A stretch of DNA of 64,000 nt from Nitrospira sp. CR1.2. Lineage in GTDB: Bacteria > Nitrospirota > Nitrospiria > Nitrospirales > Nitrospiraceae. The stretch spans positions 1 to 64,000 of the forward strand of contig WIAG01000002.1 in the NCBI GenBank assembly GCA_014055495.1. Reading direction: 5' to 3'. The translations under genes were made by a program, and so were the position numbers. The notes below the pieces were generated by a model that saw only the letters and a program-made list of their open reading frames with translations, searched no databases and had not been told where the DNA came from. Of the stretch, positions 1-64,000 are shown in pieces. Position 1 is the first letter of the stretch; every line of letters starts with the position of its first letter.

Positions 1-212
1 AGTATCCGAGAGCAGTTGCTCCTAAAGAGTTTTTCTATTAGGAGGACGGGAAATGAGCATTTTTGTGCGGGTAGAGGACTGAAATGATTTTGCTTCCAAA
101 GTGTAATAAGATTTAGTTGTTCGGAGTACAACCTCGTTCGGCTTTGGAGTGGCACAGAATCTCGAATCGGACAATCGAGTTGACATAATATCTCTTATCA
201 GACATTTAGGCC

Positions 213-854
213 ATGCTGTCTTTTGAACTCTTAGCTCGCATCCGCAAAGAACTGATCCTGACCGGCAGCGCATTCTACGAAACGATTGTCGCCATTGCGG
301 AACGCGTCAATCGAAAAGTCCACGTGCTTCGTCTCCACGGCCAGGCCACAATAATCCTGCAGCAGATTCATCTCATCCATCAGCAGGTCGGCCGACGCGT
401 CACCGCCACAATCGCAACACCGGCCGGCACCTTTCCGACGGATCCGGCAGCAGAGCGTCTCGCACCGCTGGAGGACGTCATTCGAGTTGCTGCCGACCGC
501 ATCAAGGGCCAACGCGCGGCCTTGCAGCAGATCGAGCGCCAGATTCGCGAGCTCAAGATTGAGTTGGCTCACGAAGACCTGCTGACCATGCAACGGGAAC
601 TGGGCTTACGGGACGCCGCCATTGAGCGCGTGGTGGTGACACGCGGGGCGCCGGTCATCGGCCATCCGATCGGGGAATTCGACCTCCCGCCGACGACCCA
701 TATCGCCGCCGTGTTCCGCGGCCCCTTTCTGCTTCCTCTCTCCAATTCCCTGACCCTCAGACCGGACGATATCGTCATCCTGGTCGGCCTGCGCCACGAC
801 CTGACCCACTGGCTTCCTCGCTTTCAACTCCCGGCCGCCTCCAAGACCGCCTGA
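213..854 (+). CDS. RCK_C (TrkA-C)-domain protein
   Basis: This is a 213-residue soluble protein. Residues 1-130 are predominantly helical with heptad-like stretches. Residues about 140-205 resemble an RCK_C/TrkA-C domain: a GAPVIGHPIGEFDLP segment, then a strand-rich stretch ending in RPDDIVILVG, as in the regulatory C-domains of K+ channels and transporters. No transporter subunit and no Rossmann RCK_N domain is seen next to it, so a partner would have to lie outside the window to the left. The start is the ATG after a weak TTAGG. The N-terminal half is unrecognised, so the exact role is unknown; a ligand-sensing regulator of ion transport is an inference from the domain alone. Confidence 0.7.
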   Translation: MLSFELLARIRKELILTGSAFYETIVAIAERVNRKVHVLRLHGQATIILQQIHLIHQQVGRRVTATIATPAGTFPTDPAAERLAPLEDVIRVAADRIKGQRAALQQIERQIRELKIELAHEDLLTMQRELGLRDAAIERVVVTRGAPVIGHPIGEFDLPPTTHIAAVFRGPFLLPLSNSLTLRPDDIVILVGLRHDLTHWLPRFQLPAASKTA

Positions 855-944
855 TCGCCGACATGCTTTCGCTCCCGCGCATCGATCTGATATTCTGACC
901 CTGTAGTCAGACACCAGAGGGACTCCACCGGAGCTTGCCCGATC

Positions 945-2348
945 ATGAAGACACCGACTGCTCTTTCCACCGTGACCATGCTGGGATTTGGCCTCGCCGG
1001 TTGGTTATTGGGCATGCCAGTCTCGACCGTGACCGCCGGAGACAGCGGGTCCGCGCCGCGCAAACCCTCACCTGGCTTGCGGATGCTGGAAGAACTTCAA
1101 ACCGTAATCACAGACCTGGCCGAAGAAGCCAAACCCTCCGTCGTGAGCATTTTCCCCATCCAGGTCACAGGGCGCTCGCGGGAGACCGGCGAGCGCGTGC
1201 CCAACTCCACCGGCTCCGGCTCCGGCGTGATTGTCGATGCGGTCGGCCATATCATCACCAACAACCATGTCGTCGGCGACGCGACGGAAGTCGAAGTCCG
1301 CCTGTCCGATAAAACCAAACTGTTTGCACAAGTCATTGGAAAAGACCCGGACACCGACCTGGCTGTGCTGAAAGTCACGACCGATCACCCCCTCCCCGCC
1401 GCCCGCTTCGGAGATTCGTCGGGCGTGAAAGTGGGACAGTGGGTGCTGGCCGTCGGTAATCCGTTCGGCCTGGATCGCACGGTCACGCTCGGGGTCGTCA
1501 GCGGCATCGGACGGGAAAACATCAATCTGTCGCGGTATGAAAATTTTATTCAGACGGATGCCTCCATCAACCCGGGCAACTCCGGCGGCCCGTTGTTCGA
1601 TCTGCGCGGCGACATCATCGGGATCAACACCGCCATCATCAACTTTGCTCAAGGGATCGGTTTCGCCATCCCATCCAACATGGCCAAACAGGTGATGAAC
1701 CAACTGATCAACAAGGGCAAAGTCGTGCGCGCCTGGTTGGGAGTGGGCCTGCAGCCGTTGACGCCCGACCTGGCCACCAAATTCGGCGTCGACGAAAACG
1801 AAGGCGTCTTGGTCAACGAAGTCTTCGAACGGGATCCGGCGGCTCTGGCCGGTATTAAACCGGGAGACGTCATTACAAAAGTCGATGGGGCGCTTGTCGA
1901 CACCCCGAACAAGCTGTCGCGTCTCGTTGCGGCACTCGACCCGGGATCCCTGGCCATGGTGGAAGTCGTGCGGGACGGCAAACGCATCAACCTGAATGTC
2001 GCGTTGAGTGAACGCCGTGACGCCGTGGTCCACGCCTCACTGCCTCAAAGCCGGAGCGACTTCAAACTTGGAATCGACGTGCAGGACCTGACCGCAGGAC
2101 TGGCGGAGAAATTTCGCCTCAACGAGAGCCGCGGCGTCCTGATCTCGAAGGTGGAAGCAGGCAGCCTGGCCCAGGCTGAAGGCTTGCGGGAGGGCGACCT
2201 GATCAAGGAAGTGAACCGCGTCGAAACAGGCACCGTCGGAGAATTCACGATCGCCGTCGCCAAGGTCAAGCGTGGCGATACGATCCTTCTACGGGTCCTA
2301 CGCGAAGGCCGGGCGTTTTACGTCGTACTCAAACCGGCCGACCACTGA
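945..2348 (+). CDS. degP: DegP/HtrA-type periplasmic serine protease (Do family)
   Basis: A 467-residue envelope quality-control protease. A hydrophobic signal segment covers residues about 8-30 and ends near VTAG. The trypsin-like domain carries the triad His108 (NNHVV), Asp138 (DTDLAVLKV) and Ser213 (GNSGGPL). Two PDZ domains follow (about 265-365 and 375-465), the arrangement of DegP/DegQ proteins, which degrade or chaperone misfolded periplasmic proteins as oligomers. Length matches the family (about 450-500). It is a single gene, convergent with the EF-G-like gene to its right, with only 41 bp between stop codons. degP and degQ cannot be told apart from this sequence. Confidence 0.95.
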   Translation: MKTPTALSTVTMLGFGLAGWLLGMPVSTVTAGDSGSAPRKPSPGLRMLEELQTVITDLAEEAKPSVVSIFPIQVTGRSRETGERVPNSTGSGSGVIVDAVGHIITNNHVVGDATEVEVRLSDKTKLFAQVIGKDPDTDLAVLKVTTDHPLPAARFGDSSGVKVGQWVLAVGNPFGLDRTVTLGVVSGIGRENINLSRYENFIQTDASINPGNSGGPLFDLRGDIIGINTAIINFAQGIGFAIPSNMAKQVMNQLINKGKVVRAWLGVGLQPLTPDLATKFGVDENEGVLVNEVFERDPAALAGIKPGDVITKVDGALVDTPNKLSRLVAALDPGSLAMVEVVRDGKRINLNVALSERRDAVVHASLPQSRSDFKLGIDVQDLTAGLAEKFRLNESRGVLISKVEAGSLAQAEGLREGDLIKEVNRVETGTVGEFTIAVAKVKRGDTILLRVLREGRAFYVVLKPADH

Positions 2349-2389
2349 CCCTTCCCCCTCCACGCACACACCACGCCTGGGGTCAGCGC

Positions 2390-4495
2390 CTAGTGGGCGC
2401 CGACCCCGTGGCGTTCCGCCCGATGCTCTTCCACAATCCGCCCGATCAGCTCCCGGGGAACCTCCTCGTACTGGGCGTACTCCATCATGTAACTCCCCTG
2501 CCCGCCGGTCAACGAATTCAACGCCGGTGCATAATTCAGCAGTTCAGCCTGGGGAACGAGGGCCTTCACGGTTTCCATATGGCCCTTCGCTTCGACCAGA
2601 ATGATTCGTCCTCGACGGGCGTTGAGGTCCCCGAGTACAGCCCCGACACAGTCTGCAGGCACTTCGACCTCCAGGGTCATAAGGGGTTCGAGCAGGATCG
2701 GATGGGCCGCTTCCAACGCCTTTTTCACCCCCATCGATCCGGCGATTTTGAAGGCCAACTCCGACGAATCCACGACATGATAGGAACCGTCATACACGGT
2801 CACCCGCACATCCACAGTCGGAAACCCGGCCAGAGGCCCCTCGTGCAGCGCCTCGACCACTCCTTTTTCCACAGCGGGCACGAAATTGCGCGGAATGGCA
2901 CCGCCGACGATTTTGTTTTCGAACTGGAATCCCTGCCCGCGCGGCAACGGACCGACTTCCAACCAGCAATCTCCATACTGGCCGTGCCCGCCGGTCTGCT
3001 TTTTGTATTTACCCTGCGCCTGCGCGACGCTCCGCACCGTTTCACGATAGGGAATTTTTGGCGCGTGCAGCGTGACCTCCGCGCCATATTTGCGATGCAG
3101 TTTTTCCAGCGCCACCTCGATGTGCCGTTGCCCCATACCGCTGAGGACCATCTCCTTCGTTTCCAGGTGGCGGACGAATTCCAGGCTCGGATCTTCTTCG
3201 ATGAGCTTATGCAATCCGAGACTGACCTTTTCAATATCCACCTTCGCTTTCGGCTCGATCGCGAACGACATCACCGGTCTGGCTAGCGGAATGCCGGGAT
3301 ACCGGATGGGCGCATGTTCATCGCAGAGCGTCTCACCCGTGAGGGTGTCTTTCAATTTGCCGATGGCGACGATGTCTCCTGCCACAGCCCGGGTGACCGG
3401 TGTGTATTTTTTTCCGAAGATGGTGAAGAGGTGGCCGCCCCGCTCCCGTACCTGCTTGGTCGCGTTGTACAAACTGCCGTCCGCCTCCAAGGTACCCGAA
3501 TAGAGACGGATGTAGGACAACCGCCCGACGAACGGATCGATCAACGTCTTGAACACCAGCGCCGAGAACGGCGCCGTCACGAGCGGCTCGCGCCGAATCG
3601 GAACAGAGTCATTCGACAGCCCCATACCCTGCAACGGCACGGCTTGGGCACGATCAATCGGCGACGGCAGCAAATGGACAAGCCCGTGCAAAAGCGAATG
3701 CACTCCCAGGTTGTGTACGGCGGAACCGCCCAGCACCGGAACCAGCGTCCGACGCCGCACGCCCATCCGCAATCCCTGCACCAGCATGTCATCCGTCAGT
3801 CCCCCGTCGGTTACGTATCGCTCAAGGAGACCTTCGTCCTCTTCAGCCACGAGTTCCGTCACGCGCCTTCTCGCCTCGGCCGCCTGATCCTGCTGCTGCA
3901 CGGGAACCGGTCCTTCCTCTGCCTGCGGCCGATCCGAACGAACGGTGACAAGACGATTCTGCAGCAGATCCACCACCCCGCTGATCTGCGCACCGCTGCC
4001 CACCGACAGCGACAAAGGCACAGCCGGAATCGCCAACTCGTCGATCAACTCTTCCACGATCTTCTCGAACTGAGTTCCCTCTTTATCCAACCCATTCACG
4101 AACACGAGGCAGGGAAGCTCGGCCGTCTCCACCAACGACCATACCCGTTGAAGATCGCTGCGTATGCCGCTCGCCGCGTTGACGACCACAATCACGCCAT
4201 CCGCAATGCGTAGCGCGGCCCGGACATCGGCGACGAAACTTGGCGCGCCCGGAGTATCCAGGAGATTGAGGACGGTCCCGTTGTGGGAGCAGCGGAGCAC
4301 GCTGGTATTGAACGAACTGCGATGGTGGACTTCTTCCGGTTCAAAATCGGAGACCGTGGTTCCAGCAAGCACGGATCCGGGAGAGGCGAGGGTGCCGGTA
4401 CAGTAGGCCAGCGCTTCGACCAACGAGGTTTTTCCCGATCCCGCATTCGACACCACAGCCACATTTCTGATGGATTCGGTGAGGGGAACGTTCAT
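2390..4495 (-). CDS. fusA2: Elongation factor G-like GTPase
   Basis: This gene encodes 701 residues with the EF-G domain order: GTPase (P-loop SNAGSGKTS, G3 DTPGA), domain II, and domains III-V including the GGHGQYGDC and GSMGVKKAL stretches. The G4 motif reads NGLD instead of the usual NKMD, so the invariant lysine is missing. This marks it as a paralogue and not the housekeeping factor. The open frame extends to 4525, but AAGGAGG lies just upstream of a double ATG, and the ATG at 4495 is best spaced. Such paralogues occur widely and their role (ribosome recycling, stress or a dedicated GTPase) is unsettled. It sits downstream of radC on the same strand with about 130 bp between. Confidence 0.88.
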   Translation of the reverse strand: MNVPLTESIRNVAVVSNAGSGKTSLVEALAYCTGTLASPGSVLAGTTVSDFEPEEVHHRSSFNTSVLRCSHNGTVLNLLDTPGAPSFVADVRAALRIADGVIVVVNAASGIRSDLQRVWSLVETAELPCLVFVNGLDKEGTQFEKIVEELIDELAIPAVPLSLSVGSGAQISGVVDLLQNRLVTVRSDRPQAEEGPVPVQQQDQAAEARRRVTELVAEEDEGLLERYVTDGGLTDDMLVQGLRMGVRRRTLVPVLGGSAVHNLGVHSLLHGLVHLLPSPIDRAQAVPLQGMGLSNDSVPIRREPLVTAPFSALVFKTLIDPFVGRLSYIRLYSGTLEADGSLYNATKQVRERGGHLFTIFGKKYTPVTRAVAGDIVAIGKLKDTLTGETLCDEHAPIRYPGIPLARPVMSFAIEPKAKVDIEKVSLGLHKLIEEDPSLEFVRHLETKEMVLSGMGQRHIEVALEKLHRKYGAEVTLHAPKIPYRETVRSVAQAQGKYKKQTGGHGQYGDCWLEVGPLPRGQGFQFENKIVGGAIPRNFVPAVEKGVVEALHEGPLAGFPTVDVRVTVYDGSYHVVDSSELAFKIAGSMGVKKALEAAHPILLEPLMTLEVEVPADCVGAVLGDLNARRGRIILVEAKGHMETVKALVPQAELLNYAPALNSLTGGQGSYMMEYAQYEEVPRELIGRIVEEHRAERHGVGAH

Positions 4496-4628
4496 CATGA
4501 CCTCCTTGGGTAAGTCGGCGGCCACCGTGGGCCTGGTTAGAGGGAATAGTGTCGGTGAGATTGTCCTTTCATCAGACGCATGCGAGACGAAGTAGAGGAC
4601 GGGCGCATCACCGTGTCCTGAACAGGTA

Positions 4629-5342
4629 TCATCGCGCGGCTTCTCCGGAGAGCCATCCCTGGTCGGCGAAACTCACGTACCGACCGTCGCCCACAATCAG
4701 ATGATCAAGCACCTGAATGCCAAGAAGCGCACCGGCTGACACCAATCGCGCCGTCAAGACACGATCTTCCTGGCTCGGGGTCGGATCGCCACTCGGATGG
4801 TTGTGGAGAAAGATCACACCGGCTGCCGACGCACGCATCGCCGGAATAAACACCTCCCGCGGATGGACGATGCTGAGGGTGAGGCTGCCTTCGGAAATAG
4901 TCACGTCGCGAATGACCTGATTCTTCGCATCCAGCAGGACGACGGCAAAGATCTCGTGACGGAGATCGCGCAGGCGTGCGTGGTAATGCTTAAAAAGGTC
5001 CGCGCTGGAATTGATGCGGGTCCCGGTCGTCAACGGAGCGGACACCGCCCGTTTGCCGACCTCCACCGCCGCCATGACTTGCGCCGCTTTGGCCGGTCCG
5101 ACCCCGGGAATGGCACAGAGTTCTTCCGCACTGCAGTGGAGGAGTCCGTAGATCCCGCCGACAAGGGCCAGAACCTCCATCCCTACTTTGACTGCGGAGG
5201 CGTCTTGGCGTCCCACCCGGAGGAGAATCGCCAGTAATTGCGCATCGGAGAGACTGGTTGCTCCCTCGCTGAGCAATCGCTCACGCGGCCGCTCAGTTTC
5301 CGGCCATTCCCCGATCCCACGGCCTGCTTTTTTAGCTGCCAC
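4629..5342 (-). CDS. radC: RadC family JAMM-domain protein
   Basis: A 237-residue RadC/YeeS-family protein. The N-terminal helix-hairpin-helix part (about 20-95, IPGVGPAKA) is followed by a JAMM metalloprotease-like fold with His180, His182 and Asp193 in the HNHPSGDPTPSQED motif, so the zinc site looks complete. The name derives from an old DNA-repair assignment that was later disputed; the biochemical role is not established. The gene is divergent from the small zinc-ribbon gene on its right, leaving about 190 bp for promoters in both directions. Confidence 0.93.
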   Translation of the reverse strand: MAAKKAGRGIGEWPETERPRERLLSEGATSLSDAQLLAILLRVGRQDASAVKVGMEVLALVGGIYGLLHCSAEELCAIPGVGPAKAAQVMAAVEVGKRAVSAPLTTGTRINSSADLFKHYHARLRDLRHEIFAVVLLDAKNQVIRDVTISEGSLTLSIVHPREVFIPAMRASAAGVIFLHNHPSGDPTPSQEDRVLTARLVSAGALLGIQVLDHLIVGDGRYVSFADQGWLSGEAAR

Positions 5343-5529
5343 AGCCTGCCCCTTCTACGACAAAAAAATGTCAGCTCGCACCTTTTTGTGCCGGAGACTT
5401 GACGCATGACTCATCTCATGCATGACACTTTCAGCATCTAAGCCATTGAAATACATAGACTTGACATTTTGGTGCAGCTCTTGCTTGAGGACAGACACAG
5501 CTGTGAACGTCACCACCCAGGAGGAACAC

Positions 5530-5703
5530 ATGGAATGTCCGAAGTGCAAAGGCATGATGATGTTGGAACGATTCTCTGACTTCTTCCTCATTTTCTACGC
5601 CTGGAAATGCATCAACTGTGGCGCCATCATCGACCGGACCATTTCGGCGAACCGTAGGAAGAGCCTCGCCGCCCGCGACGCTCAACCGGTGGCCACCCGC
5701 TGA
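5530..5703 (+). CDS. Small double-CxxC zinc-ribbon protein
   Basis: A 57-residue protein with CPKC near its N-terminus and CINC about 26 residues later, spacing that fits one treble-clef or zinc-ribbon site. Between them lies an aromatic stretch (FSDFFLIFYAW). An upstream in-frame ATG at 5422 would give 93 residues, but AGGAGG sits six bases before the ATG at 5530, and CxxC-proximal starts are typical of such proteins, so the short form is preferred. Function unknown; nucleic-acid or protein binding is possible. It stands alone between radC and rsmD. Confidence 0.75.
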   Translation: MECPKCKGMMMLERFSDFFLIFYAWKCINCGAIIDRTISANRRKSLAARDAQPVATR

Positions 5704-5928
5704 TTCGGTTGACGCAGCGCTCCGTTCTCAGTGTGATGTGGGGTGTGATGATCTGAGATGCAGCCACCTCCTCAGCCCGAGTGAACTGAGTTCCAGTGTC
5801 GGCCGATTATAGCGAGCCTCTCCCCACGCGTCAAAACACGAACCTCCGTTGGTGACGTTTGCAGCGCTCCCCGCCCCGCGGCGGGGAGAAGACGCTCTTC
5901 CCTCCCCGTTCTTCGCGCGCGCATCACC

Positions 5929-5958
5929 TTGACCCCTTCAAAAACGCTGTGTTAGAGT
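5929..5958 (+). promoter_or_regulatory. Candidate sigma70 promoter for rsmD-coaD-aspC
   Basis: TTGACC at 5929-5934 and TAGAGT at 5953-5958 are separated by 18 bp, about 50 bp before the rsmD start. It is the best match in the 302-bp gene-free stretch 5704-6005, which otherwise shows only GC-rich sequence with no ORF or clear hairpin. Assignment is by consensus matching only. Confidence 0.4.
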
Positions 5959-6005
5959 CTCTCACTTCGTAGCCAACAACGAGTGGCTCTCTCCCGAATA
6001 CGATC

Positions 6006-6578
6006 ATGCGCGTCATCGCAGGGCTTCATCGGGGCCGACGGTTGCTGGGTCCCAGAGGACAGGCCATCCGCCCCACATCCGATCGAGTCAAGGAAGCGCT
6101 CTTTTCCATTCTTGGCGAACACACCCCCGGAGCCCGCGTGCTCGATCTCTACGCCGGCACCGGCTCGATCGGCATCGAGGCCCTCAGCCGAGGGGCGACG
6201 CACGTTACGTTTGTCGAGACCGACCGGGAGGCCTTGGGTCTCGTCCGCTCCAATCTCCAGCAATGCGGCCTCGAACAGTGCGCGCATGTCTGCGCCTGCC
6301 AGGTCAGCCAGTTTTTTCGCCGGGGCACCGAATGGTCCGGCCCGTACGACATCATCTTCTGCGATCCACCCTATCGACTCACGCCGGAACTCCTGACACT
6401 GGCCGGCGAGTGGCACGCGGGATGGTTGGCTGAAGAGGCCGTCGTGATCGTCGAGCACAGCAGCAAGGAGCACATGCCCGCGACGCTGGGGCCGCTCTCT
6501 CAGGTCAAACGGTATGACTATGGCGACACCGCGCTCACGCGGTTCCACCTGACGCCGAAAGAAGCGCCGCGCGCATGA
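6006..6578 (+). CDS. rsmD: 16S rRNA (guanine966-N2)-methyltransferase RsmD
   Basis: A 190-residue SAM-dependent methyltransferase that modifies G966 of 16S rRNA during 30S assembly. The SAM-binding motif DLYAGTGSIGIEA is at residues 47-59 and the catalytic DPPY at 120-123. The N-terminal MRVIAG and RPTSDRVKEALF segments are hallmarks of the family. Length is typical. Its stop overlaps the coaD start by four bases (ATGA), and rsmD-coaD is a widely conserved gene pair. Confidence 0.96.
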   Translation: MRVIAGLHRGRRLLGPRGQAIRPTSDRVKEALFSILGEHTPGARVLDLYAGTGSIGIEALSRGATHVTFVETDREALGLVRSNLQQCGLEQCAHVCACQVSQFFRRGTEWSGPYDIIFCDPPYRLTPELLTLAGEWHAGWLAEEAVVIVEHSSKEHMPATLGPLSQVKRYDYGDTALTRFHLTPKEAPRA

Positions 6579-7063
6579 AGATCGCCGTCTACCCCGGCAC
6601 ATTCGATCCGATCACCCATGGCCACTCGGACATCATCCGGCGCGGGTTCCGGATGTTCGAAAAGATGATCGTCGCAATCGCTCCCAACCCGTCCAAGCAC
6701 CCGCTGTTCAGCGCGAAGGAACGACTGGAGATGGTCCGCCTGGTCACGAAAGACCTGCCCAATCTGGAGGTGACCACCTTCGAAGGGCTCCTGGTAGATT
6801 TTGTGCGAAGCAGCGGTGCCCATGCTATTCTGCGAGGGTTGCGCGCGATTTCTGATTTCGAACACGAATTTCAAATGGCACTCGTCAATCGCAAACTGGC
6901 GGAAACCGTTGAAACGGTCTTTCTGATGCCCAGTGAGGAATATTCCTATCTGTCTTCCACCATCATAAAGGACGTCGCCAGCCACGGGGGATCGCTCAAG
7001 GATTTTGTGCATCCCGAAGTGGCGCGGAGGCTCCAAGAACGAATTCGGAGTTTCAAAGGATGA
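6575..7063 (+). CDS. coaD: Phosphopantetheine adenylyltransferase
   Basis: A 162-residue nucleotidyltransferase of the CoA pathway that joins ATP and 4'-phosphopantetheine to form dephospho-CoA. The ATP-binding motif THGH is at residues 14-17 after YPGTFDP, and the SSTIIKD stretch near residue 130 matches the family's second signature. Length is exactly typical. It overlaps rsmD upstream and aspC downstream by four bases each, indicating a translationally coupled operon. Confidence 0.97.
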   Translation: MKIAVYPGTFDPITHGHSDIIRRGFRMFEKMIVAIAPNPSKHPLFSAKERLEMVRLVTKDLPNLEVTTFEGLLVDFVRSSGAHAILRGLRAISDFEHEFQMALVNRKLAETVETVFLMPSEEYSYLSSTIIKDVASHGGSLKDFVHPEVARRLQERIRSFKG

Positions 7064-8253
7064 ACCTGGCAGCCCGTGTTGGACGTATCGTCCCCTCCCC
7101 CACGCTGAGCATTACTGCAACCGCCAAGGCCATGGCGGCGCAAGGCATCGACGTCATCGATTTTGCGTCCGGAGAACCGGACTTCGATACGCCCGAACCG
7201 GTCAAGGCAGCAGCCGAGGCCGCAATCCGTGCCGGCTTCACCAAGTACACGCCGTCGTCGGGTATCGATGAATTGCGCGGCGCGATCGCCGACAAACTGA
7301 AAGCGGAACAGGGGCTCCAGTACGAGAAGTCTCAGATCCTTGTGTCCTGCGGCGCGAAACACTCGCTGTACAACGTCGCCGAGGCGCTGCTCGAAGCCGG
7401 AGACGAACTGATTATCCCGGTGCCGTTTTGGGTGTCCTATCAGGACCAGACCCTGCTGAATGATGCCACGCCGGTTTTGCTCAAGACCGAGGAGCGGGAC
7501 GGCTACACCATCAGTCCGGACGCGCTTGAAGCCGCCATCACCCCGCGCACCAAAGCCATCATCGTCAACAGTCCCTGCAATCCGACCGGCGCGACCTATG
7601 ACAAACAGACACTCGAAGGGATCGCCGCCGCGGCCCTACGACACGATCTGCTCATTATTTCCGACGAGATCTACGAAAAGGTACTCTATGACGGAGCGCA
7701 GCACATCAGCATCGCCAGCTTGAGTCCTGAGGTCGCCGCGCGAACGGTCGTGATCAACGGCGTCTCCAAAGCGTATGCCATGACCGGCTGGCGCATCGGT
7801 TATGCCGCAGGGCCGAAAACCCTGCTGACGGCCATGGCCAACATTCAGAGCCAGAGCACGTCCAATCCCTGTTCGATTTCACAGAAAGCCGCCGTGGCGG
7901 CCTTGCGACTCGGCAATCCATTTACCGCCGTCATGGTGGCGGAATTTGATCGGCGCCGCCGGCTGATGGTCGACCGCCTGAACAATATGCCCGGCATCAC
8001 CTGCCGAATGCCGACGGGGGCCTTCTACGCGTTCCCGAATGTCAGCGGCCTCCTTTCAAAACGCTGGAAGGATCAGCCCATCGGCTCCGCGGCGAACCTG
8101 GCGACCATTTTGCTCAATGAGGCACAAGTGGCCCTGGTCCCCGGCGAACCGTTCGGCAGCGACATTCACATCCGGCTGTCCTACGCGACGTCCATGGAGG
8201 CCATTGAACGCGGGCTTAGCAGGATTGAAGCAGCCATCCGTCGCTTGACGTAA
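7060..8253 (+). CDS. aspC: Aspartate aminotransferase (class I/II, PLP-dependent)
   Basis: A 397-residue fold-type I aminotransferase. The Schiff-base lysine is Lys237 in GVSKAYAMTGWRIGY. The SPCNPTGATY block (171-180) and SDEIYEKVLY (201-210) position PLP, and an arginine in HIRLSYATS near the C-terminus would bind the substrate carboxylate. The sequence resembles the Ib subgroup of aspartate aminotransferases common in bacteria; some members also use prephenate. The start is the ATG that overlaps the coaD stop, making it the third gene of the operon. Confidence 0.93.
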   Translation: MNLAARVGRIVPSPTLSITATAKAMAAQGIDVIDFASGEPDFDTPEPVKAAAEAAIRAGFTKYTPSSGIDELRGAIADKLKAEQGLQYEKSQILVSCGAKHSLYNVAEALLEAGDELIIPVPFWVSYQDQTLLNDATPVLLKTEERDGYTISPDALEAAITPRTKAIIVNSPCNPTGATYDKQTLEGIAAAALRHDLLIISDEIYEKVLYDGAQHISIASLSPEVAARTVVINGVSKAYAMTGWRIGYAAGPKTLLTAMANIQSQSTSNPCSISQKAAVAALRLGNPFTAVMVAEFDRRRRLMVDRLNNMPGITCRMPTGAFYAFPNVSGLLSKRWKDQPIGSAANLATILLNEAQVALVPGEPFGSDIHIRLSYATSMEAIERGLSRIEAAIRRLT

Positions 8254-8383
8254 GGTGGGGAGCATCGGGATTCGGTTCCCCCTTGATTCTTAGGAAATCG
8301 AGGCTACTAAGAAAAAGATCCTTGGGATCGTGTGAGATTCGGATCGAATACTGTGCGTCGTGAGAGCAGAGGAGGAATAATCC

Positions 8384-8767
8384 GTGCCAATCTATGAATA
8401 TCAATGTACCGGCTGCGCCTACCGATTCGAGGTGAAGCAGAGCATCAAGGATGATCCAATTAAGGAATGTGCTCGCTGCGGGAAGGAAGTCACGAAATTG
8501 ATCTCGCCCCCGGCCATCATGTTCAAAGGAAGCGGCTGGTATATCACCGACTACTCGGACAAGATGAAGCCGGGAGGTAGTGACACGGGTGAAAAACCGG
8601 CAACAGCAGGGACGGACAAAACCACACCCTCGGCCGCGAGTGACAGTACGACCAGCACCCCAGCCGCCGCACCTGCCAGCGCACCGGCAACAAGTCCTGC
8701 TCCTGCGACGAGCACGGCGACCACCGCCACCTCCAGCTCGGGTTCCACGTCGTCATCCAGCGCCTAA
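8384..8767 (+). CDS. FmdB-family zinc-ribbon protein with Thr/Ala/Ser-rich tail
   Basis: A 127-residue protein starting at GTG, placed by GAGGAGG about ten bases upstream. Residues 1-50 form the FmdB/CxxC regulatory zinc ribbon (MPIYEYQC, CTGC and CARC pairs, then FKGSGWY). The last 65 residues are a low-complexity tail of Ala, Thr, Ser and Pro. FmdB-type ribbons are widespread; the founding member was linked to formamidase regulation but most have no known role. The long disordered tail is at the long end for the family. Confidence 0.85.
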   Translation: MPIYEYQCTGCAYRFEVKQSIKDDPIKECARCGKEVTKLISPPAIMFKGSGWYITDYSDKMKPGGSDTGEKPATAGTDKTTPSAASDSTTSTPAAAPASAPATSPAPATSTATTATSSSGSTSSSSA

Positions 8768-9013
8768 ACAGACGCGGGATCAGGTCCTTCCGCCTTCCCC
8801 TCTTCACCCCCGGCGCTGTTCACCACCCGCGGCAGACTCTACCCGCAAGCGAGGACAGCCTGACGTGCGGAGTGCCGGAAGACTGTCCGAGTCCTTCGTT
8901 GCGAGGGGAAGGGGTTGATGGTCGATGCGAAGCTGCCGGGACCACACAGCCTGAGGCGTTTTCGCTGGAATACGGTGAGGATTGTTTCAGGCCGGGAACG
9001 ATACCAATGCCGA

Positions 9014-9027
9014 CAGCACCGGTGCTG
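9014..9027. other. 14-bp perfect palindrome in a gene-free gap
   Basis: The gap 8768-9056 between the FmdB gene and the convergent lipoprotein gene holds a perfect palindrome, CAGCACCGGTGCTG. A closely similar 14-mer lies at 15734-15747 between another convergent pair. It could help transcription end in both directions, but no T-tract follows. Confidence 0.35.
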
Positions 9028-9056
9028 CGGCAGAATCGCATGACCCGGACAGACTC

Positions 9057-9509
9057 CTACGGGTTGATCCGCTTGGTGGGAGCAGCCTTCGTGGGCTCGT
9101 GAGGCGCCGACTTCCCCGTGGACTTTACGCCGGCCTTGCTTGATGGCTTAACGGCCTTCTTGGCAGCGGATTTCGTCGCGGGCTTGGTGGTGTTCGACTT
9201 CGCCGCCTTGACGGCCCGCTCTCGCGCCGCAGCGATGGTGTGCTCCAGGTTCGCAATCATCGCCGATTTTTCCTTGTTCACCCTCGTGAGATCTTCCACG
9301 CGAATCTGCAGTTCTTCCTTCGCTTTGTTCGCGGCGTTGAGCTGATTCTGCAAGAGCGCTTTGTCCGCCGCAGCCTGCTGAGCTTCCGAATGGAGTTGCT
9401 CGATTTGCGCCTGAAGGGCCGGCGGCCAGAAGTCACATCCCGTCAGCAACATGCTGCTGAACCCAAACACACACAGTCCCATCACCGCGCGGCGTGAACG
9501 AATGAGCAT
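9057..9509 (-). CDS. Coiled-coil lipoprotein with Lys/Ala-rich C-terminus
   Basis: A 150-residue lipoprotein. The signal peptide ends in the lipobox LLTGC, so the mature protein would begin with a lipidated cysteine near residue 25. Next comes a single long helical region with heptads (about 35-95), then a basic tail rich in Lys, Ala, Thr and Ser resembling histone-H1-like low complexity. GGGAGG spaced seven bases before the ATG at 9509 favours this start over the ATG at 9524. It lies 48 bp downstream of tsaC and may share its transcript. Function unknown; an Lpp-like or cell-wall-binding spacer is possible. Confidence 0.75.
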   Translation of the reverse strand: MLIRSRRAVMGLCVFGFSSMLLTGCDFWPPALQAQIEQLHSEAQQAAADKALLQNQLNAANKAKEELQIRVEDLTRVNKEKSAMIANLEHTIAAARERAVKAAKSNTTKPATKSAAKKAVKPSSKAGVKSTGKSAPHEPTKAAPTKRINP

Positions 9510-9557
9510 AAGTGGTCCTCCCATGTGGGTGAATTATACCGACTACGCACCATCAAA

Positions 9558-10205
9558 TCATGATGAAAGTGTATACCCTGATCGTTCCAGGACCGCTCGA
9601 ACGCGATCCGTGGCAATGACTCCGGCTCGAAGGAGCCGAGGGCCCTCGCACGCATCAATCACAGTGGAAGCCGTCCCCCCAGGTGAAAGGCCGCCGTCGA
9701 GAATCAGATCGATGGAGGAGCCGAGGATATCCTGTACGGCACCAGGATCGGCGAGTGGCGGTTCCGACGAGCGATTGGCACTCGTTCCAGTGAGCGGACC
9801 GGTGTGGATCAACAGTCGCTGAAGGACCGGCAAGGGGGACCAGCGAACCCCGATCGTCCCGCTTCCTGCCGTGAGCAACGGCGAAAGGCCCGAGGCGGCT
9901 GGAAACACGATGGTCAAGGGGCCGGGCCAGAACCGCTCCATCAGCAGAGAGGCGGCGGGGGTGATGGCCTCAACCAGGGGCACCACCTGCTCCGGTGCAC
10001 CGATGAGCACCAGGATCGGTTTGTCGGGAGGACGGCCTTTCACCTCGACCAACCGGCGGAGCGCCTCCTCATCGGTCGGTCGCACGGCGAGGCCATAATA
10101 CGTTTCAGTGGGAAGGGCGACGACACCACGCGCCGCCAGCACCCGCTGTATGTGTGGCAACGCGGCGTCGCAAGACGAATCGTTGAACGGAAGAACCAGT
10201 GCCAT
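9558..10205 (-). CDS. tsaC: L-threonylcarbamoyladenylate synthase (Sua5/YrdC family)
   Basis: A 215-residue YrdC-domain protein that makes threonylcarbamoyl-AMP for the t6A37 modification of ANN-decoding tRNAs. The family signature is visible as LPTETYYGLAV with KGRPPDKPI downstream and the SANRSSEPP segment. It is longer than minimal TsaC (about 190) and lacks the extra Sua5 C-terminal domain (about 350). It starts 22 bp after the purD stop, so it is probably co-transcribed with purH-purD. Confidence 0.93.
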   Translation of the reverse strand: MALVLPFNDSSCDAALPHIQRVLAARGVVALPTETYYGLAVRPTDEEALRRLVEVKGRPPDKPILVLIGAPEQVVPLVEAITPAASLLMERFWPGPLTIVFPAASGLSPLLTAGSGTIGVRWSPLPVLQRLLIHTGPLTGTSANRSSEPPLADPGAVQDILGSSIDLILDGGLSPGGTASTVIDACEGPRLLRAGVIATDRVRAVLERSGYTLSS

Positions 10206-10227
10206 GAGATGGCTCGATCCGATCGGA

Positions 10228-11505
10228 TCAGGAAGTGCGCGGCAGTGCCCGGTGTGCGATATCGGTGCGATAGTGCCGCCCCTGGAACGAAATCGCCGGC
10301 ACGGCCTGATAGACCGCTGTTCTCGCCTGCAGGAGCGACGGCGCCCAAGCCGTCACCGCCAACACTCGTCCCCCGGCCGTGACCACCTGCCCTGCATCCC
10401 GTTTGGTGCCGGCATGAAACACCGCGATCGGGGCTGCGTCGGATGGAGCGGGTAATCCTTGAATAGGCAGGCCCGTCGGATAGGCTCCCGGATAACCAGG
10501 CGAGGTCAGGACCACACAGACCGCCGTCTCCTGCCGCCATTCTACTGTCAGGTCGTCGAGACGATGTTCCACCACCGCCTCGATCACCTCGAGCAGGTCC
10601 GTCTTCAAGAGGGGCAACACGACTTCGGTTTCAGGGTCCCCCATCCGCGCATTGAACTCCAGGACATAGGGCGTGCCCTTCACGATCATCAACCCCGCAT
10701 ACAACACGCCTTGAAAGGGGCACCCCAACCGTGCCAGCGCATCAACGGTCGGTTGCAACACCTGCCGCGTCACCTGCTCACGGAGCGCAGCCGTGGCAAT
10801 CGGAGCCGGAGCATAGGCACCCATCCCACCGGTGTTGGGACCGGCGTCGCCGTCCCCCACCCGCTTGTGGTCCTGCGCCGGGATCATCGGCACGACGGTC
10901 TTCCCGTCGGTAAACGCCATGATGGTCAATTCTTCCCCGTCGAGAAACTCCTCGATCAACACCCGATCGCCGGCCTGGCCGAATACGGATTTCTCCATCG
11001 CATCGCGCACCGCCTGCGTGGCCTCCTCGCGCGTGGTAGCCACAACCACGCCCTTGCCCTGCGCCAGGCCGTCGGCCTTCACGACGATCGGCACGGGCTG
11101 AGCCTCCAGATAGGCCAACGCCTGATCAATCTGCTCAAAGCTCTGCGACACCGCCGTCGGAATGCGGTTGGCGGTCATGATGTCCTTCGAAAAGCTTTTG
11201 CTCGACTCCAGCCGCGCAGCCGCTTTCGTGGGCCCGAAGATTTTCAAACGCGCCTTCCGGAATTCATCGGCAATACCCAACGCCAACGGCGCTTCCGGCC
11301 CGACCACCGTGAGATCGATCTGTTCCTTCAGCGCAAAGTCTTTGAGTCCGGCGATGTCATCCGCCTTGATGGAGACACAGGTTGCCAGCCCCTCGATCCC
11401 GGCATTCCCCGGTGCGCAAAAGATCTGTGGCTTTCGTGGACTCTGCGCAATCTTCCAGACCAGCGCATGCTCCCGTCCACCACTCCCGACCACCAAAATC
11501 TTCAC
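10228..11505 (-). CDS. purD: Phosphoribosylamine--glycine ligase (GARS)
   Basis: A 425-residue ATP-grasp ligase that forms glycinamide ribonucleotide in purine synthesis. The start MKILVVGSGGREHAL is diagnostic. The ATP-grasp core includes VVKADGLAQGKGV (near residue 140) and the metal-binding FNARMGDPETE stretch. Length is typical. It is separated from the upstream purH by a 118-bp palindromic repeat and followed closely by tsaC. Confidence 0.97.
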   Translation of the reverse strand: MKILVVGSGGREHALVWKIAQSPRKPQIFCAPGNAGIEGLATCVSIKADDIAGLKDFALKEQIDLTVVGPEAPLALGIADEFRKARLKIFGPTKAAARLESSKSFSKDIMTANRIPTAVSQSFEQIDQALAYLEAQPVPIVVKADGLAQGKGVVVATTREEATQAVRDAMEKSVFGQAGDRVLIEEFLDGEELTIMAFTDGKTVVPMIPAQDHKRVGDGDAGPNTGGMGAYAPAPIATAALREQVTRQVLQPTVDALARLGCPFQGVLYAGLMIVKGTPYVLEFNARMGDPETEVVLPLLKTDLLEVIEAVVEHRLDDLTVEWRQETAVCVVLTSPGYPGAYPTGLPIQGLPAPSDAAPIAVFHAGTKRDAGQVVTAGGRVLAVTAWAPSLLQARTAVYQAVPAISFQGRHYRTDIAHRALPRTS

Positions 11506-11552
11506 AGCTCAACCTTTACGTGAATGAAGTGCGCGCGATGCTCGCTTCTGAG

Positions 11553-11670
11553 GCTTCTCAAAATGGTCGTCCAGCAAGGCCACAGGGAAACCAGAGGCTG
11601 AGGCGTACCCGCGGGGTACGTTGAAGGCTCTGGCCGACCGAGAACGCAGCTGGCGGCCATTTTCAGAAGC
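11553..11670. repeat. 118-bp imperfect palindrome between purH and purD
   Basis: The outer arms are GCTTCTcAAAATGGtCG at 11553 and its near complement ending at 11670. The centre is a perfect 7-3-7 hairpin, CGTACCC-GCG-GGGTACG, at 11604-11620. The centre of symmetry (about 11612) coincides with the midpoint of the element. It starts five bases beyond the purH stop on the transcribed side. It resembles dispersed palindromes with a GTACC/GGTAC core that I recall from Nitrospira intergenic regions. It may act as an mRNA hairpin between purH and purD. Confidence 0.85.
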
Positions 11671-11674
11671 CGAT

Positions 11675-13228
11675 TTAGTGGCGGAAATGGCGCATGCCCG
11701 TCAGAATCATCGCCATCCCATGCTCGTCCACCGCTTTCGTGACCTCGGGATCACGAATCGAACCACCGGGCTGAATCACGCAGGTAATCCCTGCTTCTGC
11801 CGCCGCATCGATGCCGTCGCGGAACGGGAAGAACGCGTCGGACGCCATAACACAGCCCTTCACGGACGACTGGGCTTTCATCGCCGCCAATTTCACCGAA
11901 TCCACCCGGCTCATCTGTCCGGCTCCGATGCCGACGATTTCACCGGGACGTCCATAGATGATGGCGTTCGACTTCACATGTTTACAGACCACCCAAGCAA
12001 ATGCACAGGCCGCATATTCCTGCTCGGTAGGCTTGCGGGAGGTCGGCACAGCGAGTGCTTTGATATCCTTGATCACGCCGAGATCCCGATCCTGGACGAT
12101 CAATCCACCGACCAGCTTCTTGAGATCATATCCTTCCGCGGTCGCCTTGCTGAGCGGGCCGACATCCAGCAGACGAATGTCCTTCTTCCGCTTGAGTTCC
12201 GCCAGCGCATCCTCGGCAAAACCCGGCGCGATGACGACTTCCACAAACGTCGACGTAATCTCCTTCGCCGCCGCCAGATCAACAGGGCGATTAAACGCAA
12301 TCACCCCGCCGAACGCCGAAACGGGATCCGTCGCGCGCGCTTTGACGTAGGCTTCCACCGGCGTGGCGCCGAGGGCGCAGCCGCAGGGATTGTTGTGCTT
12401 GATGATCGCCACGGCGGTCTGGTCAAACTCCTTCACGAGTTCGAGCGCCGAATTGGAGTCGAGAAAATTATTGTACGACATCGCTTTGCCGTGCAGGATC
12501 TTCCCGCGTGACACGGCCGGCTCCTTGGCCTGCATCTCACGATAGAAGGCCCCCTGCTGGTGCGGGTTCTCTCCATATCGAAGCGTCTCGACGCGCTCGA
12601 ATTGCAGCGACAGGATGGCGGGAAATTTCACCTCGCTCCCCTGCACCTGCTTTTCGAGGTAGCCCGCGATCAAGCTGTCGTAGCGCGCGGTGTGCTGAAA
12701 GACCTTCATCGCCAATTCGCGTCGCAGCGCAGGGGTGACGGAGTCGGCCTTTAAGGCGTCCAGCACACGAACATAGTCCTTCGGATCGACCACGACGAGC
12801 ACGTCTTCATGGTTCTTCGCGGCGGAGCGTAGCATCGACGGACCGCCGATATCGATATTCTCAATTGCCTCCTCGAACGGACAATTGGGCTTGGCAATCG
12901 TCGATTCGAACGGATAGAGATTTACCACGACGACATCGATGTTGCCGATGCCGTGTTGCTGCATCTGCTTGACGTGGTCGGGAACCCCTCGACGCCCCAA
13001 CAGACCACCATGAATTTTCGGATGTAAGGTTTTTACACGGCCGTCAAGAATCTCCGGGGAACCGGTGTAGGCCGCGACGTCGGTCACCGCCACGCCCGCG
13101 TCCCGCAACGCTTTGGCCGTTCCGCCTGTGGATAATACTTCCGCACCAAGGGCCGCCAATCCCTTGGCCATATCGATCACTCCGGTCTTGTCAGAAACAC
13201 TGATCAGTGCCCGCGCAATGCTGGCCAT
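11675..13228 (-). CDS. purH: Bifunctional AICAR formyltransferase / IMP cyclohydrolase
   Basis: A 517-residue bifunctional enzyme for the last two steps of IMP synthesis. The N-terminal MGS-like IMP cyclohydrolase domain (1-about 195) opens with [16 protein letters not shown]. The C-terminal AICAR transformylase domain carries the catalytic Lys-His in IKHNNPCG near residue 260. The open frame extends five codons upstream to 13243, but AAGGAG six bases before the ATG at 13228, and family alignment, support the shorter start. It is the first gene of the leftward purH-purD-tsaC-lipoprotein run. Confidence 0.97.
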
Positions 13229-13516
13229 GATGAACTCCTTCAACTATGGATATCGTGTGGGTGGGCTCACATTGGACGAAAAAACGCCGTGACAATAGCA
13301 GATGCCTCGACGCCACTGCAAGTTGATCGGGCCGGAACTCCCCCGGTTGCTCGCACACCAGACAGGCCGATTCGAATCGACGCGCTGCCCTGCCCCGCGA
13401 TTCCGGGCTAGCATGAGTCTTGACGTTGTGATACCCTTCGCCCGATAGCCGTGCGTCGGCCTGGGCCGATGCATTCCATCAATCAAGTAACACTCGAAGT
13501 CTTAAAAAGACACCCG

Positions 13517-13542
13517 CCCTGCGGCGGCTCGATGCCGCAGGG
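13517..13542 (+). promoter_or_regulatory. Hairpin in the leader of the ompA-like gene
   Basis: CCCTGCGGC at 13517-13525 pairs perfectly with GCCGCAGGG at 13534-13542 around an 8-base loop, ending 33 bp before the OmpA-like start. It is the only structure I see in the gene-free stretch 13229-13575. A weak TTGACG at 13420-13425 lies upstream with no convincing -10. It could shape leader mRNA stability or translation; it does not match a riboswitch class I know. Confidence 0.45.
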
Positions 13543-13575
13543 AGGCCTCGTGCCTGGGTCGATAAGGGCTAGCGC

Positions 13576-14469
13576 ATGTCGCGCGGAATCATTTTCGCAG
13601 TCGGATTGTTTGCACTCACACTCTTGGCCCTCATCTGCATTCCGCGACACCTCCCCGTGACGTCGTCGGCAAGCGGCCACCCCGCGTTTCGCGCGCACAT
13701 CGAAAACGGTCACCTGACACTCTCCGGCGCGATGGCGAGCGAAGAGGCGAAACTCGCAGCCGTCAGCCGCGCACAGGAGTTGGCCAAAGGACTCAAGCTC
13801 CGTGTCACCGACAACCTCGACCTTCTGGAAGACACCAATCCCGCTGCGTGGGAAACCGCTGTACCCGCGCTGCTGGCTGAGGTGGCTCTGCTTCATCACC
13901 ATCAAGCCACGGTCTCGCTCACAGACCGGACGCTCACGGTCAAAGGTACGGTCGCGACCGGCGAGGCTAAATCGAAACTCCTGCATGACGTCGCCGCGTC
14001 GCTCGGCAGTGCGGTGCAGGTGCAGGATCAGCTCACGGTAGCCTCAGCCACACCGGCAGCACTGCCGCCGGTCCAGGCCTCGACGCCGGCCCATGCCTCC
14101 CGGGCGCAGGTGCAGGCCGGATTGGACGACATCCTGCGCGGAGAACATATCGCATTTGAAAGCAATAGCGCGCTCCTCACTCCCAAGGGGCGTGCCGTCG
14201 TCGACAAGCTGATTCCAGCCCTCAAACGATCCCCGGAGGCGACCATCGAAATCGGCGGCCATACCGATGCCTATGGCGATCCGGACTACAATCTTCAACT
14301 CAGCCGCACGCGGGCGGAATCCGTTCGCCAGTATCTGGTCGACCATGGTGTGCCCAATCGACTGACCGCCGTGGGCTACGGAGCCACCCGTCCGCTCAGC
14401 CAGGAGCGGACGCGCGCCGCATCGAAGAAAAACCGGCGGATTGAATTTCGTGTGAAAGAGGAACGGTGA
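13576..14469 (+). CDS. OmpA-family peptidoglycan-binding protein
   Basis: A 297-residue envelope protein. A single hydrophobic segment (about residues 5-22) is a signal peptide or anchor. Residues 35-155 contain two BON-like alpha/beta units (for example GHLTLSGAMASEEAKL and RTLTVKGTVATGEAK). The C-terminal OmpA domain (about 190-297) has the peptidoglycan-binding signature GHTDAYGDPDYNLQLSRTRA, where Asp and Arg contact diaminopimelate. There is no beta-barrel. The domain order (anchor, BON-like repeats, OmpA) resembles proteins linking the cell wall to membranes. It is followed after four bases by a coiled-coil gene, probably in one operon. Confidence 0.88.
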   Translation: MSRGIIFAVGLFALTLLALICIPRHLPVTSSASGHPAFRAHIENGHLTLSGAMASEEAKLAAVSRAQELAKGLKLRVTDNLDLLEDTNPAAWETAVPALLAEVALLHHHQATVSLTDRTLTVKGTVATGEAKSKLLHDVAASLGSAVQVQDQLTVASATPAALPPVQASTPAHASRAQVQAGLDDILRGEHIAFESNSALLTPKGRAVVDKLIPALKRSPEATIEIGGHTDAYGDPDYNLQLSRTRAESVRQYLVDHGVPNRLTAVGYGATRPLSQERTRAASKKNRRIEFRVKEER

Positions 14470-14473
14470 ACGT

Positions 14474-15724
14474 ATGGGAGCCTTAATTCTGCAAATGATC
14501 GGCTGCTTACTGGTGGCAGCGGCCATCGGATTGATGATGGGGTGGCTGCTCCGCAGTTTCGCCACGTCCGAAAAGCGCCAGCAGTTGTCCGAAATTGCCA
14601 CCCGGCTCCGCGGACGTGAACATGAATTGGACACACTCAACCATGAGTTGAAGGTTCGCACCTCCGCCGTGCAGATGCTGGAAGGGAAGATGATCACTTC
14701 CGAGGCGGCGCTCAAAGACCTGACCGCCGACCTGGCGACGAAGGTGGAACAACTGACAGCCTTGCAAACGGAGGTCCGCGAAAAAGGTGTGCGACTCCAT
14801 GCCGCCGAACGGGAACGCGATACGCTCCGGCGGGAAGTCGAAGAAGCCGAAAACAAATTCAAGGCGCAACAGGCGGGGTTCGCCGAAATGCAGGCCCAAA
14901 TGGAAAATGCGGAAGACGTGCTCGTCAGCCGCGACCAGGAAATCGCCACCCTCAAGACCTGGGTGGAACAGCTAGCGCCGAAAGATGCCGAGATCGCTCG
15001 TCTACGGGCACGCACCGAGGAGTTGGAACCATTCCGGGAGCGAAGCGACCGGTTGGGTCGAGAACTGGAGCAGACGCGCGCGCAGGCCGCCTCCACGCTC
15101 CAGAGCAAGGCACAGGAACTCGACCGGCGACAGGCTCGCCTCGCCGACACCGAGGCGGAACTGGCCCGCCTGCGGACGCAGAATCAGGAAGATCTCGCGC
15201 GTTTCACGGAAACCGTGGAGCAGCGTGATCAGGACATCCAGCGGCTACGGACGACCGTGGAAGAGTTGGAAGTGTTCCGCAGCGAAGTGGAGAAGAAGGA
15301 CATCGCGCTCCGTGAGGCGGAAGAGCGCCGGGTCATGGATGTCAGCGAACGGGAAGAGGAGATCGCCGCCCTACGCAAACGTCTCGTCGAATATCGCGTC
15401 GCCCAGCGACATATGACTCAGGCCAAATCGGTCGGTACGACTGCCCCTGACACACACACCAACTCGGCGGCCGGGCGCGCCACGGGGAAACATCGGACGA
15501 CTCAGAAGGATGACCTCAAGCAAATCCATGGCATCGGGCCGGTGATGGAACGGGTGCTCAATCGCATGGGCATGTTCACCTTTCGCCAGATCGCTGAGTG
15601 GAAGGATCAAGACGTCGAACAGATGGCATCGGAGCTCAACACCTTTCCCGATCGCATCCGCCATGACAATTGGATCGCCGGCGCTAAGGAACAGCACTTC
15701 CTGAAATACGGCGAAGAGCTTTAG
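14474..15724 (+). CDS. Membrane-anchored coiled-coil protein with C-terminal HhH-type domain
   Basis: A 416-residue protein. An N-terminal membrane helix (about 5-27) is followed by some 300 residues of charged coiled coil (repeated E-x-L/R heptads). The final 70 residues form a small helix-hairpin-helix domain, DDLKQIHGIGPVMERVLN onward, like the H3TH 'predicted 5' nuclease' domain found at the C-termini of many bacterial membrane proteins. It is translationally linked to the OmpA-domain gene (four-base gap), suggesting they work together at the envelope. The HhH part suggests DNA binding, but nuclease activity is not shown by any residue I can see. Confidence 0.8.
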   Translation: MGALILQMIGCLLVAAAIGLMMGWLLRSFATSEKRQQLSEIATRLRGREHELDTLNHELKVRTSAVQMLEGKMITSEAALKDLTADLATKVEQLTALQTEVREKGVRLHAAERERDTLRREVEEAENKFKAQQAGFAEMQAQMENAEDVLVSRDQEIATLKTWVEQLAPKDAEIARLRARTEELEPFRERSDRLGRELEQTRAQAASTLQSKAQELDRRQARLADTEAELARLRTQNQEDLARFTETVEQRDQDIQRLRTTVEELEVFRSEVEKKDIALREAEERRVMDVSEREEEIAALRKRLVEYRVAQRHMTQAKSVGTTAPDTHTNSAAGRATGKHRTTQKDDLKQIHGIGPVMERVLNRMGMFTFRQIAEWKDQDVEQMASELNTFPDRIRHDNWIAGAKEQHFLKYGEEL

Positions 15725-15733
15725 CCCGCACGC

Positions 15734-15747
15734 CGGCACCGGTGCCG
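15734..15747. terminator. Palindrome between convergent genes
   Basis: CGGCACC at 15734-15740 and GGTGCCG at 15741-15747 form a perfect 14-bp palindrome nine bases after the coiled-coil gene's stop, facing the convergent hydrolase gene. It nearly matches the palindrome at 9014-9027. There is no T-tract, so a termination role is tentative. Confidence 0.35.
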
Positions 15748-15847
15748 AGGGGAATTGTGCGTCAACCGGGACTCCTCGGCCTAACCGCGGCCAGGTCGCG
15801 TGAGACTCCCCTCCTCACCTTCTGCGAATCAACCTGCCGAGACGCGT

Positions 15848-17164
15848 TCACTCCGCCGCGATGGCCGACGCCACGGCAAATGCGACTGACTTGTTGGCGA
15901 CGTCCCCATGATCTTTGATGAGTCGATCGGTCGACAGGTTGTGCATCGTGCCGTTCGTCAGCTGGTAAGAACCGGTCGCCTCGAGCAGCGACAGGTCCAC
16001 GGTTCGAGGCGTCTTCTGAGCGCCGTTACGGCCGATGCCGCCGTACTTGTCGTGTTTGTCCCCGATGCCGGCCGCCACCTGACCGGCCAGCAGGGATGCG
16101 ATCGGATAGGCAAGGCCGACGGCCTTGTCGTTCGCCGTGCAGGTGATTATCGTCGGGCCGGCAACCGCTCGCGCGCTGACCACTCGATGAAAGAATCCGT
16201 TGTGTGTGCCGTCCCATTTCTCCGAAAATCCGTAGTGCGAAAAGGCAGCTTGTAAGAGAGAGAGCGTCTGCACGCGGAGCAGCGTGGCATCATCGGTACC
16301 GGCGACAGCGGCGGCCACCAGGCGCCCGCCGAAACTGTGCCCGATCAGATGCAGCTTCAAGTCCGGCCTGGAGGTCAGGAGAGTGCGAAGAATCGGGTTG
16401 ACCCCGTTGGCCCCGACCAATCCCGCCCGCTCCTTCATCTGATAGTAGGTGGTGTAGTTCAGGGCATTCCGCACACCGGACCAGATTCCGCTAAAAAACT
16501 CCCCCAATCCGGCTGCGCCACCGGCGCCGATTCCCGCCGCCCCACCCGCATTCGCCGGCGGGCGGGCCACGGTAAAGGACACCGGCTTGCGCAACTTTTC
16601 CAGGAGGTCGCCCGACGGCACTTTGAAAAAGACGTCCGATCCATCCTCCGCTTCCAGAGCGCGCCTCTGAACCAGCGAACGGACTTTATCGACGAACTCT
16701 TTTTGCGCGGATGTGCTGTCCTCAAGCTTCGGCAGGAGTCGTTCCAGCTCATCGATCGTCCGGTCGGCCTGCGGTGCATCGAAGACACCCTTCAGTCCTT
16801 CCAGCTTCGCCTTCAAGGCCGCCATGCCGACAACCGAACCGGCCCCGGCGGCGCCGCTCGGAATCAGCTCCTTCTCCTCAAATTTCTTCGACGGCCATAA
16901 CACGCCGAGGACGGCCCATTTGCGGTTCGCGAGCGTCGCGAATGTGCCGGCATCGAGCACCGAGCGGACATTGGCCAACAATGTCGCGTAGAGCGCCTTG
17001 GCCTCCTCCATATTGTTGTTCCAGCCATGCGAGAGGACGATGAGATCGGTCGTGCCGTCCCGTTTGAGGAACTCCTGCAGAGCGGCGACATCGGCCGGAC
17101 TATGCACGGCGGCGTCCTTCTTAAACTGCACAGGAAAATACGGAAACCCCGATAACTGTTCCAT
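15848..17164 (-). CDS. Alpha/beta-hydrolase (serine esterase-like)
   Basis: A 438-residue protein. The nucleophile elbow GHSFGG lies near residue 286. An N-terminal VLSHGWNNN loop supplies an oxyanion-hole motif, as in DUF900-like esterases. Between them is a Gly/Ala-rich, probably flexible insert (AGGAAGIGAGGAAG). There is no signal peptide. The start at 17164 is set by GGGAGG five bases upstream; the frame is open to 17212. Substrate unknown. It lies downstream of the subtilase gene on the same strand, separated only by a degenerate repeat, so the two may act together. Confidence 0.78.
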   Translation of the reverse strand: MEQLSGFPYFPVQFKKDAAVHSPADVAALQEFLKRDGTTDLIVLSHGWNNNMEEAKALYATLLANVRSVLDAGTFATLANRKWAVLGVLWPSKKFEEKELIPSGAAGAGSVVGMAALKAKLEGLKGVFDAPQADRTIDELERLLPKLEDSTSAQKEFVDKVRSLVQRRALEAEDGSDVFFKVPSGDLLEKLRKPVSFTVARPPANAGGAAGIGAGGAAGLGEFFSGIWSGVRNALNYTTYYQMKERAGLVGANGVNPILRTLLTSRPDLKLHLIGHSFGGRLVAAAVAGTDDATLLRVQTLSLLQAAFSHYGFSEKWDGTHNGFFHRVVSARAVAGPTIITCTANDKAVGLAYPIASLLAGQVAAGIGDKHDKYGGIGRNGAQKTPRTVDLSLLEATGSYQLTNGTMHNLSTDRLIKDHGDVANKSVAFAVASAIAAE

Positions 17165-17253
17165 GACGACCTCCCTCGCTGGCGGCTGTTGAAAAACTGT
17201 TTCTCTCCACACACCCCGATGGAGTGGATGTGTTCACGACGTCGAACGGGATC

Positions 17254-17378
17254 GCAGGATGGTCGACAAGGCCCTGCCCCTCACTCGTTGTTCGCCTCTC
17301 GTGACAGCCCGGTTGCGGATCCGGACGGGAGACGTTTCACGATTCATGTTTCACGGAGATCGAGCACAAGGTCGGCGG
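17254..17378. repeat. Degenerate copy of a dispersed intergenic repeat
   Basis: The stretch around 17298-17375 (TCGTGACAGCCCGGTTGCGG, then GGAGACGTTTCACG and TTCACGGAGATCGAG) aligns with 20737-20792 of the repeat at 20678-20821. A left-end GCAGGATGG at 17254 matches that repeat's end. It fills the gap between the subtilase and hydrolase genes. The right boundary is uncertain. Confidence 0.55.
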
Positions 17379-17395
17379 CCGCGGTCACCATTTCG

Positions 17396-19132
17396 TCAGA
17401 TGGATTGAATCGCGCGCATGAGATCCACAAGTCCGGCCCCCTGAAAGTACCGTTCCCGACGGAGATCCGTTGCGGTCGAGACAAAGATCTCTTTGATCCG
17501 TTCCGGCTGCCCGATAAATTCACGACGGACGGACATGAATGCCGCGATGACACCGGACACATGCGGCGCCGCCATGCTCGTCCCTGAATGTTCCAGATAG
17601 GTCACGTCCTTCTCGATTTTCTCCTGAATATCTTTCTCCATTTGCCCCGCCGCGCACGAAAGGATCTTTTCTCCCGGCGCGACCAGATCCGGCTTCAGGC
17701 GTCCGTCACCTGTGGGTCCCTTCGACGAAAAATACGACACCCCATAGATGTGCGGCATATTCCGGTGGGTCGACCCGACAGTAATTGCGAGATCGGCATT
17801 GCCCGGATCGTTGATGGTCAGGCCGATCCCGGCCGAACGGAGCCCCGTAAAATCCGTGGACAGGACTCCATATCCGGAATTGCCGGCCGCCACCACCACC
17901 ACCACGCCGGAACGTACAAGGCGATTCACCTCCACACAGAGTTGGCTTTGCCCGCAGGCAAACCATTCAGGCTCGAACGGATAACCGACACTGAGATTCA
18001 CACCATGGATGCGAATATGCCGCCCGAAGCTGTTAATCCGCTGAATGTGGCCGAGCGCGGCAATGATGTTACTCACGCTGCCCTCGCCGCTCTCGTTCAA
18101 CACCTTCAAGCTCACCAGCTTGCACCGTGAGGCCATCCCGGCAATGGAAGCGGCCTTGATCTGCTCGTACACCACTTCCCGCTCCGTCTGGTCTCCATCG
18201 GGCTTCAGCGATCGGGAATAGGCAAGAATGTCGGGATGTGATTCGCCCGCCCGCAGCGCCGGATCGGAGGGAATCTCTCCCCCGATGATGCCGGCCACAT
18301 GGGTGCCGTGGCCCATGCCGTCCACCAAGGCGGCCTTCTTCGGGTCAGCCCCGCCCGTGAAATCGTAATGCCATTCCTCGACCTGACCGGCGAGATTCTG
18401 GTGTGCGCTGAAATGCCGATGGTTCCCCTGGATCCCGGAATCGACCACGGCCCACACAATGTTGTCGCCCAAGGCTGTGAAGGCCACCCGCGCCGCATCG
18501 GCCTTCACCGTGGTAATGGAGCTGGTGATGAACGCCTTCAGCTTGAAATCTTCCCAGATTTGGTAGATTGCCCGCGCCTTCCGCGGCTTGCCGTCCTTAC
18601 CGGGCACATCGGGCTTTTCCTTCCCATCCAAGTCGACCAGTTCGCGAATCACGCGCCCTTCGAGGGACGCAAAGATGTATTGTTCGTTGAACTCGCTTTT
18701 CTTGCGATCGAGACGTTGGCCGGACCGGTCCCGCCCCTGGCGCGCGAGCAAGTCTTCGATCGTCTTGAACACCCAGTCTCGCGCCGCTTCCCGACCTTTC
18801 GGATATTCCAGATTCAAATCGATGATCACCTCGTAGATGATCGGAGGACGGGAGTGATCGACGAATCGTTGTGCGGTTTCCTGGTTCAGCTTGTCGAGGA
18901 GCGGAAGCGCGATGACCGTTCTGACGAGATTCGTTGCCAGCCGCTCCTCGTGGTCCTGGTCGACGGACGGCTTCGGATGCGGGATGGTGTCCGTCGGGAC
19001 TGCGGCTTTGGAAGCCTGGCTTGGAGCAGGTTGAGGACCTGCCAGGGATGAGGGGTCGGACGACTTGAGTTTAGACGACCGGCGCGATGTTCCTTTTCCT
19101 GCTGTTGATGCGCTCGATTTCTTTTTGGCCAT
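17396..19132 (-). CDS. Subtilisin-like (S8) serine peptidase
   Basis: A 578-residue subtilase. The catalytic triad is intact: Asp231 in AVVDSGIQGNH, His278 in GHGTHVAGI and Ser519 in SGTSMAAPHVSG. The first 50 residues are rich in Lys, Ser and Pro and there is no signal peptide, so it may be cytoplasmic or exported by an unusual route. Residues 60-200 are an uncharacterised N-terminal region. GAGGA five bases before the ATG at 19132 supports this start over 19213. A Val-rich VVVVVAAGNSGYG segment is the usual S8 oxyanion-hole block. The downstream neighbour is an alpha/beta hydrolase. Confidence 0.9.
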   Translation of the reverse strand: MAKKKSSASTAGKGTSRRSSKLKSSDPSSLAGPQPAPSQASKAAVPTDTIPHPKPSVDQDHEERLATNLVRTVIALPLLDKLNQETAQRFVDHSRPPIIYEVIIDLNLEYPKGREAARDWVFKTIEDLLARQGRDRSGQRLDRKKSEFNEQYIFASLEGRVIRELVDLDGKEKPDVPGKDGKPRKARAIYQIWEDFKLKAFITSSITTVKADAARVAFTALGDNIVWAVVDSGIQGNHRHFSAHQNLAGQVEEWHYDFTGGADPKKAALVDGMGHGTHVAGIIGGEIPSDPALRAGESHPDILAYSRSLKPDGDQTEREVVYEQIKAASIAGMASRCKLVSLKVLNESGEGSVSNIIAALGHIQRINSFGRHIRIHGVNLSVGYPFEPEWFACGQSQLCVEVNRLVRSGVVVVVAAGNSGYGVLSTDFTGLRSAGIGLTINDPGNADLAITVGSTHRNMPHIYGVSYFSSKGPTGDGRLKPDLVAPGEKILSCAAGQMEKDIQEKIEKDVTYLEHSGTSMAAPHVSGVIAAFMSVRREFIGQPERIKEIFVSTATDLRRERYFQGAGLVDLMRAIQSI

Positions 19133-19395
19133 GGGCTTCCTCACGAACAGAACCTCGTTGCCGCGCGCAGAGCAGAGACTCCGCGCGCCTCCCCTCACCG
19201 AGTGAGACAGCAAAGGTTATACCCGAAGATGGACGACAAGTCCTGTTCATTTTATTCAGACGATAGGAATGCACGTAATTTCTCCTGAGGGACATGGAGG
19301 AAGGATACCGTATCTCCGCGCATGAGCCGGCGTATCGAAACCGATACCACTTTGAGCAGCACAGCCTGTGGTCGCGAGTCATCATGATGCGCCCC

Positions 19396-20580
19396 TCACT
19401 CATCCAGGCTCGGTCGCAGCAAATACGGGCCGTAGACCAGGGCGAACAGGAGATAGGCTCCGCTCCACGCCGCAGCAGCCACACCCAGCACGAGATTGGA
19501 GGGAAGGCCGGTGCAGGGTCCAAAGACACGCACCACCGCCCCGACGGTCACCAAACCGTACACACAGACCGTCGCCGGGCCGGCGTGCCGGGGACGTCCT
19601 GTATGGCCGAGGCTGGCTCGGGTCATCACCCCCAACGTCATCACCCCGATCGCACCGGTGGTCAGCGCATGGACCGCGTCCTCCTTCGATAACCCGATTT
19701 CAAGAATCGCGCATCCGAGCAGGAGCAACGCCGCCGCCACCCAGGCATAGCCCCAGTGCAACACACACACCAGCGGTTCACGCCAGGTAAGCCAACCGTA
19801 CCAGCGCAACAACCGAGCCACATGCACCACCCCGGCGCCCAGGAGGATCCAGCCGGTAAGGCGTGCTTGCGGAGCGAATGTCCAGGAGGCAGCCGCAAGC
19901 GCCACCAGCCCGATCGCGACCGCATCGACACGTGAAAACCTCGCAGGGCGTTCTGCCCGCCCCTGACCGCCGAGAAACTCTCTCGTAAAATTCGGCACCA
20001 GGCGCCCCCCGATCAGCGTGAGGAGCACCATCATCAGCGCGAGCGCCATACGAAACGGACGATCCGTATCCGCATCACTCCAGACCGACAGGTGGAACAG
20101 AAGATTGGCGCAAGCATAGAGGCTGACCACGAGGCCGACCGGAGCGTGGTTCCAACTGTTCCCGGCGGCCAGTTCCCGCCACACCACCCCGGCCAGACAC
20201 ACGAGAAACGCGCCATCGACCAGCGCCGAGAGCAGCGGCAGGCCGGTCGGAATGGCCATCGCCACACGTCCGGCTACCCATACCGCAAACAGCGCCATCA
20301 ACTCCCCTCCCTTGACCGCAGGACGATCGGTCCAATTCGACACAGCTGTGAGGAGAAAGCCGGCGATTACCGCCGGGAGAAACCCGAAGAGCATCTCGTG
20401 CACGTGCCAGTCCCTGGCCGTCGAGAGCAGCGCCGCATTCCCCATGCCGGCGAGGATCCCGACCCAAACAGGAATCGCCACACCGGCAAACAACGCACTG
20501 CCCAGAAAAAACGGCCGGAACCCGTAGGAGAAGAACGCCAGCTCTCGCGAGAGAGGACGCCGTTCGATGCCATTGCTCAT
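19396..20580 (-). CDS. nnrS: NnrS-family heme/copper membrane protein
   Basis: A 394-residue polytopic protein with about 12 membrane helices. The N-terminal FFSYGFRPFFLGSALFAG and the DWHVHEMLFGFLPAVIAGFLL block (histidines likely bind metal) identify NnrS. In other bacteria NnrS is expressed with denitrification and nitric-oxide-stress genes and helps relieve NO toxicity; its mechanism is unsettled. No nitrite or NO reductase gene is nearby and I see no clear FNR/NNR box in the upstream gap, so its regulation here is unknown. Confidence 0.92.
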   Translation of the reverse strand: MSNGIERRPLSRELAFFSYGFRPFFLGSALFAGVAIPVWVGILAGMGNAALLSTARDWHVHEMLFGFLPAVIAGFLLTAVSNWTDRPAVKGGELMALFAVWVAGRVAMAIPTGLPLLSALVDGAFLVCLAGVVWRELAAGNSWNHAPVGLVVSLYACANLLFHLSVWSDADTDRPFRMALALMMVLLTLIGGRLVPNFTREFLGGQGRAERPARFSRVDAVAIGLVALAAASWTFAPQARLTGWILLGAGVVHVARLLRWYGWLTWREPLVCVLHWGYAWVAAALLLLGCAILEIGLSKEDAVHALTTGAIGVMTLGVMTRASLGHTGRPRHAGPATVCVYGLVTVGAVVRVFGPCTGLPSNLVLGVAAAAWSGAYLLFALVYGPYLLRPSLDE

Positions 20581-20677
20581 ACACTCACGTCTCCAGTCCT
20601 AGCAGGCTGCAGAAACACTCGATGGTTGCGCAATACGCGACCATTCACTCCTGTACGTATTGGTCCAGCCGTCACCC

Positions 20678-20821
20678 GCAGGATGCGCAAACAGGTCGTC
20701 CTCAGAACTCGTCGTTCGTGAATCGTCGTTCGTCGCTCGTGACAGCCCGGGTTGCGGGTCCGGACGAGATACGCTTCACGGAGGTCGAGAACGCCCCTGG
20801 CGGACGTTTTCCGCATCCTGC
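20678..20821. repeat. Dispersed repeat with GCAGGATGCG ends (copy A)
   Basis: A 144-bp element whose ends are inverted: GCAGGATGCGcAAACaGGTCGTCC on the left and the near complement of GCAGGATGCGGAAAAcGTCCGCC on the right. Internally it holds CGAGATACGCTTCACGGAGG at 20765-20784. That segment is the reverse complement of a repeat core found at 32010 and elsewhere. It lies upstream of nnrS. Confidence 0.75.
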
Positions 20822-20943
20822 TAGACAGGATCCTGTTCCGTGACTCGGACAACCACTATAGTAATACAAGGCAGACGACCATTGCGCGCGACCGATGAAC
20901 CGCTCCACACGATCCGGATGGAGTCCTGATACGACGCCAGGCT

Positions 20944-21135
20944 AACCCGCATTATTCATGAGCCCTTCTGCTGCAATCGCCGATCCGCTGTTCCGACAAC
21001 CCTGCGGTCGGCGGGCTCGCCCCTCGGGTCCTCGACGTACTGCACGAGTACGCCTCGGGCTCTCAGGGCTCCGCGCGCCGGTCTCACGACGCGGCTCGAC
21101 GATTTCGCGACGAACCGTCATGAATCATGCGGGCT
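20944..21135. repeat. 192-bp terminal-inverted-repeat element (copy 1)
   Basis: The left end AACCCGCATTATTCATGAG (20944-20962) matches the complement of the right end (21117-21135) at 16 of 19 positions. The interior contains a GTACT-GCACG-AGTAC hairpin. The element is homologous along its left half and both ends to that at 43437-43560. It carries no ORF of note and looks like a small non-autonomous, MITE-like element. Its right end supplies the stop codon of the 330-residue gene. Confidence 0.8.
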
Positions 21136-22126
21136 AATCGACATCATACCCGCGGACCGGTAGGTATGGACCGGGGGCATGGAGCAATTGGAAGGGATCA
21201 CCGGCATCGACGCAAGGATGCTTTGGTGGTTCGTGACCGAAGGAAGCGGGCCCGATCTCAACCGGTTCACGCCTGATCTCCTGACCGGTTCGACTCCGGT
21301 ACACCAACTCATCGGTCTCCAAATCGTATTCCGGAAAATCCGCATTCTCCCAGCGCTGCAAAAAGTATTGCGCGTAGAAGGTATACAGGCCCTGTTCCTT
21401 GCGACTGCGCCGCAGGACATATTCCGGCATGTGCTGCACAGCCGGATCAGCGGGGCCATGTTGCAGCCAGAGATACTCGCCGAGGATCACCAGCTTGACC
21501 AGAGGAGGATCGGAGTACAGCTTCAACTTCACGACCTTCCCCATCGCCTTTAACTGCTTCAGCACGGTGATACTCTGCCGGACCTCCTCGCGAAACGCCG
21601 GAAGCGCACCGGCGGGGCGACCAAACGCCTCCATCCTGGCCTGCGTACCCTGAGCAAAGGGATTTACGAGGAAAATTTTGGCCTCCAGACACCTGTCAAG
21701 CACCGACGACAGGTCTCCCACCTGATCCATCAGGGATCCGGATCCGCTTGACCCGATGACCATGACTGTTCGGCCGGCCCCCTGCTCTTCTTTCACGTGC
21801 ATGATACGTCGCTGCGCCTCGGGCGCGGGACGAGGAAAAAACGAGACGAGCCCGGCACCCCGCGCAGCATCGGCGAGCGCCCGATCGCGAAGACTGCGAT
21901 GGACGAAGTTGATGCCGGCCATCACCAGCACGGCGGCAGTCATCTCAACCGCGATGAGTGACACCTTATCCTGTTCGACATGCGACCAGAACGACAAGAA
22001 CCGGGCGGCTCCGATCGGCAACAGCAGCGCAACGCCTGCGCTCATCGCCACGATGACAATGTGATACAGGCTGCCTGCAGATTGGCGGAAGAAGTCCCGG
22101 AGAATGGAACTGAATTCATGAAACAA
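21134..22126 (-). CDS. Unrecognised membrane protein with predicted cytoplasmic domain
   Basis: A 330-residue protein I cannot assign. Two hydrophobic segments (about 18-42 and 55-76) precede a soluble domain. That domain has a possible alpha/beta nucleotide- or phosphate-binding turn, VMVIGSSGSGSL (about 121-132), then AKIFLVNPF, and later a charged, Tyr-rich region. The stop codon lies in the terminal inverted repeat of the element at 20944-21135, so the C-terminus may have been altered by its insertion. It follows the 1025-residue membrane protein gene on the same strand with a 339-bp gap, so shared function is only a suggestion. Confidence 0.7.
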   Translation of the reverse strand: MFHEFSSILRDFFRQSAGSLYHIVIVAMSAGVALLLPIGAARFLSFWSHVEQDKVSLIAVEMTAAVLVMAGINFVHRSLRDRALADAARGAGLVSFFPRPAPEAQRRIMHVKEEQGAGRTVMVIGSSGSGSLMDQVGDLSSVLDRCLEAKIFLVNPFAQGTQARMEAFGRPAGALPAFREEVRQSITVLKQLKAMGKVVKLKLYSDPPLVKLVILGEYLWLQHGPADPAVQHMPEYVLRRSRKEQGLYTFYAQYFLQRWENADFPEYDLETDELVYRSRTGQEIRREPVEIGPASFGHEPPKHPCVDAGDPFQLLHAPGPYLPVRGYDVD

Positions 22127-22465
22127 CGAGACACCTCTAGAACGGGTAAAAGAATTCCCACGGCTGTGACGGGCTGGCGATGCGAACGACGGAGGAAAGA
22201 ACCTTCGGCGGTATGCTCAGCGGAAACGGCGCGGCTGCGGGCACAACAACGGTCGAGTGAGACTTCACCAGATGCAGGAACTGCTGTCCCCGGGGTGCAG
22301 AAGGTCTTACGCGAACATCGGCACTGTATCAGGTCCGTAGACACGAAACAAGGAGGCGGAGAACGGGTCCGGCAGGCACTGCAGCGCATGAGGATTCGCA
22401 GGCGGCCTGAAACCGGGTTGGGCGGAGACGGCCTCACCTAATCAATCTGCCCATGACCAGCCGTC
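22127..22465. other. 339-bp gap without a supported gene
   Basis: Between the two unrecognised membrane-protein genes. Short open frames cross it on both strands, but none has a convincing ribosome-binding site or protein-like composition. I see no strong hairpin, promoter or repeat in it. Confidence 0.5.
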
Positions 22466-25400
22466 TCACCAGAGCGTCGCCAGATACTCCAGCAAGAACA
22501 CCAGACCGGTCCCGCCCGTCGGCAACGCAATCGCACCGAACAAAGGATGGCGGGTAAACGGCAGGAAGGCTCCTTCCTGCGTCTGTTCGATCAACTCGAC
22601 CATGCGCTCGACCTCGTGGCGTTTCTTGCGCTTGAAGAGCGGCTCGTCGGTCAGATCCTTGAGTCGGCGCTTCAACTGCTTCACCGCCTCCCGTTTTGCG
22701 CGCTCGGCAGAGCGACGCAGAAAGACACCGTTGCCGAACGCGTATAACGCATTGAGCGTAAAGATCGTCACCAAGCCCGCGGGAAAGTCCCATCGGTCGA
22801 AGTAACTGTGCCGCGCCACCGCCATCAAAAACACAATCACGAACGGATAATAGATCATGGCGCTGATGACCGCCGTTCGCTTCGCAATAAGCTGAATCCC
22901 CAGCCATTCGTGCACATAGGCGTGATCCACCTCGTGCCTGGCGGCTTCCCGCACGAGCAGCCGCTGCGGCCACTCGATCCTCGTATCGACCATAATCATG
23001 ATCAGCCGTCGACACAGGCGCGTCGCATCGACGACATAAAACATCAGCAACGTCATCGAGACGACGCTCACCCCCAGAATGATGTAGTTGAGCGCGAAAC
23101 AGGCATCCCCTCGGCAAGGCATGACGGGAGAACCGAACAGCCACATCAACGCAATACCGAGCAACATATACACGACTGCCTGCGGCACCACACGCCATGC
23201 CCGCTCCTGCCACTCGCCGAGCCGGCGATACTCGCGCCAGAGCTGTCGCGACTCCGCATAACCGGACGGGTTCGGAAGCCACTTGTGGATGCCGATCCAG
23301 GAACGCGACGGGTGCGGAACAGCGGTCTTGGGGAGTAGAAATCGAAATCTTTTGATCTGTGCCGCACCGTTCTCCTGTAATCGCCACCAGGAATGGGCGA
23401 AGAAGATCACGCAGAGCACAAACGCGAGCAGGCGCATGCTCGCCGTCGGCCAGACGCTGATGCCGTCGGTAAATGAAAACGGTTCGCCCCCCGTGCCGTC
23501 CAGCATGGCACTGCCGAACAGTCCGACCGCCAGCAAACCCAACAGGAAAGTGCCGGCGAGCAACCCCGTTCCCGTGCGTCGCCGGCACAGTGCCCAAAGT
23601 TCGCTGTTGATCAAGATGGTGCAGAAGAACATCAAGCCGGCGGCCACCAGGAATAGTCCGATCGTACGAAGCGGCGGGAAGCGCAACGCGCCGCTGGCCG
23701 GATCGACATCGGGACGCGGCAGATGGATACTTGAAGGCGCATTCGATTGATGGATCGGGTCCGGACTGAGATCGACCGCACCGCGCCGACCGACTTCGTA
23801 GAGGCGCGGCAGGACCTCCGTCGCAAATGGCCTACCGTCCGGCAATTCCATATGGGTGTGCTGAGCGGAAACCTCAAGGTATCCCACCGCGCGAAGCACC
23901 GAATAAAAGAGCGCGGTTTGATAACTGTCGCGGAAGGGCGGAATGGGCGTCTGGATCCTGGGGTCCAGTTCGAGTCCGAAATGAGAGGCAACCACGAGAT
24001 TCCGCGTCCACGGCAATTGACTGGAATGGGTCAATCGGGAGTCGAGATCGGTCGTGAAAAACAGTGCGTGGGGAAAGTTCTTGCGCAACGCCTGCAGGAT
24101 CATGAGCTTGTCATAGACATCGCTCCCCAGGACACCGATGGCCTTAAATTCCACCTCGGAGACGGTTTCCTCCTCCTTCAACTGCTCCACCAAGCGACGC
24201 AGATAATCGAGTTGGCTTCGCCCGACGGGCACATCCTCGATCACCGGTTCACCCCCCAGCCACTTGTCGCTTGTTTTGCCCTTGCCACCGCCCGCATCCT
24301 TCGCGTTGTCCTTTGGCGGCAATTCGCCGTCGAGCCCGGCCAAATACGAATACCGGTGCACCCAGTCCGGATACTGTTCCGTGCGAAGTTCGTCGAGATA
24401 GTAGGCCAACGGTTGTTCGCGCTTTTTGGCCAGCCTGTTGGCGACCGCCACAAATGTCCGCGGCAAGGATCGGCCATAGAGCGTGTCCCATTCCGCAATC
24501 AACGCGATATGAGGAATCTCCGAGGGCGCAGTCAGGTCGATCTTCCGGCGCGCCAACTCCAGCACCAATTCACTCGCCAGCGCGTCGTCGGATCCGATCG
24601 TGCGGACCAACTTGAGGCAGGCGGATGCGAATCGATTCTCGACCGGCCTCTCCGTGTGCCGGCCGGAAGCCTCGTTCAGGAGTACCGGATCGGCAGCCGT
24701 GGCCCAGGAGGAATAAAACTCGGCGTCCTTCAACACCGATGAAACGACCGGTTGAATGACTGCACCACAATCAGCCTTCGGGGCTCCCGACGGAGAAAGC
24801 CGCGTGAGTTCCTCCAACATGGCACTCAGCGAACCGGAGGTACGAGGCCCCAACACGCGATAGGCGGAGGGCGTCGCATGCATTTCCCTCTTGAGATAGC
24901 TCGCCAAGTTCGTCAGTTCGTGCAACGGCTTCGAACCGAGATCCTGTTCTTTCAACCAGAGAACCAGAATGGGTTGCGCGTCGTTGTCGTCCTGCCGACC
25001 CGGTGTTTTCGATTGGTCCACTTTCGACAGTCGGGGTCCCAGAGTGAACCATTCGGCCGGGACGACTGTCGTCACGCCCGCGGTCGACTTCCATTCAAAG
25101 TACCGGATGGATTCTCCGGACTCCGGTAAATACCCGGCAGCGCCCAACGCCGAAACCAGCGCGTAACGGTCGCGCAATCTTGACTCCACACCGCTGGCAT
25201 AGGGACTCCCGTCGACAAACACCGGCATCAGGCGAAAGCGGAACGCCCCCTTGGACGCATCAGCCCCATCGACCAGCCCCGGCGAGGTATGGTGCGCATG
25301 CACCCTGTCCCCAGCAGCCTTCTCCTTCTGGATGTGTGTCGCCACCGCCTCGAACGGATCCTGCCAGAGCCTCGACTGAACACGAGCACGGACCACCGAG

Positions 25401-25543
25401 GCAGACTTCTCCGCCTCCTTATCGATCGGTCGCGACGTCTTGATGGGCACCTGATAGATGATCAGACTGCTCACCGCCGCCAGCAGCAAGGCCAGCAACG
25501 CAGCCACCGGCAATTTCGGTTTGTCGTCTTTTTGCTCCGCCAT
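22466..25543 (-). CDS. Large unrecognised membrane protein with extracytoplasmic domain
   Basis: A 1025-residue protein. One membrane helix near the N-terminus (about 11-33) is followed by about 590 residues that should lie outside the membrane. Roughly eight further helices occupy 626-1025 (near 626-650, 656-678, 701-720, 784-803, 813-836, 888-910, 921-941 and 1001-1024). The soluble part has alternating strand/helix blocks (for example IGVLGSDVYDKLMILQALR, then ALFFTTDLD) that recall periplasmic binding-protein folds, so a sensor or receptor is possible. This is inference; no catalytic motif is seen. The stretch 25544-25872 upstream shows no gene. Confidence 0.72.
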   Translation of the reverse strand: MAEQKDDKPKLPVAALLALLLAAVSSLIIYQVPIKTSRPIDKEAEKSASVVRARVQSRLWQDPFEAVATHIQKEKAAGDRVHAHHTSPGLVDGADASKGAFRFRLMPVFVDGSPYASGVESRLRDRYALVSALGAAGYLPESGESIRYFEWKSTAGVTTVVPAEWFTLGPRLSKVDQSKTPGRQDDNDAQPILVLWLKEQDLGSKPLHELTNLASYLKREMHATPSAYRVLGPRTSGSLSAMLEELTRLSPSGAPKADCGAVIQPVVSSVLKDAEFYSSWATAADPVLLNEASGRHTERPVENRFASACLKLVRTIGSDDALASELVLELARRKIDLTAPSEIPHIALIAEWDTLYGRSLPRTFVAVANRLAKKREQPLAYYLDELRTEQYPDWVHRYSYLAGLDGELPPKDNAKDAGGGKGKTSDKWLGGEPVIEDVPVGRSQLDYLRRLVEQLKEEETVSEVEFKAIGVLGSDVYDKLMILQALRKNFPHALFFTTDLDSRLTHSSQLPWTRNLVVASHFGLELDPRIQTPIPPFRDSYQTALFYSVLRAVGYLEVSAQHTHMELPDGRPFATEVLPRLYEVGRRGAVDLSPDPIHQSNAPSSIHLPRPDVDPASGALRFPPLRTIGLFLVAAGLMFFCTILINSELWALCRRRTGTGLLAGTFLLGLLAVGLFGSAMLDGTGGEPFSFTDGISVWPTASMRLLAFVLCVIFFAHSWWRLQENGAAQIKRFRFLLPKTAVPHPSRSWIGIHKWLPNPSGYAESRQLWREYRRLGEWQERAWRVVPQAVVYMLLGIALMWLFGSPVMPCRGDACFALNYIILGVSVVSMTLLMFYVVDATRLCRRLIMIMVDTRIEWPQRLLVREAARHEVDHAYVHEWLGIQLIAKRTAVISAMIYYPFVIVFLMAVARHSYFDRWDFPAGLVTIFTLNALYAFGNGVFLRRSAERAKREAVKQLKRRLKDLTDEPLFKRKKRHEVERMVELIEQTQEGAFLPFTRHPLFGAIALPTGGTGLVFLLEYLATLW

Positions 25544-25872
25544 TCGAACGTCCTGTTTACCAGCCGGACCGAGTCAACGCTCCGGTCTTTGAAAGTGACA
25601 CGTCGAAAGTTGCTGTCTACGCAAAATCAACGACAGGCTAGTCTCGACAACGAAAACTGTCAACGGTGGAAATGATAGGTGCTCGTTGCGACCAGCACTG
25701 TATCCTTGGATAATGATCCTCCCGCTGGTCCCTCCAAGCTCGATTGCCCTATTTCCCAGGAAGGTGGTCAGAGTAGCTTCCGATTGTAGGCGTCCGACGA
25801 GGGGCTTCCGAGACCGCGCGTTGCGCGAACAAAGGAGACCGTCACGCCACCTTCCTCTCCCTCCCCCTCTGT

Positions 25873-25901
25873 TTGACTTCAACTTTCCCTCTCACTACAA
25901 T
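25873..25901 (+). promoter_or_regulatory. Strong sigma70-type promoter of dnaE
   Basis: TTGACT at 25873-25878 and TACAAT at 25896-25901 are separated by exactly 17 bp. The expected transcription start (about 25908) falls within two bases of the dnaE GTG, so the mRNA would be leaderless or nearly so. Confidence 0.7.
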
Positions 25902-25909
25902 CGGACCTC

Positions 25910-28900
25910 GTGGCATCACAATTCGTTCATCTTCATCTCCACACTCAATACAGCCTTCTCGACGGCGCCAACCAAATCGACCCCCTGATGCAACAGGTGA
26001 AGTCGTTCGGGCAACCGGCCGTCGCGATGACCGACCACGGCAACATGTTCGGGGCTGTGGAGTTTTATCGGAAGGCCAGAGAAGCCGGCGTCAAACCCAT
26101 CATCGGGTGCGAAGCCTACATGGCACCGGGGAGCCGACTCGAGAAGAACTCACACCTCGCGCACAACGACTACTACCATCTCATCCTGCTAGCCACAAAC
26201 CTCAAGGGATACCAGAACCTCATCAAACTGGTGAGCAAAGCGTATCTTGAAGGATTCTACTATAAACCACGGATGGACAAGGAAATTTTGCAGCAGCACC
26301 ACGAAGGACTGATCGGCTTATCCGGCTGCCTGAGCGGTGAAGTTGCCTATCTCATCGGCCAGAAAGATCTGGCCGGTGCGACCAAGGCGGCGGGCGAGTA
26401 TCGGGAGATCTTCGGCAAGGACAATTATTATCTCGAGCTGCAAGCCAACGGGCTGGAACACCAGCGCATCGCCAACGACGGGCTGCTCGACATCCACAAG
26501 AAACTGGGCATCCCGCTCGCCGGCACCAACGACTGCCACTACCTCAAGAAGGAAGACTCGCGTCCGCACGACCTCATGTTGTGCTTGCAGACCGGGAAAA
26601 CGATCAACGATCCCAACCGCATGAAGTTCGACACGGACCAGCTCTACGTGAAGTCCACCGAACAGGCGCTGGTCGAATTCAAAGAAATGCCGACGGCGGT
26701 CTCCAATACCGTCAAGATCGCCGAAGCCTGCACCCTCGAACTGGCGCTCAACAAGACCTATCTGCCCCAGTTCACAGTGCCGGAAGGGTTCACCCGCGAA
26801 ACCTACGTCGAGCAACTCGCAATGGAAGGCCTGGCGGCGCGCCTCAAGGAACGCCCGAGTTCCATTCCTGAGATCGCCTATCAGGTCCGACTGAAGGAAG
26901 AGATCGCGGTGATCTGCTCGATGGGATTCGCCGGGTATTTTCTCATCGTTTGGGACATCATCAAGTTCGCGCGCTCGCGCGGCATTCCCGTCGGCCCTGG
27001 TCGCGGTTCCGCCGCGGGCAGCCTCGTCGCCTATGCCTTGCGCATCACCGACCTCGATCCGCTGGTCTACTCCCTGCTGTTCGAGCGATTCTTGAACCCC
27101 GAACGCGTGTCCCTCCCCGACATCGACATGGACTTCTGCATGGATCGCCGGGATGAGGTCATTAACTACGTCATCCACAAATACGGCGAAGACCACGTCG
27201 CGCAAATCATCACGTTTGGAACGATGAAGGCCAAGGCCGCCATTCGTGACGTCGGCCGCGTCCTCGAAATGCCGTACGCCGAGGTCGACCGGATCGCCAA
27301 ACTCGTGCCTGACGATTTGAAGATGACGCTCGACAAGGCGCTTGAACAGGAACCACGCCTGAAAGAGCTCGTCGACAAAGACGTGAAGGTGAAGGAACTC
27401 ATGTCGGTCGCCCAGTCGCTCGAAGGACTCGCGCGCCACGCCTCGACGCACGCGGCCGGCATTGTGATCTCCGATCAGCCGCTCACCGAACATGTCCCGC
27501 TCTACAAAGGCCCGAAGGACGAAATCGTCACCCAATATTCCATGGGCGACGTCGAGAAGATCGGGCTGGTCAAATTCGACTTCCTCGGGCTCAAGACGTT
27601 GACGATGATTCAGCGGGCCGAGTCCCTCGTGAACCAAGGCCGTCCGGACCAGCCGCCGCTGCGGGTCGAACAATTACCCTTCGACGATCCGGAAACCTTT
27701 GCGCTGCTCTCCTCCGGCAAAACCACCGGCGTGTTCCAGCTGGAAAGCTCCGGGATGCGTGACCTGCTGATGGGACTCAAGCCCGACCGGTTCGAGGACA
27801 TCATCGCCATCATCGCGCTCTATCGCCCCGGTCCCATGGATCTGATTCCGGACTTCATCAAGCGCAAACAGGGCAAGATTCCTATCGCCTACGAGATGCC
27901 TGAACTGGAACCGATCCTGAAGGATACGTATGGCGTCATCGTCTACCAGGAACAGGTCATGGCCATCGCGAACAAGGTGGCCGGGTTCTCCCTGGGACAA
28001 GCCGACATTCTCCGCCGCGCCATGGGAAAGAAGAAACCGGAGGAAATGGAAAAGCTCCGGGTCCAATTCCTGGAGGGCGCCAAGCAGAAACAAATCGCGG
28101 AGAAAAAAGCCGACAAACTCTACGAGCTGATCCAGAAATTCGCCGGCTATGGGTTCAACAAGTCGCACGCCGCCGCGTACGCCGTCGTCTGCTACCACAC
28201 GGCCTATCTGAAGGCGCATTACCCGACGGAGTTCATGGCCGCCCTGATGACGACCGACATGGGCAACGCCGACAAAATTGTCGGCTACTTCACCGAGTGC
28301 CGCGGGCTCGGGATTCCCGTGCTGCCCCCGGACGTGAATCAAAGCCAAAAGGATTTTGCCGTCGTCGACAAGAGCATCCGCTTCGGCCTTGCCGCCATCA
28401 AGAATGTCGGCGAAGGCGCCGTGGAGGCGGTCATCGAGGCGCGCAAGGAAGGGGGCCCGTTCCGCTCTTTCTTCGAACTGTTCCGCCGCGTGGATCTCCG
28501 CAAGCTCAACAAGCGCATGATGGAAGGCCTGATCAAGACGGGGGCCTTCGACTCCATGGGCGGACGCCGCTCTCAATATCTGGCGGTGCTCGATCAGGCG
28601 ATGGACGAAGGCATGAGCATTCAAAGGGAACGCGCCGTCGGCCAGACCAGCATCTTCGGCGACGAGACGGCCGGCCTTCCGCAACAGCTTGCCGATCCGG
28701 CCCTTCCCGACGTTCCCGAGTGGAGCCAAGGCGAACTGTTAAAGTATGAACGCGAGTTGACCGGCTTCTACATCAGCGCCCATCCGCTCGCTCGCTACGA
28801 GGCCGCCATACAACTCTTCGCGAACACGACGAGCATGCAGGTCGCCGATGTGCCGGACGGCCGCGAAGTGAAACTCTGCGGCATCATCACCGCCGTGAAA

Positions 28901-29362
28901 TCCATGTTGACCAAAAAGGGCGATCGCATGGCCTACATCACGCTGGAGGATTTACACGGCGTGATAGAAGTGATAGCGTTCCCTGACCTCTACCGAGACC
29001 ATGCCGACATGATCGTGCCGGAACAGGTCGTGCGACTGACGGGGACCGTCGATCGCGGAGACAAGGGCACCAAGTTGCGTGGGACCAAGATCGAACCGTT
29101 GGCCGAACTGCAGAACAAGGGGATCTCGCGGGTGATGATTCGCCTGCACGACAGTCCCTCGGCGTCAACCAGGCTGCCGATGCTTCGCCAGGTGTTTCAG
29201 AAATATCCCGGTACCTCGACCGTCTCGCTGGTGATGGCGCTCGGCGGCACCATCGAAGCCCGCACCTCTCCCCTGCCCAACGTCAAAATCAGTCCCAGCG
29301 AGCACTTCGTCGCCGATATCGAGGAAGTACTGGGCAAAGGCGCCATCACTTTGGTAACCTAG
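25910..29362 (+). CDS. dnaE: DNA polymerase III subunit alpha
   Basis: A 1150-residue replicative polymerase of the DnaE1 type. The PHP domain opens the protein (HLHTQYSLLDG, TDHGNM). The palm holds catalytic aspartates in LPDIDMDFC and the GPGRGSAAGSLVAYAL block. HhH, OB-fold (VKLCGIITAVKSMLTKKG) and tau-binding regions follow. Length is typical. The initiation codon is GTG with no Shine-Dalgarno; the predicted transcript starts almost at this codon. It precedes accA by 37 bp; a short CCTAGG-CGAA-CCTAGG hairpin (29358-29373) spans its stop. dnaE-accA adjacency is common in bacteria. Confidence 0.97.
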   Translation: MASQFVHLHLHTQYSLLDGANQIDPLMQQVKSFGQPAVAMTDHGNMFGAVEFYRKAREAGVKPIIGCEAYMAPGSRLEKNSHLAHNDYYHLILLATNLKGYQNLIKLVSKAYLEGFYYKPRMDKEILQQHHEGLIGLSGCLSGEVAYLIGQKDLAGATKAAGEYREIFGKDNYYLELQANGLEHQRIANDGLLDIHKKLGIPLAGTNDCHYLKKEDSRPHDLMLCLQTGKTINDPNRMKFDTDQLYVKSTEQALVEFKEMPTAVSNTVKIAEACTLELALNKTYLPQFTVPEGFTRETYVEQLAMEGLAARLKERPSSIPEIAYQVRLKEEIAVICSMGFAGYFLIVWDIIKFARSRGIPVGPGRGSAAGSLVAYALRITDLDPLVYSLLFERFLNPERVSLPDIDMDFCMDRRDEVINYVIHKYGEDHVAQIITFGTMKAKAAIRDVGRVLEMPYAEVDRIAKLVPDDLKMTLDKALEQEPRLKELVDKDVKVKELMSVAQSLEGLARHASTHAAGIVISDQPLTEHVPLYKGPKDEIVTQYSMGDVEKIGLVKFDFLGLKTLTMIQRAESLVNQGRPDQPPLRVEQLPFDDPETFALLSSGKTTGVFQLESSGMRDLLMGLKPDRFEDIIAIIALYRPGPMDLIPDFIKRKQGKIPIAYEMPELEPILKDTYGVIVYQEQVMAIANKVAGFSLGQADILRRAMGKKKPEEMEKLRVQFLEGAKQKQIAEKKADKLYELIQKFAGYGFNKSHAAAYAVVCYHTAYLKAHYPTEFMAALMTTDMGNADKIVGYFTECRGLGIPVLPPDVNQSQKDFAVVDKSIRFGLAAIKNVGEGAVEAVIEARKEGGPFRSFFELFRRVDLRKLNKRMMEGLIKTGAFDSMGGRRSQYLAVLDQAMDEGMSIQRERAVGQTSIFGDETAGLPQQLADPALPDVPEWSQGELLKYERELTGFYISAHPLARYEAAIQLFANTTSMQVADVPDGREVKLCGIITAVKSMLTKKGDRMAYITLEDLHGVIEVIAFPDLYRDHADMIVPEQVVRLTGTVDRGDKGTKLRGTKIEPLAELQNKGISRVMIRLHDSPSASTRLPMLRQVFQKYPGTSTVSLVMALGGTIEARTSPLPNVKISPSEHFVADIEEVLGKGAITLVT

Positions 29363-29399
29363 GCGAACCTAGGCAAGACCCGTAAGGGAGTTCAGGAGC

Positions 29400-30368
29400 A
29401 TGAGAGACTACCTCGACTTTGAAAAACCGATCCGCGAACTCGAAGAAAAAATCGAGAAGCTGGCTTCCGCTGAGTCGCCAAAATCCGGGACCCAGGACGA
29501 AATCCGCAAGCTGCGGACCAAACTCGCCCAGGTCGAGCATCAGCTCTACACCAACCTGACACCCTGGCAACGGACCCAGTTGGCCCGTCATCCCCAACGG
29601 CCGACAACCCTCGACTATATCAGCGAACTTTCACGGGAATTTCTGGAACTCCATGGTGATCGCAGCTTCGGCGACGATCGCGCCATCGTGGGAGGATTCG
29701 CCCGCTTCAACGATCGCTCGGTCATGATCATCGGCCATCAGAAAGGCAAAACCCTCAAGGAACGGATGCAGCGGAATTTCGGCATGCCCAATCCGGAGGG
29801 ATATCGCAAGGCACTGCGGCTCATGCGTCTGGCGGAAAAATTCGGCCGCCCGATCATCACGTTGATCGACACCCCCGGCGCCTATCCCGGCATCGGCGCG
29901 GAGGAGCGTGGACAGGCCGAGGCGATCGCCCGCAACCTGTTTGTCATGTCGCGCCTGAGCGTCCCCATCATTTCGGTCGTCATCGGGGAAGGGGGCAGCG
30001 GCGGCGCCCTCGCCCTTGGCGTCAGCGACCGCATCTTGATGTTGGAACATTCCGTCTACTCTGTCATTTCTCCGGAGGGCTGCGCGGCGATTCTGTACGA
30101 CGACCCGGCAAAAGTCCCGGATGCAGCCGCCTCGTTGCGCATGACCGCGCAAGACCTTGTCGGGCTCGGCATTGTGGATGAAGTCGTTCCGGAACCGCTT
30201 GGGGGCGCGCACCGCGAGCCGCAGGCCATGTGCGACCGGGTCGCCAAGGCCCTCGCCAATCAGCTCTATGCTCTGGCGGAATTGCCGACCGATCAACTGA
30301 TTGAGCAACGCGATCAAAAGTTCCGCAAGATCGGCGTCGTCGGCGGGCTCCTGCCGGTCGCAAGCTAA
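29400..30368 (+). CDS. accA: Acetyl-CoA carboxylase carboxyltransferase subunit alpha
   Basis: A 322-residue subunit that, with AccD, transfers the carboxyl group from biotin to acetyl-CoA to make malonyl-CoA for fatty-acid synthesis. The N-terminal coiled region (EKPIRELEEKIEKL) and the core GEGGSGGALALGVSD, near residue 200, are diagnostic. There is an oxyanion-forming Gly-Gly pair in that block. Length is typical. It lies immediately after dnaE and is likely co-transcribed. Confidence 0.97.
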   Translation: MRDYLDFEKPIRELEEKIEKLASAESPKSGTQDEIRKLRTKLAQVEHQLYTNLTPWQRTQLARHPQRPTTLDYISELSREFLELHGDRSFGDDRAIVGGFARFNDRSVMIIGHQKGKTLKERMQRNFGMPNPEGYRKALRLMRLAEKFGRPIITLIDTPGAYPGIGAEERGQAEAIARNLFVMSRLSVPIISVVIGEGGSGGALALGVSDRILMLEHSVYSVISPEGCAAILYDDPAKVPDAAASLRMTAQDLVGLGIVDEVVPEPLGGAHREPQAMCDRVAKALANQLYALAELPTDQLIEQRDQKFRKIGVVGGLLPVAS

Positions 30369-30374
30369 CCTCCG

Positions 30375-30392
30375 GCCCGACCCGCTTCGGGC
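30375..30392 (+). terminator. Weak terminator-like hairpin after accA
   Basis: GCCCGA at 30375-30380 pairs with TCGGGC at 30387-30392 and is followed by TTCTCCCT, nine bases after the accA stop. The stem is short and the T-tract poor. The rest of the 274-bp gap to the porin gene shows only the porin's ribosome-binding site. Confidence 0.35.
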
Positions 30393-30642
30393 TTCTCCCT
30401 CAGTGATCTCCAGTCGACAGGCGATTTCCGCTCACCTTCATCCCGGCCGACACCTCGACGGCCTACAGAGTTTTCCCTATTTTCTGCCGTTCCATGACTT
30501 GGTAGACTACCGCCCGCGTTGACGTCGGGCACGTATCGCCCGACCGCTCAGCCTCAATCGTCCGTCGCCGGGAGGGGCTCACCCGACACCCGGCTCCCTC
30601 AGCAATGGGCCATGCAGTTTTTCACAGGAGGTAGGTAGCGGT

Positions 30643-31956
30643 ATGTCGAAGAAGCATGTGAACCGGTTTATGATGGCAGTCATCCTCGCAGTCGGCGGCA
30701 CCGGCACCGCACACGCACAGTCGTTGCCCACCGGGTTGTCGTTGGGCGACATGTCCTCCCCCGCCATCTCCGCACAAACGTCCGGCACGGCAGGGAGTCC
30801 GGCCACCGAGCCGTTGTGGACCGACGACCTCTGGCACGCGGACGAAAAAGGCATCCGTCGCTTCCTGCCGCAGGATGGTTTCCTGCGCGTCCGGGGTTGG
30901 GTCGACGGCGGCTACACCTACAACGCCAGCAGCCCGAGCAGCAATTTCAACGGGCCCTACAACGCGATCGACCGTGACATTCCGGTCCTCAATCAGTTGT
31001 ACATGATCGTCGAAAAGCCGTTGACGGCCACGGGCAGCAACTGGGGCATCGGCGGACGCCTCGACTTTATGTACGGCTACGATTACTTCCTCACGCAGAG
31101 CAACGGAGTCGAGCGGCGGGAAAACGGCGGACAACGCTGGAACGCCCAAGGGCAACACTACGGCCTGGCGATGCCGCAGGCCTATGCGGAAGTCGGCACC
31201 CAGACCTTCTCCGTGAAGGTCGGACACTTCTACACGATCATCGGGTATGAAGGCGTGCCGTCCATCAACAACTTCTTCTATTCCAAGTCCTACGCCTATC
31301 AATTCGCCGGACCCTTCACCCATTGGGGTGGACTGGCAACCTGGCATGTCAACGACCGCGTCACGCTGCAGGGCGGACTGGTCAACGGCTGGGATTCGCT
31401 GGATCGGGACAAGGACAGCACGACAGGGCTCGCGAGCATCAAGTACAGCGCACCCAACGATTTCTGGTCGCTGTCGTTCGCGATGGTGACGGGCAACGAA
31501 CCGAGCGCCGTGGCAACGCGATTCGAAACCCGCACCCGCTATAGCGCCATCTTCACGCTGCATCCGGCGGAGCGGTGGGAATATGTCTTTCACCACCACT
31601 ATGCCTATCAAAATCAGGGCAGGCTCGACGGCGGGACCGCACGCTGGTACGGCATCGACAACTACCTCTATTACACCCTCACCGATGAGTTGCGGGCAGG
31701 ACTCCGATTCGAATGGATGCGCGACGAGGCCGGCACCCGGGTCGGCGGTAACCCGGTGCGCGATAACCCGAACCTCGGACCCTTTGCCGGGTCCTTCTAT
31801 TCCGTCAGCGTCGGCCTCAATTACCGGCCACACCCCAACGTGCTGATCCGTCCGGAAGTGCGCGCCGATTGGTTTGACGGGCAACGACAGCCCTTCAACG
31901 ACGGCCTGAACAAGAATCAGGTATTGGCCGCGATCAATGGGAATTTGCAATTTTAA
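30643..31956 (+). CDS. Outer-membrane beta-barrel porin (BBP2/OmpL-like)
   Basis: A 437-residue exported protein. The signal peptide runs to about residue 26 (ending AHAQ). After a short linker the sequence alternates aromatic and polar residues in the manner of a 14-16-strand barrel (GWVDGGYTYNASS, GGRLDFMYGYDYF, VKVGHFYTIIGYEG) and ends in an aromatic residue (NLQF), the outer-membrane assembly signal. It resembles the BBP2/DUF1597 porin family. AGGAGG lies about 11 bases before the ATG. A dispersed repeat begins at the first base after the stop codon. The transported solute is unknown. Confidence 0.87.
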   Translation: MSKKHVNRFMMAVILAVGGTGTAHAQSLPTGLSLGDMSSPAISAQTSGTAGSPATEPLWTDDLWHADEKGIRRFLPQDGFLRVRGWVDGGYTYNASSPSSNFNGPYNAIDRDIPVLNQLYMIVEKPLTATGSNWGIGGRLDFMYGYDYFLTQSNGVERRENGGQRWNAQGQHYGLAMPQAYAEVGTQTFSVKVGHFYTIIGYEGVPSINNFFYSKSYAYQFAGPFTHWGGLATWHVNDRVTLQGGLVNGWDSLDRDKDSTTGLASIKYSAPNDFWSLSFAMVTGNEPSAVATRFETRTRYSAIFTLHPAERWEYVFHHHYAYQNQGRLDGGTARWYGIDNYLYYTLTDELRAGLRFEWMRDEAGTRVGGNPVRDNPNLGPFAGSFYSVSVGLNYRPHPNVLIRPEVRADWFDGQRQPFNDGLNKNQVLAAINGNLQF

Positions 31957-32110
31957 CAGGATGCGGAAAAAGCCCGCCAGCGGCGTTCTCGACATCCGTG
32001 AAGCGCGAATCGTGAAGCGTATCTCGTGAGGATTCGCAACCGAGCTGTAGCGAGAAACGAACGACTTCCACAGACGACGGATGAGGAGACGTGCACTCTG
32101 CGCATCCCGC
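31957..32110. repeat. Dispersed repeat with CAGGATGCGG end (copy B), after the porin
   Basis: This 154-bp element starts at the first base after the porin stop codon. Its first 70 bases (GATGCGGAAAAAGCCCGCCA, GCGTTCTCGAC, TCGTGAAGCGTATCTCG at 32010-32026) are the reverse complement of the right half of the repeat at 20678-20821. The right end, CGCATCCCGC, is the inverted end. It probably forms a hairpin at the 3' end of the porin mRNA. Confidence 0.75.
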
Positions 32111-32261
32111 AATATGTCTCACTGTGTGACAGCAAGTGCAGCTCAGCCTGTCCGATGACGCAATAATTGAGTATTCCGGGACCTGATACGGAGGATTGAA
32201 TGACCGAGCATGCAGGGTGGTCCCGTGATCAGCCTGCACGTTCGCCCCTCAACCGGGACCG

Positions 32262-32852
32262 TCAGTGTAAGTTTGGCGGTAGGTCGTCGGTGAGTAGTCC
32301 GAGCGAGATGAAGCGCTGCCCGATCGACGACAACATGTGCGCTCGAAGCTGGGACCGGTAGGGAGTCAGAGCCGGGTCCCGCAGGTATCGATCCACCGTC
32401 CGAGGAAACTTCTTCCACCAGGAACGCGCGGCGTCCCTCGCCTGCCGTGCGCCGACGCCGCCGCCCGCTAGAATCGTCGTCAATTCCTTTTCGAAGAATC
32501 CGACGTGCACCAGCTCATCCTCGAGGATATCGGAGAGATCCGGTCTGATACCGGCCAGCAGCACGGCAAACTCCAGCCCCAACGCTTCATAGCCGAACAG
32601 CAACACCGCCAGCATTTCCCATTGCGAAGGCATCGTCGGCAGGCTTGCCGGCCGTTGCGACAGGGTCCCGAGCATGCCTTCGAACTGCCGGAGATGATCC
32701 TGCTCGTCCGTCTCGTGACGTTGGAGAAAGCTCTGCACGTGGCGAGGAAGCTGTTGGGTCTGAGCCGACCGGACCGCCCACAAGGCCATGGCCTCGGCCC
32801 GCAGGAACCGTTCGAGCAGCGCCTGCTCGCAGGTCTGAGGAAGGGTCATCAT
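32262..32852 (-). CDS. Ferritin-like di-iron domain protein
   Basis: A 196-residue all-helical protein. Two ExxH motifs (DEQDH about residue 52, DELVH about residue 113) and additional glutamates on intervening helices (ERFLRAEAMA, YEALGLEFA) match the four-helix carboxylate-bridged di-iron pattern of ferritin-like proteins. It lacks a rubredoxin domain. The function could be peroxide or oxygen reduction, iron storage or oxidation; nothing in the context decides. It is nine bases downstream of a small Trp-rich gene on the same strand. Confidence 0.68.
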   Translation of the reverse strand: MMTLPQTCEQALLERFLRAEAMALWAVRSAQTQQLPRHVQSFLQRHETDEQDHLRQFEGMLGTLSQRPASLPTMPSQWEMLAVLLFGYEALGLEFAVLLAGIRPDLSDILEDELVHVGFFEKELTTILAGGGVGARQARDAARSWWKKFPRTVDRYLRDPALTPYRSQLRAHMLSSIGQRFISLGLLTDDLPPNLH

Positions 32853-32860
32853 CGCCGTGA

Positions 32861-33061
32861 TCAGCTCTCACTCGGCGGCGTGAGCGGACCGGCCCATTCG
32901 CCCTTCGTCAGGCCGACTTCCTGGGATGCGCCGTCCGGCCATTGAAAATATCCCACCTCATCGACGAAGAGAATAAGCGGATCCATCTCCTCCCCGGTGG
33001 CTCGCCACCAATACCAGCCCGCCTGTGTCGGCTTGTCGCTCGACCATACCAAACTATTCAT
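32861..33061 (-). CDS. Small Trp-rich hypothetical protein
   Basis: A 66-residue protein with WSSDKPTQAGWYWWR at the N-terminus, a pattern I associate with short conserved proteins that keep a KPT..GWYWWR core, some of them phage-encoded. GGGAGG sits just before the ATG. Its stop is eight bases from the ferritin-like start, so the two are probably co-translated. Function unknown. Confidence 0.65.
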   Translation of the reverse strand: MNSLVWSSDKPTQAGWYWWRATGEEMDPLILFVDEVGYFQWPDGASQEVGLTKGEWAGPLTPPSES

Positions 33062-33212
33062 GATCCTCCCGTGAATCCCGAAGCGTATCTCGTCAAGATA
33101 AGGAGCCTATGGCCGGACGCGCCATGCGTTCAGGGCTCCGCGTAGAGGCGATCCGCTCCGACCACTGTCCCATTCACCATGGGCGATGTGCTATAGGCTA
33201 TAGGTTCTTCAG

Positions 33213-35726
33213 GTGACGCACCCTATCATGGACCGATTACCAATAGAAGAGGCGATTCCCACTCTGCGGGACCGGCTCGCAACTGGACGGTCGGTGCTCC
33301 TCACCGCGCAACCGGGGGCGGGCAAAACCACCCGTGTTCCCTTGGCCCTGCTCGATCAACCCTGGCTGGCTGGACAGAAGGTGATCATGCTGGAACCACG
33401 ACGCCTGGCCGCCCGCGCCGCCGCGAGCTACATGGCCGCAAGCCTCGGCGAGCCGGTCGGACGAACCGTCGGCTATCGCATCCGGCATGAATCCAAGCTG
33501 AGCCAGGCCACCCGCATCGAGGTCGTCACGGAAGGCATCCTCACGCGCCTGTTGCAACAGGACCCGTCGCTGGCCGGGTACGGGCTCGTGATCTTCGATG
33601 AGTTCCACGAACGCAGTCTGCAGGCCGACCTCGGGCTGGCCTTCGCGAGGGAATCGCAGCGGCTCTTCCGCGAAGATCTGCGCCTGCTTGTCATGTCGGC
33701 CACACTCGACTGCGCCGCCGTGACCGCGTTGTTGTCCGACGCCACGTCCATCGCCTGCGATGGACGACTGTTTCCCGTCACCACGCAGTACCTCGACCGG
33801 CCCATCGAGGGGCACCTGGAAGCGGCGGTGGTGCGCAGCATCAAGCTAGCACTGGCTCAAGAACCGGGCAGTCTGCTCGTCTTCCTGCCCGGCATGGCGG
33901 AGATTCGTCGCGTCGAGCGGCAGCTGCGCGAGAGCCGGCTCGATCCGGACGTCGTCGTTGCGCCGTTGCACGGGGAACTGCCGCAAGCTGAGCAGGACCA
34001 GGCCATTCGTCCCGCGCCTGCAGGTTTCCGCAAAATTGTGCTGGCCACCTCGATCGCGGAAACGAGTTTGACCATCGAGGGCGTTCGCGTCGTCATCGAT
34101 GCCGGCCTCATGCGTGTCCCCCGCTTCGACCCACGCACCGGCCTCACCAGGCTCGACACCATTCGCGTCACACAAGACGCAGCCGATCAGCGTCGCGGAC
34201 GAGCGGGCCGGTTGGAGCCGGGTACGTGCTATCGACTCTGGACCAGCGCCGAGCATCTCGGGCTACTCCCTCGCCGGCCTCCGGAAATCCTTGAGGCAGA
34301 CCTCGCACCGCTCGCGCTGGACCTGGCGGAATGGGGCGCGCTCGACGCGACCGAACTGTCCTGGCTGGATCCTCCACCGGCCGGGGCATTGGCGCAGGCC
34401 CGTGCTCTACTCAGGCAATTGGGCGCACTCGATGCGCAGGGCACGCTGACGGCACATGGCCGCCGGTTGGCCCACGTCACGGTGCACCCGCGACTCGCCC
34501 ACATGATGGTCGCCGCGATCCCGTTGGGGTTTGGCCCCTGGGCCTGCGACCTTGCTGCGCTGCTCGGCGAACGCGACATCCTGCAAGGCGGCCCCGGTTG
34601 GCGAAACCCCGACCTTCGGCTGCGCATGGAAGCGCTGCAGGGCAACAAGGAACACCTCGCCGGCGCGACCATCAACCGGGCCGGCTGCGAACGGGTTCGG
34701 CGCGCGTCGGAGCAATGGCGTCGACAACTTCAGCTGAGCGCCGCATCCGGTGACGGCATCGAGCACATCGGCATCCTGCTCGCCTTCGCCTACCCCGATC
34801 GCGTGGCACAACGGATTGCCGGCAGCGACGGACGCTACCGCCTCGCCAATGGACGCGGCGCATCCTTCCACGGACAGCATGGACTGTCGCAGGAGGATTA
34901 CCTCGTCGTGGCACAGCTCGACGGCACGGGCGATTGGGCGCGCATCCTCGCTGCCGCACCGGTACGTCTCCGAGATCTCGAGCGTGACTGTGCGGAGCAG
35001 ATCGGTTCCGTCGACCTTCTTGAATGGGACGACCGGTCTGACTCGGTCCGTGCGCGACGGCAGCGACGCTTCGGCCAATTGATCCTGGAAGATCGCGCCA
35101 CCCACGAGCCGGATCCGGCCCAGGTCACTGCCGCGTTGCTCATTGGCCTGCGTCGCGTTGGGCTCGCCGCCCTACCCTGGAGCAAAGAACTGCAACAATG
35201 GCGGGCACGCATGGCCCTCCTCCACCGCATCGACCCAACCTGGCCAGACCTCTCCGACGAGGCGCTGACGAAGAATCTTGAGCAATGGCTTGCACCGTTT
35301 CTGACCGGACTCACCAGCTTGGCGCAACTTCGTCGCCTGGACCTGCAAGGCCCGCTGGACAGCCTGTTGTCCCGGCAGCAACGTCAGGAATTGCCCCGCC
35401 TGGCACCGACGCACATCACCGTACCCAGCGGATCACACGTCCGGCTGGATTACGAGCAGGGTGAGTTGCCCGTGCTGGCCGTGCGCCTGCAGGAGATGTT
35501 CCGTTGTCAGGAGACACCGAGGATCGCGGGAGGCACGGTGCCGGTCATGGTGCATCTCCTGTCACCGGCCGGCAGACCTGTGCAAGTCACGAGGGACCTG
35601 GCGAGTTTCTGGCGCTCGGCCTACCAGGACGTGAAGAAGGAATTGCGCGGCCGTTACCCACGTCACCATTGGCCCGACGATCCCCTCAGCGCGCAACCCA
35701 CCAACCGGACCAAGCGACGCACGTAG
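33213..35726 (+). CDS. hrpB: ATP-dependent helicase HrpB (DEAH box)
   Basis: An 837-residue DExH helicase. Motifs in order: Walker A AQPGAGKTTRVP (about 33-44), DEFH within IFDEFHERSLQ, SAT (VMSATLD), motif V ATSIAETSLTIEG and motif VI QRRGRAGR. The C-terminal HrpB-specific region follows, giving the typical family length. The GTG at 33213 is used here; the ATG at 33228 (MDRLPIEE), with AGGTGA upstream, is an equally good start that matches usual HrpB N-termini. HrpB's cellular role in most bacteria is not known. Confidence 0.94.
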   Translation: MTHPIMDRLPIEEAIPTLRDRLATGRSVLLTAQPGAGKTTRVPLALLDQPWLAGQKVIMLEPRRLAARAAASYMAASLGEPVGRTVGYRIRHESKLSQATRIEVVTEGILTRLLQQDPSLAGYGLVIFDEFHERSLQADLGLAFARESQRLFREDLRLLVMSATLDCAAVTALLSDATSIACDGRLFPVTTQYLDRPIEGHLEAAVVRSIKLALAQEPGSLLVFLPGMAEIRRVERQLRESRLDPDVVVAPLHGELPQAEQDQAIRPAPAGFRKIVLATSIAETSLTIEGVRVVIDAGLMRVPRFDPRTGLTRLDTIRVTQDAADQRRGRAGRLEPGTCYRLWTSAEHLGLLPRRPPEILEADLAPLALDLAEWGALDATELSWLDPPPAGALAQARALLRQLGALDAQGTLTAHGRRLAHVTVHPRLAHMMVAAIPLGFGPWACDLAALLGERDILQGGPGWRNPDLRLRMEALQGNKEHLAGATINRAGCERVRRASEQWRRQLQLSAASGDGIEHIGILLAFAYPDRVAQRIAGSDGRYRLANGRGASFHGQHGLSQEDYLVVAQLDGTGDWARILAAAPVRLRDLERDCAEQIGSVDLLEWDDRSDSVRARRQRRFGQLILEDRATHEPDPAQVTAALLIGLRRVGLAALPWSKELQQWRARMALLHRIDPTWPDLSDEALTKNLEQWLAPFLTGLTSLAQLRRLDLQGPLDSLLSRQQRQELPRLAPTHITVPSGSHVRLDYEQGELPVLAVRLQEMFRCQETPRIAGGTVPVMVHLLSPAGRPVQVTRDLASFWRSAYQDVKKELRGRYPRHHWPDDPLSAQPTNRTKRRT

Positions 35727-35835
35727 ACCTTGCACGGGGCGTGTTCGCACCTTCGTGTACCTCCACTTGCGAATCGTCGCCGATTGCCGCATGCTACGCG
35801 GCACACGTCACTATCCATCATCCAACGAGCCGCAC

Positions 35836-36384
35836 ATGGACCAGTTCGCCATCGTCACCGCCTTCGGTCAGGACCGTCCCGGCATCGTCGCCCTCATGGC
35901 CGATAGTCTCTACCACCTCGGCTGTAACGTCGAAGACAGCTCCATGACCAGGCTCCGCGGCGAGTTCACCATGATGCTCATGGTCAGGCTGCCGCAGGGT
36001 CTCGACGCCGACGCACTGGGCCGGCGACTCACAGCTTCGACGCGATCGTTGGATCTTGCCGTCTTGTGCAGAGCACTCCCTGGTCAAGCGGCGGTCCGGC
36101 AGCGCCTACCGGAGGTACCGATCTTCATGTTATCGGTCTACGGGGCGGACCACCCCGGCATTGTGGCGCACGTCGCGCGCACCGTGGCGGACTTCGGCGG
36201 CAACATCACCGACATGAACACCCGCGTGATCGGTTCGGGTGAAGTGCCGGTCTACGTCATGGTGCTGGAGATCCAGATCCCGCAGGATCGGCAGGCCGAT
36301 CCGCTCAAACAGGCACTGGAGGCCCTCAAGCCGCTGTTGGGTGTCGACCTGACGTTCCGCCCACTCGACAGCGTGACGTTCTGA
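35836..36384 (+). CDS. Tandem ACT-domain regulator (GcvR-like)
   Basis: A 182-residue protein made of two ACT-type domains (about 1-80 and 92-175): QDRPGIVALMADSLYHLG and ADHPGIVAHVARTVADFGG are the two ligand-binding turns. This is the layout of GcvR, which represses the glycine-cleavage operon in enterobacteria. No gcv gene is nearby, so the ligand and target are unknown. The frame is open to 35755, but alignment to GcvR-like proteins supports the ATG at 35836. It ends two bases before def and is probably co-translated with it. Confidence 0.85.
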   Translation: MDQFAIVTAFGQDRPGIVALMADSLYHLGCNVEDSSMTRLRGEFTMMLMVRLPQGLDADALGRRLTASTRSLDLAVLCRALPGQAAVRQRLPEVPIFMLSVYGADHPGIVAHVARTVADFGGNITDMNTRVIGSGEVPVYVMVLEIQIPQDRQADPLKQALEALKPLLGVDLTFRPLDSVTF

Positions 36385-36386
36385 TC

Positions 36387-36884
36387 GTGGCCATCCGTCC
36401 GATTCTGCACTATCCTCACCCGACATTAAAAACCGAAAGTGCCGCCCTTGCGCCTCTCGATCCGGAGACGCAGGCCGTGGCCCAAGATCTGCTCGATACC
36501 CTTGCCGCGTCGCCTGGCGTCGCGTTGGCCGCGCCGCAGATCGGGTATGCTCTGCGCGTCATTGTCGTCGATGTCTCGCGCAAAAGAGGCGAGAAGGGGC
36601 ACGGGCTGATCGTGATGGTCAACCCCGTCATTCTTGCGTTGGAAGGGCGGAAGATGCTGCGGGAAGGCTGCCTCAGCGTCCCGGACTACACCGGCAATGT
36701 GCTGCGGCATGAACAGGCGGTCGTGGAAGGTGTCACACTGGACGGCCGGGTGGTAACGCTCACCACATCGGGATTCGAGGCGCTGGCCTTTCAGCACGAG
36801 GTAGACCATCTGAACGGCCTGCTGTTTCTCGACCGCATCCAGTCGCTCAGCACCGACCTCTTCAGGCGGAAGCCCCCCAGCTGA
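36387..36884 (+). CDS. def: Peptide deformylase
   Basis: A 165-residue metalloenzyme that removes the formyl group from nascent proteins. The three family motifs are present: GVALAAPQIG (usual GhGLAAPQ), EGCLSVP with the metal cysteine, and HEVDHLNG with two metal histidines and the catalytic glutamate. The start is GTG, two bases after the upstream ACT-protein stop. Length is typical. No fmt gene is adjacent. Confidence 0.95.
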   Translation: MAIRPILHYPHPTLKTESAALAPLDPETQAVAQDLLDTLAASPGVALAAPQIGYALRVIVVDVSRKRGEKGHGLIVMVNPVILALEGRKMLREGCLSVPDYTGNVLRHEQAVVEGVTLDGRVVTLTTSGFEALAFQHEVDHLNGLLFLDRIQSLSTDLFRRKPPS

Positions 36885-36904
36885 TCGCGCCCTGCGCCGC
36901 GGGC

Positions 36905-37351
36905 CTATCTTTTGGGCCGCCAGGCCTTCATACGCGCGACGATGACTTCTCGCTGATCCGGCGTGAGCGTCTCAGCCAACGCGTCGCGGCGGAGTCTGGC
37001 CCTGCCACTGTCCTGACGACTGGCCATGGAATACCAGAAGAAGGCTTCCAGCCTGTCCTGTGTGACACCCTGCCCCTGCTCGTACAACAGGCCCAGATCC
37101 CGTTGCGCCAGCGCATGCCCTTGATCCGCCGCACGTTGCAACCAGCGGACGGCTTCACCCTCGTCCCTCGTACCCAGGCTGCCGGTGAGCAACGCCTGCC
37201 CCAACATCCACTGCGCGTTTGCGTCCCCCTGGCCGGCAAGAACCTGGAGCTGATGATCGGAGGAGGGATCGGCAAGAACACCAGGCACCCAGCCGCAGAG
37301 CACGATCGTCACTGCCGCCGCCATCAGGCTCCACCGTCTCGTCTTCGTCAT
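36905..37351 (-). CDS. Exported Sel1-repeat protein
   Basis: A 148-residue protein with a signal peptide (about 1-27, ending VLAD) and three Sel1-type TPR-like repeats. The consensus is seen as GDANAQWMLGQALLTG, EAVRWLQRAADQGHALAQRDLGLLYEQG, and a final partial unit. Such proteins scaffold interactions in the periplasm. Convergent with def (20 bp between) and upstream of no obvious partner. Confidence 0.82.
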   Translation of the reverse strand: MTKTRRWSLMAAAVTIVLCGWVPGVLADPSSDHQLQVLAGQGDANAQWMLGQALLTGSLGTRDEGEAVRWLQRAADQGHALAQRDLGLLYEQGQGVTQDRLEAFFWYSMASRQDSGRARLRRDALAETLTPDQREVIVARMKAWRPKR

Positions 37352-37363
37352 GCGGACACCCTT

Positions 37364-38623
37364 TCACAAGGCGTCGACGTCGGCGAGGATCGCCTCGGCA
37401 GCCTGACGTCCGGAGCGCAATGCCCCATCTAACGTCCCCGAGGCGCAATAGTCGCCGCAGTGATAGAGACCAGGGCGGATGCGAGGCCGGCCGACTCCGT
37501 TCTGCACCGCGAGGACTGAGAGCGGGGGCAAGGCCCGGTCGATGCAATCGGTCCGGAGATGCCGCCAATCCTCCGCCTGTCGGCCGAACCAGTCGCGTAA
37601 CTGTCGACGCACGGCGGGAAGCCACTCAGGACTATCCGACGTAGACTGGTCTGCCAGGCTGACTGCGATCAGGGCCCGTCCCGCAGGCGCATAGGCTGGT
37701 GACACCTCACTCAACACCGACGCCGTGCCGATCGGTCCCTGACCGTCGCCGTTTATCATCAACCACGGCCCCCGCACCGGCGCCGCCGCCGCATCGAAAT
37801 AGAGCGACAATGACCGGCGCCCGGGATCGGTCGGCACCGGCTCACCACGCAACGCCGCCGCCGTCGCATAGTCGGTCGCCAACACCACGGCGGCGGAGTC
37901 CAGTCGTTCACCGGACGCAAGCACGACACAGCCTCCATCGAGGCGGGCCACTGAAGCGCGTAACCGGATGGTCGACTTCGGAATCTCCTCAGCCAATTGC
38001 CGGGCTATGGCGCCCATCCCTTCCTGCGGCAACGCAATGGCTCCGCAAGAAAACGCCGCCCAGACCTGTTCGAAGACTCCGCACGGCGTCGACAACGACT
38101 GATCGAGAAAGACACCGCCGAGAAACGGGCGGAAGAACCGCTCCTGCATGGCCGATGAGAATCCGTAGGCCTGCAAGGCTTCCAGCGTCGTCTGCGCCTC
38201 GCCGCCGGCCCGCGTGGATAGTTGTCGGTGCAACGCGTCCTGCCGTAGTTTGAGCACGGTCAATTTGTCGCGCAGCGAGCCGATGGAACTCATCGCCGTG
38301 GCAAGAGCATCCTGGGGCCGACGGAAGGGATCACTGACACGATGGAAGCGACCGGCGTAACGAACCAAGGCACCGGGATGAAAGGCCTGCAATCGGAGGG
38401 CGGAATAGTCCAGCACTGCGGTGGCTTCAGGATAGCCGCTGAGAAACACCTGAAAACCGCGATCGAGCAGGAATCCGTCCACACGATCGGTGCGAACCCG
38501 GCCGCCGATCTCGTCGGAAGCGTCGAGGATGGTGCAGGAGAAGCCGTGCCTGAACAATGCACGGGCACAGGCCAACCCGGCTAGACCAGCACCGATGATG
38601 ATGATGCGCGGCGCGACAGACAT
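37364..38623 (-). CDS. FAD-dependent amine oxidase / protoporphyrinogen oxidase-like protein
   Basis: A 419-residue flavoprotein. The N-terminal Rossmann FAD motif IIIGAGLAGLACARAL is followed by ILDASDEIGGRV, the second nucleotide contact. The C-terminal CGDYCASGTLDGALRSGRQAA is the flavin-binding block of the NAD(P)-binding-8/amine-oxidase superfamily. The frame is open to 38707, but the Rossmann motif begins right after the ATG at 38623. The substrate is not evident; related proteins act on amines, carotenoids or porphyrins. Confidence 0.86.
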   Translation of the reverse strand: MSVAPRIIIIGAGLAGLACARALFRHGFSCTILDASDEIGGRVRTDRVDGFLLDRGFQVFLSGYPEATAVLDYSALRLQAFHPGALVRYAGRFHRVSDPFRRPQDALATAMSSIGSLRDKLTVLKLRQDALHRQLSTRAGGEAQTTLEALQAYGFSSAMQERFFRPFLGGVFLDQSLSTPCGVFEQVWAAFSCGAIALPQEGMGAIARQLAEEIPKSTIRLRASVARLDGGCVVLASGERLDSAAVVLATDYATAAALRGEPVPTDPGRRSLSLYFDAAAAPVRGPWLMINGDGQGPIGTASVLSEVSPAYAPAGRALIAVSLADQSTSDSPEWLPAVRRQLRDWFGRQAEDWRHLRTDCIDRALPPLSVLAVQNGVGRPRIRPGLYHCGDYCASGTLDGALRSGRQAAEAILADVDAL

Positions 38624-38691
38624 GGTGGGCGATAGGCTAATCGGAGGCAGCGCCGGACTCCAGGGCCGGAATGGGTGCCCCTCGCACGCCG

Positions 38692-39087
38692 CTATCCTTT
38701 CTTGCAAGCAATCCTGAATTCTGCCTCGCCGTCACTCCCCGGCGTCACGCGCGACCATTCCCGCGTCGCCTTCCCCGCCTGCATGGGACGGCCCTTCGCC
38801 ATCTGCCCGGCATAATATTTCGTCTGCAACGGCCGGCTCTTCCGGCTTTCGCAGTCGATTTGCTTCTTGACCTTCACCGACCGATAGGTCCCCTGCGGAA
38901 TCTGCCGATCGACTTTGAAGTCCTTCAACGTCCAGAACGTGACGGTTTTGCCGCTCGGCCCGATCGTGGCCATATCGACATACCCGTCATACTTATGGGT
39001 GCCGCCGACCAGCACCCATTCCGCCGAGGCGGTCCCAACGACCAACAGCGTCGTCACCACGATCATCACCAGATATTTCAGCATCAT
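38692..39087 (-). CDS. Exported surface-adhesin E-like protein
   Basis: A 131-residue secreted protein with a signal peptide (about 1-22, ending ASA). The rest resembles the surface-adhesin protein E family: EWVLVGGT near the mature N-terminus, MATIGPSGKTVTFWTL, a cysteine pair near residues 80 and 128 and a strand-rich fold. AAAGGA precedes a double ATG, so the second ATG (39084) is an alternative start. Actual adhesion is unproven for most homologues. Confidence 0.75.
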   Translation of the reverse strand: MMLKYLVMIVVTTLLVVGTASAEWVLVGGTHKYDGYVDMATIGPSGKTVTFWTLKDFKVDRQIPQGTYRSVKVKKQIDCESRKSRPLQTKYYAGQMAKGRPMQAGKATREWSRVTPGSDGEAEFRIACKKG

Positions 39088-39216
39088 CCGTCCTTTGATT
39101 CCGCATCGAAGACCGACACACCGCCATCGGCATCATACCATCGGCGCGCATGACATGCAGCCGTCCTCCCCACTCCCCTGCTGCTTTTTCCTTCATCGTC
39201 CGTGTAGAGTCACCCC

Positions 39217-40038
39217 ATGCCACGGCCGCCAGAGAGAACGCCTCCGCCGCCACGACAGACCGGAAGGCGCGGATCATCGTCGACCGTCCCGGTAGCAGCT
39301 GCTTCCACAGGCAAGGCCAAACGGGTCACGCTGGATCGTCTCCTGTCGAAACTCGGCATCGCCAGCCGAACACTAGCACAGGAGTGGATCAGGGCCGGGC
39401 GCGTCCGCATCAACCAGCGCCTGGTGCGTTCGCCCGACACCTGGGTCGAGTGGCCCGGCGATACGGTCACCCTCGATGAACTGCCGCTCCAACAGCGCCC
39501 GCCTCGTTTTATTGTGTTTCACAAGCCGAAGGGCTGCGTCACCACGCATCACGACGAACAGGGACGGCGCACGATCTTCGACGTCCTCCCCCCGGAGCTC
39601 ACCGGCCTGCATGCGGTGGGCCGGCTCGACCAAGCCACCAGCGGTTTGCTCCTCCTCACCAACGATTCCACCCTCTCCAGCTTTCTCACCGACCCGAAGC
39701 ACAAGATCCCGCGCGAGTACCTCGTCACCGTGCGCGGCGACGTCACCGATCAGGTACGCCAAGCGGCGATAATCGGGCTGGATGACGAGGGTGAGTACTT
39801 GCGCTGCGCCGAGATGACCATTCAGAAACGATCCGGTCGCGAATCGCATTTGGCGGTCACGTTGACCGAAGGCAAGAACCGCGAAATTCGGCGCCTCTTC
39901 AACGCCCTCGGCCATGAAGTGACCAGGTTGCGCCGCATTCGATATGGCCCCTTCGCGTTGGGCGATCTCCAACCTGGCGCCTGGCGTGAACTCCCGATCG
40001 AGGACGCCAAATCCTTGCTTCACAGGGATTGCCCCTAA
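39217..40038 (+). CDS. rluB: RsuA/RluB-family rRNA pseudouridine synthase
   Basis: A 273-residue enzyme. A disordered, Pro/Arg-rich N-terminus (1-35) precedes an S4 RNA-binding domain (about 38-85, LDRLLSKLGIASRTLAQEWI) and the synthase domain. The catalytic aspartate is in GRLDQATSGLLLLTND. The family modifies either 16S U516 (RsuA), 23S U2605 (RluB) or related sites; the length and lack of a long C-tail fit RluB-like proteins, but the target is not certain. Confidence 0.88.
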   Translation: MPRPPERTPPPPRQTGRRGSSSTVPVAAASTGKAKRVTLDRLLSKLGIASRTLAQEWIRAGRVRINQRLVRSPDTWVEWPGDTVTLDELPLQQRPPRFIVFHKPKGCVTTHHDEQGRRTIFDVLPPELTGLHAVGRLDQATSGLLLLTNDSTLSSFLTDPKHKIPREYLVTVRGDVTDQVRQAAIIGLDDEGEYLRCAEMTIQKRSGRESHLAVTLTEGKNREIRRLFNALGHEVTRLRRIRYGPFALGDLQPGAWRELPIEDAKSLLHRDCP

Positions 40039-40309
40039 GATGGCGAAGCGCCGTTTTCTCTTTTAAGACAAGGGTTTCACACGCCTCAGTGTTTCCGACC
40101 TCACCGACCTGCGCGTCCGGTGAAAGAACTTGCCAACCGACGATGCTGTGCTAAGTTGGATCCAGCAGGCGAAGCGTTCGGGAACACACAGTCCGCATCG
40201 TACTGAACAACCCACTCCGCTCTCGTCCTCCACAACATTTCACTAACGTCGCTCCCGACCAGGGAAGGGCTGGTTGTACCAGCCGGTCTGTATACAGGAG
40301 ATCAGGACC

Positions 40310-40759
40310 ATGAAGGAGATCGTGAAGCGATTCGCCACCGGACTTACCACCTTGGCCGTTGTCGCCGCCTTGGCTGCGCCGACGCTGACGCATGCCGCAG
40401 GCCCGGACAAGACGCCGCTGGAGATCAAGGTCCGCGTGAGTGAAAAGGGATTTCTGGATGAGAAAGGCAAACCCTATGGCGGAAAGCGGATGTTACAAAT
40501 CCCCAAAGACACGCTGGTAAAGATCACCTTTGTCTTCGGCGAAGACCTCACCAGCCTGGCTGCGGGGGATACCCACCAAATCGCGCTGCGAGCCGAGGAC
40601 GGCTGGAAACAGGAAACCAACCCGCTGTGGATGATGAACCGGGAATCAACCGTGAGTTTTCTTGCGGGTGAGAAAGGCCGCATGCAGTATCGCGCCTACT
40701 GTATCCTCGACTGCATCGGCATGGAACATCTGACGAACCTGATCATCCAGGTGATCTGA
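40310..40759 (+). CDS. Exported cupredoxin-like protein with Cys-Cys-His site
   Basis: A 149-residue exported protein. The signal peptide (about 1-30, ending THAAG) precedes a beta-rich domain of about 115 residues. Possible metal ligands are a His in GDTHQI and a late YCILDCIGMEH cluster with Cx3Cx4H spacing, recalling but not identical to the CuA signature (Cx3Cx3H). A cupredoxin-type copper or redox protein is likely. The ATG at 40310 has AGGAG and AGGA upstream. It is followed by a strong bidirectional terminator. Confidence 0.72.
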   Translation: MKEIVKRFATGLTTLAVVAALAAPTLTHAAGPDKTPLEIKVRVSEKGFLDEKGKPYGGKRMLQIPKDTLVKITFVFGEDLTSLAAGDTHQIALRAEDGWKQETNPLWMMNRESTVSFLAGEKGRMQYRAYCILDCIGMEHLTNLIIQVI

Positions 40760-40788
40760 TCTCCGCAGCTGACTCCCTCAACGACAAG

Positions 40789-40820
40789 AGGCTCGACGTG
40801 TCATGCGACATGTCGAGCCT
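40789..40820. terminator. Bidirectional terminator hairpin
   Basis: AGGCTCGACGTGTC (40789-40802) pairs with GACATGTCGAGCCT (40807-40820) over 14 positions with one G-U, around an ATGC loop. It lies between the convergent cupredoxin-like gene and the gene ending at 40866. There is no long T-tract, but the stem is very stable and suits both directions. Confidence 0.75.
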
Positions 40821-40865
40821 CCTCATCACCACACCCCGGCCGGCGAACTGTCACGGCCTTATGTC

Positions 40866-41282
40866 CTAGTATCCCCGTCCCGTGCTGCCTCCGCCGCCAC
40901 CCATCCGCCCCAAGGGCAGAGCGTCATACCGGGTTTTGAGATCCGGATGTGCCGCCAGGTAGCTGTTCACCGCCGCCTCATCGGCAAACACGTCTTTGCT
41001 GCGCGCCCGATATTCCTCCACCGTCAGCCCCCGTTTCGACAAGAGTGCGCTGAGCTTCGCTTGGATGTCGTCGCCCATCTCCTTCATTTTCTCCGGTGAC
41101 GGCCGCTGGCCTGAGCCATACGATTCCCCGCCCTTGAAATAGTTCGTCATCATCTCGCCGATTTCGATGCGGGCGTTCACAAATTTCTCCACATCCGCAG
41201 GCTCGGCCGCCAAGCCGCTCCCTGCACACAACACAAGCCCCAACGCAATCCCGACGACGTGGCGCGACAGCTGCATGGTCAT
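40866..41282 (-). CDS. Exported hypothetical protein, Gly-rich C-terminus
   Basis: A 138-residue secreted protein. The signal peptide ends near residue 26 (GLAAEP). Two helical segments follow (VEKFVNARIEIGEMM, and MKEMGDDIQAKLSALLSKRGLTVEEYRA), a layout that resembles DUF4168-type periplasmic proteins. The last 12 residues are Gly-rich (MGGGGGSTG). The start at 41282 uses GGGAGAAG upstream; the frame is open to 41357. Function unknown. Confidence 0.72.
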   Translation of the reverse strand: MTMQLSRHVVGIALGLVLCAGSGLAAEPADVEKFVNARIEIGEMMTNYFKGGESYGSGQRPSPEKMKEMGDDIQAKLSALLSKRGLTVEEYRARSKDVFADEAAVNSYLAAHPDLKTRYDALPLGRMGGGGGSTGRGY

Positions 41283-41381
41283 AATCTCTTCTCCCTGTGA
41301 GGACAACAACGTGGACTGACTTCCGGCATCATACCATCCCCGAAGAACGCTGTGCACGGCGGCTCAGCGCATCCATTCCGC

Positions 41382-42290
41382 TCACCGCGGAAGCTGCTTG
41401 AGAAAATCCCCGAGCACGGTCCGAAACCGGTCCGGGTCTTCCGCCATCATGAAATGGCCGGTTTGAAGCTCCACGAGCTGCGCGCCGGGAATCTGCCCCT
41501 GAATCCCCATGGCGATGGCCGGAGACGCCACATCGTCTTTCGCCCCCACCATGATCAACGTGGGCACCGTGATCGCGGAGAGTCGGCCATGCACGTTGAA
41601 CTGCGACATAGATGTGAGCGCCTCCCGAATCACCGTGCCGTTCCAGGTGGGAATTCGTTCAAGCAGCGGCTGATAGGTTTTCGCCGGCGTGCCGGAAGGA
41701 AAACTTTCGACGATGATGGCCTTCGACACCTCGCGATAGTCGCGCGGCCGGCCGATGGTCGGAATGTCCTTGTCCAGAATCATCGCCCCATCGGTGGTCG
41801 ACACCAACACCAGCGCCCGCACCCGTTCAGGATGGTCCAAGGCCAGCTGTTGGAGAATCATTCCGCCCATCGACACGCCGACCCACACCGCCTGCTTGAT
41901 ATCCAGCGTATCGGCCAGCCCGATCAGGTCGCAGGTAAACTGCTCGATCGTGTAGCCGGTCGGCGGCTTTTCCGAATCGCCATACCCGCGTAAATCGACC
42001 GCAATGCCGCGAAACTCCGGCGCATAGGCGCCGACATATTTGGGAAAGATGTTGCTGGTGGTCACCACCCCGTGTACGAACACGATCGGATCGCCGGTGC
42101 CCGCCTCCAGCACACTCAGGCGGAGGCCGTCCACGTTGACCAAATGGCGGGTGAATGGCTGATCGGGCGGAATGACGTCGGATAATTGCGGAGGATGCGC
42201 CCCGCTGTTGGTACGCACCGGCGCAGACACACCGGCGCAGCCCACGAGAGTCATGACTCCTAGCGCGAGCACGATTCGAGAGACCAGCAT
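41382..42290 (-). CDS. Alpha/beta-hydrolase lipoprotein
   Basis: A 302-residue lipoprotein. The signal peptide ends in the lipobox LVGC. The hydrolase fold shows the oxyanion HGVVTTSN, the nucleophile elbow GVSMGG, an acid in MVGAKDDVASP and a C-terminal histidine in LQTGHFMMAEDP, so the catalytic triad looks complete. It resembles haloperoxidase/esterase-type enzymes; substrate unknown. The start at 42290 follows a G-rich ribosome-binding site. Confidence 0.85.
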   Translation of the reverse strand: MLVSRIVLALGVMTLVGCAGVSAPVRTNSGAHPPQLSDVIPPDQPFTRHLVNVDGLRLSVLEAGTGDPIVFVHGVVTTSNIFPKYVGAYAPEFRGIAVDLRGYGDSEKPPTGYTIEQFTCDLIGLADTLDIKQAVWVGVSMGGMILQQLALDHPERVRALVLVSTTDGAMILDKDIPTIGRPRDYREVSKAIIVESFPSGTPAKTYQPLLERIPTWNGTVIREALTSMSQFNVHGRLSAITVPTLIMVGAKDDVASPAIAMGIQGQIPGAQLVELQTGHFMMAEDPDRFRTVLGDFLKQLPR

Positions 42291-42389
42291 GAGATTCCCC
42301 CCCTGAACAGGCTGACGGCCCATCAACGTAGCCTAAGCCGTCAGCCGCTCGGATTCAATGCTGGAATCGAATCACCTGATGCACAGGGG

Positions 42390-42713
42390 TTACAATATTC
42401 GGGATGACGCCACTCGCGAGACCGTGACCCGAACCGGCGCCAACTCGTCCTGGACCGGCATCGCGAACAACCGACGAGCGAACTCGCGAGACGCCGACTC
42501 CAATTCACGACAACGATCCACGAACGGGCTCGAGGCCACGCGTGGGAAATAGTCTCGATGACGCTCGTAAAACTGCGCCCGCCGCCGCCAACGATCGGCA
42601 TTGACGCTGAAGAACCAGGCGACAAGAACTGAGAACCCGCGTGGCAGCGACCTGGAATCTTGGGACTGAACACGACGCTCGCCTTTCGATGAAGCTCTCA
42701 CCACGTCTTTCAT
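42390..42713 (-). CDS. Small basic hypothetical protein
   Basis: A 107-residue Arg-rich protein. There is a short hydrophobic segment (about 22-36, GFSVLVAWFFSV) and a charged helical region (ADRWRRRAQFYERHRDYFP). GGAGG seven bases before the ATG at 42713 supports translation. I recognise no family; it could be a membrane-associated basic protein. Codon composition looks like neighbouring genes. Confidence 0.55.
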   Translation of the reverse strand: MKDVVRASSKGERRVQSQDSRSLPRGFSVLVAWFFSVNADRWRRRAQFYERHRDYFPRVASSPFVDRCRELESASREFARRLFAMPVQDELAPVRVTVSRVASSRIL

Positions 42714-42846
42714 GACTGCGCCTCCCCTCCCATGTGTCACACACGACGCCCTCACAAGGGCGGCCGGTGGGCGTCTCTCCCGACTCACCCTGCCCCACTG
42801 TAATTCGGCAAGATGAGGAACGGATTAGACCAGCATGAAAACACTT

Positions 42847-43356
42847 TCATGGAGAGGGCGTGGTGCCGGTGATTCCGTCTCCGAGGACCTCACGAAAGAC
42901 CTGGGCCAGATCGTGGAGCGCTTGTGCTCCGTCGCCCGCATAGACCGAGCCATGCATCGTCGCGAGGGTGTTCGGATTCAACGCCGCCAGCCTCCTGAGT
43001 GTGGGATCCGTCAACGTGCAATAGGGCATAGAGTTGGCCAAGGGGCCCTGCTGATATTCCTTGAGCACATCGCGACAACGCCCGATGACATCAGACTGCG
43101 TGACCGGCTCGCCATCATCGGCCTGGTGGAAGAGATCGGAACAGAGCAGCGTGCGCCGGGTCTCTTCAAACAACAGGCCCGATTCCCAACAGTGCGGCAC
43201 CTGCGGCGTCGCGAGGAATTGAAACCGATACCAGCCGGTGTGAAACAACAGCGGTTGGTCATCGCGTACCAGAAATTGACTGAACTGCAAATTGAACGGT
43301 GCGAGGAAGGTCGTGAGACGAAAGAGGTCCGGAGCACCTTCGGTCATCTGCGCCAT
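42847..43356 (-). pseudogene. Internally deleted ODP-type metallo-beta-lactamase-fold protein
   Basis: The frame of 169 residues keeps the start ([14 protein letters not shown]) and the last half ([41 protein letters not shown]) of an oxygen-binding di-iron/MBL-fold family. From recall of that family, about 65 residues that include the HxExD metal-ligand motif should lie between FHTG and RFQFLATP; they are absent, with the frame kept. Without them the di-iron site cannot form, so it is probably non-functional. GGAGG precedes the ATG at 43356. A TIR element lies just upstream. Confidence 0.65.
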
Positions 43357-43436
43357 GAGGCCCTCCAACAAAAATGTACGCGGCATCGTACCCGGCCGAT
43401 CCGCACGGCGCAAGCGAAGGACAGGCCTCATGAAGC

Positions 43437-43560
43437 AGCCCGCATGATTCATGACACTTCTGCCGCACTCGCTGATTCACTGGTGCGACGGGCCTTCGGC
43501 CGCCGGGCTCGCGACATGACTCGGGGATTTCGGAACGAACCGTCATGAATCATGCGGGCT
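43437..43560. repeat. 124-bp terminal-inverted-repeat element (copy 2)
   Basis: Both ends are the same perfect 19-bp inverted repeat AGCCCGCATGATTCATGAC (left 43437-43455, right 43542-43560). The inner sequence (CTTCTGCCGCACTCGC, ending CGGCCGCCGGGCTCGCG) aligns with the left part of the 192-bp copy at 20944. It lies upstream of the deleted MBL-fold gene. The remaining gap to 43671 shows only the next gene's ribosome-binding site. Confidence 0.85.
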
Positions 43561-43670
43561 AGGGGATTGGCCTCCAGGGTCCAGGGGTTCCGCTAGTCGT
43601 GCCCTGTGCCGGCGCAGGATAGAACAACAACAGGCAGAGGGATCACTCGTGGTCCTAGGAGGACACCACC

Positions 43671-43850
43671 ATGAAACAGCAAGGGCAACACCCGGTTCGT
43701 CGAAGCCATCAGCAACGGCCCGGCCAGGACAAGGAAGAGATCTGGCCCCTGTCGGCCCGCGAGTTCATGAAACTGCTCCTGTCGGGACTGCGCTCGACCA
43801 GGAAAGAGATACGGTTGACGCGTCTGACGCCCGCTGATCAAGCCGCATAA
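43671..43850 (+). CDS. Small basic hypothetical protein (59 aa)
   Basis: A 59-residue protein with an AGGAGG site eight bases before its ATG. It is rich in Gln, Arg and Lys, with one amphipathic segment (LSAREFMKLLLSGLRS). It is followed at 31 bp by another small gene on the same strand, possibly in one transcript. Function unknown; the good ribosome-binding site is the main evidence. Confidence 0.5.
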   Translation: MKQQGQHPVRRSHQQRPGQDKEEIWPLSAREFMKLLLSGLRSTRKEIRLTRLTPADQAA

Positions 43851-43880
43851 GTCGGGGGCGCAGGACGAATGAGGTGCACG

Positions 43881-44075
43881 ATGTACACCGATGACAGTCT
43901 GCTCACACATGACGAATACAAAGCTGCCGAGGCCGCATTCCGCGGCCTGCCCTTCAACTCCGACTGGTCCCGAGGGGCGCAGCTCATCTACGTCGGAATT
44001 CTCGAGGTCACCCGTGGCCGGGACATCGTCGAGGATTGTCGCTGGGAGGAGGCCGCGGCCACCGTCGGGTCCTGA
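43881..44075 (+). CDS. Small acidic hypothetical protein
   Basis: A 64-residue protein beginning MYTDDSLLTHDEYKAAEAAF. GAGGTG lies just before this ATG; an ATG at 43869 would add four residues. Its even helix/strand composition and acidic surface suggest a small folded protein. I recall similar short proteins only loosely and assign no function. It is downstream of the 59-residue gene. Confidence 0.55.
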   Translation: MYTDDSLLTHDEYKAAEAAFRGLPFNSDWSRGAQLIYVGILEVTRGRDIVEDCRWEEAAATVGS

Positions 44076-44206
44076 CTCGCCGTTCCCTTCCATTCAGCCC
44101 CGGGCCCGCAGGCTCCTCTTCGAACGCTCCCGCGGCTTGTGGCACGCCGGCACGATTGCAATAGCGCAGCGAGTGGCGTAGAGAAGGGGGCACAAGAGGC
44201 CCGATC

Positions 44207-44761
44207 ATGACCCGACCGCTGTTGTCCGCCCTGTCTCTCCTGATGCTGCTCGCCGCGCCGGTCGCCGCCCAAAGTCCCTGCTCAGATTGTTTTTACGCCG
44301 CCGAAGAAGAGGTCCGGCGATGTCTGGGGAATGCCATCAGCTCAGACGATAAAAACAGCTGTTTGGAAAACCGGCGGGTGCGCCTCAAGGCCTGCAGCGA
44401 GAATCAATGCCAGACGGTCAGGGAGGAAACGGCTCCCGCGGAGACGCAAATGACGCCCGCCCGGCCCGGCCTCGCCCCCTACACGCCCACGGAGGGAGAA
44501 TGGCTGGCCCTGATGACAAGGGCCGCCCTCCGACGGGAGGCCAGCCCCGATCGGCCCTATTCGCTCGACATCGTCCTCGCCGATGCGCAAACGCTGCAGA
44601 TCATCCTTCGACATGCGTCCACGATGAACCGGGACCAGGTCCGGAACGCCGTCGATGCCGCGAAAGAATCCATCAAAAACATCGCCAAAGGGTACGGCTG
44701 GGACAAGTGGCTGAAAATCAGGGAGACGGTTGAACCCTATGCGGCGAAGACGAAGAAATGA
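44207..44761 (+). CDS. Exported Cys-rich hypothetical protein
   Basis: A 184-residue secreted protein with a clear signal peptide (1-21, ending VAAQ). The mature N-terminus has five cysteines (CSDC, RRCLG, NSCLENR, KACSENQC), likely disulfide-bonded or metal-binding. The second half is a helical region with conserved-looking YGWDKWLKIRETVEPY. Convergent with the phosphatase gene, 27 bp between stop codons. Function unknown. Confidence 0.7.
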   Translation: MTRPLLSALSLLMLLAAPVAAQSPCSDCFYAAEEEVRRCLGNAISSDDKNSCLENRRVRLKACSENQCQTVREETAPAETQMTPARPGLAPYTPTEGEWLALMTRAALRREASPDRPYSLDIVLADAQTLQIILRHASTMNRDQVRNAVDAAKESIKNIAKGYGWDKWLKIRETVEPYAAKTKK

Positions 44762-44788
44762 GCGGTCGGGTGCAACGGGCCTGCCCGC

Positions 44789-45298
44789 TCACGCCATGAT
44801 CAGCGTGATTTGCGCAGGTGTCAGGAGCGCGCCCGGTTGATGGCGTCCGAGCCAAGCCAGGGCATCCGGCCCCGAGAGTCTCAAGACCGATCGAGCCAGC
44901 AATGTCGCAAACAAGGCCGTGCGCCCGAGCCCGGCGGAACAGTGGATGATGAGGTTGCGGCCCTGCGCAGCCTGTTCGTGCGCCTGCCGGAGCACATCGG
45001 TCAGACGGCCATCGCCAGGAACGCCGTAGTTGGGAATCGGCAGCGACAACACCGTCAGCCCTTCCCCCCGATAGATCGCGAGCAGGTCCCGCCCCGTTTT
45101 CTCCCGGCATTCGTCCGGCTCGGCCAACAGCACCACCCCGTGGATGGAAGCGGCTCTGAATTCCGGCAACAGCCTGCCCTCCGGATCGTAGAGGCCAAAC
45201 GGCATGGCGCTGCCATACACTCGGCCCGGCAGATTCAGCGGATAGACCGTCAGCGGCCTCCCGTTCGTCCATTCTGGAGACGGATTACCCGGCAGCAT
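44789..45298 (-). CDS. Dual-specificity protein phosphatase family protein
   Basis: A 169-residue cysteine phosphatase. The P-loop HCSAGLGRT supplies Cys120 and Arg126 of the CX5R motif. An Asp-rich stretch before it (near residue 62) could give the general acid. It lacks a signal peptide. Its start overlaps the end of the DUF2252 gene by 14 bases, so the two are translated together. The pairing with a kinase-like DUF2252 protein suggests a phosphoryl-transfer circuit; this is inference. Confidence 0.82.
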   Translation of the reverse strand: MLPGNPSPEWTNGRPLTVYPLNLPGRVYGSAMPFGLYDPEGRLLPEFRAASIHGVVLLAEPDECREKTGRDLLAIYRGEGLTVLSLPIPNYGVPGDGRLTDVLRQAHEQAAQGRNLIIHCSAGLGRTALFATLLARSVLRLSGPDALAWLGRHQPGALLTPAQITLIMA

Positions 45299-46370
45299 GC
45301 ACCGTCCAGTCCTTCCAATCGGCGAGCGTGGCCTTCAGCATGGCTTTCGCCGCATTCCGCAACCACGCGGACTTTCTCGCGGCCAGGTCGCGCTGCACGG
45401 CCTTGACCTGTGGCTGGTCGCCCAGGTGCACATTCGCCGTCTCCCAGCCCATGGCATACAGCAGCTTGCCCTCGTCTCGTTTCTTCGGCAACGCCGTCAG
45501 TTCAATCCGTGAGCAATAGGGCGAGAGCCGCCGGAGCAGCCACGGGCCCTCCATGCGCACAAACGGATCGCGACACCGCACGGCATGCTCCAACATCGAT
45601 TGATACAGGATCGTGCCGCCGCCCGGTTGCCCTTGGGCCCACAGACCAGAAGAGGCAATCAGCCGCTTTGCCTCACGCGCAACCTTCCCGCCCCGCCATT
45701 CAGCGAGCGCAACGAACCGTGGACGCCCCAGACTACCCAGGCCCGAACGCCGCCGCCGGAGACCATACGACAGCCCTGCCTCGGGCATCACCTGCTCAAG
45801 CGCGTCTGTCACCTCGTGCGAAACCGTGCCTTCCACCATCGGTAGTGCCGCCATCTTCTTCCAGAACTTCACCGGATCGCGCAGGGAGTTCGTGGCGATC
45901 TCGCGCAACCAGCGATGCTGCTCCGACAACACAAACGGCCGCCCTCCGGCCCGCAGCCCTTCTCGGTAGCCAGTCAACACCGCCTCGCAGGCCTCGTCCA
46001 ACTTGACCGCGAGATGCTCAGCCCGACCGGCAAGCTTGGCGCTGACCACCAGGCGCACCAGATCGCTGGTGTAGGGAAACGAGCAGGCCTCGTCAAAATC
46101 ATTGATGCCCCAGATCAGGCGCCCTTCGCTGTCGCGCCACGTGCCGAAGTTTTCGACATGCAGATCGGCGACCGCCCGCAGCGACGGGGCCGTGGCCAGG
46201 TCGGCACAGACTTCCGGCCAGACCTGCATCCAGCGGTAACAGGTAGCCCTGAGAAAGGAAAAGGGGCTCTGTGCCATCACGGCATGCTTCACCCGCAGAT
46301 CCGCCGGCACAAACGGCACCTGCCGCGCCGACCATCGCTCATAGGCCTGTGTTGCGTGGAGAATGTTCAT
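45285..46370 (-). CDS. DUF2252 family protein
   Basis: A 361-residue DUF2252 protein. ADLHVENFGTWRDSEGR followed by WGINDFDEA corresponds to the DUF2252 core, which has a remote resemblance to kinase/aminoglycoside phosphotransferase catalytic loops (H-x-x-N and DFD). The rest matches the family length. Function is not established. It overlaps the downstream phosphatase gene by 14 bases. Confidence 0.85.
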   Translation of the reverse strand: MNILHATQAYERWSARQVPFVPADLRVKHAVMAQSPFSFLRATCYRWMQVWPEVCADLATAPSLRAVADLHVENFGTWRDSEGRLIWGINDFDEACSFPYTSDLVRLVVSAKLAGRAEHLAVKLDEACEAVLTGYREGLRAGGRPFVLSEQHRWLREIATNSLRDPVKFWKKMAALPMVEGTVSHEVTDALEQVMPEAGLSYGLRRRRSGLGSLGRPRFVALAEWRGGKVAREAKRLIASSGLWAQGQPGGGTILYQSMLEHAVRCRDPFVRMEGPWLLRRLSPYCSRIELTALPKKRDEGKLLYAMGWETANVHLGDQPQVKAVQRDLAARKSAWLRNAAKAMLKATLADWKDWTVHAAG

Positions 46371-46456
46371 GGGAACAATCGGCTGAGTCGCGCTACGGTC
46401 TCACGTCCGGCGGAAGACCGCAAGGCATGAATGGGAGCGGGTAACGGTGATAGGCG

Positions 46457-47854
46457 CTACCGTTTCGGAACTCGCGCGAGCTTCTGTTTGATCGCCGCCA
46501 GGTTCTCCGGGGTTGAGCGCACCCGTATGGTAAGCCCCTCGGCATCATAGGCTTCCGACAGAACCCGCATCTTGGCGCGGATTTCCGCCACGACGCTTTG
46601 AGCCGTGAAGGGAATCCGCAAGTCCTCGTCGAGCATATCGCTCTCAAAGTACCCCATGATGCGTTCACGGAGCGCCTGCAGGTCGTCCTTGCTTCTCGTG
46701 GATAGCAAGACCGCGTCGGGATATTCCGCCTTCAATGCTGCCAGCTCCTCCGGCCCGAGACGATCCCGTTTGTTCAGCACCAGGAGGCTGGGGACATCCG
46801 TGGCGCCGACTTCCCCCAACACCTTCCGAGTGACGTCCAGTTGGGAGCGAAAGGACGGATCGGAGGCATCGACGACAAACAGCAGGAGCGACGCACTGGC
46901 CGCTTCATCCAGTGTCGACTTGAACGACGCGACCAGGTCATGCGGGAGCTTCTTGATGAAGCCCACGGTATCGGACAGGAGCACTTTAGGACGCGTCTCT
47001 GGATACAAGGGCCGGATCGTGGTATCAAGCGTGGCGAACAGCTTGTCGGCCACGAGCACCTCGCTGCCCGTCATGGCACGCATGAGCGAGGATTTCCCGG
47101 CATTGGTGTACCCCACGAGCGCGACCGTGAGTTCATGTTCCCGCCTGGCGCGGCGCGTCTGATGCTCGTCCCCGATCGCCGCCAGTTCCTCCCGGAGTTC
47201 TTTCGTGCGATCCCTGATTCGGCGCTTATCGAGCTCGAGACTCGTCTCTCCGGCTCCCTTGCCACCGACGCCCCCGCCCTGCCGCTCGCTGCCGCTGCCG
47301 GTTTCCCGCAACCGGGGCGCGAGATAGTTGAGCCGCGCGATCTCCACCTGCAGCCGGGCCGCTCTCGTTCGCGCGTGCCGGCTGAAAATCTCAATGATGA
47401 CCCCGGTACGATCCAGCACCGGCACGCCGGCGGCACGTTCAAGATTTTTCAATTGGGACGGCGACAGATCACAATCCACGATGACAATCTGCGCCCGTTC
47501 CTGAGGGGCTGGCGCAACCTCGATGATATCGTCCGCTTCCTCGTCTGATTCTTCCTCGATGTCTGAATCATCCGCCTCATCCTTGGCGGACGCCTTATTC
47601 TTCGGCCGACCAAACGCCGACTCGATTTTCCCGGATCCCCCGGTCCACCGCGCCAATTCGGCGAGTTTGCCCTCTCCCAGCACCGCCGCATAGCGATCCG
47701 AACTCCGCTTTTGCGTCACACGGCCCACGACGTGGTAGCCGAGGGTCTTTACCAGACGAGTGAGCTCTTGCAGCGAACTGTCCACCTCCTCCGCAGGCAC
47801 GCGGGGGGTGCGAATCGCCACAAGCACGGCATTCGATTGTGAGGGCTTCGACAT
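46457..47854 (-). CDS. hflX: GTPase HflX
   Basis: A 465-residue ribosome-associated GTPase that splits or rescues stalled 70S ribosomes under stress. The HflX N-terminal domain (to about 200) precedes the G domain with P-loop GYTNAGKSS, G3 DTVGF and G4 NKRD. An acidic insert (about 95-125, runs of Asp and Glu) interrupts the N-terminal domain and is unusual. The ATG at 47854 is favoured by alignment; the frame is open to 47875. Confidence 0.95.
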   Translation of the reverse strand: MSKPSQSNAVLVAIRTPRVPAEEVDSSLQELTRLVKTLGYHVVGRVTQKRSSDRYAAVLGEGKLAELARWTGGSGKIESAFGRPKNKASAKDEADDSDIEEESDEEADDIIEVAPAPQERAQIVIVDCDLSPSQLKNLERAAGVPVLDRTGVIIEIFSRHARTRAARLQVEIARLNYLAPRLRETGSGSERQGGGVGGKGAGETSLELDKRRIRDRTKELREELAAIGDEHQTRRARREHELTVALVGYTNAGKSSLMRAMTGSEVLVADKLFATLDTTIRPLYPETRPKVLLSDTVGFIKKLPHDLVASFKSTLDEAASASLLLFVVDASDPSFRSQLDVTRKVLGEVGATDVPSLLVLNKRDRLGPEELAALKAEYPDAVLLSTRSKDDLQALRERIMGYFESDMLDEDLRIPFTAQSVVAEIRAKMRVLSEAYDAEGLTIRVRSTPENLAAIKQKLARVPKR

Positions 47855-48044
47855 CGCAGGCCTTTCCTTGAGCACAGCTTTGTGAGGGCAGGCATTGTAA
47901 CAGGAAACGACCGGTTCAAGTCAGCCCACATCGCGCCCGAAAGCCAGAGGTATTGCCCACACCCACATTTTGCAGGTAAGGGAAGCACTCGGGACTCTGC
48001 TTCGCCATCGGCAGCGGGATCGAAGGTCAGAAACGGATGAGACC

Positions 48045-48075
48045 TTGAGATGGGCTATATCTAATATGGTATAGT
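48045..48075 (+). promoter_or_regulatory. Promoter/operator of the HigBA-type module
   Basis: TTGAGA at 48045-48050 and TATAGT at 48070-48075 are 19 bp apart, 10 bp before the toxin start. The spacer and -10 contain an AT-rich imperfect dyad (TATATCTAATATGGTATA, 48056-48073), a plausible binding site for the XRE antitoxin. The AT-rich sequence contrasts with the surrounding GC-rich DNA. Confidence 0.55.
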
Positions 48076-48085
48076 AGGACCGCTC

Positions 48086-48367
48086 ATGTGGGAGATCTAC
48101 GAACACCGCCGGGCGAGCAAGAGCCTCGATCGCCTTCCGCTCGAATTGCTGAAACGCTATGAGAAGTGGAAAGACATTGTGCGGATCTCCGGCCCGGCAG
48201 GCCTACGCTTGATCAAGGGGTTCCACGATGAACGTCTTCAAGGCGAATGGGAAGGGCATCGCTCGTCAAGGTTGAATGCCCAGTATCGAGTGATTTACAC
48301 CGTTGAAGAACAGCGTGTACTGGTCATGATCATGGACGTGACAGCCCACGACTATCGGAGGCAATGA
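48086..48367 (+). CDS. higB: RelE/HigB-type mRNA interferase toxin
   Basis: A 93-residue toxin of the RelE/ParE fold. The YRVIYTVEEQRVLVMIMDVTAHDY region is the family's central beta-sheet and C-terminal motif, with basic residues (Arg, Lys) that contact mRNA at the ribosome. Its stop overlaps the antitoxin start by four bases. The toxin-first order is typical of HigBA. It has its own promoter. Confidence 0.85.
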   Translation: MWEIYEHRRASKSLDRLPLELLKRYEKWKDIVRISGPAGLRLIKGFHDERLQGEWEGHRSSRLNAQYRVIYTVEEQRVLVMIMDVTAHDYRRQ

Positions 48368-48633
48368 TGAAATCCAAAGACGTTCGCCCGGCAAAAGCGC
48401 GAGTGGTGGTCTCGGTAGGAGAATCCGTTCGGATTATCCGTGAACTGCAAGGGCTCACGCAAAGCGAGCTGGCTCGAAGGACCAAAATTCCCCAGTCCAC
48501 CATCTCAGCGATCGAAAACGATACCATCAATCTTGGCGTCGAACGGGCCAAAACTTTGGCGCGGGTGCTCCAGTGCCATCCAGCCGTCCTAGTCTTTCCC
48601 GGCTGGGACGTGACCAAGCAGTCGGCAGCCTAA
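48364..48633 (+). CDS. higA: HigA-type XRE-family antitoxin
   Basis: An 89-residue helix-turn-helix protein. The HTH (about 24-60) reads LQGLTQSELARRTKIPQSTI, a good XRE match, followed by a dimerisation tail. It should neutralise HigB and repress the operon. The start overlaps the toxin stop (ATGA). Two adjacent ATG codons are possible starts. Confidence 0.87.
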   Translation: MMKSKDVRPAKARVVVSVGESVRIIRELQGLTQSELARRTKIPQSTISAIENDTINLGVERAKTLARVLQCHPAVLVFPGWDVTKQSAA

Positions 48634-49211
48634 CGATTGAATGCACACATTCATGCCAACTCCTCTAGGGGCTGATTATTCTGTCCCGTACAAGTAGTTC
48701 TGGAGAGAAACTCTCTTCTGTTCCCGTTTTCTGATCGATCAATCAGATGAGCAGGTTTTCACCGTGTCGACGAGCTGAGTCTGCGTCATGATCAGCAATT
48801 TGCGTTCGAGGTCCTGGCGGTTAGTGTGATTACGTCTTCTTCTTTCGCAGCTGATTCAGCAGCTTCGGCGAGTCTCGAACCGCTAAGGAATCCTTAGCAG
48901 TTGAAGATTCATGGAATCTTGTACGTTACAGGATATTGGGGGGAGGGGGTCAGTCTGAACTGTTTCCAGTTTGGAATCAGTTCAGTTTTTCATCACTTCG
49001 CCACAGGTGACCAATGAGGTCTGCATCACTTCCTAACGCCAGATAAGCTCCAGGTTGTGTCTGTGCATGGGCTCCAGCAACCTCAAATTGGCATGGCCTT
49101 TATTTTAGGATGCGCCGAGAAGATATGCTGGTGAATGAAATGACCAAATCGTACCACTGCCGGTACTTCCCATATATCGAGCTTACCGCACTTGAATAGA
49201 GAGTTGAATCC
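48634..49211. other. 578-bp gene-free region with a cluster of hairpins
   Basis: No convincing ORF. Hairpins in order: GAGAG-AAA-CTCTC (48703-48715), TCTGAT-6-ATCAGA (48730-48747), an 11-bp stem with one mismatch and AAT loop (48878-48902), AAGATTC-ATG-GAATCTT (48904-48920), and a terminator (48955-48990). Base composition is more AT-rich than nearby genes. It may encode a structured RNA or hold the remains of a lost gene. Confidence 0.55.
48955..48990 (+). terminator. Rho-independent terminator
   Basis: CTGAACTGTTTCC (48955-48967) pairs with GGAATCAGTTCAG (48973-48985) with one mismatch around AGTTT, followed by TTTTT (48986-48990). It reads on the plus strand, about 320 bp after higA. It is the clearest intrinsic terminator in the window. 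Confidence 0.8.
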
Positions 49212-49928
49212 TCAATACTCCCAATATTCATGCCGGACCGGCAGCCGATTCAGCATCTCGCGATAGAACGGCCATTTCGGGATGAACCGATCCATTAGGC
49301 TTACAAATCGGCTATTGTGTGTGGGCTCAAGCAGATGGGTCAACTCGTGCACGACGATGTATTCAAGACATTCCAGCGGCTTCTTCGCCAACTCTGTATT
49401 CAGACGAATATGCCGTGCCGTGGGATTGCAACTCCCCCACTTCGTCCGCATCCGTTGCACAAAGAAGCGATTGACCGTCGCCCTCATCAATGGCTGCCAC
49501 TTGGCAAGCAGAGGCCGCACGGCGTCTTTGAGCTGCTCGCGATACCACGCCTCGAATAACTCCTGCTTCCTCTCTTCGCTTGTTCCGGGACGCACGCGCA
49601 GAAGTATGCGGCGATGCTGCAGCCCAATAGACGGGGCTTCATCCCCTTCCCGAACAGTAAGGAAATAACGCCGTCCCCAGAGGTAATGGCTCTCGCGGTT
49701 GAGGTACTCACGCGGAGTTTCTCGTTCCTGCTCCCGTAATTTCTTCTGTTGCTGTTTGATCCAGCCCAGTTTGGAAACGGCAAAGACACGGATGGTATCG
49801 AGACTCATGCGCGCCGGGGCAGCAATGCGCACGCGTCCGTTCGGGGGATAGACACTGAGATGAACGTTCTTAATGTCCTTCAGCTCCACCTCCACGGCAA
49901 TGGTGCCAAGCTGCACGTGCGCCATCAT
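49212..49928 (-). CDS. ygjP: YgjP-type (DUF45) zinc metallopeptidase
   Basis: A 238-residue protein with the zinc motif VVHELTHLLEPTHNSRF (HExxH plus a third His) in the C-terminal half, typical of the YgjP/WLM-like DUF45 family. It shares one base with the hsdR stop codon (TGATG), so it is the last gene of the hsd operon and translationally coupled. DUF45 genes are often found beside type I restriction genes; whether it processes HsdR or another substrate is not known. Confidence 0.88.
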   Translation of the reverse strand: MMAHVQLGTIAVEVELKDIKNVHLSVYPPNGRVRIAAPARMSLDTIRVFAVSKLGWIKQQQKKLREQERETPREYLNRESHYLWGRRYFLTVREGDEAPSIGLQHRRILLRVRPGTSEERKQELFEAWYREQLKDAVRPLLAKWQPLMRATVNRFFVQRMRTKWGSCNPTARHIRLNTELAKKPLECLEYIVVHELTHLLEPTHNSRFVSLMDRFIPKWPFYREMLNRLPVRHEYWEY

Positions 49929-52900
49929 CAGTATTCTCTCTGCGCTTTGATGATGAGAAAGATGCGTTCTACCTCAGCCTCATCCCGCAGCAGGTCATAC
50001 AGAGCTTGCTTGATCACTTGCTCGCGTGTTTGAACTCCGCGCCAGCCATCGTGCCGCACCTTTTTCACCGCCTCGTCGATCTTCAACGCCAGTTTCAATG
50101 TCGGATCACCGGCAACCCTGTATTCGGCCTGCGTTTCCGCAGCACGATCTGCCTGCGGAGACGCCTCCTGCATCTTCTTCAGGTTGTTGTACAGAGCCCG
50201 CAGAGCCGGGCTCTTCTTGAGCGGCTCCGGCGTATCCTCTGCCTGTCCGGCTTCCACTTGTTTGGCGAGGTCGGCAATGCGTTTCAGATAGTGCTCGTAC
50301 TCAATGGCCTTTGTCTTACGAGCGGCGATGATTTCGTCCAGCAACGCCGACATCGTCTCGTAGTAGGCGGGGTCGTTCAGATGCTCCTTGATGATTTTGC
50401 GACGCACGTTGTTCTCAATGGTCTCGGCAATCGCATCCTTATTACCCTTCAGGCCGCCCAGTTGTCCGGCGATGGCATTCCCGATCCCGGTCTTCACGAT
50501 CAGGTCGAGCAAAGGCATCTCATCGAATGGTGAAATCTTTCTCGGCTCATCCGCCTCGATATAGGTATCGATGAGATGGCGCATATCGGCTTCGTAGGCC
50601 TTCAGATCGAGACTCTCCCCACTGGCCTTCCGAACAATCTCGCGGACATTCAGATACCGGTCCAGTTGCTGCTTGATGCGGACAATGTCGGCCGCGCTGT
50701 AACCCGCCGGTTCCAGCTCATCGGCGAGATTGGCGTACGCGCGCACCAGGGCGATGGTCGCCTTGTAGAGTGCAGCCCGTTGCGGTTCCCGTTCTTGAAG
50801 GTCGGCCGGAATCTCCGTGTTCCCACAGAAATAATGGATATGCTCCAGCTCCCCTTTCGGAGGTTCCACCGGTTCGCACAGGAGATCGAGAGTCTCCAAC
50901 GCTTGGTCGAGCCGCTCCTTGCCTTTCTTCAGTCGGTCTTGCAGCAGAATCTCAGGAGCAGCTCCCGCGGCGCTGTGATCCAGCTCGGAGCTATAGACTT
51001 GTAGAGCCCCAGTGCCCTTCTCATTGACCAGTTTCTTGAACAGGTCTTTGTAGTCCACGATGTAGCCGTAGTCTTTGTCCTCACCGTCAAGACGATTGGT
51101 CCGGCAGATGGCCTGGAACAATCCATGGTCCTGCATCGATTTGTCGATATAGAGATAGGTGCAAGGCGGCGCATCGAAGCCGGTCAGCAGCTTGTCCACC
51201 ACGACCACCAGCTTCATAGTCGCCGGTTGCTTGATGAAGAGCGCCTTCGCCCATTCCTCATAGGTTTCCGTTTTGGTCATGCCTGGCTTCGCGTCAATGT
51301 CTTTCAACAGCTCGGTGTACGTGTTGTAGATGAACTGCTTATCGGTTTCCGTGTTCGCCCCGACTTCCTCCTTCGTCACATCCTGAGTCTGCGGATTATA
51401 GGAGGTCACCACCGCACACCTGCCCCTGAAGGGCGTCTTCTGAAAGAGCGTGAAATACTTGCAGGCTTCATAGATGCTTGAGGCCACGAGGATAGCGTTC
51501 CCCCGTTCACTGGATAAGCGCGGCTTCACACCGAAATCGAAGACGACATCACTCACCACCCGATCCATTCTGGACTTGGAGCTGAGCACCTGCTGCATCG
51601 TCCCCCACTTTTTCTTGAGTTCATCCTTCTGCCAATCATTCAGCCCCTTAGTCTTCGCCTCGAACCAGGCGTCGATCTTCTCTTGAGAACCCAGGTGCTG
51701 GTCGATATCTCGCGCCTCGTAGACCAAATCGAGTACCACCTCATCCTCTACCCCCTCGCTGAACTTGTAGGTGTGGATGTAGCCGCCGAATACTTCAAAG
51801 CTGGTCTGTGCGTCCTTTTTAAGCAGCGGCGTCCCGGTGAAGCCGATGAAGACCGCATTCGGCATCAGAGCTTTCATCACCCGGTGTAGCTTGCCGCTCT
51901 GCGTGCGGTGGCACTCGTCCACGAACACGAATACCTCGCCCACGGTCTGGCTGGGCTGACTTTCCAGCTCCTTGATGAAGGCGTCGAAGTCGTCCACATC
52001 CTTGCGGCCAAACTTGTGGACGAGTGAGCACATGAGGCGCGGTGTCGCCTGGCCGAGTCGGCTCATCAAGTCGCGACCGCTGCTGGTACGTGTGATCGGC
52101 TCGCCGACGTCGGTAAAGACCCGTTCGATCTGCTTGTCCAGTTCGTCGCGGTCGGTGACGATGGCCACGCGGGCATGGGGGTTGTTCTCCAGAATCCACT
52201 TGGCGAGCAGCACCATCACGATGCTCTTGCCGCTTCCTTGTGTATGCCAGATGATGCCACCCTTGCGTTGGCGGACAGCGTCCTGCGCCGCCTTGATGCC
52301 GAAATACTGATGCACCCGTGGCAGTTTCTTCATCCCACTGTCGAAGAGGATGAAGTCGTGTATCAGCTCGATCAGCCGATCCTTCGCACACAGCTTCAGG
52401 AGATACTTGTCCAGTTTGAATCGGCGGTTGTCCTGCTCGTCCTCTTTCCACTTCAGGAAATACTTCTCCTGCGTGCCGATGGTCCCATATTGCAGACCTT
52501 CCGAATCGTTCCCGGCGAAGATGAATTGCACGGTGCTGAAGAACCAGGCGTTGAACTCAGGCAGCTGATTGGAAAGGCTTTGGCGTATACCGTCGCCGAT
52601 GGACACGCGGCTGTTCTTGAGTTCGATCACACCGACGGCAATGCCATTCACATAAAGCACCAGATCAGGCCGCCGTTCGTGGTTGCCCTTGAGCGTGACC
52701 TCTTCAGCAATCGCAAAATCATTCTTGGCCGGCTCACGCCAGTTGATGAGGTGGACGGTTTCCGTGACCTTGCCCGCCTCGATCTTGACCGGCACGCCGT
52801 AGCGAAGCTGCTTGTAGACGGCCTGGTTGTTCCCGTAGAGATTGCGGCTATGATTGTCTGCTTCGGTTTTCAGCAGATACAGCGCCCGGTTGATCTGCGC

Positions 52901-53068
52901 CGGGGTATAGCCAGATTTGGTCAGATGGTCGGTCAGCAGCCCTTCTTCGAGATTGCTGTTGCCCTTCCGGTCAGTCCAGTCACCCAGATAGCGGTAGCTG
53001 AGTTCGTCATGGAACAGCGCGATGACACGGTCCTGTGTGGCTCGCTCTGGCTGGCCGACAGTGCTCAT
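49928..53068 (-). CDS. hsdR: Type I restriction enzyme subunit R (HsdR)
   Basis: A 1046-residue motor/nuclease. The N-terminal PD-(D/E)xK nuclease domain shows RPDLVLYVNG and IELKNS. The SF2 translocase has Walker A TQGSGKSIV, Walker B DECHR and FTGTPLL. A C-terminal helical region follows. It cuts unmethylated DNA far from the recognition site as part of the HsdR2M2S complex. It starts four bases after abiEii stops and overlaps ygjP at its end. Length is typical. Confidence 0.96.
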   Translation of the reverse strand: MSTVGQPERATQDRVIALFHDELSYRYLGDWTDRKGNSNLEEGLLTDHLTKSGYTPAQINRALYLLKTEADNHSRNLYGNNQAVYKQLRYGVPVKIEAGKVTETVHLINWREPAKNDFAIAEEVTLKGNHERRPDLVLYVNGIAVGVIELKNSRVSIGDGIRQSLSNQLPEFNAWFFSTVQFIFAGNDSEGLQYGTIGTQEKYFLKWKEDEQDNRRFKLDKYLLKLCAKDRLIELIHDFILFDSGMKKLPRVHQYFGIKAAQDAVRQRKGGIIWHTQGSGKSIVMVLLAKWILENNPHARVAIVTDRDELDKQIERVFTDVGEPITRTSSGRDLMSRLGQATPRLMCSLVHKFGRKDVDDFDAFIKELESQPSQTVGEVFVFVDECHRTQSGKLHRVMKALMPNAVFIGFTGTPLLKKDAQTSFEVFGGYIHTYKFSEGVEDEVVLDLVYEARDIDQHLGSQEKIDAWFEAKTKGLNDWQKDELKKKWGTMQQVLSSKSRMDRVVSDVVFDFGVKPRLSSERGNAILVASSIYEACKYFTLFQKTPFRGRCAVVTSYNPQTQDVTKEEVGANTETDKQFIYNTYTELLKDIDAKPGMTKTETYEEWAKALFIKQPATMKLVVVVDKLLTGFDAPPCTYLYIDKSMQDHGLFQAICRTNRLDGEDKDYGYIVDYKDLFKKLVNEKGTGALQVYSSELDHSAAGAAPEILLQDRLKKGKERLDQALETLDLLCEPVEPPKGELEHIHYFCGNTEIPADLQEREPQRAALYKATIALVRAYANLADELEPAGYSAADIVRIKQQLDRYLNVREIVRKASGESLDLKAYEADMRHLIDTYIEADEPRKISPFDEMPLLDLIVKTGIGNAIAGQLGGLKGNKDAIAETIENNVRRKIIKEHLNDPAYYETMSALLDEIIAARKTKAIEYEHYLKRIADLAKQVEAGQAEDTPEPLKKSPALRALYNNLKKMQEASPQADRAAETQAEYRVAGDPTLKLALKIDEAVKKVRHDGWRGVQTREQVIKQALYDLLRDEAEVERIFLIIKAQREY

Positions 53069-53072
53069 GCGT

Positions 53073-54053
53073 TCACCTGTTGATCTCGCCCTGAAGCGTC
53101 GTCAGAGTGGTCATCATGTCGTCGAACTCCGGGATGGCCCCAAAAATCATGTTCACCATAGCCCGATAATCATCGCGCACCGCCGCCAAGACATGTCCCT
53201 CAGGAACCAGACGAAAGGTGCCCGGCTTCGCAAGATCATAGCGCGCCCATCCACGAGGGTAGAACCGTTCTTTAAACTCCACGACGTTGGCCAAGAGGTC
53301 CAAATCCGCTAACGCCGCATGTTTGACCGGAGTCTCAGCCATTTTGGCGACATCGTAATAGTGCCGAGAGTAACGAGCCGGTTGAGGAGCACTCACGGGA
53401 CGGTGCGCTTCATGGTGCAGGATCGTGGCCTTCTCCCAGAATGTCCGCGCGGCCGTGATGACTCTGACCGAGCAGTCCGTCCGCTCGAACAGCTGCGGAA
53501 AGGACTCGGCCGCATAGGAGCGAATCGTGCGTGTCTCGTGAGGCAGCCAGGATGCCAGCGGGCCAATCTCCAGCCGCACCTCAGGCCGCAAATACTCATC
53601 TGAAAACGCAGCCGGATAGCGGACATTGATGACATGAGGATCGGCGGAGTCGATCTCACAACGGCACATCTCCCCTAATGTCATCGCGACGCCGCTCAAT
53701 AACTCTGCGCCGATAAACGTCTGCGCGCGCTCGTTGATCGCCTCATTCAACCGCTCCTGGCTTGACTTGGAACGCGCCGCCAATGGGTCTTCACCGCTCA
53801 CAACCCGCCAATCGAGAATCAGGTCGATATCTTCCGAAAACCGCTCGATCAATCGGTAGGCCTTAGAAAGACTGGTGCCGCCCTTGAACATGAGCAGACG
53901 AGCCAGTTCGGGATTCAGGAACAGCCGATCCAGCACCCAGGTCACCCAAAAATCTTTTTCGATGACCGCCGGGGTTGTGCCCATGTCGGCGGCGGTTTCG
54001 GAAAACAACGCACTTCGCTCTGCCGCGGGGAGGTTGGCGACGTTGTCCATCAC
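53073..54053 (-). CDS. abiEii: AbiEii-type nucleotidyltransferase toxin
   Basis: A 326-residue AbiEii/AbiGii-family protein. The nucleotidyltransferase core is FKGGTSLSKAYRLI then RFSEDIDL, where Gly-Ser and Asp-x-Asp form the active site. Such toxins NTP-modify tRNA or other targets during abortive infection. Overlaps abiEi by four bases. It is unusual here in lying between hsdS and hsdR. Confidence 0.9.
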   Translation of the reverse strand: MMDNVANLPAAERSALFSETAADMGTTPAVIEKDFWVTWVLDRLFLNPELARLLMFKGGTSLSKAYRLIERFSEDIDLILDWRVVSGEDPLAARSKSSQERLNEAINERAQTFIGAELLSGVAMTLGEMCRCEIDSADPHVINVRYPAAFSDEYLRPEVRLEIGPLASWLPHETRTIRSYAAESFPQLFERTDCSVRVITAARTFWEKATILHHEAHRPVSAPQPARYSRHYYDVAKMAETPVKHAALADLDLLANVVEFKERFYPRGWARYDLAKPGTFRLVPEGHVLAAVRDDYRAMVNMIFGAIPEFDDMMTTLTTLQGEINR

Positions 54054-54658
54054 TCACGCTCCCGGCACACTTGCTTGATGATCTCGTAAATCCAGCCGGT
54101 CACCGCGCGGGTATCCTGAAGAACCCGCGCACAAAGCTTAGGTCCCAACTCCTGTCGAATGGTGGTCACGACGGATTGATCCACACGCTCCTTCCCCAAG
54201 GCCTTGAGCGCCTGGACCACCAGACCGCTCTCCCGATATTTGAACCCGGTATCCTTCAACGCGGACTTCTTGAAGACGAGCGTATGCTTGCCGACGACGT
54301 ACCGACGGCTGGGACCATCGGTGAGATAGACCCAGCGTCCGGGCACCTGCGTGGACAGCCGCAGCAGATTCAAGGCCGCATCACCGGAAGGCTGAATGCG
54401 CCAGTTGAATTTGCGAGCGAGCGCTTGGGCGACCTGGTCGATAGCAGGGCTCAGGGGTTTTCCCAGCAACTCGCTATGACCGGGATAGTCATACACCCCA
54501 TGACAGACACGGCGGATCTTGCCGGCCCGTGCCAGGCTGGACAGGGCGTGATGGATGTTGACCTCGCCGAATTCAGCCACAAAATCGACTTTGGTGAACG
54601 CCCACCCCCTCCCGCGACCGTAGATCCTTGAAAGCACCTTCTTTTCAATTGGTTGCAT
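54050..54658 (-). CDS. abiEi: AbiEi-type antitoxin (DUF6088)
   Basis: A 202-residue antitoxin and autoregulator. The N-terminal winged helix (IEKKVLSRIYGRGRGWAFT, then HHALSSLARAGKIRRV) binds promoter repeats; the rest is the DUF6088 body (YDYPGHSELLGKPLSP, STQVPGRWVYLTDGPSR). It is in the AbiE order (antitoxin first, four-base overlap with toxin). An inverted repeat at 54674-54710 lies just upstream and is the likely operator. Confidence 0.9.
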   Translation of the reverse strand: MQPIEKKVLSRIYGRGRGWAFTKVDFVAEFGEVNIHHALSSLARAGKIRRVCHGVYDYPGHSELLGKPLSPAIDQVAQALARKFNWRIQPSGDAALNLLRLSTQVPGRWVYLTDGPSRRYVVGKHTLVFKKSALKDTGFKYRESGLVVQALKALGKERVDQSVVTTIRQELGPKLCARVLQDTRAVTGWIYEIIKQVCRERE

Positions 54659-54673
54659 GTCTATAGTGAGGCA

Positions 54674-54710
54674 TATTTTTCAGGAAAATAGCGATGTTTT
54701 ACTGAAAATA
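54674..54710. promoter_or_regulatory. Inverted repeat upstream of abiEi (candidate operator)
   Basis: TATTTTTCAG (54674-54683) and CTGAAAATA (54702-54710) form an AT-rich inverted repeat 16-52 bp before the abiEi start, within the 112-bp gap after hsdS. AbiEi proteins autoregulate through such inverted repeats. It suggests the AbiE genes have their own promoter inside the hsd operon; a TATAGA next to the start codon is too close to serve as -10 for this start. Confidence 0.55.
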
Positions 54711-54770
54711 CCATGAGACCAAACTCGACGCCATGCAGAATCGTAAGGCCGGCATTCCCCCTCACCTCGC

Positions 54771-56030
54771 TCATACCAGCCTGATCCTTCCGGTTAGCAG
54801 TTCCTGCATCATGCCCTGCTTGAGCTGGCGAGCTTTGGCGAGCTTGGTTTCCAGCGCGGCGATCTCGGCATCCATGTCGGAGAGGACGGCGGCGATGGCG
54901 GTTTGTTCGGCTTTGGTGGGAGGGAGAGGAATCTTCAGTGAATTGATTTGAGAAAAATTCAGCCCCTGCCTATTTCCTCCTGCTTGGAAGCTATCAATCT
55001 GACGTTGCCCTAAACTGGAAAGGAGAAAGAGATTGATGAACTTAGGAATTGCCTTACTTGCGTCCAACCTTATGATGCAAACATGCTGATTTACATTGCC
55101 CCCAACCAGCCTGTCATCAGCCAACGTGGTTCGACCAATCGAAGCTCCTGTGATATTTAGAAGTACGTCATGTTTCTTGAGTTCGGTGGCGGGAAAGGCG
55201 CTGTGAGTCTCTTCGTCGATAAAAGCCAGGTCATCGAGAAGTAGACTCCCCCATCCAACATTCTGGCTTCGAACGAAGGGGCGGCCGAACTCCTTATAGC
55301 GCCTGATTCCACCTGTAGGGGTAACGCCGCTACCAACCTTTGTTGCAATGTCGCGGATCGTATATTGGTTCCAATCGTTCGGGATTAATCCCACCTCACT
55401 CTGCTTGTAACCTGGCTTGATCTCAAACCCCGGCAGGCGCTTCTTGCCGGTGAGGAGTTCCTGCATGGCGCCTTGTTTGACTTGGCGCTTCTTAGCGAGG
55501 AGTTGCTCCAGGGATTCGATGAGGGCATCTGCATCACTCAACGCCTCGGCGATGGCTTCTTGCTCGTCGCGCTTCGGGACTGCGATTTGGATCGGAGCAA
55601 TGAAGTTACGATTCAGGGATTGCTGCGCCCCGCCAGAGTTATGACGACTGAAGTCTATGGCTTTTAGGAAGTAGAAGGCAAAGAGCGGATGATTTCCGAA
55701 GAAGTCAGTAATATACAAAGCCGTGTTATGTGGCCAGAAGTCGGTTTTGCAATAATGAGCTCGCCCAAACGACGCTCCGCTGCGACCGAGAACAACACCG
55801 GGGCCACACACAAGTGCGGTATCGTGAAACCCGTTCGGCCCAGCAGAACCCATGACTGGGACCTCTCCTGGTCGTCGGTCACGTTCCGTGAGGTCATGCC
55901 CACGCTGAAGACCTACGAAGGTGCCGAGCGATTTAACTTCCCAATCTTCCGGAATCACCCCCGCCTCGGTCTGCTTGTAACCAGCCGGAATTAGTTGAGA
56001 ATTAAAAGTTGAGAGTTGAGAATGGCTCAT
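54771..56030 (-). CDS. hsdS: Type I restriction enzyme specificity subunit S
   Basis: A 419-residue specificity subunit with two target-recognition domains. The paired TRD leaders PAGYKQTEAGVIPEDW and KPGYKQSEVGLIPNDW and the two coiled-coil spacers (SDADALIESLEQLL, SDMDAEIAALETKL) show its pseudo-dimeric build. The ATG at 56030 lies inside a TC-rich repeat tract shared with hsdM and overlaps the hsdM end by 29 bases; an ATG at 56060 is possible. It fixes the recognition sequence, which cannot be predicted from here. Confidence 0.93.
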   Translation of the reverse strand: MSHSQLSTFNSQLIPAGYKQTEAGVIPEDWEVKSLGTFVGLQRGHDLTERDRRPGEVPVMGSAGPNGFHDTALVCGPGVVLGRSGASFGRAHYCKTDFWPHNTALYITDFFGNHPLFAFYFLKAIDFSRHNSGGAQQSLNRNFIAPIQIAVPKRDEQEAIAEALSDADALIESLEQLLAKKRQVKQGAMQELLTGKKRLPGFEIKPGYKQSEVGLIPNDWNQYTIRDIATKVGSGVTPTGGIRRYKEFGRPFVRSQNVGWGSLLLDDLAFIDEETHSAFPATELKKHDVLLNITGASIGRTTLADDRLVGGNVNQHVCIIRLDASKAIPKFINLFLLSSLGQRQIDSFQAGGNRQGLNFSQINSLKIPLPPTKAEQTAIAAVLSDMDAEIAALETKLAKARQLKQGMMQELLTGRIRLV

Positions 56031-58452
56031 TTTCCACTTTCCACTCTCCACTTGGCGCAAATCCCATTTGCGCTAGGTGGCGGTTCACCTTGGCTTCCAG
56101 ATCGGCCACGCGGTTGACCATCAGCGGCATTGGAGTTTCGTACCGCTCGGCCAATTCCTTCACTCGCTGGGTGAGCTGCTGGCTCACACGGTCCATCTCG
56201 CCATGAATGTCTCGATCCAGTGCGGCGAGCCATTTGTCATCCACCACAAGCGTCTTGATCTCGGACTCGGTAAGCGTTGGATACTTGGCGTAGGCCTTCG
56301 CATCGAGTGCTGCCTCTGCCTCCTTGAGACGCTTCTTGAGATCGGCCTCCTGGTCGCTGAGATTCAGCCACTCCTCCAGCACAGCTTTTTCCTCAGCTAT
56401 CAACTCTCTACTCTCAATTTTCAACTCACGCAGTCGCGCAGCGACGTTGGCCTTGTTCACCTTATCAAGTTCGGAAAACGCCCCTTCTTCGCCGCCCTGC
56501 TCTTCCTCCAATTCAGTCAGGCGAGCGGTGACCGCCTCCAACTCAGCCGTCAGCTGGTCGATGGCTTCCTGCTCCTTGGCAAAGTAACGGGCGACGATGA
56601 GCGGCTTGGGTACAAGATCGCAGGTCCAGCCCTTGTCCTTTTCCTTGCCCTTCTTGTCCTTCTCAATGATGCGGTAGGTCTCAGCCTTCCAGCCGTCAGC
56701 GGCGATGAGGTAACAGTCGTCCTGCATGGTCTCGGCCCAGTAGTCCATGAGGTGCTGGTAGACATCGTACTTATCGATGAGCGGCTGACCGACGTAGTGG
56801 GCAAGCAGGTCTTCAGACAGGGCGGCGATGAGTTCCTTCGGATGGCAGTCGGGCTTCAGCGCACGGAGTGATTTGGCAGTCTTTTGCTTCCACGTCGCGA
56901 AGTGGGTGTTCATCTTGCCGATGAAGGCGGCAAATTCAGGATGTTCGTAGATCGTGGACTTGATGGTCGACTTCTCCACGGCCAGGTCGAGATAGTCGGG
57001 CCGGTTGGTTTTGAAGAGGGACTGCCGGAGCTTGGGGCACACGTCCCAGTGCTGCTCAAGCGCCTCCACATCCGCTTGTGGAATGCCGCCCTTCAGGTGG
57101 CCTTCGATGTCTTGCAAGTCTTCCGCCTGCTGGCTGTCGATGTAGCGTGGCAGGTTGAGATTGAACTCGTTCTTTTCGATCTCATCCACGCTGACCATGC
57201 GGGAGTATTTGGGGACGTCGAGGCGCTTAATGAAGACATCCACGATCTGGTGAATGTCCTGCGCGCGGAGGCGATTCTTGGGACCGTCCTTCATGAAGCC
57301 GGCGCTGGCGTCGATCATAAAGATGCCCTTGCGGGTGTGGGCGTCCTGTTTATCTACCAACACGATGCAGGCGGGAATGCCGGTGCCGTAAAACAAGTTG
57401 GTAGGCAAGCCGATGATCCCTTTAATATAGCCCTTACGAATCAGATTACGGCGGATGTCCGCCTCGACATTGCCCCTGAACAAGACACCGTGGGGCAGAA
57501 TACAAGCGCCTTTGCCGGTGCTCTTGAGCGAGCGGACGATGTGCAGCAGGTAGGCGTAGTCGCCCTGCTTGTTAGGCGGCACGCCGAAGGGCTGAAACCG
57601 CTCATAGGGATCGTGCAGCGGATCAAGGCCAGTACTCCACCGTTTGTCGCTGAAGGGTGGATTGGCGACGACGTAGTCGAAGGTCTTGAGAGGCTCGCCG
57701 TCCTTGAACTTGGGATCAGCCAGTGTGTTGCCCTGCGCGATCAGCGCCGTGGGGTTGTTGTGGAGGATCATGTTCATCCGCGCGAGGCCTGCGGTGGTGG
57801 CGTCTTTCTCCTGGCCGTAGATCGTCACCGGGGTGCGCGCTTCATCCGCGACTTTCAGCAGTAGAGAGCCGGAACCACAAGTGGGATCATAGACGGTGGT
57901 GTCCGGGCTGGTCTTGGACTCACGAATGCCCAAGATTTGCGCGATGATACGGCTGACTTCAGCTGGCGTATAGAACTGGCCCTTGCTCTTGCCGCTCTCC
58001 GTGGCGAAGTGCCGCATGAGGTATTCGTAGGCATCGCCTAGAATGTCGTCGCCTTCGGCGCGGTTTTTGGAAAAGTCGAGCCGCTTGTCTTCAAAAATGG
58101 CGATGAGGTCGGTGAGCCGCTTGACCATCTCGTCGCCGCTGCCGAGCTTGTTCGCATCGTTGAAGTCCGGCATGTCGGAGAGCTTGTTGGCGTTCGCCAG
58201 CGGCCCGATGATCTTTTTATTGATCTGGTCACCGATATCCGGCTTGCCCTTGAGCGCCACCATGTCCTTGAAGCTCGCCCCCTTGGGAATCGTGATCGGG
58301 GCGTACGGCACATCGGCATATTTATCGCTGATGTATTTGATGAACAGGAGAACGAGGACATAGTCCTTGTACTGGGACGCATCCATACCGCCGCGCAGCA
58401 CATCGCAACTGGACCAGAGGGAACTGTAGAGTTCGGACTTTTTAATCGCCAT
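56002..58452 (-). CDS. hsdM: Type I restriction-modification N6-adenine methyltransferase (HsdM)
   Basis: An 816-residue methyltransferase. The N-terminal HsdM_N helical bundle starts MAIKKSELYSSLWSS. The SAM-binding DPTCGSGSLLL (motif I) and NPPF (motif IV) are intact. About 300 residues of C-terminal helical extension make it longer than the usual 500-550. Two stretches of a TC-rich repeat lie in its coding sequence, one near residue 680 (LKIESREL) and one spanning its stop. First gene of the operon. Confidence 0.95.
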   Translation of the reverse strand: MAIKKSELYSSLWSSCDVLRGGMDASQYKDYVLVLLFIKYISDKYADVPYAPITIPKGASFKDMVALKGKPDIGDQINKKIIGPLANANKLSDMPDFNDANKLGSGDEMVKRLTDLIAIFEDKRLDFSKNRAEGDDILGDAYEYLMRHFATESGKSKGQFYTPAEVSRIIAQILGIRESKTSPDTTVYDPTCGSGSLLLKVADEARTPVTIYGQEKDATTAGLARMNMILHNNPTALIAQGNTLADPKFKDGEPLKTFDYVVANPPFSDKRWSTGLDPLHDPYERFQPFGVPPNKQGDYAYLLHIVRSLKSTGKGACILPHGVLFRGNVEADIRRNLIRKGYIKGIIGLPTNLFYGTGIPACIVLVDKQDAHTRKGIFMIDASAGFMKDGPKNRLRAQDIHQIVDVFIKRLDVPKYSRMVSVDEIEKNEFNLNLPRYIDSQQAEDLQDIEGHLKGGIPQADVEALEQHWDVCPKLRQSLFKTNRPDYLDLAVEKSTIKSTIYEHPEFAAFIGKMNTHFATWKQKTAKSLRALKPDCHPKELIAALSEDLLAHYVGQPLIDKYDVYQHLMDYWAETMQDDCYLIAADGWKAETYRIIEKDKKGKEKDKGWTCDLVPKPLIVARYFAKEQEAIDQLTAELEAVTARLTELEEEQGGEEGAFSELDKVNKANVAARLRELKIESRELIAEEKAVLEEWLNLSDQEADLKKRLKEAEAALDAKAYAKYPTLTESEIKTLVVDDKWLAALDRDIHGEMDRVSQQLTQRVKELAERYETPMPLMVNRVADLEAKVNRHLAQMGFAPSGEWKVENEPFSTLNF

Positions 58453-58478
58453 GCGTCGCTAAAACCTCATATGCCTAG

Positions 58479-58510
58479 GGCGCTAATTGCGCCGCAGAAT
58501 ACCCGTTTCC
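58479..58510 (-). promoter_or_regulatory. hsdM upstream hairpin and shared promoter-like element
   Basis: GGCGC-TAATT-GCGCC (58479-58493) is a perfect hairpin 27 bp before hsdM. Overlapping it, 58490-58510 matches 60102-60122 (upstream of the MNT gene) at 20 of 21 positions. On the minus strand the shared sequence ends in GGGTATTCT, a candidate -10, with GTGATA 17 bp upstream at hsdM. The remaining gap to 58650 contains one TCGTGAAGCGTATCTCG repeat (58591-58607). Confidence 0.45.
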
Positions 58511-58649
58511 CTGCGTTTTATCACCAGCGTTTTTACCGGCGAGAGCGGCTGGTGGGAGCCTAGGGGCCTCTTAGGAACCTATCTTATACCTCGTGAAGCG
58601 TATCTCGATCGGGAGCAAGAGCTGATGGCAAGAGAACGCACATTCACCG

Positions 58650-58987
58650 CTAATGTCCAGCCCCTCCCCCACCATCCAACGGCGCAAACGGCACGGTGGG
58701 ATTGAACTCATTGATCGGGTTCAACGGATTGTCGGGCCGGTAGCGATTGACCGGATTGAAGGGATTGTTGGGGTTGAATTGGTTGATCGGATTGGCGGGG
58801 TTGCCGGGTCGTAGGCGTTGATGGGGTTCAGCGGGTTGCCCGGCTGGTACTGGTTGATGGGGTTGAAGATGTTGAAGTCGCGCTGGTACTTCTCGTCGAA
58901 ACCGGGCTCTGCTCTGGCTGTCCCGGCCATCGCCGCCAGCAGAAACACTCCGACGATCATTCCGCGTTGCACCCGAGCCTGTCGCAT
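58650..58987 (-). pseudogene. Frameshifted NPIN-repeat secreted protein (copy 1)
   Basis: Starts with the same signal peptide as copy 2 (MRQARVQRGMIVGVFLLAAM) and the first two 12-residue repeats. A 37-bp deletion, between GCCGGG direct repeats, then removes one 36-bp repeat unit plus one base, shifting the frame. The rest of the repeat region and C-terminus continues in another frame to 58650. Compare the intact copy at 60212-60607. Confidence 0.8.
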
Positions 58988-59346
58988 AGCCGCCTCCCTT
59001 GTGCCTGTTCACGTCTACTGGCAGCATACTCCCCTGCCGTGACATCCGGGGTCACAAGGGGAAGAGAGCAGGTGGCGTATGAGTGATAGCCGATGGAGGG
59101 CGGAAAAGCGTCGTTCCTGAAGCGCAGCTCGTGGAAGAACGGGAGGCATCCCACGTGAAACGTTGAACGTAATAGGTGGCAGGCACCGTTCGGACCGGAA
59201 GCAGAGGGTTCTGAAGTGGAGAAAGTTGAGTAGTGAGCGTTGAATTGGCATTCTCCAACGCAGCTCTGGCGTCGCCGTCCCACGCTACTGATATACGGGT
59301 TGTCGCAAGGAGAACTAGGGAACAGGTCGCGGAATGTCGAAGCCTC

Positions 59347-59745
59347 TCATCGGCTTCCCGGAAGGAGCAGGAGAATTTTTGTGCGCACGCGGTGGGCGGC
59401 GGCTACCACATCACGACCGTCCGTCTCTTCAGGCTCGAACAGGTCATCCGGATACCGTGCCGCAACACCGTAAGATGTCAGTTTCCGGCAATCATCCTCC
59501 AACACCGCGAGCCCTTCATCGCACGCCACGCACTGGGCAAGCAAGGCAACCAAGTCGTGAGTCTTCGTAAGATCGCGCCCACGATGGACAAGAAACGCCT
59601 TCAATACTTTCTCAGCCACTTGCTGCGCGTGAAAGCAGACCGTGTCCCAGGGAATGTCCTTGGCCGCAAGGTTGTTTTCGATGTTCAGCAGATCATGTTG
59701 GGCTTTGCGCAGCCACGCGTCGAAATTGGACTCAGCCCCGTTCAT
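59347..59745 (-). CDS. HEPN-domain protein (partner of MNT)
   Basis: A 132-residue helical HEPN protein (pfam05168 type): WLRKAQHDLLNIENN, CFHAQQVAEKVLKAFL, THDLVALLAQC and AARYPDD are characteristic. The RX4-6H RNase motif of other HEPN toxins is not evident, so activity is uncertain. Its start, ATG 59745, overlaps the MNT stop by 14 bases. With the MNT protein it forms a HEPN/MNT pair, a toxin-antitoxin type in which MNT can AMPylate HEPN. Confidence 0.85.
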   Translation of the reverse strand: MNGAESNFDAWLRKAQHDLLNIENNLAAKDIPWDTVCFHAQQVAEKVLKAFLVHRGRDLTKTHDLVALLAQCVACDEGLAVLEDDCRKLTSYGVAARYPDDLFEPEETDGRDVVAAAHRVRTKILLLLPGSR

Positions 59746-60049
59746 ACAGAACCTTGCCCTCCTTCTCAATGACTGACAGCAATGTGCCTTTCACGTGGCG
59801 TAAGCGCCGCACTTCTTCCGGCGTGTACACCACGATATCCATCGGCCATGCACGTAGCCCGAACGCCTGGCTCACTTCGATCGCCCGATCAGGAGGCCGG
59901 CGGGGCGTCTCCATCTCAATAAAGAGGTCCAGGTCACTATCTGGGCCGGCCTCCCCTCGGGCGTGGCTACCAAAGACCATGATACGCTTCGGGTGAAAGC
60001 GATCGATGATGGTCTGAGTCACATGGGTCAGTAATGAAGCCTGTGTCAT
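59732..60049 (-). CDS. MNT-domain nucleotidyltransferase (antitoxin-like)
   Basis: A 105-residue minimal nucleotidyltransferase. The active-site motif GSHARGE followed by SDLDL is complete (GSx10DxD). It lacks other domains. It overlaps the HEPN gene at its 3' end. A 21-bp element at 60102-60122 upstream matches the hsdM promoter region. Likely antitoxin or modifier of the HEPN protein. Confidence 0.85.
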   Translation of the reverse strand: MTQASLLTHVTQTIIDRFHPKRIMVFGSHARGEAGPDSDLDLFIEMETPRRPPDRAIEVSQAFGLRAWPMDIVVYTPEEVRRLRHVKGTLLSVIEKEGKVLYERG

Positions 60050-60101
60050 ACATGCAGTCTCCGTGAGGCATTTGGTAGGCTGGACGGTCCACCGGCCATG
60101 T

Positions 60102-60122
60102 CGCCGAAGAATACCCGTTTCC
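60102..60122 (-). promoter_or_regulatory. Copy of the 21-bp hsdM upstream element
   Basis: Matches 58490-58510 at 20 of 21 positions and lies about 55 bp before the MNT start in the same orientation, with the same GGGTATTCT candidate -10. The conserved position upstream of two defence-type genes makes a promoter or operator role plausible. Confidence 0.4.
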
Positions 60123-60211
60123 TTTTAAGAAAGCACCATCTGTAGCGGCGCTCTCATCTTTCATGGAAAAGCTCTCGGTCTCCATCCTTCCACTCGGCCA
60201 CTGCCATCCGC

Positions 60212-60607
60212 CTAACCTTCTCCTTTCCACCACCCCTCATCGTTGCGGTCCCACTCCCCCAACGGCGCGAACGGCACGGTGAGATTGAACTCATTGATCG
60301 GGTTCAACGGATTGTCGGGCCGGTAGCGATTGACCGGATTGAAGGGATTGTTGGGGTTGAATTGGTTGATCGGATTGGCGGGGTTGCCGGGATCGAACCG
60401 GTTGATCGGGTTAAACGGGTTCGCCGGGTCGTAGGCGTTGATGGGGTTCAGCGGGTTGCCCGGCTGGTACTGGTTGATGGGGTTGAAGATGTTGAAGTCG
60501 CGCTGGTACTTCTCGTCGAAACCGGGCTCCGCTCTACCAGTCCCGGTCATCGCCGCCAGCAGAAACACTCCGACGATGATTCCGCGTTGCACCTGAGCCT
60601 GCCGCAT
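60212..60607 (-). CDS. Secreted NPIN 12-residue-repeat protein (copy 2)
   Basis: A 131-residue secreted protein. A signal peptide (to about residue 26, GRAEP) is followed by five and a half repeats of 12 residues, consensus NPIN-x-[YF]-x-P-x-NP-[LFA], for example NPINQYQPGNPL and NPINAYDPANPF. Such Asn/Pro-rich repeats suggest a rod or solenoid. GGGAGG precedes the ATG by five bases. A GTGAC-7-GTCAC inverted repeat lies upstream of both copies (here at about 60659-60675). I know no function. Confidence 0.78.
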   Translation of the reverse strand: MRQAQVQRGIIVGVFLLAAMTGTGRAEPGFDEKYQRDFNIFNPINQYQPGNPLNPINAYDPANPFNPINRFDPGNPANPINQFNPNNPFNPVNRYRPDNPLNPINEFNLTVPFAPLGEWDRNDEGWWKGEG

Positions 60608-60858
60608 AGCCGCCTCCCTTGTGCCTGTTCACGTCTACTGGCAGCATACTCCCCTGCCGTGACATCCGGGGTCACTTTTGGGCTTGAAAGGTAACAGGTG
60701 AAACGTGTTTGGAGAGGCCGTCGTTCGTCTCTCGTGAAGCGCAGCTCGTGGAAGAACGGGACGCGGTCGCACGTCGATCCTGAGGCGTCGTTTGCTCGGA
60801 TCGGATGGCTTGCGAGGATCAAACCACTACGATTGAAATGGCGATCTGGTGCGGCAAC

Positions 60859-61074
60859 TCAGCTTTTCGGTGACCGCTTGATCCTTGGCTTGAGCATCTG
60901 CTGGATCTGCTTCTTGAGGGTCGGGAGATCTCGCACCACTACCGCCCAGACTTCTGCCAGATCGATCCCCAGATAGTCATGCACTAAAACATGACGCATC
61001 GTGATGATCTGCGGCCAGGGAACTGGCGAGTGGGTTTTGCGAAAGGTAGGGGTAAGCTTGGCGGTCTCGGTCAT
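60859..61074 (-). pseudogene. N-terminally truncated HepT-type HEPN (DUF86) toxin
   Basis: A 71-residue frame equal to the C-terminal part of DUF86 proteins (TAKLTPTFRKTHSPVPW, MRHVLVHDYLGID, WAVVVRDLPTLKKQI). It keeps the RX4H motif (RHVLVH). About 45-50 N-terminal residues usual for the family are missing; the frame begins three bases after the MNT remnant's stop. Probably inactive or misfolded, but the RNase motif remains. Confidence 0.7.
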
Positions 61075-61077
61075 CCG

Positions 61078-61367
61078 TCATAAGGCGATCGCGTCTTTCA
61101 AGACCTCTTTTCGAACCACACGTCGAAGGCCGCGCTCGGAGGCCACATCCAGCGACCGCTTCAATAGTCGCTCCAGGTCGAGTATCAGTGTGGCACGGTC
61201 CATGAGGCTTCGACCTTCCTCCATGTCGACGAGGAAATCGACATCGCTGTTCCGACGGGCGGTCCCTCGTGCGACCGACCCAATACCCGCACCTTCCGCG
61301 CACCATGCCGCGCGGCAATCTCAAGAATCTCAGCCCGTTTTCTGCAAAGCAATTCACGGATACTCAT
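61078..61367 (-). pseudogene. Frameshifted MNT nucleotidyltransferase (antitoxin remnant)
   Basis: From ATG 61367 (GGAG upstream) the frame reads MSIRELLCRKRAEILEIAAR then ARKVRVLG. After TTGGGT near 61279-61284 the conserved GSVARGTARRNSDVDF and the rest of the domain continue only in another frame, ending at 61078. A one-base deletion at the Phe/Gly codons explains this. The GSx10DxD motif is thus split between frames, so the product cannot be active unless frameshifting occurs. Confidence 0.78.
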
Positions 61368-61770
61368 CACGTCTCTCCTGCTGGTGGTGTAGCCAAAACC
61401 TGTCTGGAACACCAGTCATCCCTCACAGGTGGACTCCAGATACACCGTAAAAACGCACTCTTATAGACCGACTCTCGCCGCTCATGAAGCGTATCTCGAT
61501 CGGAACAAGAGCTGATAGTTAACGACTGCTCGCTCAAGGCCGATCACTTTCAGTTCCGGAGATGCTGAAGTCGGTCCATTCACGAGCAGCGTGATGTGGA
61601 AAGCAGGTCCATGCCGATGAGACGGACGTGCCGCGCTGATGCCTTGTCGGACAATTCCTCTCCGGCTAGTCAGAATGCTTCCATTTCACTGACTCGCCCT
61701 TGCGTATGTCCCATTACAGGAGTACCCTTTTGACTGCTCATCCGCTCTACTCTCTCCAAGGAGGCCGACC
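61368..61770. other. Gene-free gap with a dispersed-repeat copy
   Basis: No ORF is supported. A copy of the TCATGAAGCGTATCTCG repeat lies at 61482-61498, continuing with GATCGGAACAAGAGCTGAT, which closely matches 58591-58626 in direct orientation. The ribosome-binding site of the next gene (AGGAGG) lies at its end. Confidence 0.5.
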
Positions 61771-62952
61771 ATGACACACGTCCGACTCCTCACCTTCACC
61801 TGTGCGTTGTTCCTCTCCTGTACCTCACTCGCCTCGGCCGAACTGCTGGCGCTGCTCAACTACGAGAGCAAGCCGAACCAGCCGGTGCGCCGCGAAGGGA
61901 TCGCGATTATGGAGATCGATCCCGAGTCCCCCGATTTCGGAAAGATCTTGATGGAGGTGCCGCTGCCGCCGGACCTCGTCGCCCACCACATTTTCTTCAA
62001 CCGCGACCGGACCAAGGCCTACATCACGGCGCTGAACAAGAGCCTGTTGCATGTCATGGATCTGACGCGCTTCCCCTATCGTCTGCGCGCCGTCGACGTG
62101 CCGGAGTGCCAGGTGCTGGAAGACCTGGTCGTGTCGGAAGACAACCGCACGTGGTTTCTCACCTGCATGGGATCGAGTACGGTGATCATGGGGAATGCGG
62201 TCACGGACAAGCCGACGAAGGTGGTACGCACGAGCGAGGGTTCCCCGGTGACGGTGCGGTACCCGCACGGCATTGCGATTCACAACGGAATCGACCGCCT
62301 GTTGATCACCAGCACGGTCAAGCCCGACATGTCCGAGGCGGGGGATTCCGTCACGGTGATCGAGGCCAGCACCGGCGCGGTGCTTTCGACACATCGCGTG
62401 TCGTCCAAACCCGCGCCCTCGAAATCCGCGCCGGTCGAAGTGATGTTTTCACCGCATGCGGTGCCGCCGGTCGTGCACATCACCAACATGATGGAAGGCA
62501 CACTCTGGGCCGGAGTCTGGGACCCGACGACCGCGTCGTTTTCTTTTCACGAGATCGACGACTTCGGGCCGCGGCAACAGGGCATGCCGTTGGAGATGTT
62601 GTACAACGCCAAGGGCGACCGCCTATTCGTCACGACCGCCAAGCCGGGCTTCGTGAACGTGTATGACAACCGCGATCCGCGCCACCCGACATTTCTGCAG
62701 GCCATTCCTGCCGCCGCCGGCGCGCACCATTCGCTCCTGTCACCCGATGAGCGGTACCTGTTTGTGCAAAACAGCCTGCTCAACCTGGAAGGCATGAGCG
62801 ACGGCTCCGTCACGGTGATCGACCTGCGCAAAGGCGGGAAGGTCGTGGGCAGCATCGACACGCTGAAATCGCAGGGGTTCAACCCCAACTGCATCATGCT
62901 GCTGCCGAATCATTTTCGCGGGGAGTCGTTACGGGCCGAGCTGCAGCCGTGA
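61771..62952 (+). CDS. Exported YncE-like beta-propeller protein
   Basis: A 393-residue secreted protein. The signal peptide ends near residue 23 (ASAE). Repeated blade-like units (for example HIFFNRDRTKAYITAL, HGIAIHNGIDRLLITS, HHSLLSPDERYLFVQNS) indicate a seven-bladed propeller of the YncE/cytochrome-d1-like type. No heme-binding CxxCH. AGGAGG precedes the ATG. A periplasmic binding or scaffolding role is likely; the ligand is unknown. Confidence 0.8.
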   Translation: MTHVRLLTFTCALFLSCTSLASAELLALLNYESKPNQPVRREGIAIMEIDPESPDFGKILMEVPLPPDLVAHHIFFNRDRTKAYITALNKSLLHVMDLTRFPYRLRAVDVPECQVLEDLVVSEDNRTWFLTCMGSSTVIMGNAVTDKPTKVVRTSEGSPVTVRYPHGIAIHNGIDRLLITSTVKPDMSEAGDSVTVIEASTGAVLSTHRVSSKPAPSKSAPVEVMFSPHAVPPVVHITNMMEGTLWAGVWDPTTASFSFHEIDDFGPRQQGMPLEMLYNAKGDRLFVTTAKPGFVNVYDNRDPRHPTFLQAIPAAAGAHHSLLSPDERYLFVQNSLLNLEGMSDGSVTVIDLRKGGKVVGSIDTLKSQGFNPNCIMLLPNHFRGESLRAELQP

Positions 62953-62991
62953 GGATGAAACGGGGGAATACGAGCTGGGCATGCGCTCAGC

Positions 62992-64000
62992 TTAGGAGAG
63001 CGGAGACTCGGTGCGTTGGACGACGGTCTCCGGCTGATACCGCACCGTGCCGGACTCGGCGGCCGACGGCTTCAGTCCTGCATCCAGGAGAATCGCCACG
63101 AGCATGTCGCTCATCACGTTCACGCCGGAGCGCGCACGGGCGATGATCCAATCCACGGTCATGATGAGCGGAATGGCGGCAGCGATTACGGTGTCGGGCA
63201 GACCGGCCGCCGACAGCACGAGCGGCAACACGATCAGCCCTGCTTCAGGAATGCCCGCCACGCCGGCCCCGGCAATAATCGAGGCTGCCACGATGAGAAG
63301 CTGACTCGTGAGGGACAGGTCATACCCCAGGGCCTGGGCGAGGAACAGCGCGGCCATCGCCTCGTAGAGGGTGATGCCGTCGTTGTTCAGGTTCGTCCCG
63401 ACGCAGGCCGCCAGGCGCGCCGATTGCGCGGACACGTTCATCCGGTGCAGACACTGGAGCGTGACCGGGACGGTGGCCAGGCTGCTGTTGCAGGACATGG
63501 CCGTCATGATCGCATCGGCCCCCTCGCCCACATAGACCTTCGGCGATTTTTTTCCCACGAACCAGGCGAGCAGCGGGTAGTAGATGAGGGCATGGATCGT
63601 CAGCCCCGCGAGCATCGCCACGAGAAAGATCCAGAGGACCGAAAAGACGCCCAGGCCGGACTTCCCCACCACCTGCGCCACCACGCCGAACACCGCCAAC
63701 GGCACCAGGTGAATGATCCAGCCGAGGATGCGCACGAGCCAGTCGTACATCCATTCCACCCCACGCACCACCGCATGATCCTCCGCGCCGGTCCTGGCCG
63801 CCCTGCTGTGCAGACGGCGCAATCCTGACCCGATGACCAGGGCCAGCAACACGACCCCAATGATGTTGTTGGTGGAAAAAGGCGAGAGGATCGTGCGCGG
63901 AATATAGGCCGCGAGATCTTCAATCGGCGTCTGCGAGGTCGCCACTTTGGCCGGCGCCTTGGATCCGGGGACGAGCTGCAGCAATTGATCGACATGGCCC
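62992..64000 (-). CDS. Dicarboxylate/amino acid:cation symporter (partial)
   Basis: The 3' 336 codons of a DAACS-family transporter; the frame is open at the right window edge, so the N-terminus is outside. The substrate-binding region SSLATVPVTLQCL and the TM7 motif, here NNDGITLYEAMAALFLAQALG (usual NMDGT), are recognisable. About six membrane helices are included. Members cotransport glutamate, succinate or similar with Na+ or H+; which one cannot be told. Confidence 0.88.
   Translation of the reverse strand, partial: GHVDQLLQLVPGSKAPAKVATSQTPIEDLAAYIPRTILSPFSTNNIIGVVLLALVIGSGLRRLHSRAARTGAEDHAVVRGVEWMYDWLVRILGWIIHLVPLAVFGVVAQVVGKSGLGVFSVLWIFLVAMLAGLTIHALIYYPLLAWFVGKKSPKVYVGEGADAIMTAMSCNSSLATVPVTLQCLHRMNVSAQSARLAACVGTNLNNDGITLYEAMAALFLAQALGYDLSLTSQLLIVAASIIAGAGVAGIPEAGLIVLPLVLSAAGLPDTVIAAAIPLIMTVDWIIARARSGVNVMSDMLVAILLDAGLKPSAAESGTVRYQPETVVQRTESPLS

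Follow-up and report, generated by a model that had tools for sequence, protein, structure and literature searches.

What is a gene for a small, exported-looking repeat protein doing at the head of a row of bacterial defence genes? Nitrospira are key nitrite oxidisers and comammox bacteria, and WYL regulators beside single defence systems are known. In the window, by which we mean the whole 64,000-nucleotide stretch of Nitrospira sp. CR1.2 DNA considered here, the gene occurs twice on the minus strand, where a first-pass annotation had placed it, and the intact copy (60212..60607) encodes a protein of 131 residues, called NPIN below, composed of a putative signal sequence (approximately residues 1-26), six 12-residue units and an atypical C-terminal tail. 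The unit, NPIN-x-[YF]-x-P-x-NP-x, has the Asn-Pro pattern already described in that annotation, and the protein is probably secreted, as was also claimed there, given an N-terminus that by eye is hydrophobic and looks like a Sec-type signal sequence. We argue that NPIN is probably exported and heads a defence regulon that spans several loci under the control of a WYL protein, and we set out below the promoter, the gene order and the protein family on which this reading is built, together with the explanations that compete with it.

The defence island and its candidate promoter

Following the intact NPIN gene along the minus strand, one meets in order an MNT-type, antitoxin-like nucleotidyltransferase (59732..60049; PF01909) and its toxin-like HEPN partner (59347..59769; PF05168, E 1e-23), which lie between the two NPIN copies, then the broken NPIN copy, and directly downstream of it the type I restriction-modification (RM) methyltransferase HsdM (56002..58452), the specificity subunit HsdS (54771..56060), AbiEi (54050..54658; E 4e-61), AbiEii (53073..54053; E 2.5e-109), the type I restriction enzyme HsdR (49928..53068; REase_I, 1400 bits) and, at the operon end, a YgjP/SprT-like metallopeptidase (49212..49928; PF01863), all on the same strand. 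The AbiEi/AbiEii pair (53073-54658) sits inside the type I RM operon, in the order hsdS-AbiE-hsdR. Between 58200 and 61500 there is neither a consensus sigma-70 promoter nor a minus-strand terminator-like site, from which we infer that NPIN would be co-transcribed with the genes downstream of it; Rfam gave no match between 48000 and 64000. Upstream of the intact NPIN gene lie a degenerate HepT/MNT pair (60859-61412) and a gene for a secreted protein (61771-62952) that weakly resembles beta-propeller families (methanethiol oxidase, YncE) and that borders the NPIN island of many related genomes. Between genes, degenerate repeats of the form ACGAGATACGCTTCACGAACGACGAG occur at 20708, 20763, 32002, 59107 and 60724 of the window, at related loci and inside broken NPIN copies of related genomes; considered as a REP-like element proper to NPIN, they were set aside as scattered, degenerate and not specific to NPIN copies.

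Just outside the window, about 4 kb upstream of the intact NPIN gene, lies the gene for an HTH-WYL-WCX regulator (contig C3, 64462-65436, minus strand), whose HTH_11, WYL and WCX domains score above the cut-offs and whose full-length PDB matches include 8tp8 (E 3e-16), the structure of DriD (PMC11804915). The candidate operator of this regulator is the palindrome GTGACCCCGGATGTCAC at 60659..60675 (minus strand), upstream of the intact copy and of the form GTGACC-N4-ATGTCAC, that is, GTGAC/GTCAC arms around a 7-nt spacer, followed after 10 nt by the -10-like element TATGCT (60643..60648); the promoter of the broken copy has the same palindrome at 59039..59055 and the same -10-like element at 59023..59028, likewise on the minus strand. 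The combination that marks regulators of the DriD/BrxR/CapW type, an N-terminal HTH with WYL and WCX domains and a palindrome lying (in silico) over the target promoter, is found here. Of 55 promoters, 41 have TANNNT at a distance of exactly 10 nt downstream of GTCAC, against 0-1 at any other spacing; with TANNNT taken as the -10 element, the palindrome would extend from approximately -39 to -23, leaving CCCCGG at the -35 hexamer position, so far from TTGACA that the promoter looks weak without help. In basal lineages the interval from the WYL gene to NPIN holds two palindromes approximately 100 bp from each other, and outside the family a WYL orthologue (56% identity) adjoins cas genes and has a palindrome-like site without any NPIN (L106, L107), which ties the palindrome to the WYL gene and not to NPIN. 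Paired palindromes with a distance of approximately 96-103 bp, in the gap that separates the WYL gene from the gene that follows, were noted at L041, L052, L054, L059, L061, L079, L080, L126, L134 and L107, and perhaps serve looping or autoregulation.

We infer from these sequence features that the DriD/BrxR-like regulator probably binds GTGACC-N4-ATGTCAC, over the -35 position and 10 nt before TANNNT, and by analogy with DriD and PafBC it may sense a ligand such as single-stranded or damaged nucleic acid. RNA polymerase would then transcribe NPIN and the next defence genes, here HEPN-MNT, type I RM and AbiE, the cargo switched elsewhere being type I-B, I-C, I-E, I-G or type II CRISPR-Cas. NPIN itself might reach the periplasm or the surface and supply a function at the level of the envelope, which is the least certain step and a guess drawn from the signal sequence (seen by eye) and the constant association.

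The sign of this control could be either, because two WYL relatives with palindromes of a similar kind, CapW and BrxR, act as repressors: CapW works through palindromes of 19-24 bp overlapping the -10 (PMC9122588) and BrxR through palindromes near the promoter (PMC9122589, PMC9122601). A WYL protein of the same kind would silence NPIN and the defence genes at their promoter until it is released by phage infection, and a palindrome at the position found here is one from which a repressor could act too; this alternative has rather less than an even chance. It fits poorly with the CCCCGG at the -35 position, which leaves a promoter that looks weak without help, and with full-length structural matches that include DriD, an activator whose sites overlap a poor -35 at a constant distance from the -10 (PMC12340889). 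PafBC, for its part, acts by sigma adaptation (PMC11804915). By analogy, activation of the DriD kind is somewhat more likely than repression.

Gene order and the promoter motif across genomes

Among 46 NPIN loci, HsdM or Cas3 lies within 10 kb in 27, in every case downstream on the same strand (27/27), and the WYL genes found within 15 kb of NPIN are all upstream on the same strand (21/21). In N. defluvii and several others NPIN is followed by type I RM; in other species it is followed by CRISPR-Cas of types I-B, I-C, I-E and I-G, with a WYL gene upstream. The pattern was then put to 12 further loci that had played no part in its discovery, a palindrome-like site being any within one mismatch of GTGAC-N7-GTCAC: the six with a WYL gene beside NPIN had such a site upstream (6/6) and cas genes downstream (6/6), and among the six without a WYL gene none had the site (0/6). 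The wider surroundings vary, with tyrS, comM or a dicarboxylate symporter adjoining, so the NPIN module is not tied to one place on the chromosome.

The motif was derived from NPIN promoters and then sought genome-wide as a 33-bp pattern (palindrome plus TANNNT) in whole genomes, one per species, with the reversed pattern as control; NPIN sites are not independent because the motif was found from them, and the sites before cas3 or hsdM without NPIN are independent. Ten Nitrospira genomes gave 34 sites and 1 for the reversed control, and 29 Nitrospira genomes gave 73 and 0, with two further sites in other families. At 54 of the 73, Cas3 or HsdM lies within 8 kb downstream on the same strand, with 0 on the opposite strand and 0 upstream, where chance would yield about 0.33 if placement were uniform. 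The site is present at 23 of the 24 Cas3 loci of the genus and at 24 of its 61 HsdM genes; uncounted are one site before Cas9 and two before HsdM genes that fell below the threshold for inclusion, and further sites precede HsdR-like and helicase-type RM genes. One genome, G016, has neither the WYL gene nor any site, and the fragmented assembly G009 has the WYL gene and no site found. The same promoter before unlinked defence loci in one genome means that one regulator would switch several systems together, and its presence before nearly all detected type I CRISPR and many restriction loci points to one shared switch for immunity. At G004:C1:3358980 (L189:36-995, minus strand) the Cas9 gene of a type II CRISPR system lies about 0.5 kb behind the promoter motif.

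The genome from which the window comes has three sites, two at the NPIN copies and one before cas3 on contig C25. The C25 locus (L087, 597-8565), a second defence locus of this genome (G000), consists of a VapBC-like pair, an NPIN 3' remnant, a WYL-type promoter at 825, the genes cas3, cas5, cas8, cas7, cas4 and cas1 in that order (names by eye) and a repeat array. Since the promoter is kept there before cas3 while NPIN is reduced to remnants, the promoter appears to be the more constant part and NPIN a frequent but dispensable first gene; several promoters elsewhere precede no NPIN, a decayed NPIN or an unrelated protein, NPYG.

Three other genes found behind this promoter deserve mention. 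NPYG is a second, unrelated exported-looking Asn-Pro repeat protein (SANPYxxDSTANPYGAGSPF...; NPYGAGSPF-type repeats), found with the same promoter at L110:6122-6577, L111, L116, L126 and L134, where it follows the WYL gene and precedes CRISPR or other defence genes; a match in Cupriavidus is without annotation and, by eye, without an obvious defence neighbour. A VWA-domain protein ('ILDETGSMQSCK'; L118:5397-6026, L116:6002-6688) stands directly behind the palindrome promoter in some genera and precedes NPIN or NPYG. Between promoter and cas3 at L177, L192 and L196 there is a small four-cysteine protein (MAWNEEAQIRCRF..CPQLW...RHCSPCNRDVYL), located about 160-290 nt after the site.

It could be argued that NPIN is simply a landing pad, at which defence and toxin-antitoxin (TA) cassettes gather by NPIN-NPIN recombination, the exported role of the protein being unrelated. 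Tandem arrays of the form NPIN-TA-NPIN-TA-NPIN-RM in several genomes would fit this, as would the four short NPIN 3' remnants in a row at L077 (11189-14004), each before a toxin-antitoxin-like or cas3 cassette, the same-genome NPIN copies that can be closer to each other than to copies of other species, and the existence of NPIN relatives outside defence loci; but without exception the cargo follows NPIN on its own strand and the WYL gene lies upstream, the module sits at the different chromosomal places named above, and the promoter persists at a decayed NPIN and also precedes cas and hsd genes that have no NPIN, so we consider this explanation unlikely. Site-specific integration at the NPIN 3' end was a separate idea, dropped in favour of homologous recombination or decay because the att-like core GTGCCGTTTGCGCCGTTGG is confined to NPIN genes and what is left of them, with no integrase noticed alongside.

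The NPIN family and its broken copy

If NPIN is exported and heads a WYL-controlled regulon, what kind of protein is it? Matches occur in 39 of the 101 genomes searched (its own and relatives), with E down to 1e-68 outside its own genome, which takes the protein far beyond chance. A species collection yielded 30 NPIN loci, labelled Nitrospira or Nitrospiraceae save one labelled Nitrosospira, and in a sample of the phylum 51 of 296 genomes carry the gene, 47 of them in the same family and 4 in two other families; in the searches made, NPIN was met only in Nitrospirota, and none of its relatives were in plasmids or viral contigs. No match above cut-off came from Pfam, NCBIfam, PADLOC, PHROGs or PDB sequences: PADLOC 2.0.0 gave 0 families at E 0.001 (likewise 0 for NPYG), and a phage origin finds neither a PHROGs v4 match nor a relative among viral contigs. 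Two candidates were rejected as products of composition and repeats, Amelogenin (PF02948; 21.4 bits, below the curated cut-off of 27; E 0.0004) and the 4-fold beta flower (PF21784; 17.1 bits, below the curated cut-off of 25; E 0.007). A literature search, with subscription journals outside its reach, found no Nitrospira protein of this kind. The first reading of the locus had recognised no known family either, and by these sequence comparisons NPIN is a new, previously undescribed one. Members without a WYL gene and without a palindrome, most of them also without a defence neighbour, are known from other genera and two other Nitrospirota families (L117, L120, L123, L144, L145, L174-L176), so the family is not restricted to defence and would have also some other or older role.

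The broken copy in the window has an in-frame first part (58721..58987, minus strand; 88 residues, with a frameshift after the deletion) and a 3' part of homologous DNA (58650..58720, minus strand) out of frame with its start, the remaining repeats running on in another frame to 58650. It is 90.6% identical to the intact copy over the homologous stretch, the homology extends about 90 nt upstream, the final approximately 150 nt of the repeat region are identical, and the alignment contains a single 37-bp gap, which lies between CCCGGC repeats and shifts the frame. The intact gene has two of these direct repeats (GCCGGG on the plus strand), at 60386-60391 and 60423-60428, and in the broken copy a single one remains at the deletion point (58803..58808, minus strand, by alignment). 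The first-pass annotation had claimed more than 90% identity, upstream DNA included, and the loss of one 36-bp unit plus one base at GCCGGG repeats, and the alignment agrees with it on both. It is improbable that both copies are intact and that the 37-bp difference arose by mistake in sequencing or assembly: the genome is in 167 contigs and the repeats are easily misassembled, but surplus NPIN copies in related genomes are likewise truncated, shortened or interrupted (L009_1 and remnants among them), and genome G007 (L020) shows an independent, in-frame loss of one unit near the same place, from which it follows that such losses do occur in the family.

As a property of the protein, on the other hand, the "unit-by-unit variation in progress" that had been read into this deletion does not hold, nor does repeat number vary when intact relatives are compared. 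The core from GF(D/E) to VPFxPL, which in the intact copy is GFDEKYQRDFNIFNP ... VPFAPL (60260..60523, minus strand), is exactly 88 residues and six units long in all 46 of 46 distinct intact members, drawn from several genera; each repeat position keeps its own residues across members, and the median dN/dS is 0.08 (190 same-genus pairs). The constant core and the low dN/dS together indicate that the unit number is fixed by selection, and unit loss is confined to surplus or decaying copies and to G007. Across the alignment the N-terminus is hydrophobic, with mostly AxA-like ends before E/D (by eye), and the mature protein would have about 105 residues and no anchor. An AlphaFold2 model built from 36 sequences reached a mean pLDDT of 66 and a pTM of 0.40, and Foldseek of this model against the PDB gave no fold match; because the confidence is low, we make no structural claim. 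The earlier suggestion of a rod, adhesin-like or solenoid, that changes its length as repeats slip, natural enough for regular 12-residue repeats behind a signal sequence with a broken copy short of one unit, is very hard to credit given the constant unit number, the short mature part without an anchor and the poor model without a fold match, and it leaves unexplained the defence context, on which the first reading had not drawn.

Significance and known WYL systems

What is new here is the NPIN protein and its place heading a WYL-linked, multi-locus arrangement, the pairing of WYL regulators with defence being already known. The arrangement bears on the question of whether one bacterium runs its whole defence arsenal as a single regulon, and Nitrospira offers a direct test, with a 33-bp pattern of almost no background that picks out, in the same genome, loci for type I CRISPR, type II CRISPR and type I RM that are not linked to one another. 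The conserved exported-looking first gene suggests that such programmes may operate at the envelope too and not just in the cell interior; current catalogues of defence, drawn up around cytoplasmic nucleases and toxins, would overlook an envelope arm of this kind. The boldest form of this idea, put forward here only as a tentative speculation, is a genome-wide inducible programme in which one WYL regulator would sense nucleic-acid damage, turn on nearly every type I CRISPR-Cas locus, along with many restriction systems, by way of one promoter motif, and send out NPIN (or NPYG) as the envelope arm of immunity.

Set beside known systems, the downstream cargo is ordinary (type I RM, CRISPR-Cas I-B/I-C/I-E/I-G and II, AbiE, HEPN-MNT), whereas NPIN belongs to none of these systems and has no PADLOC model. 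A close parallel for the promoter is DriD, whose site layout, over a poor -35 at fixed spacing to the -10, is the same as that of the NPIN promoter, and which is similar to the Nitrospira WYL protein over its full length. DriD and PafBC are WYL activators switched on by single-stranded DNA; their targets, however, are DNA-damage genes, whereas here the motif links, through sequence, to defence loci. Relatives of BrxR often adjoin type I RM and CRISPR-Cas (PMC9122601, PMC9122588, PMC9122589, PMC4012209), and BrxR (BREX), CapW (CBASS) and Sll7009 (CRISPR I-D) are likewise HTH-WYL-WCX proteins beside defence genes with a palindromic promoter site. The reports on these three describe one regulator beside one system or island and, as far as they were searched, make no mention of an exported-looking repeat protein, whereas in Nitrospira such a protein is often the first gene and one motif stands before several CRISPR-Cas and RM loci that lie unlinked within one genome.
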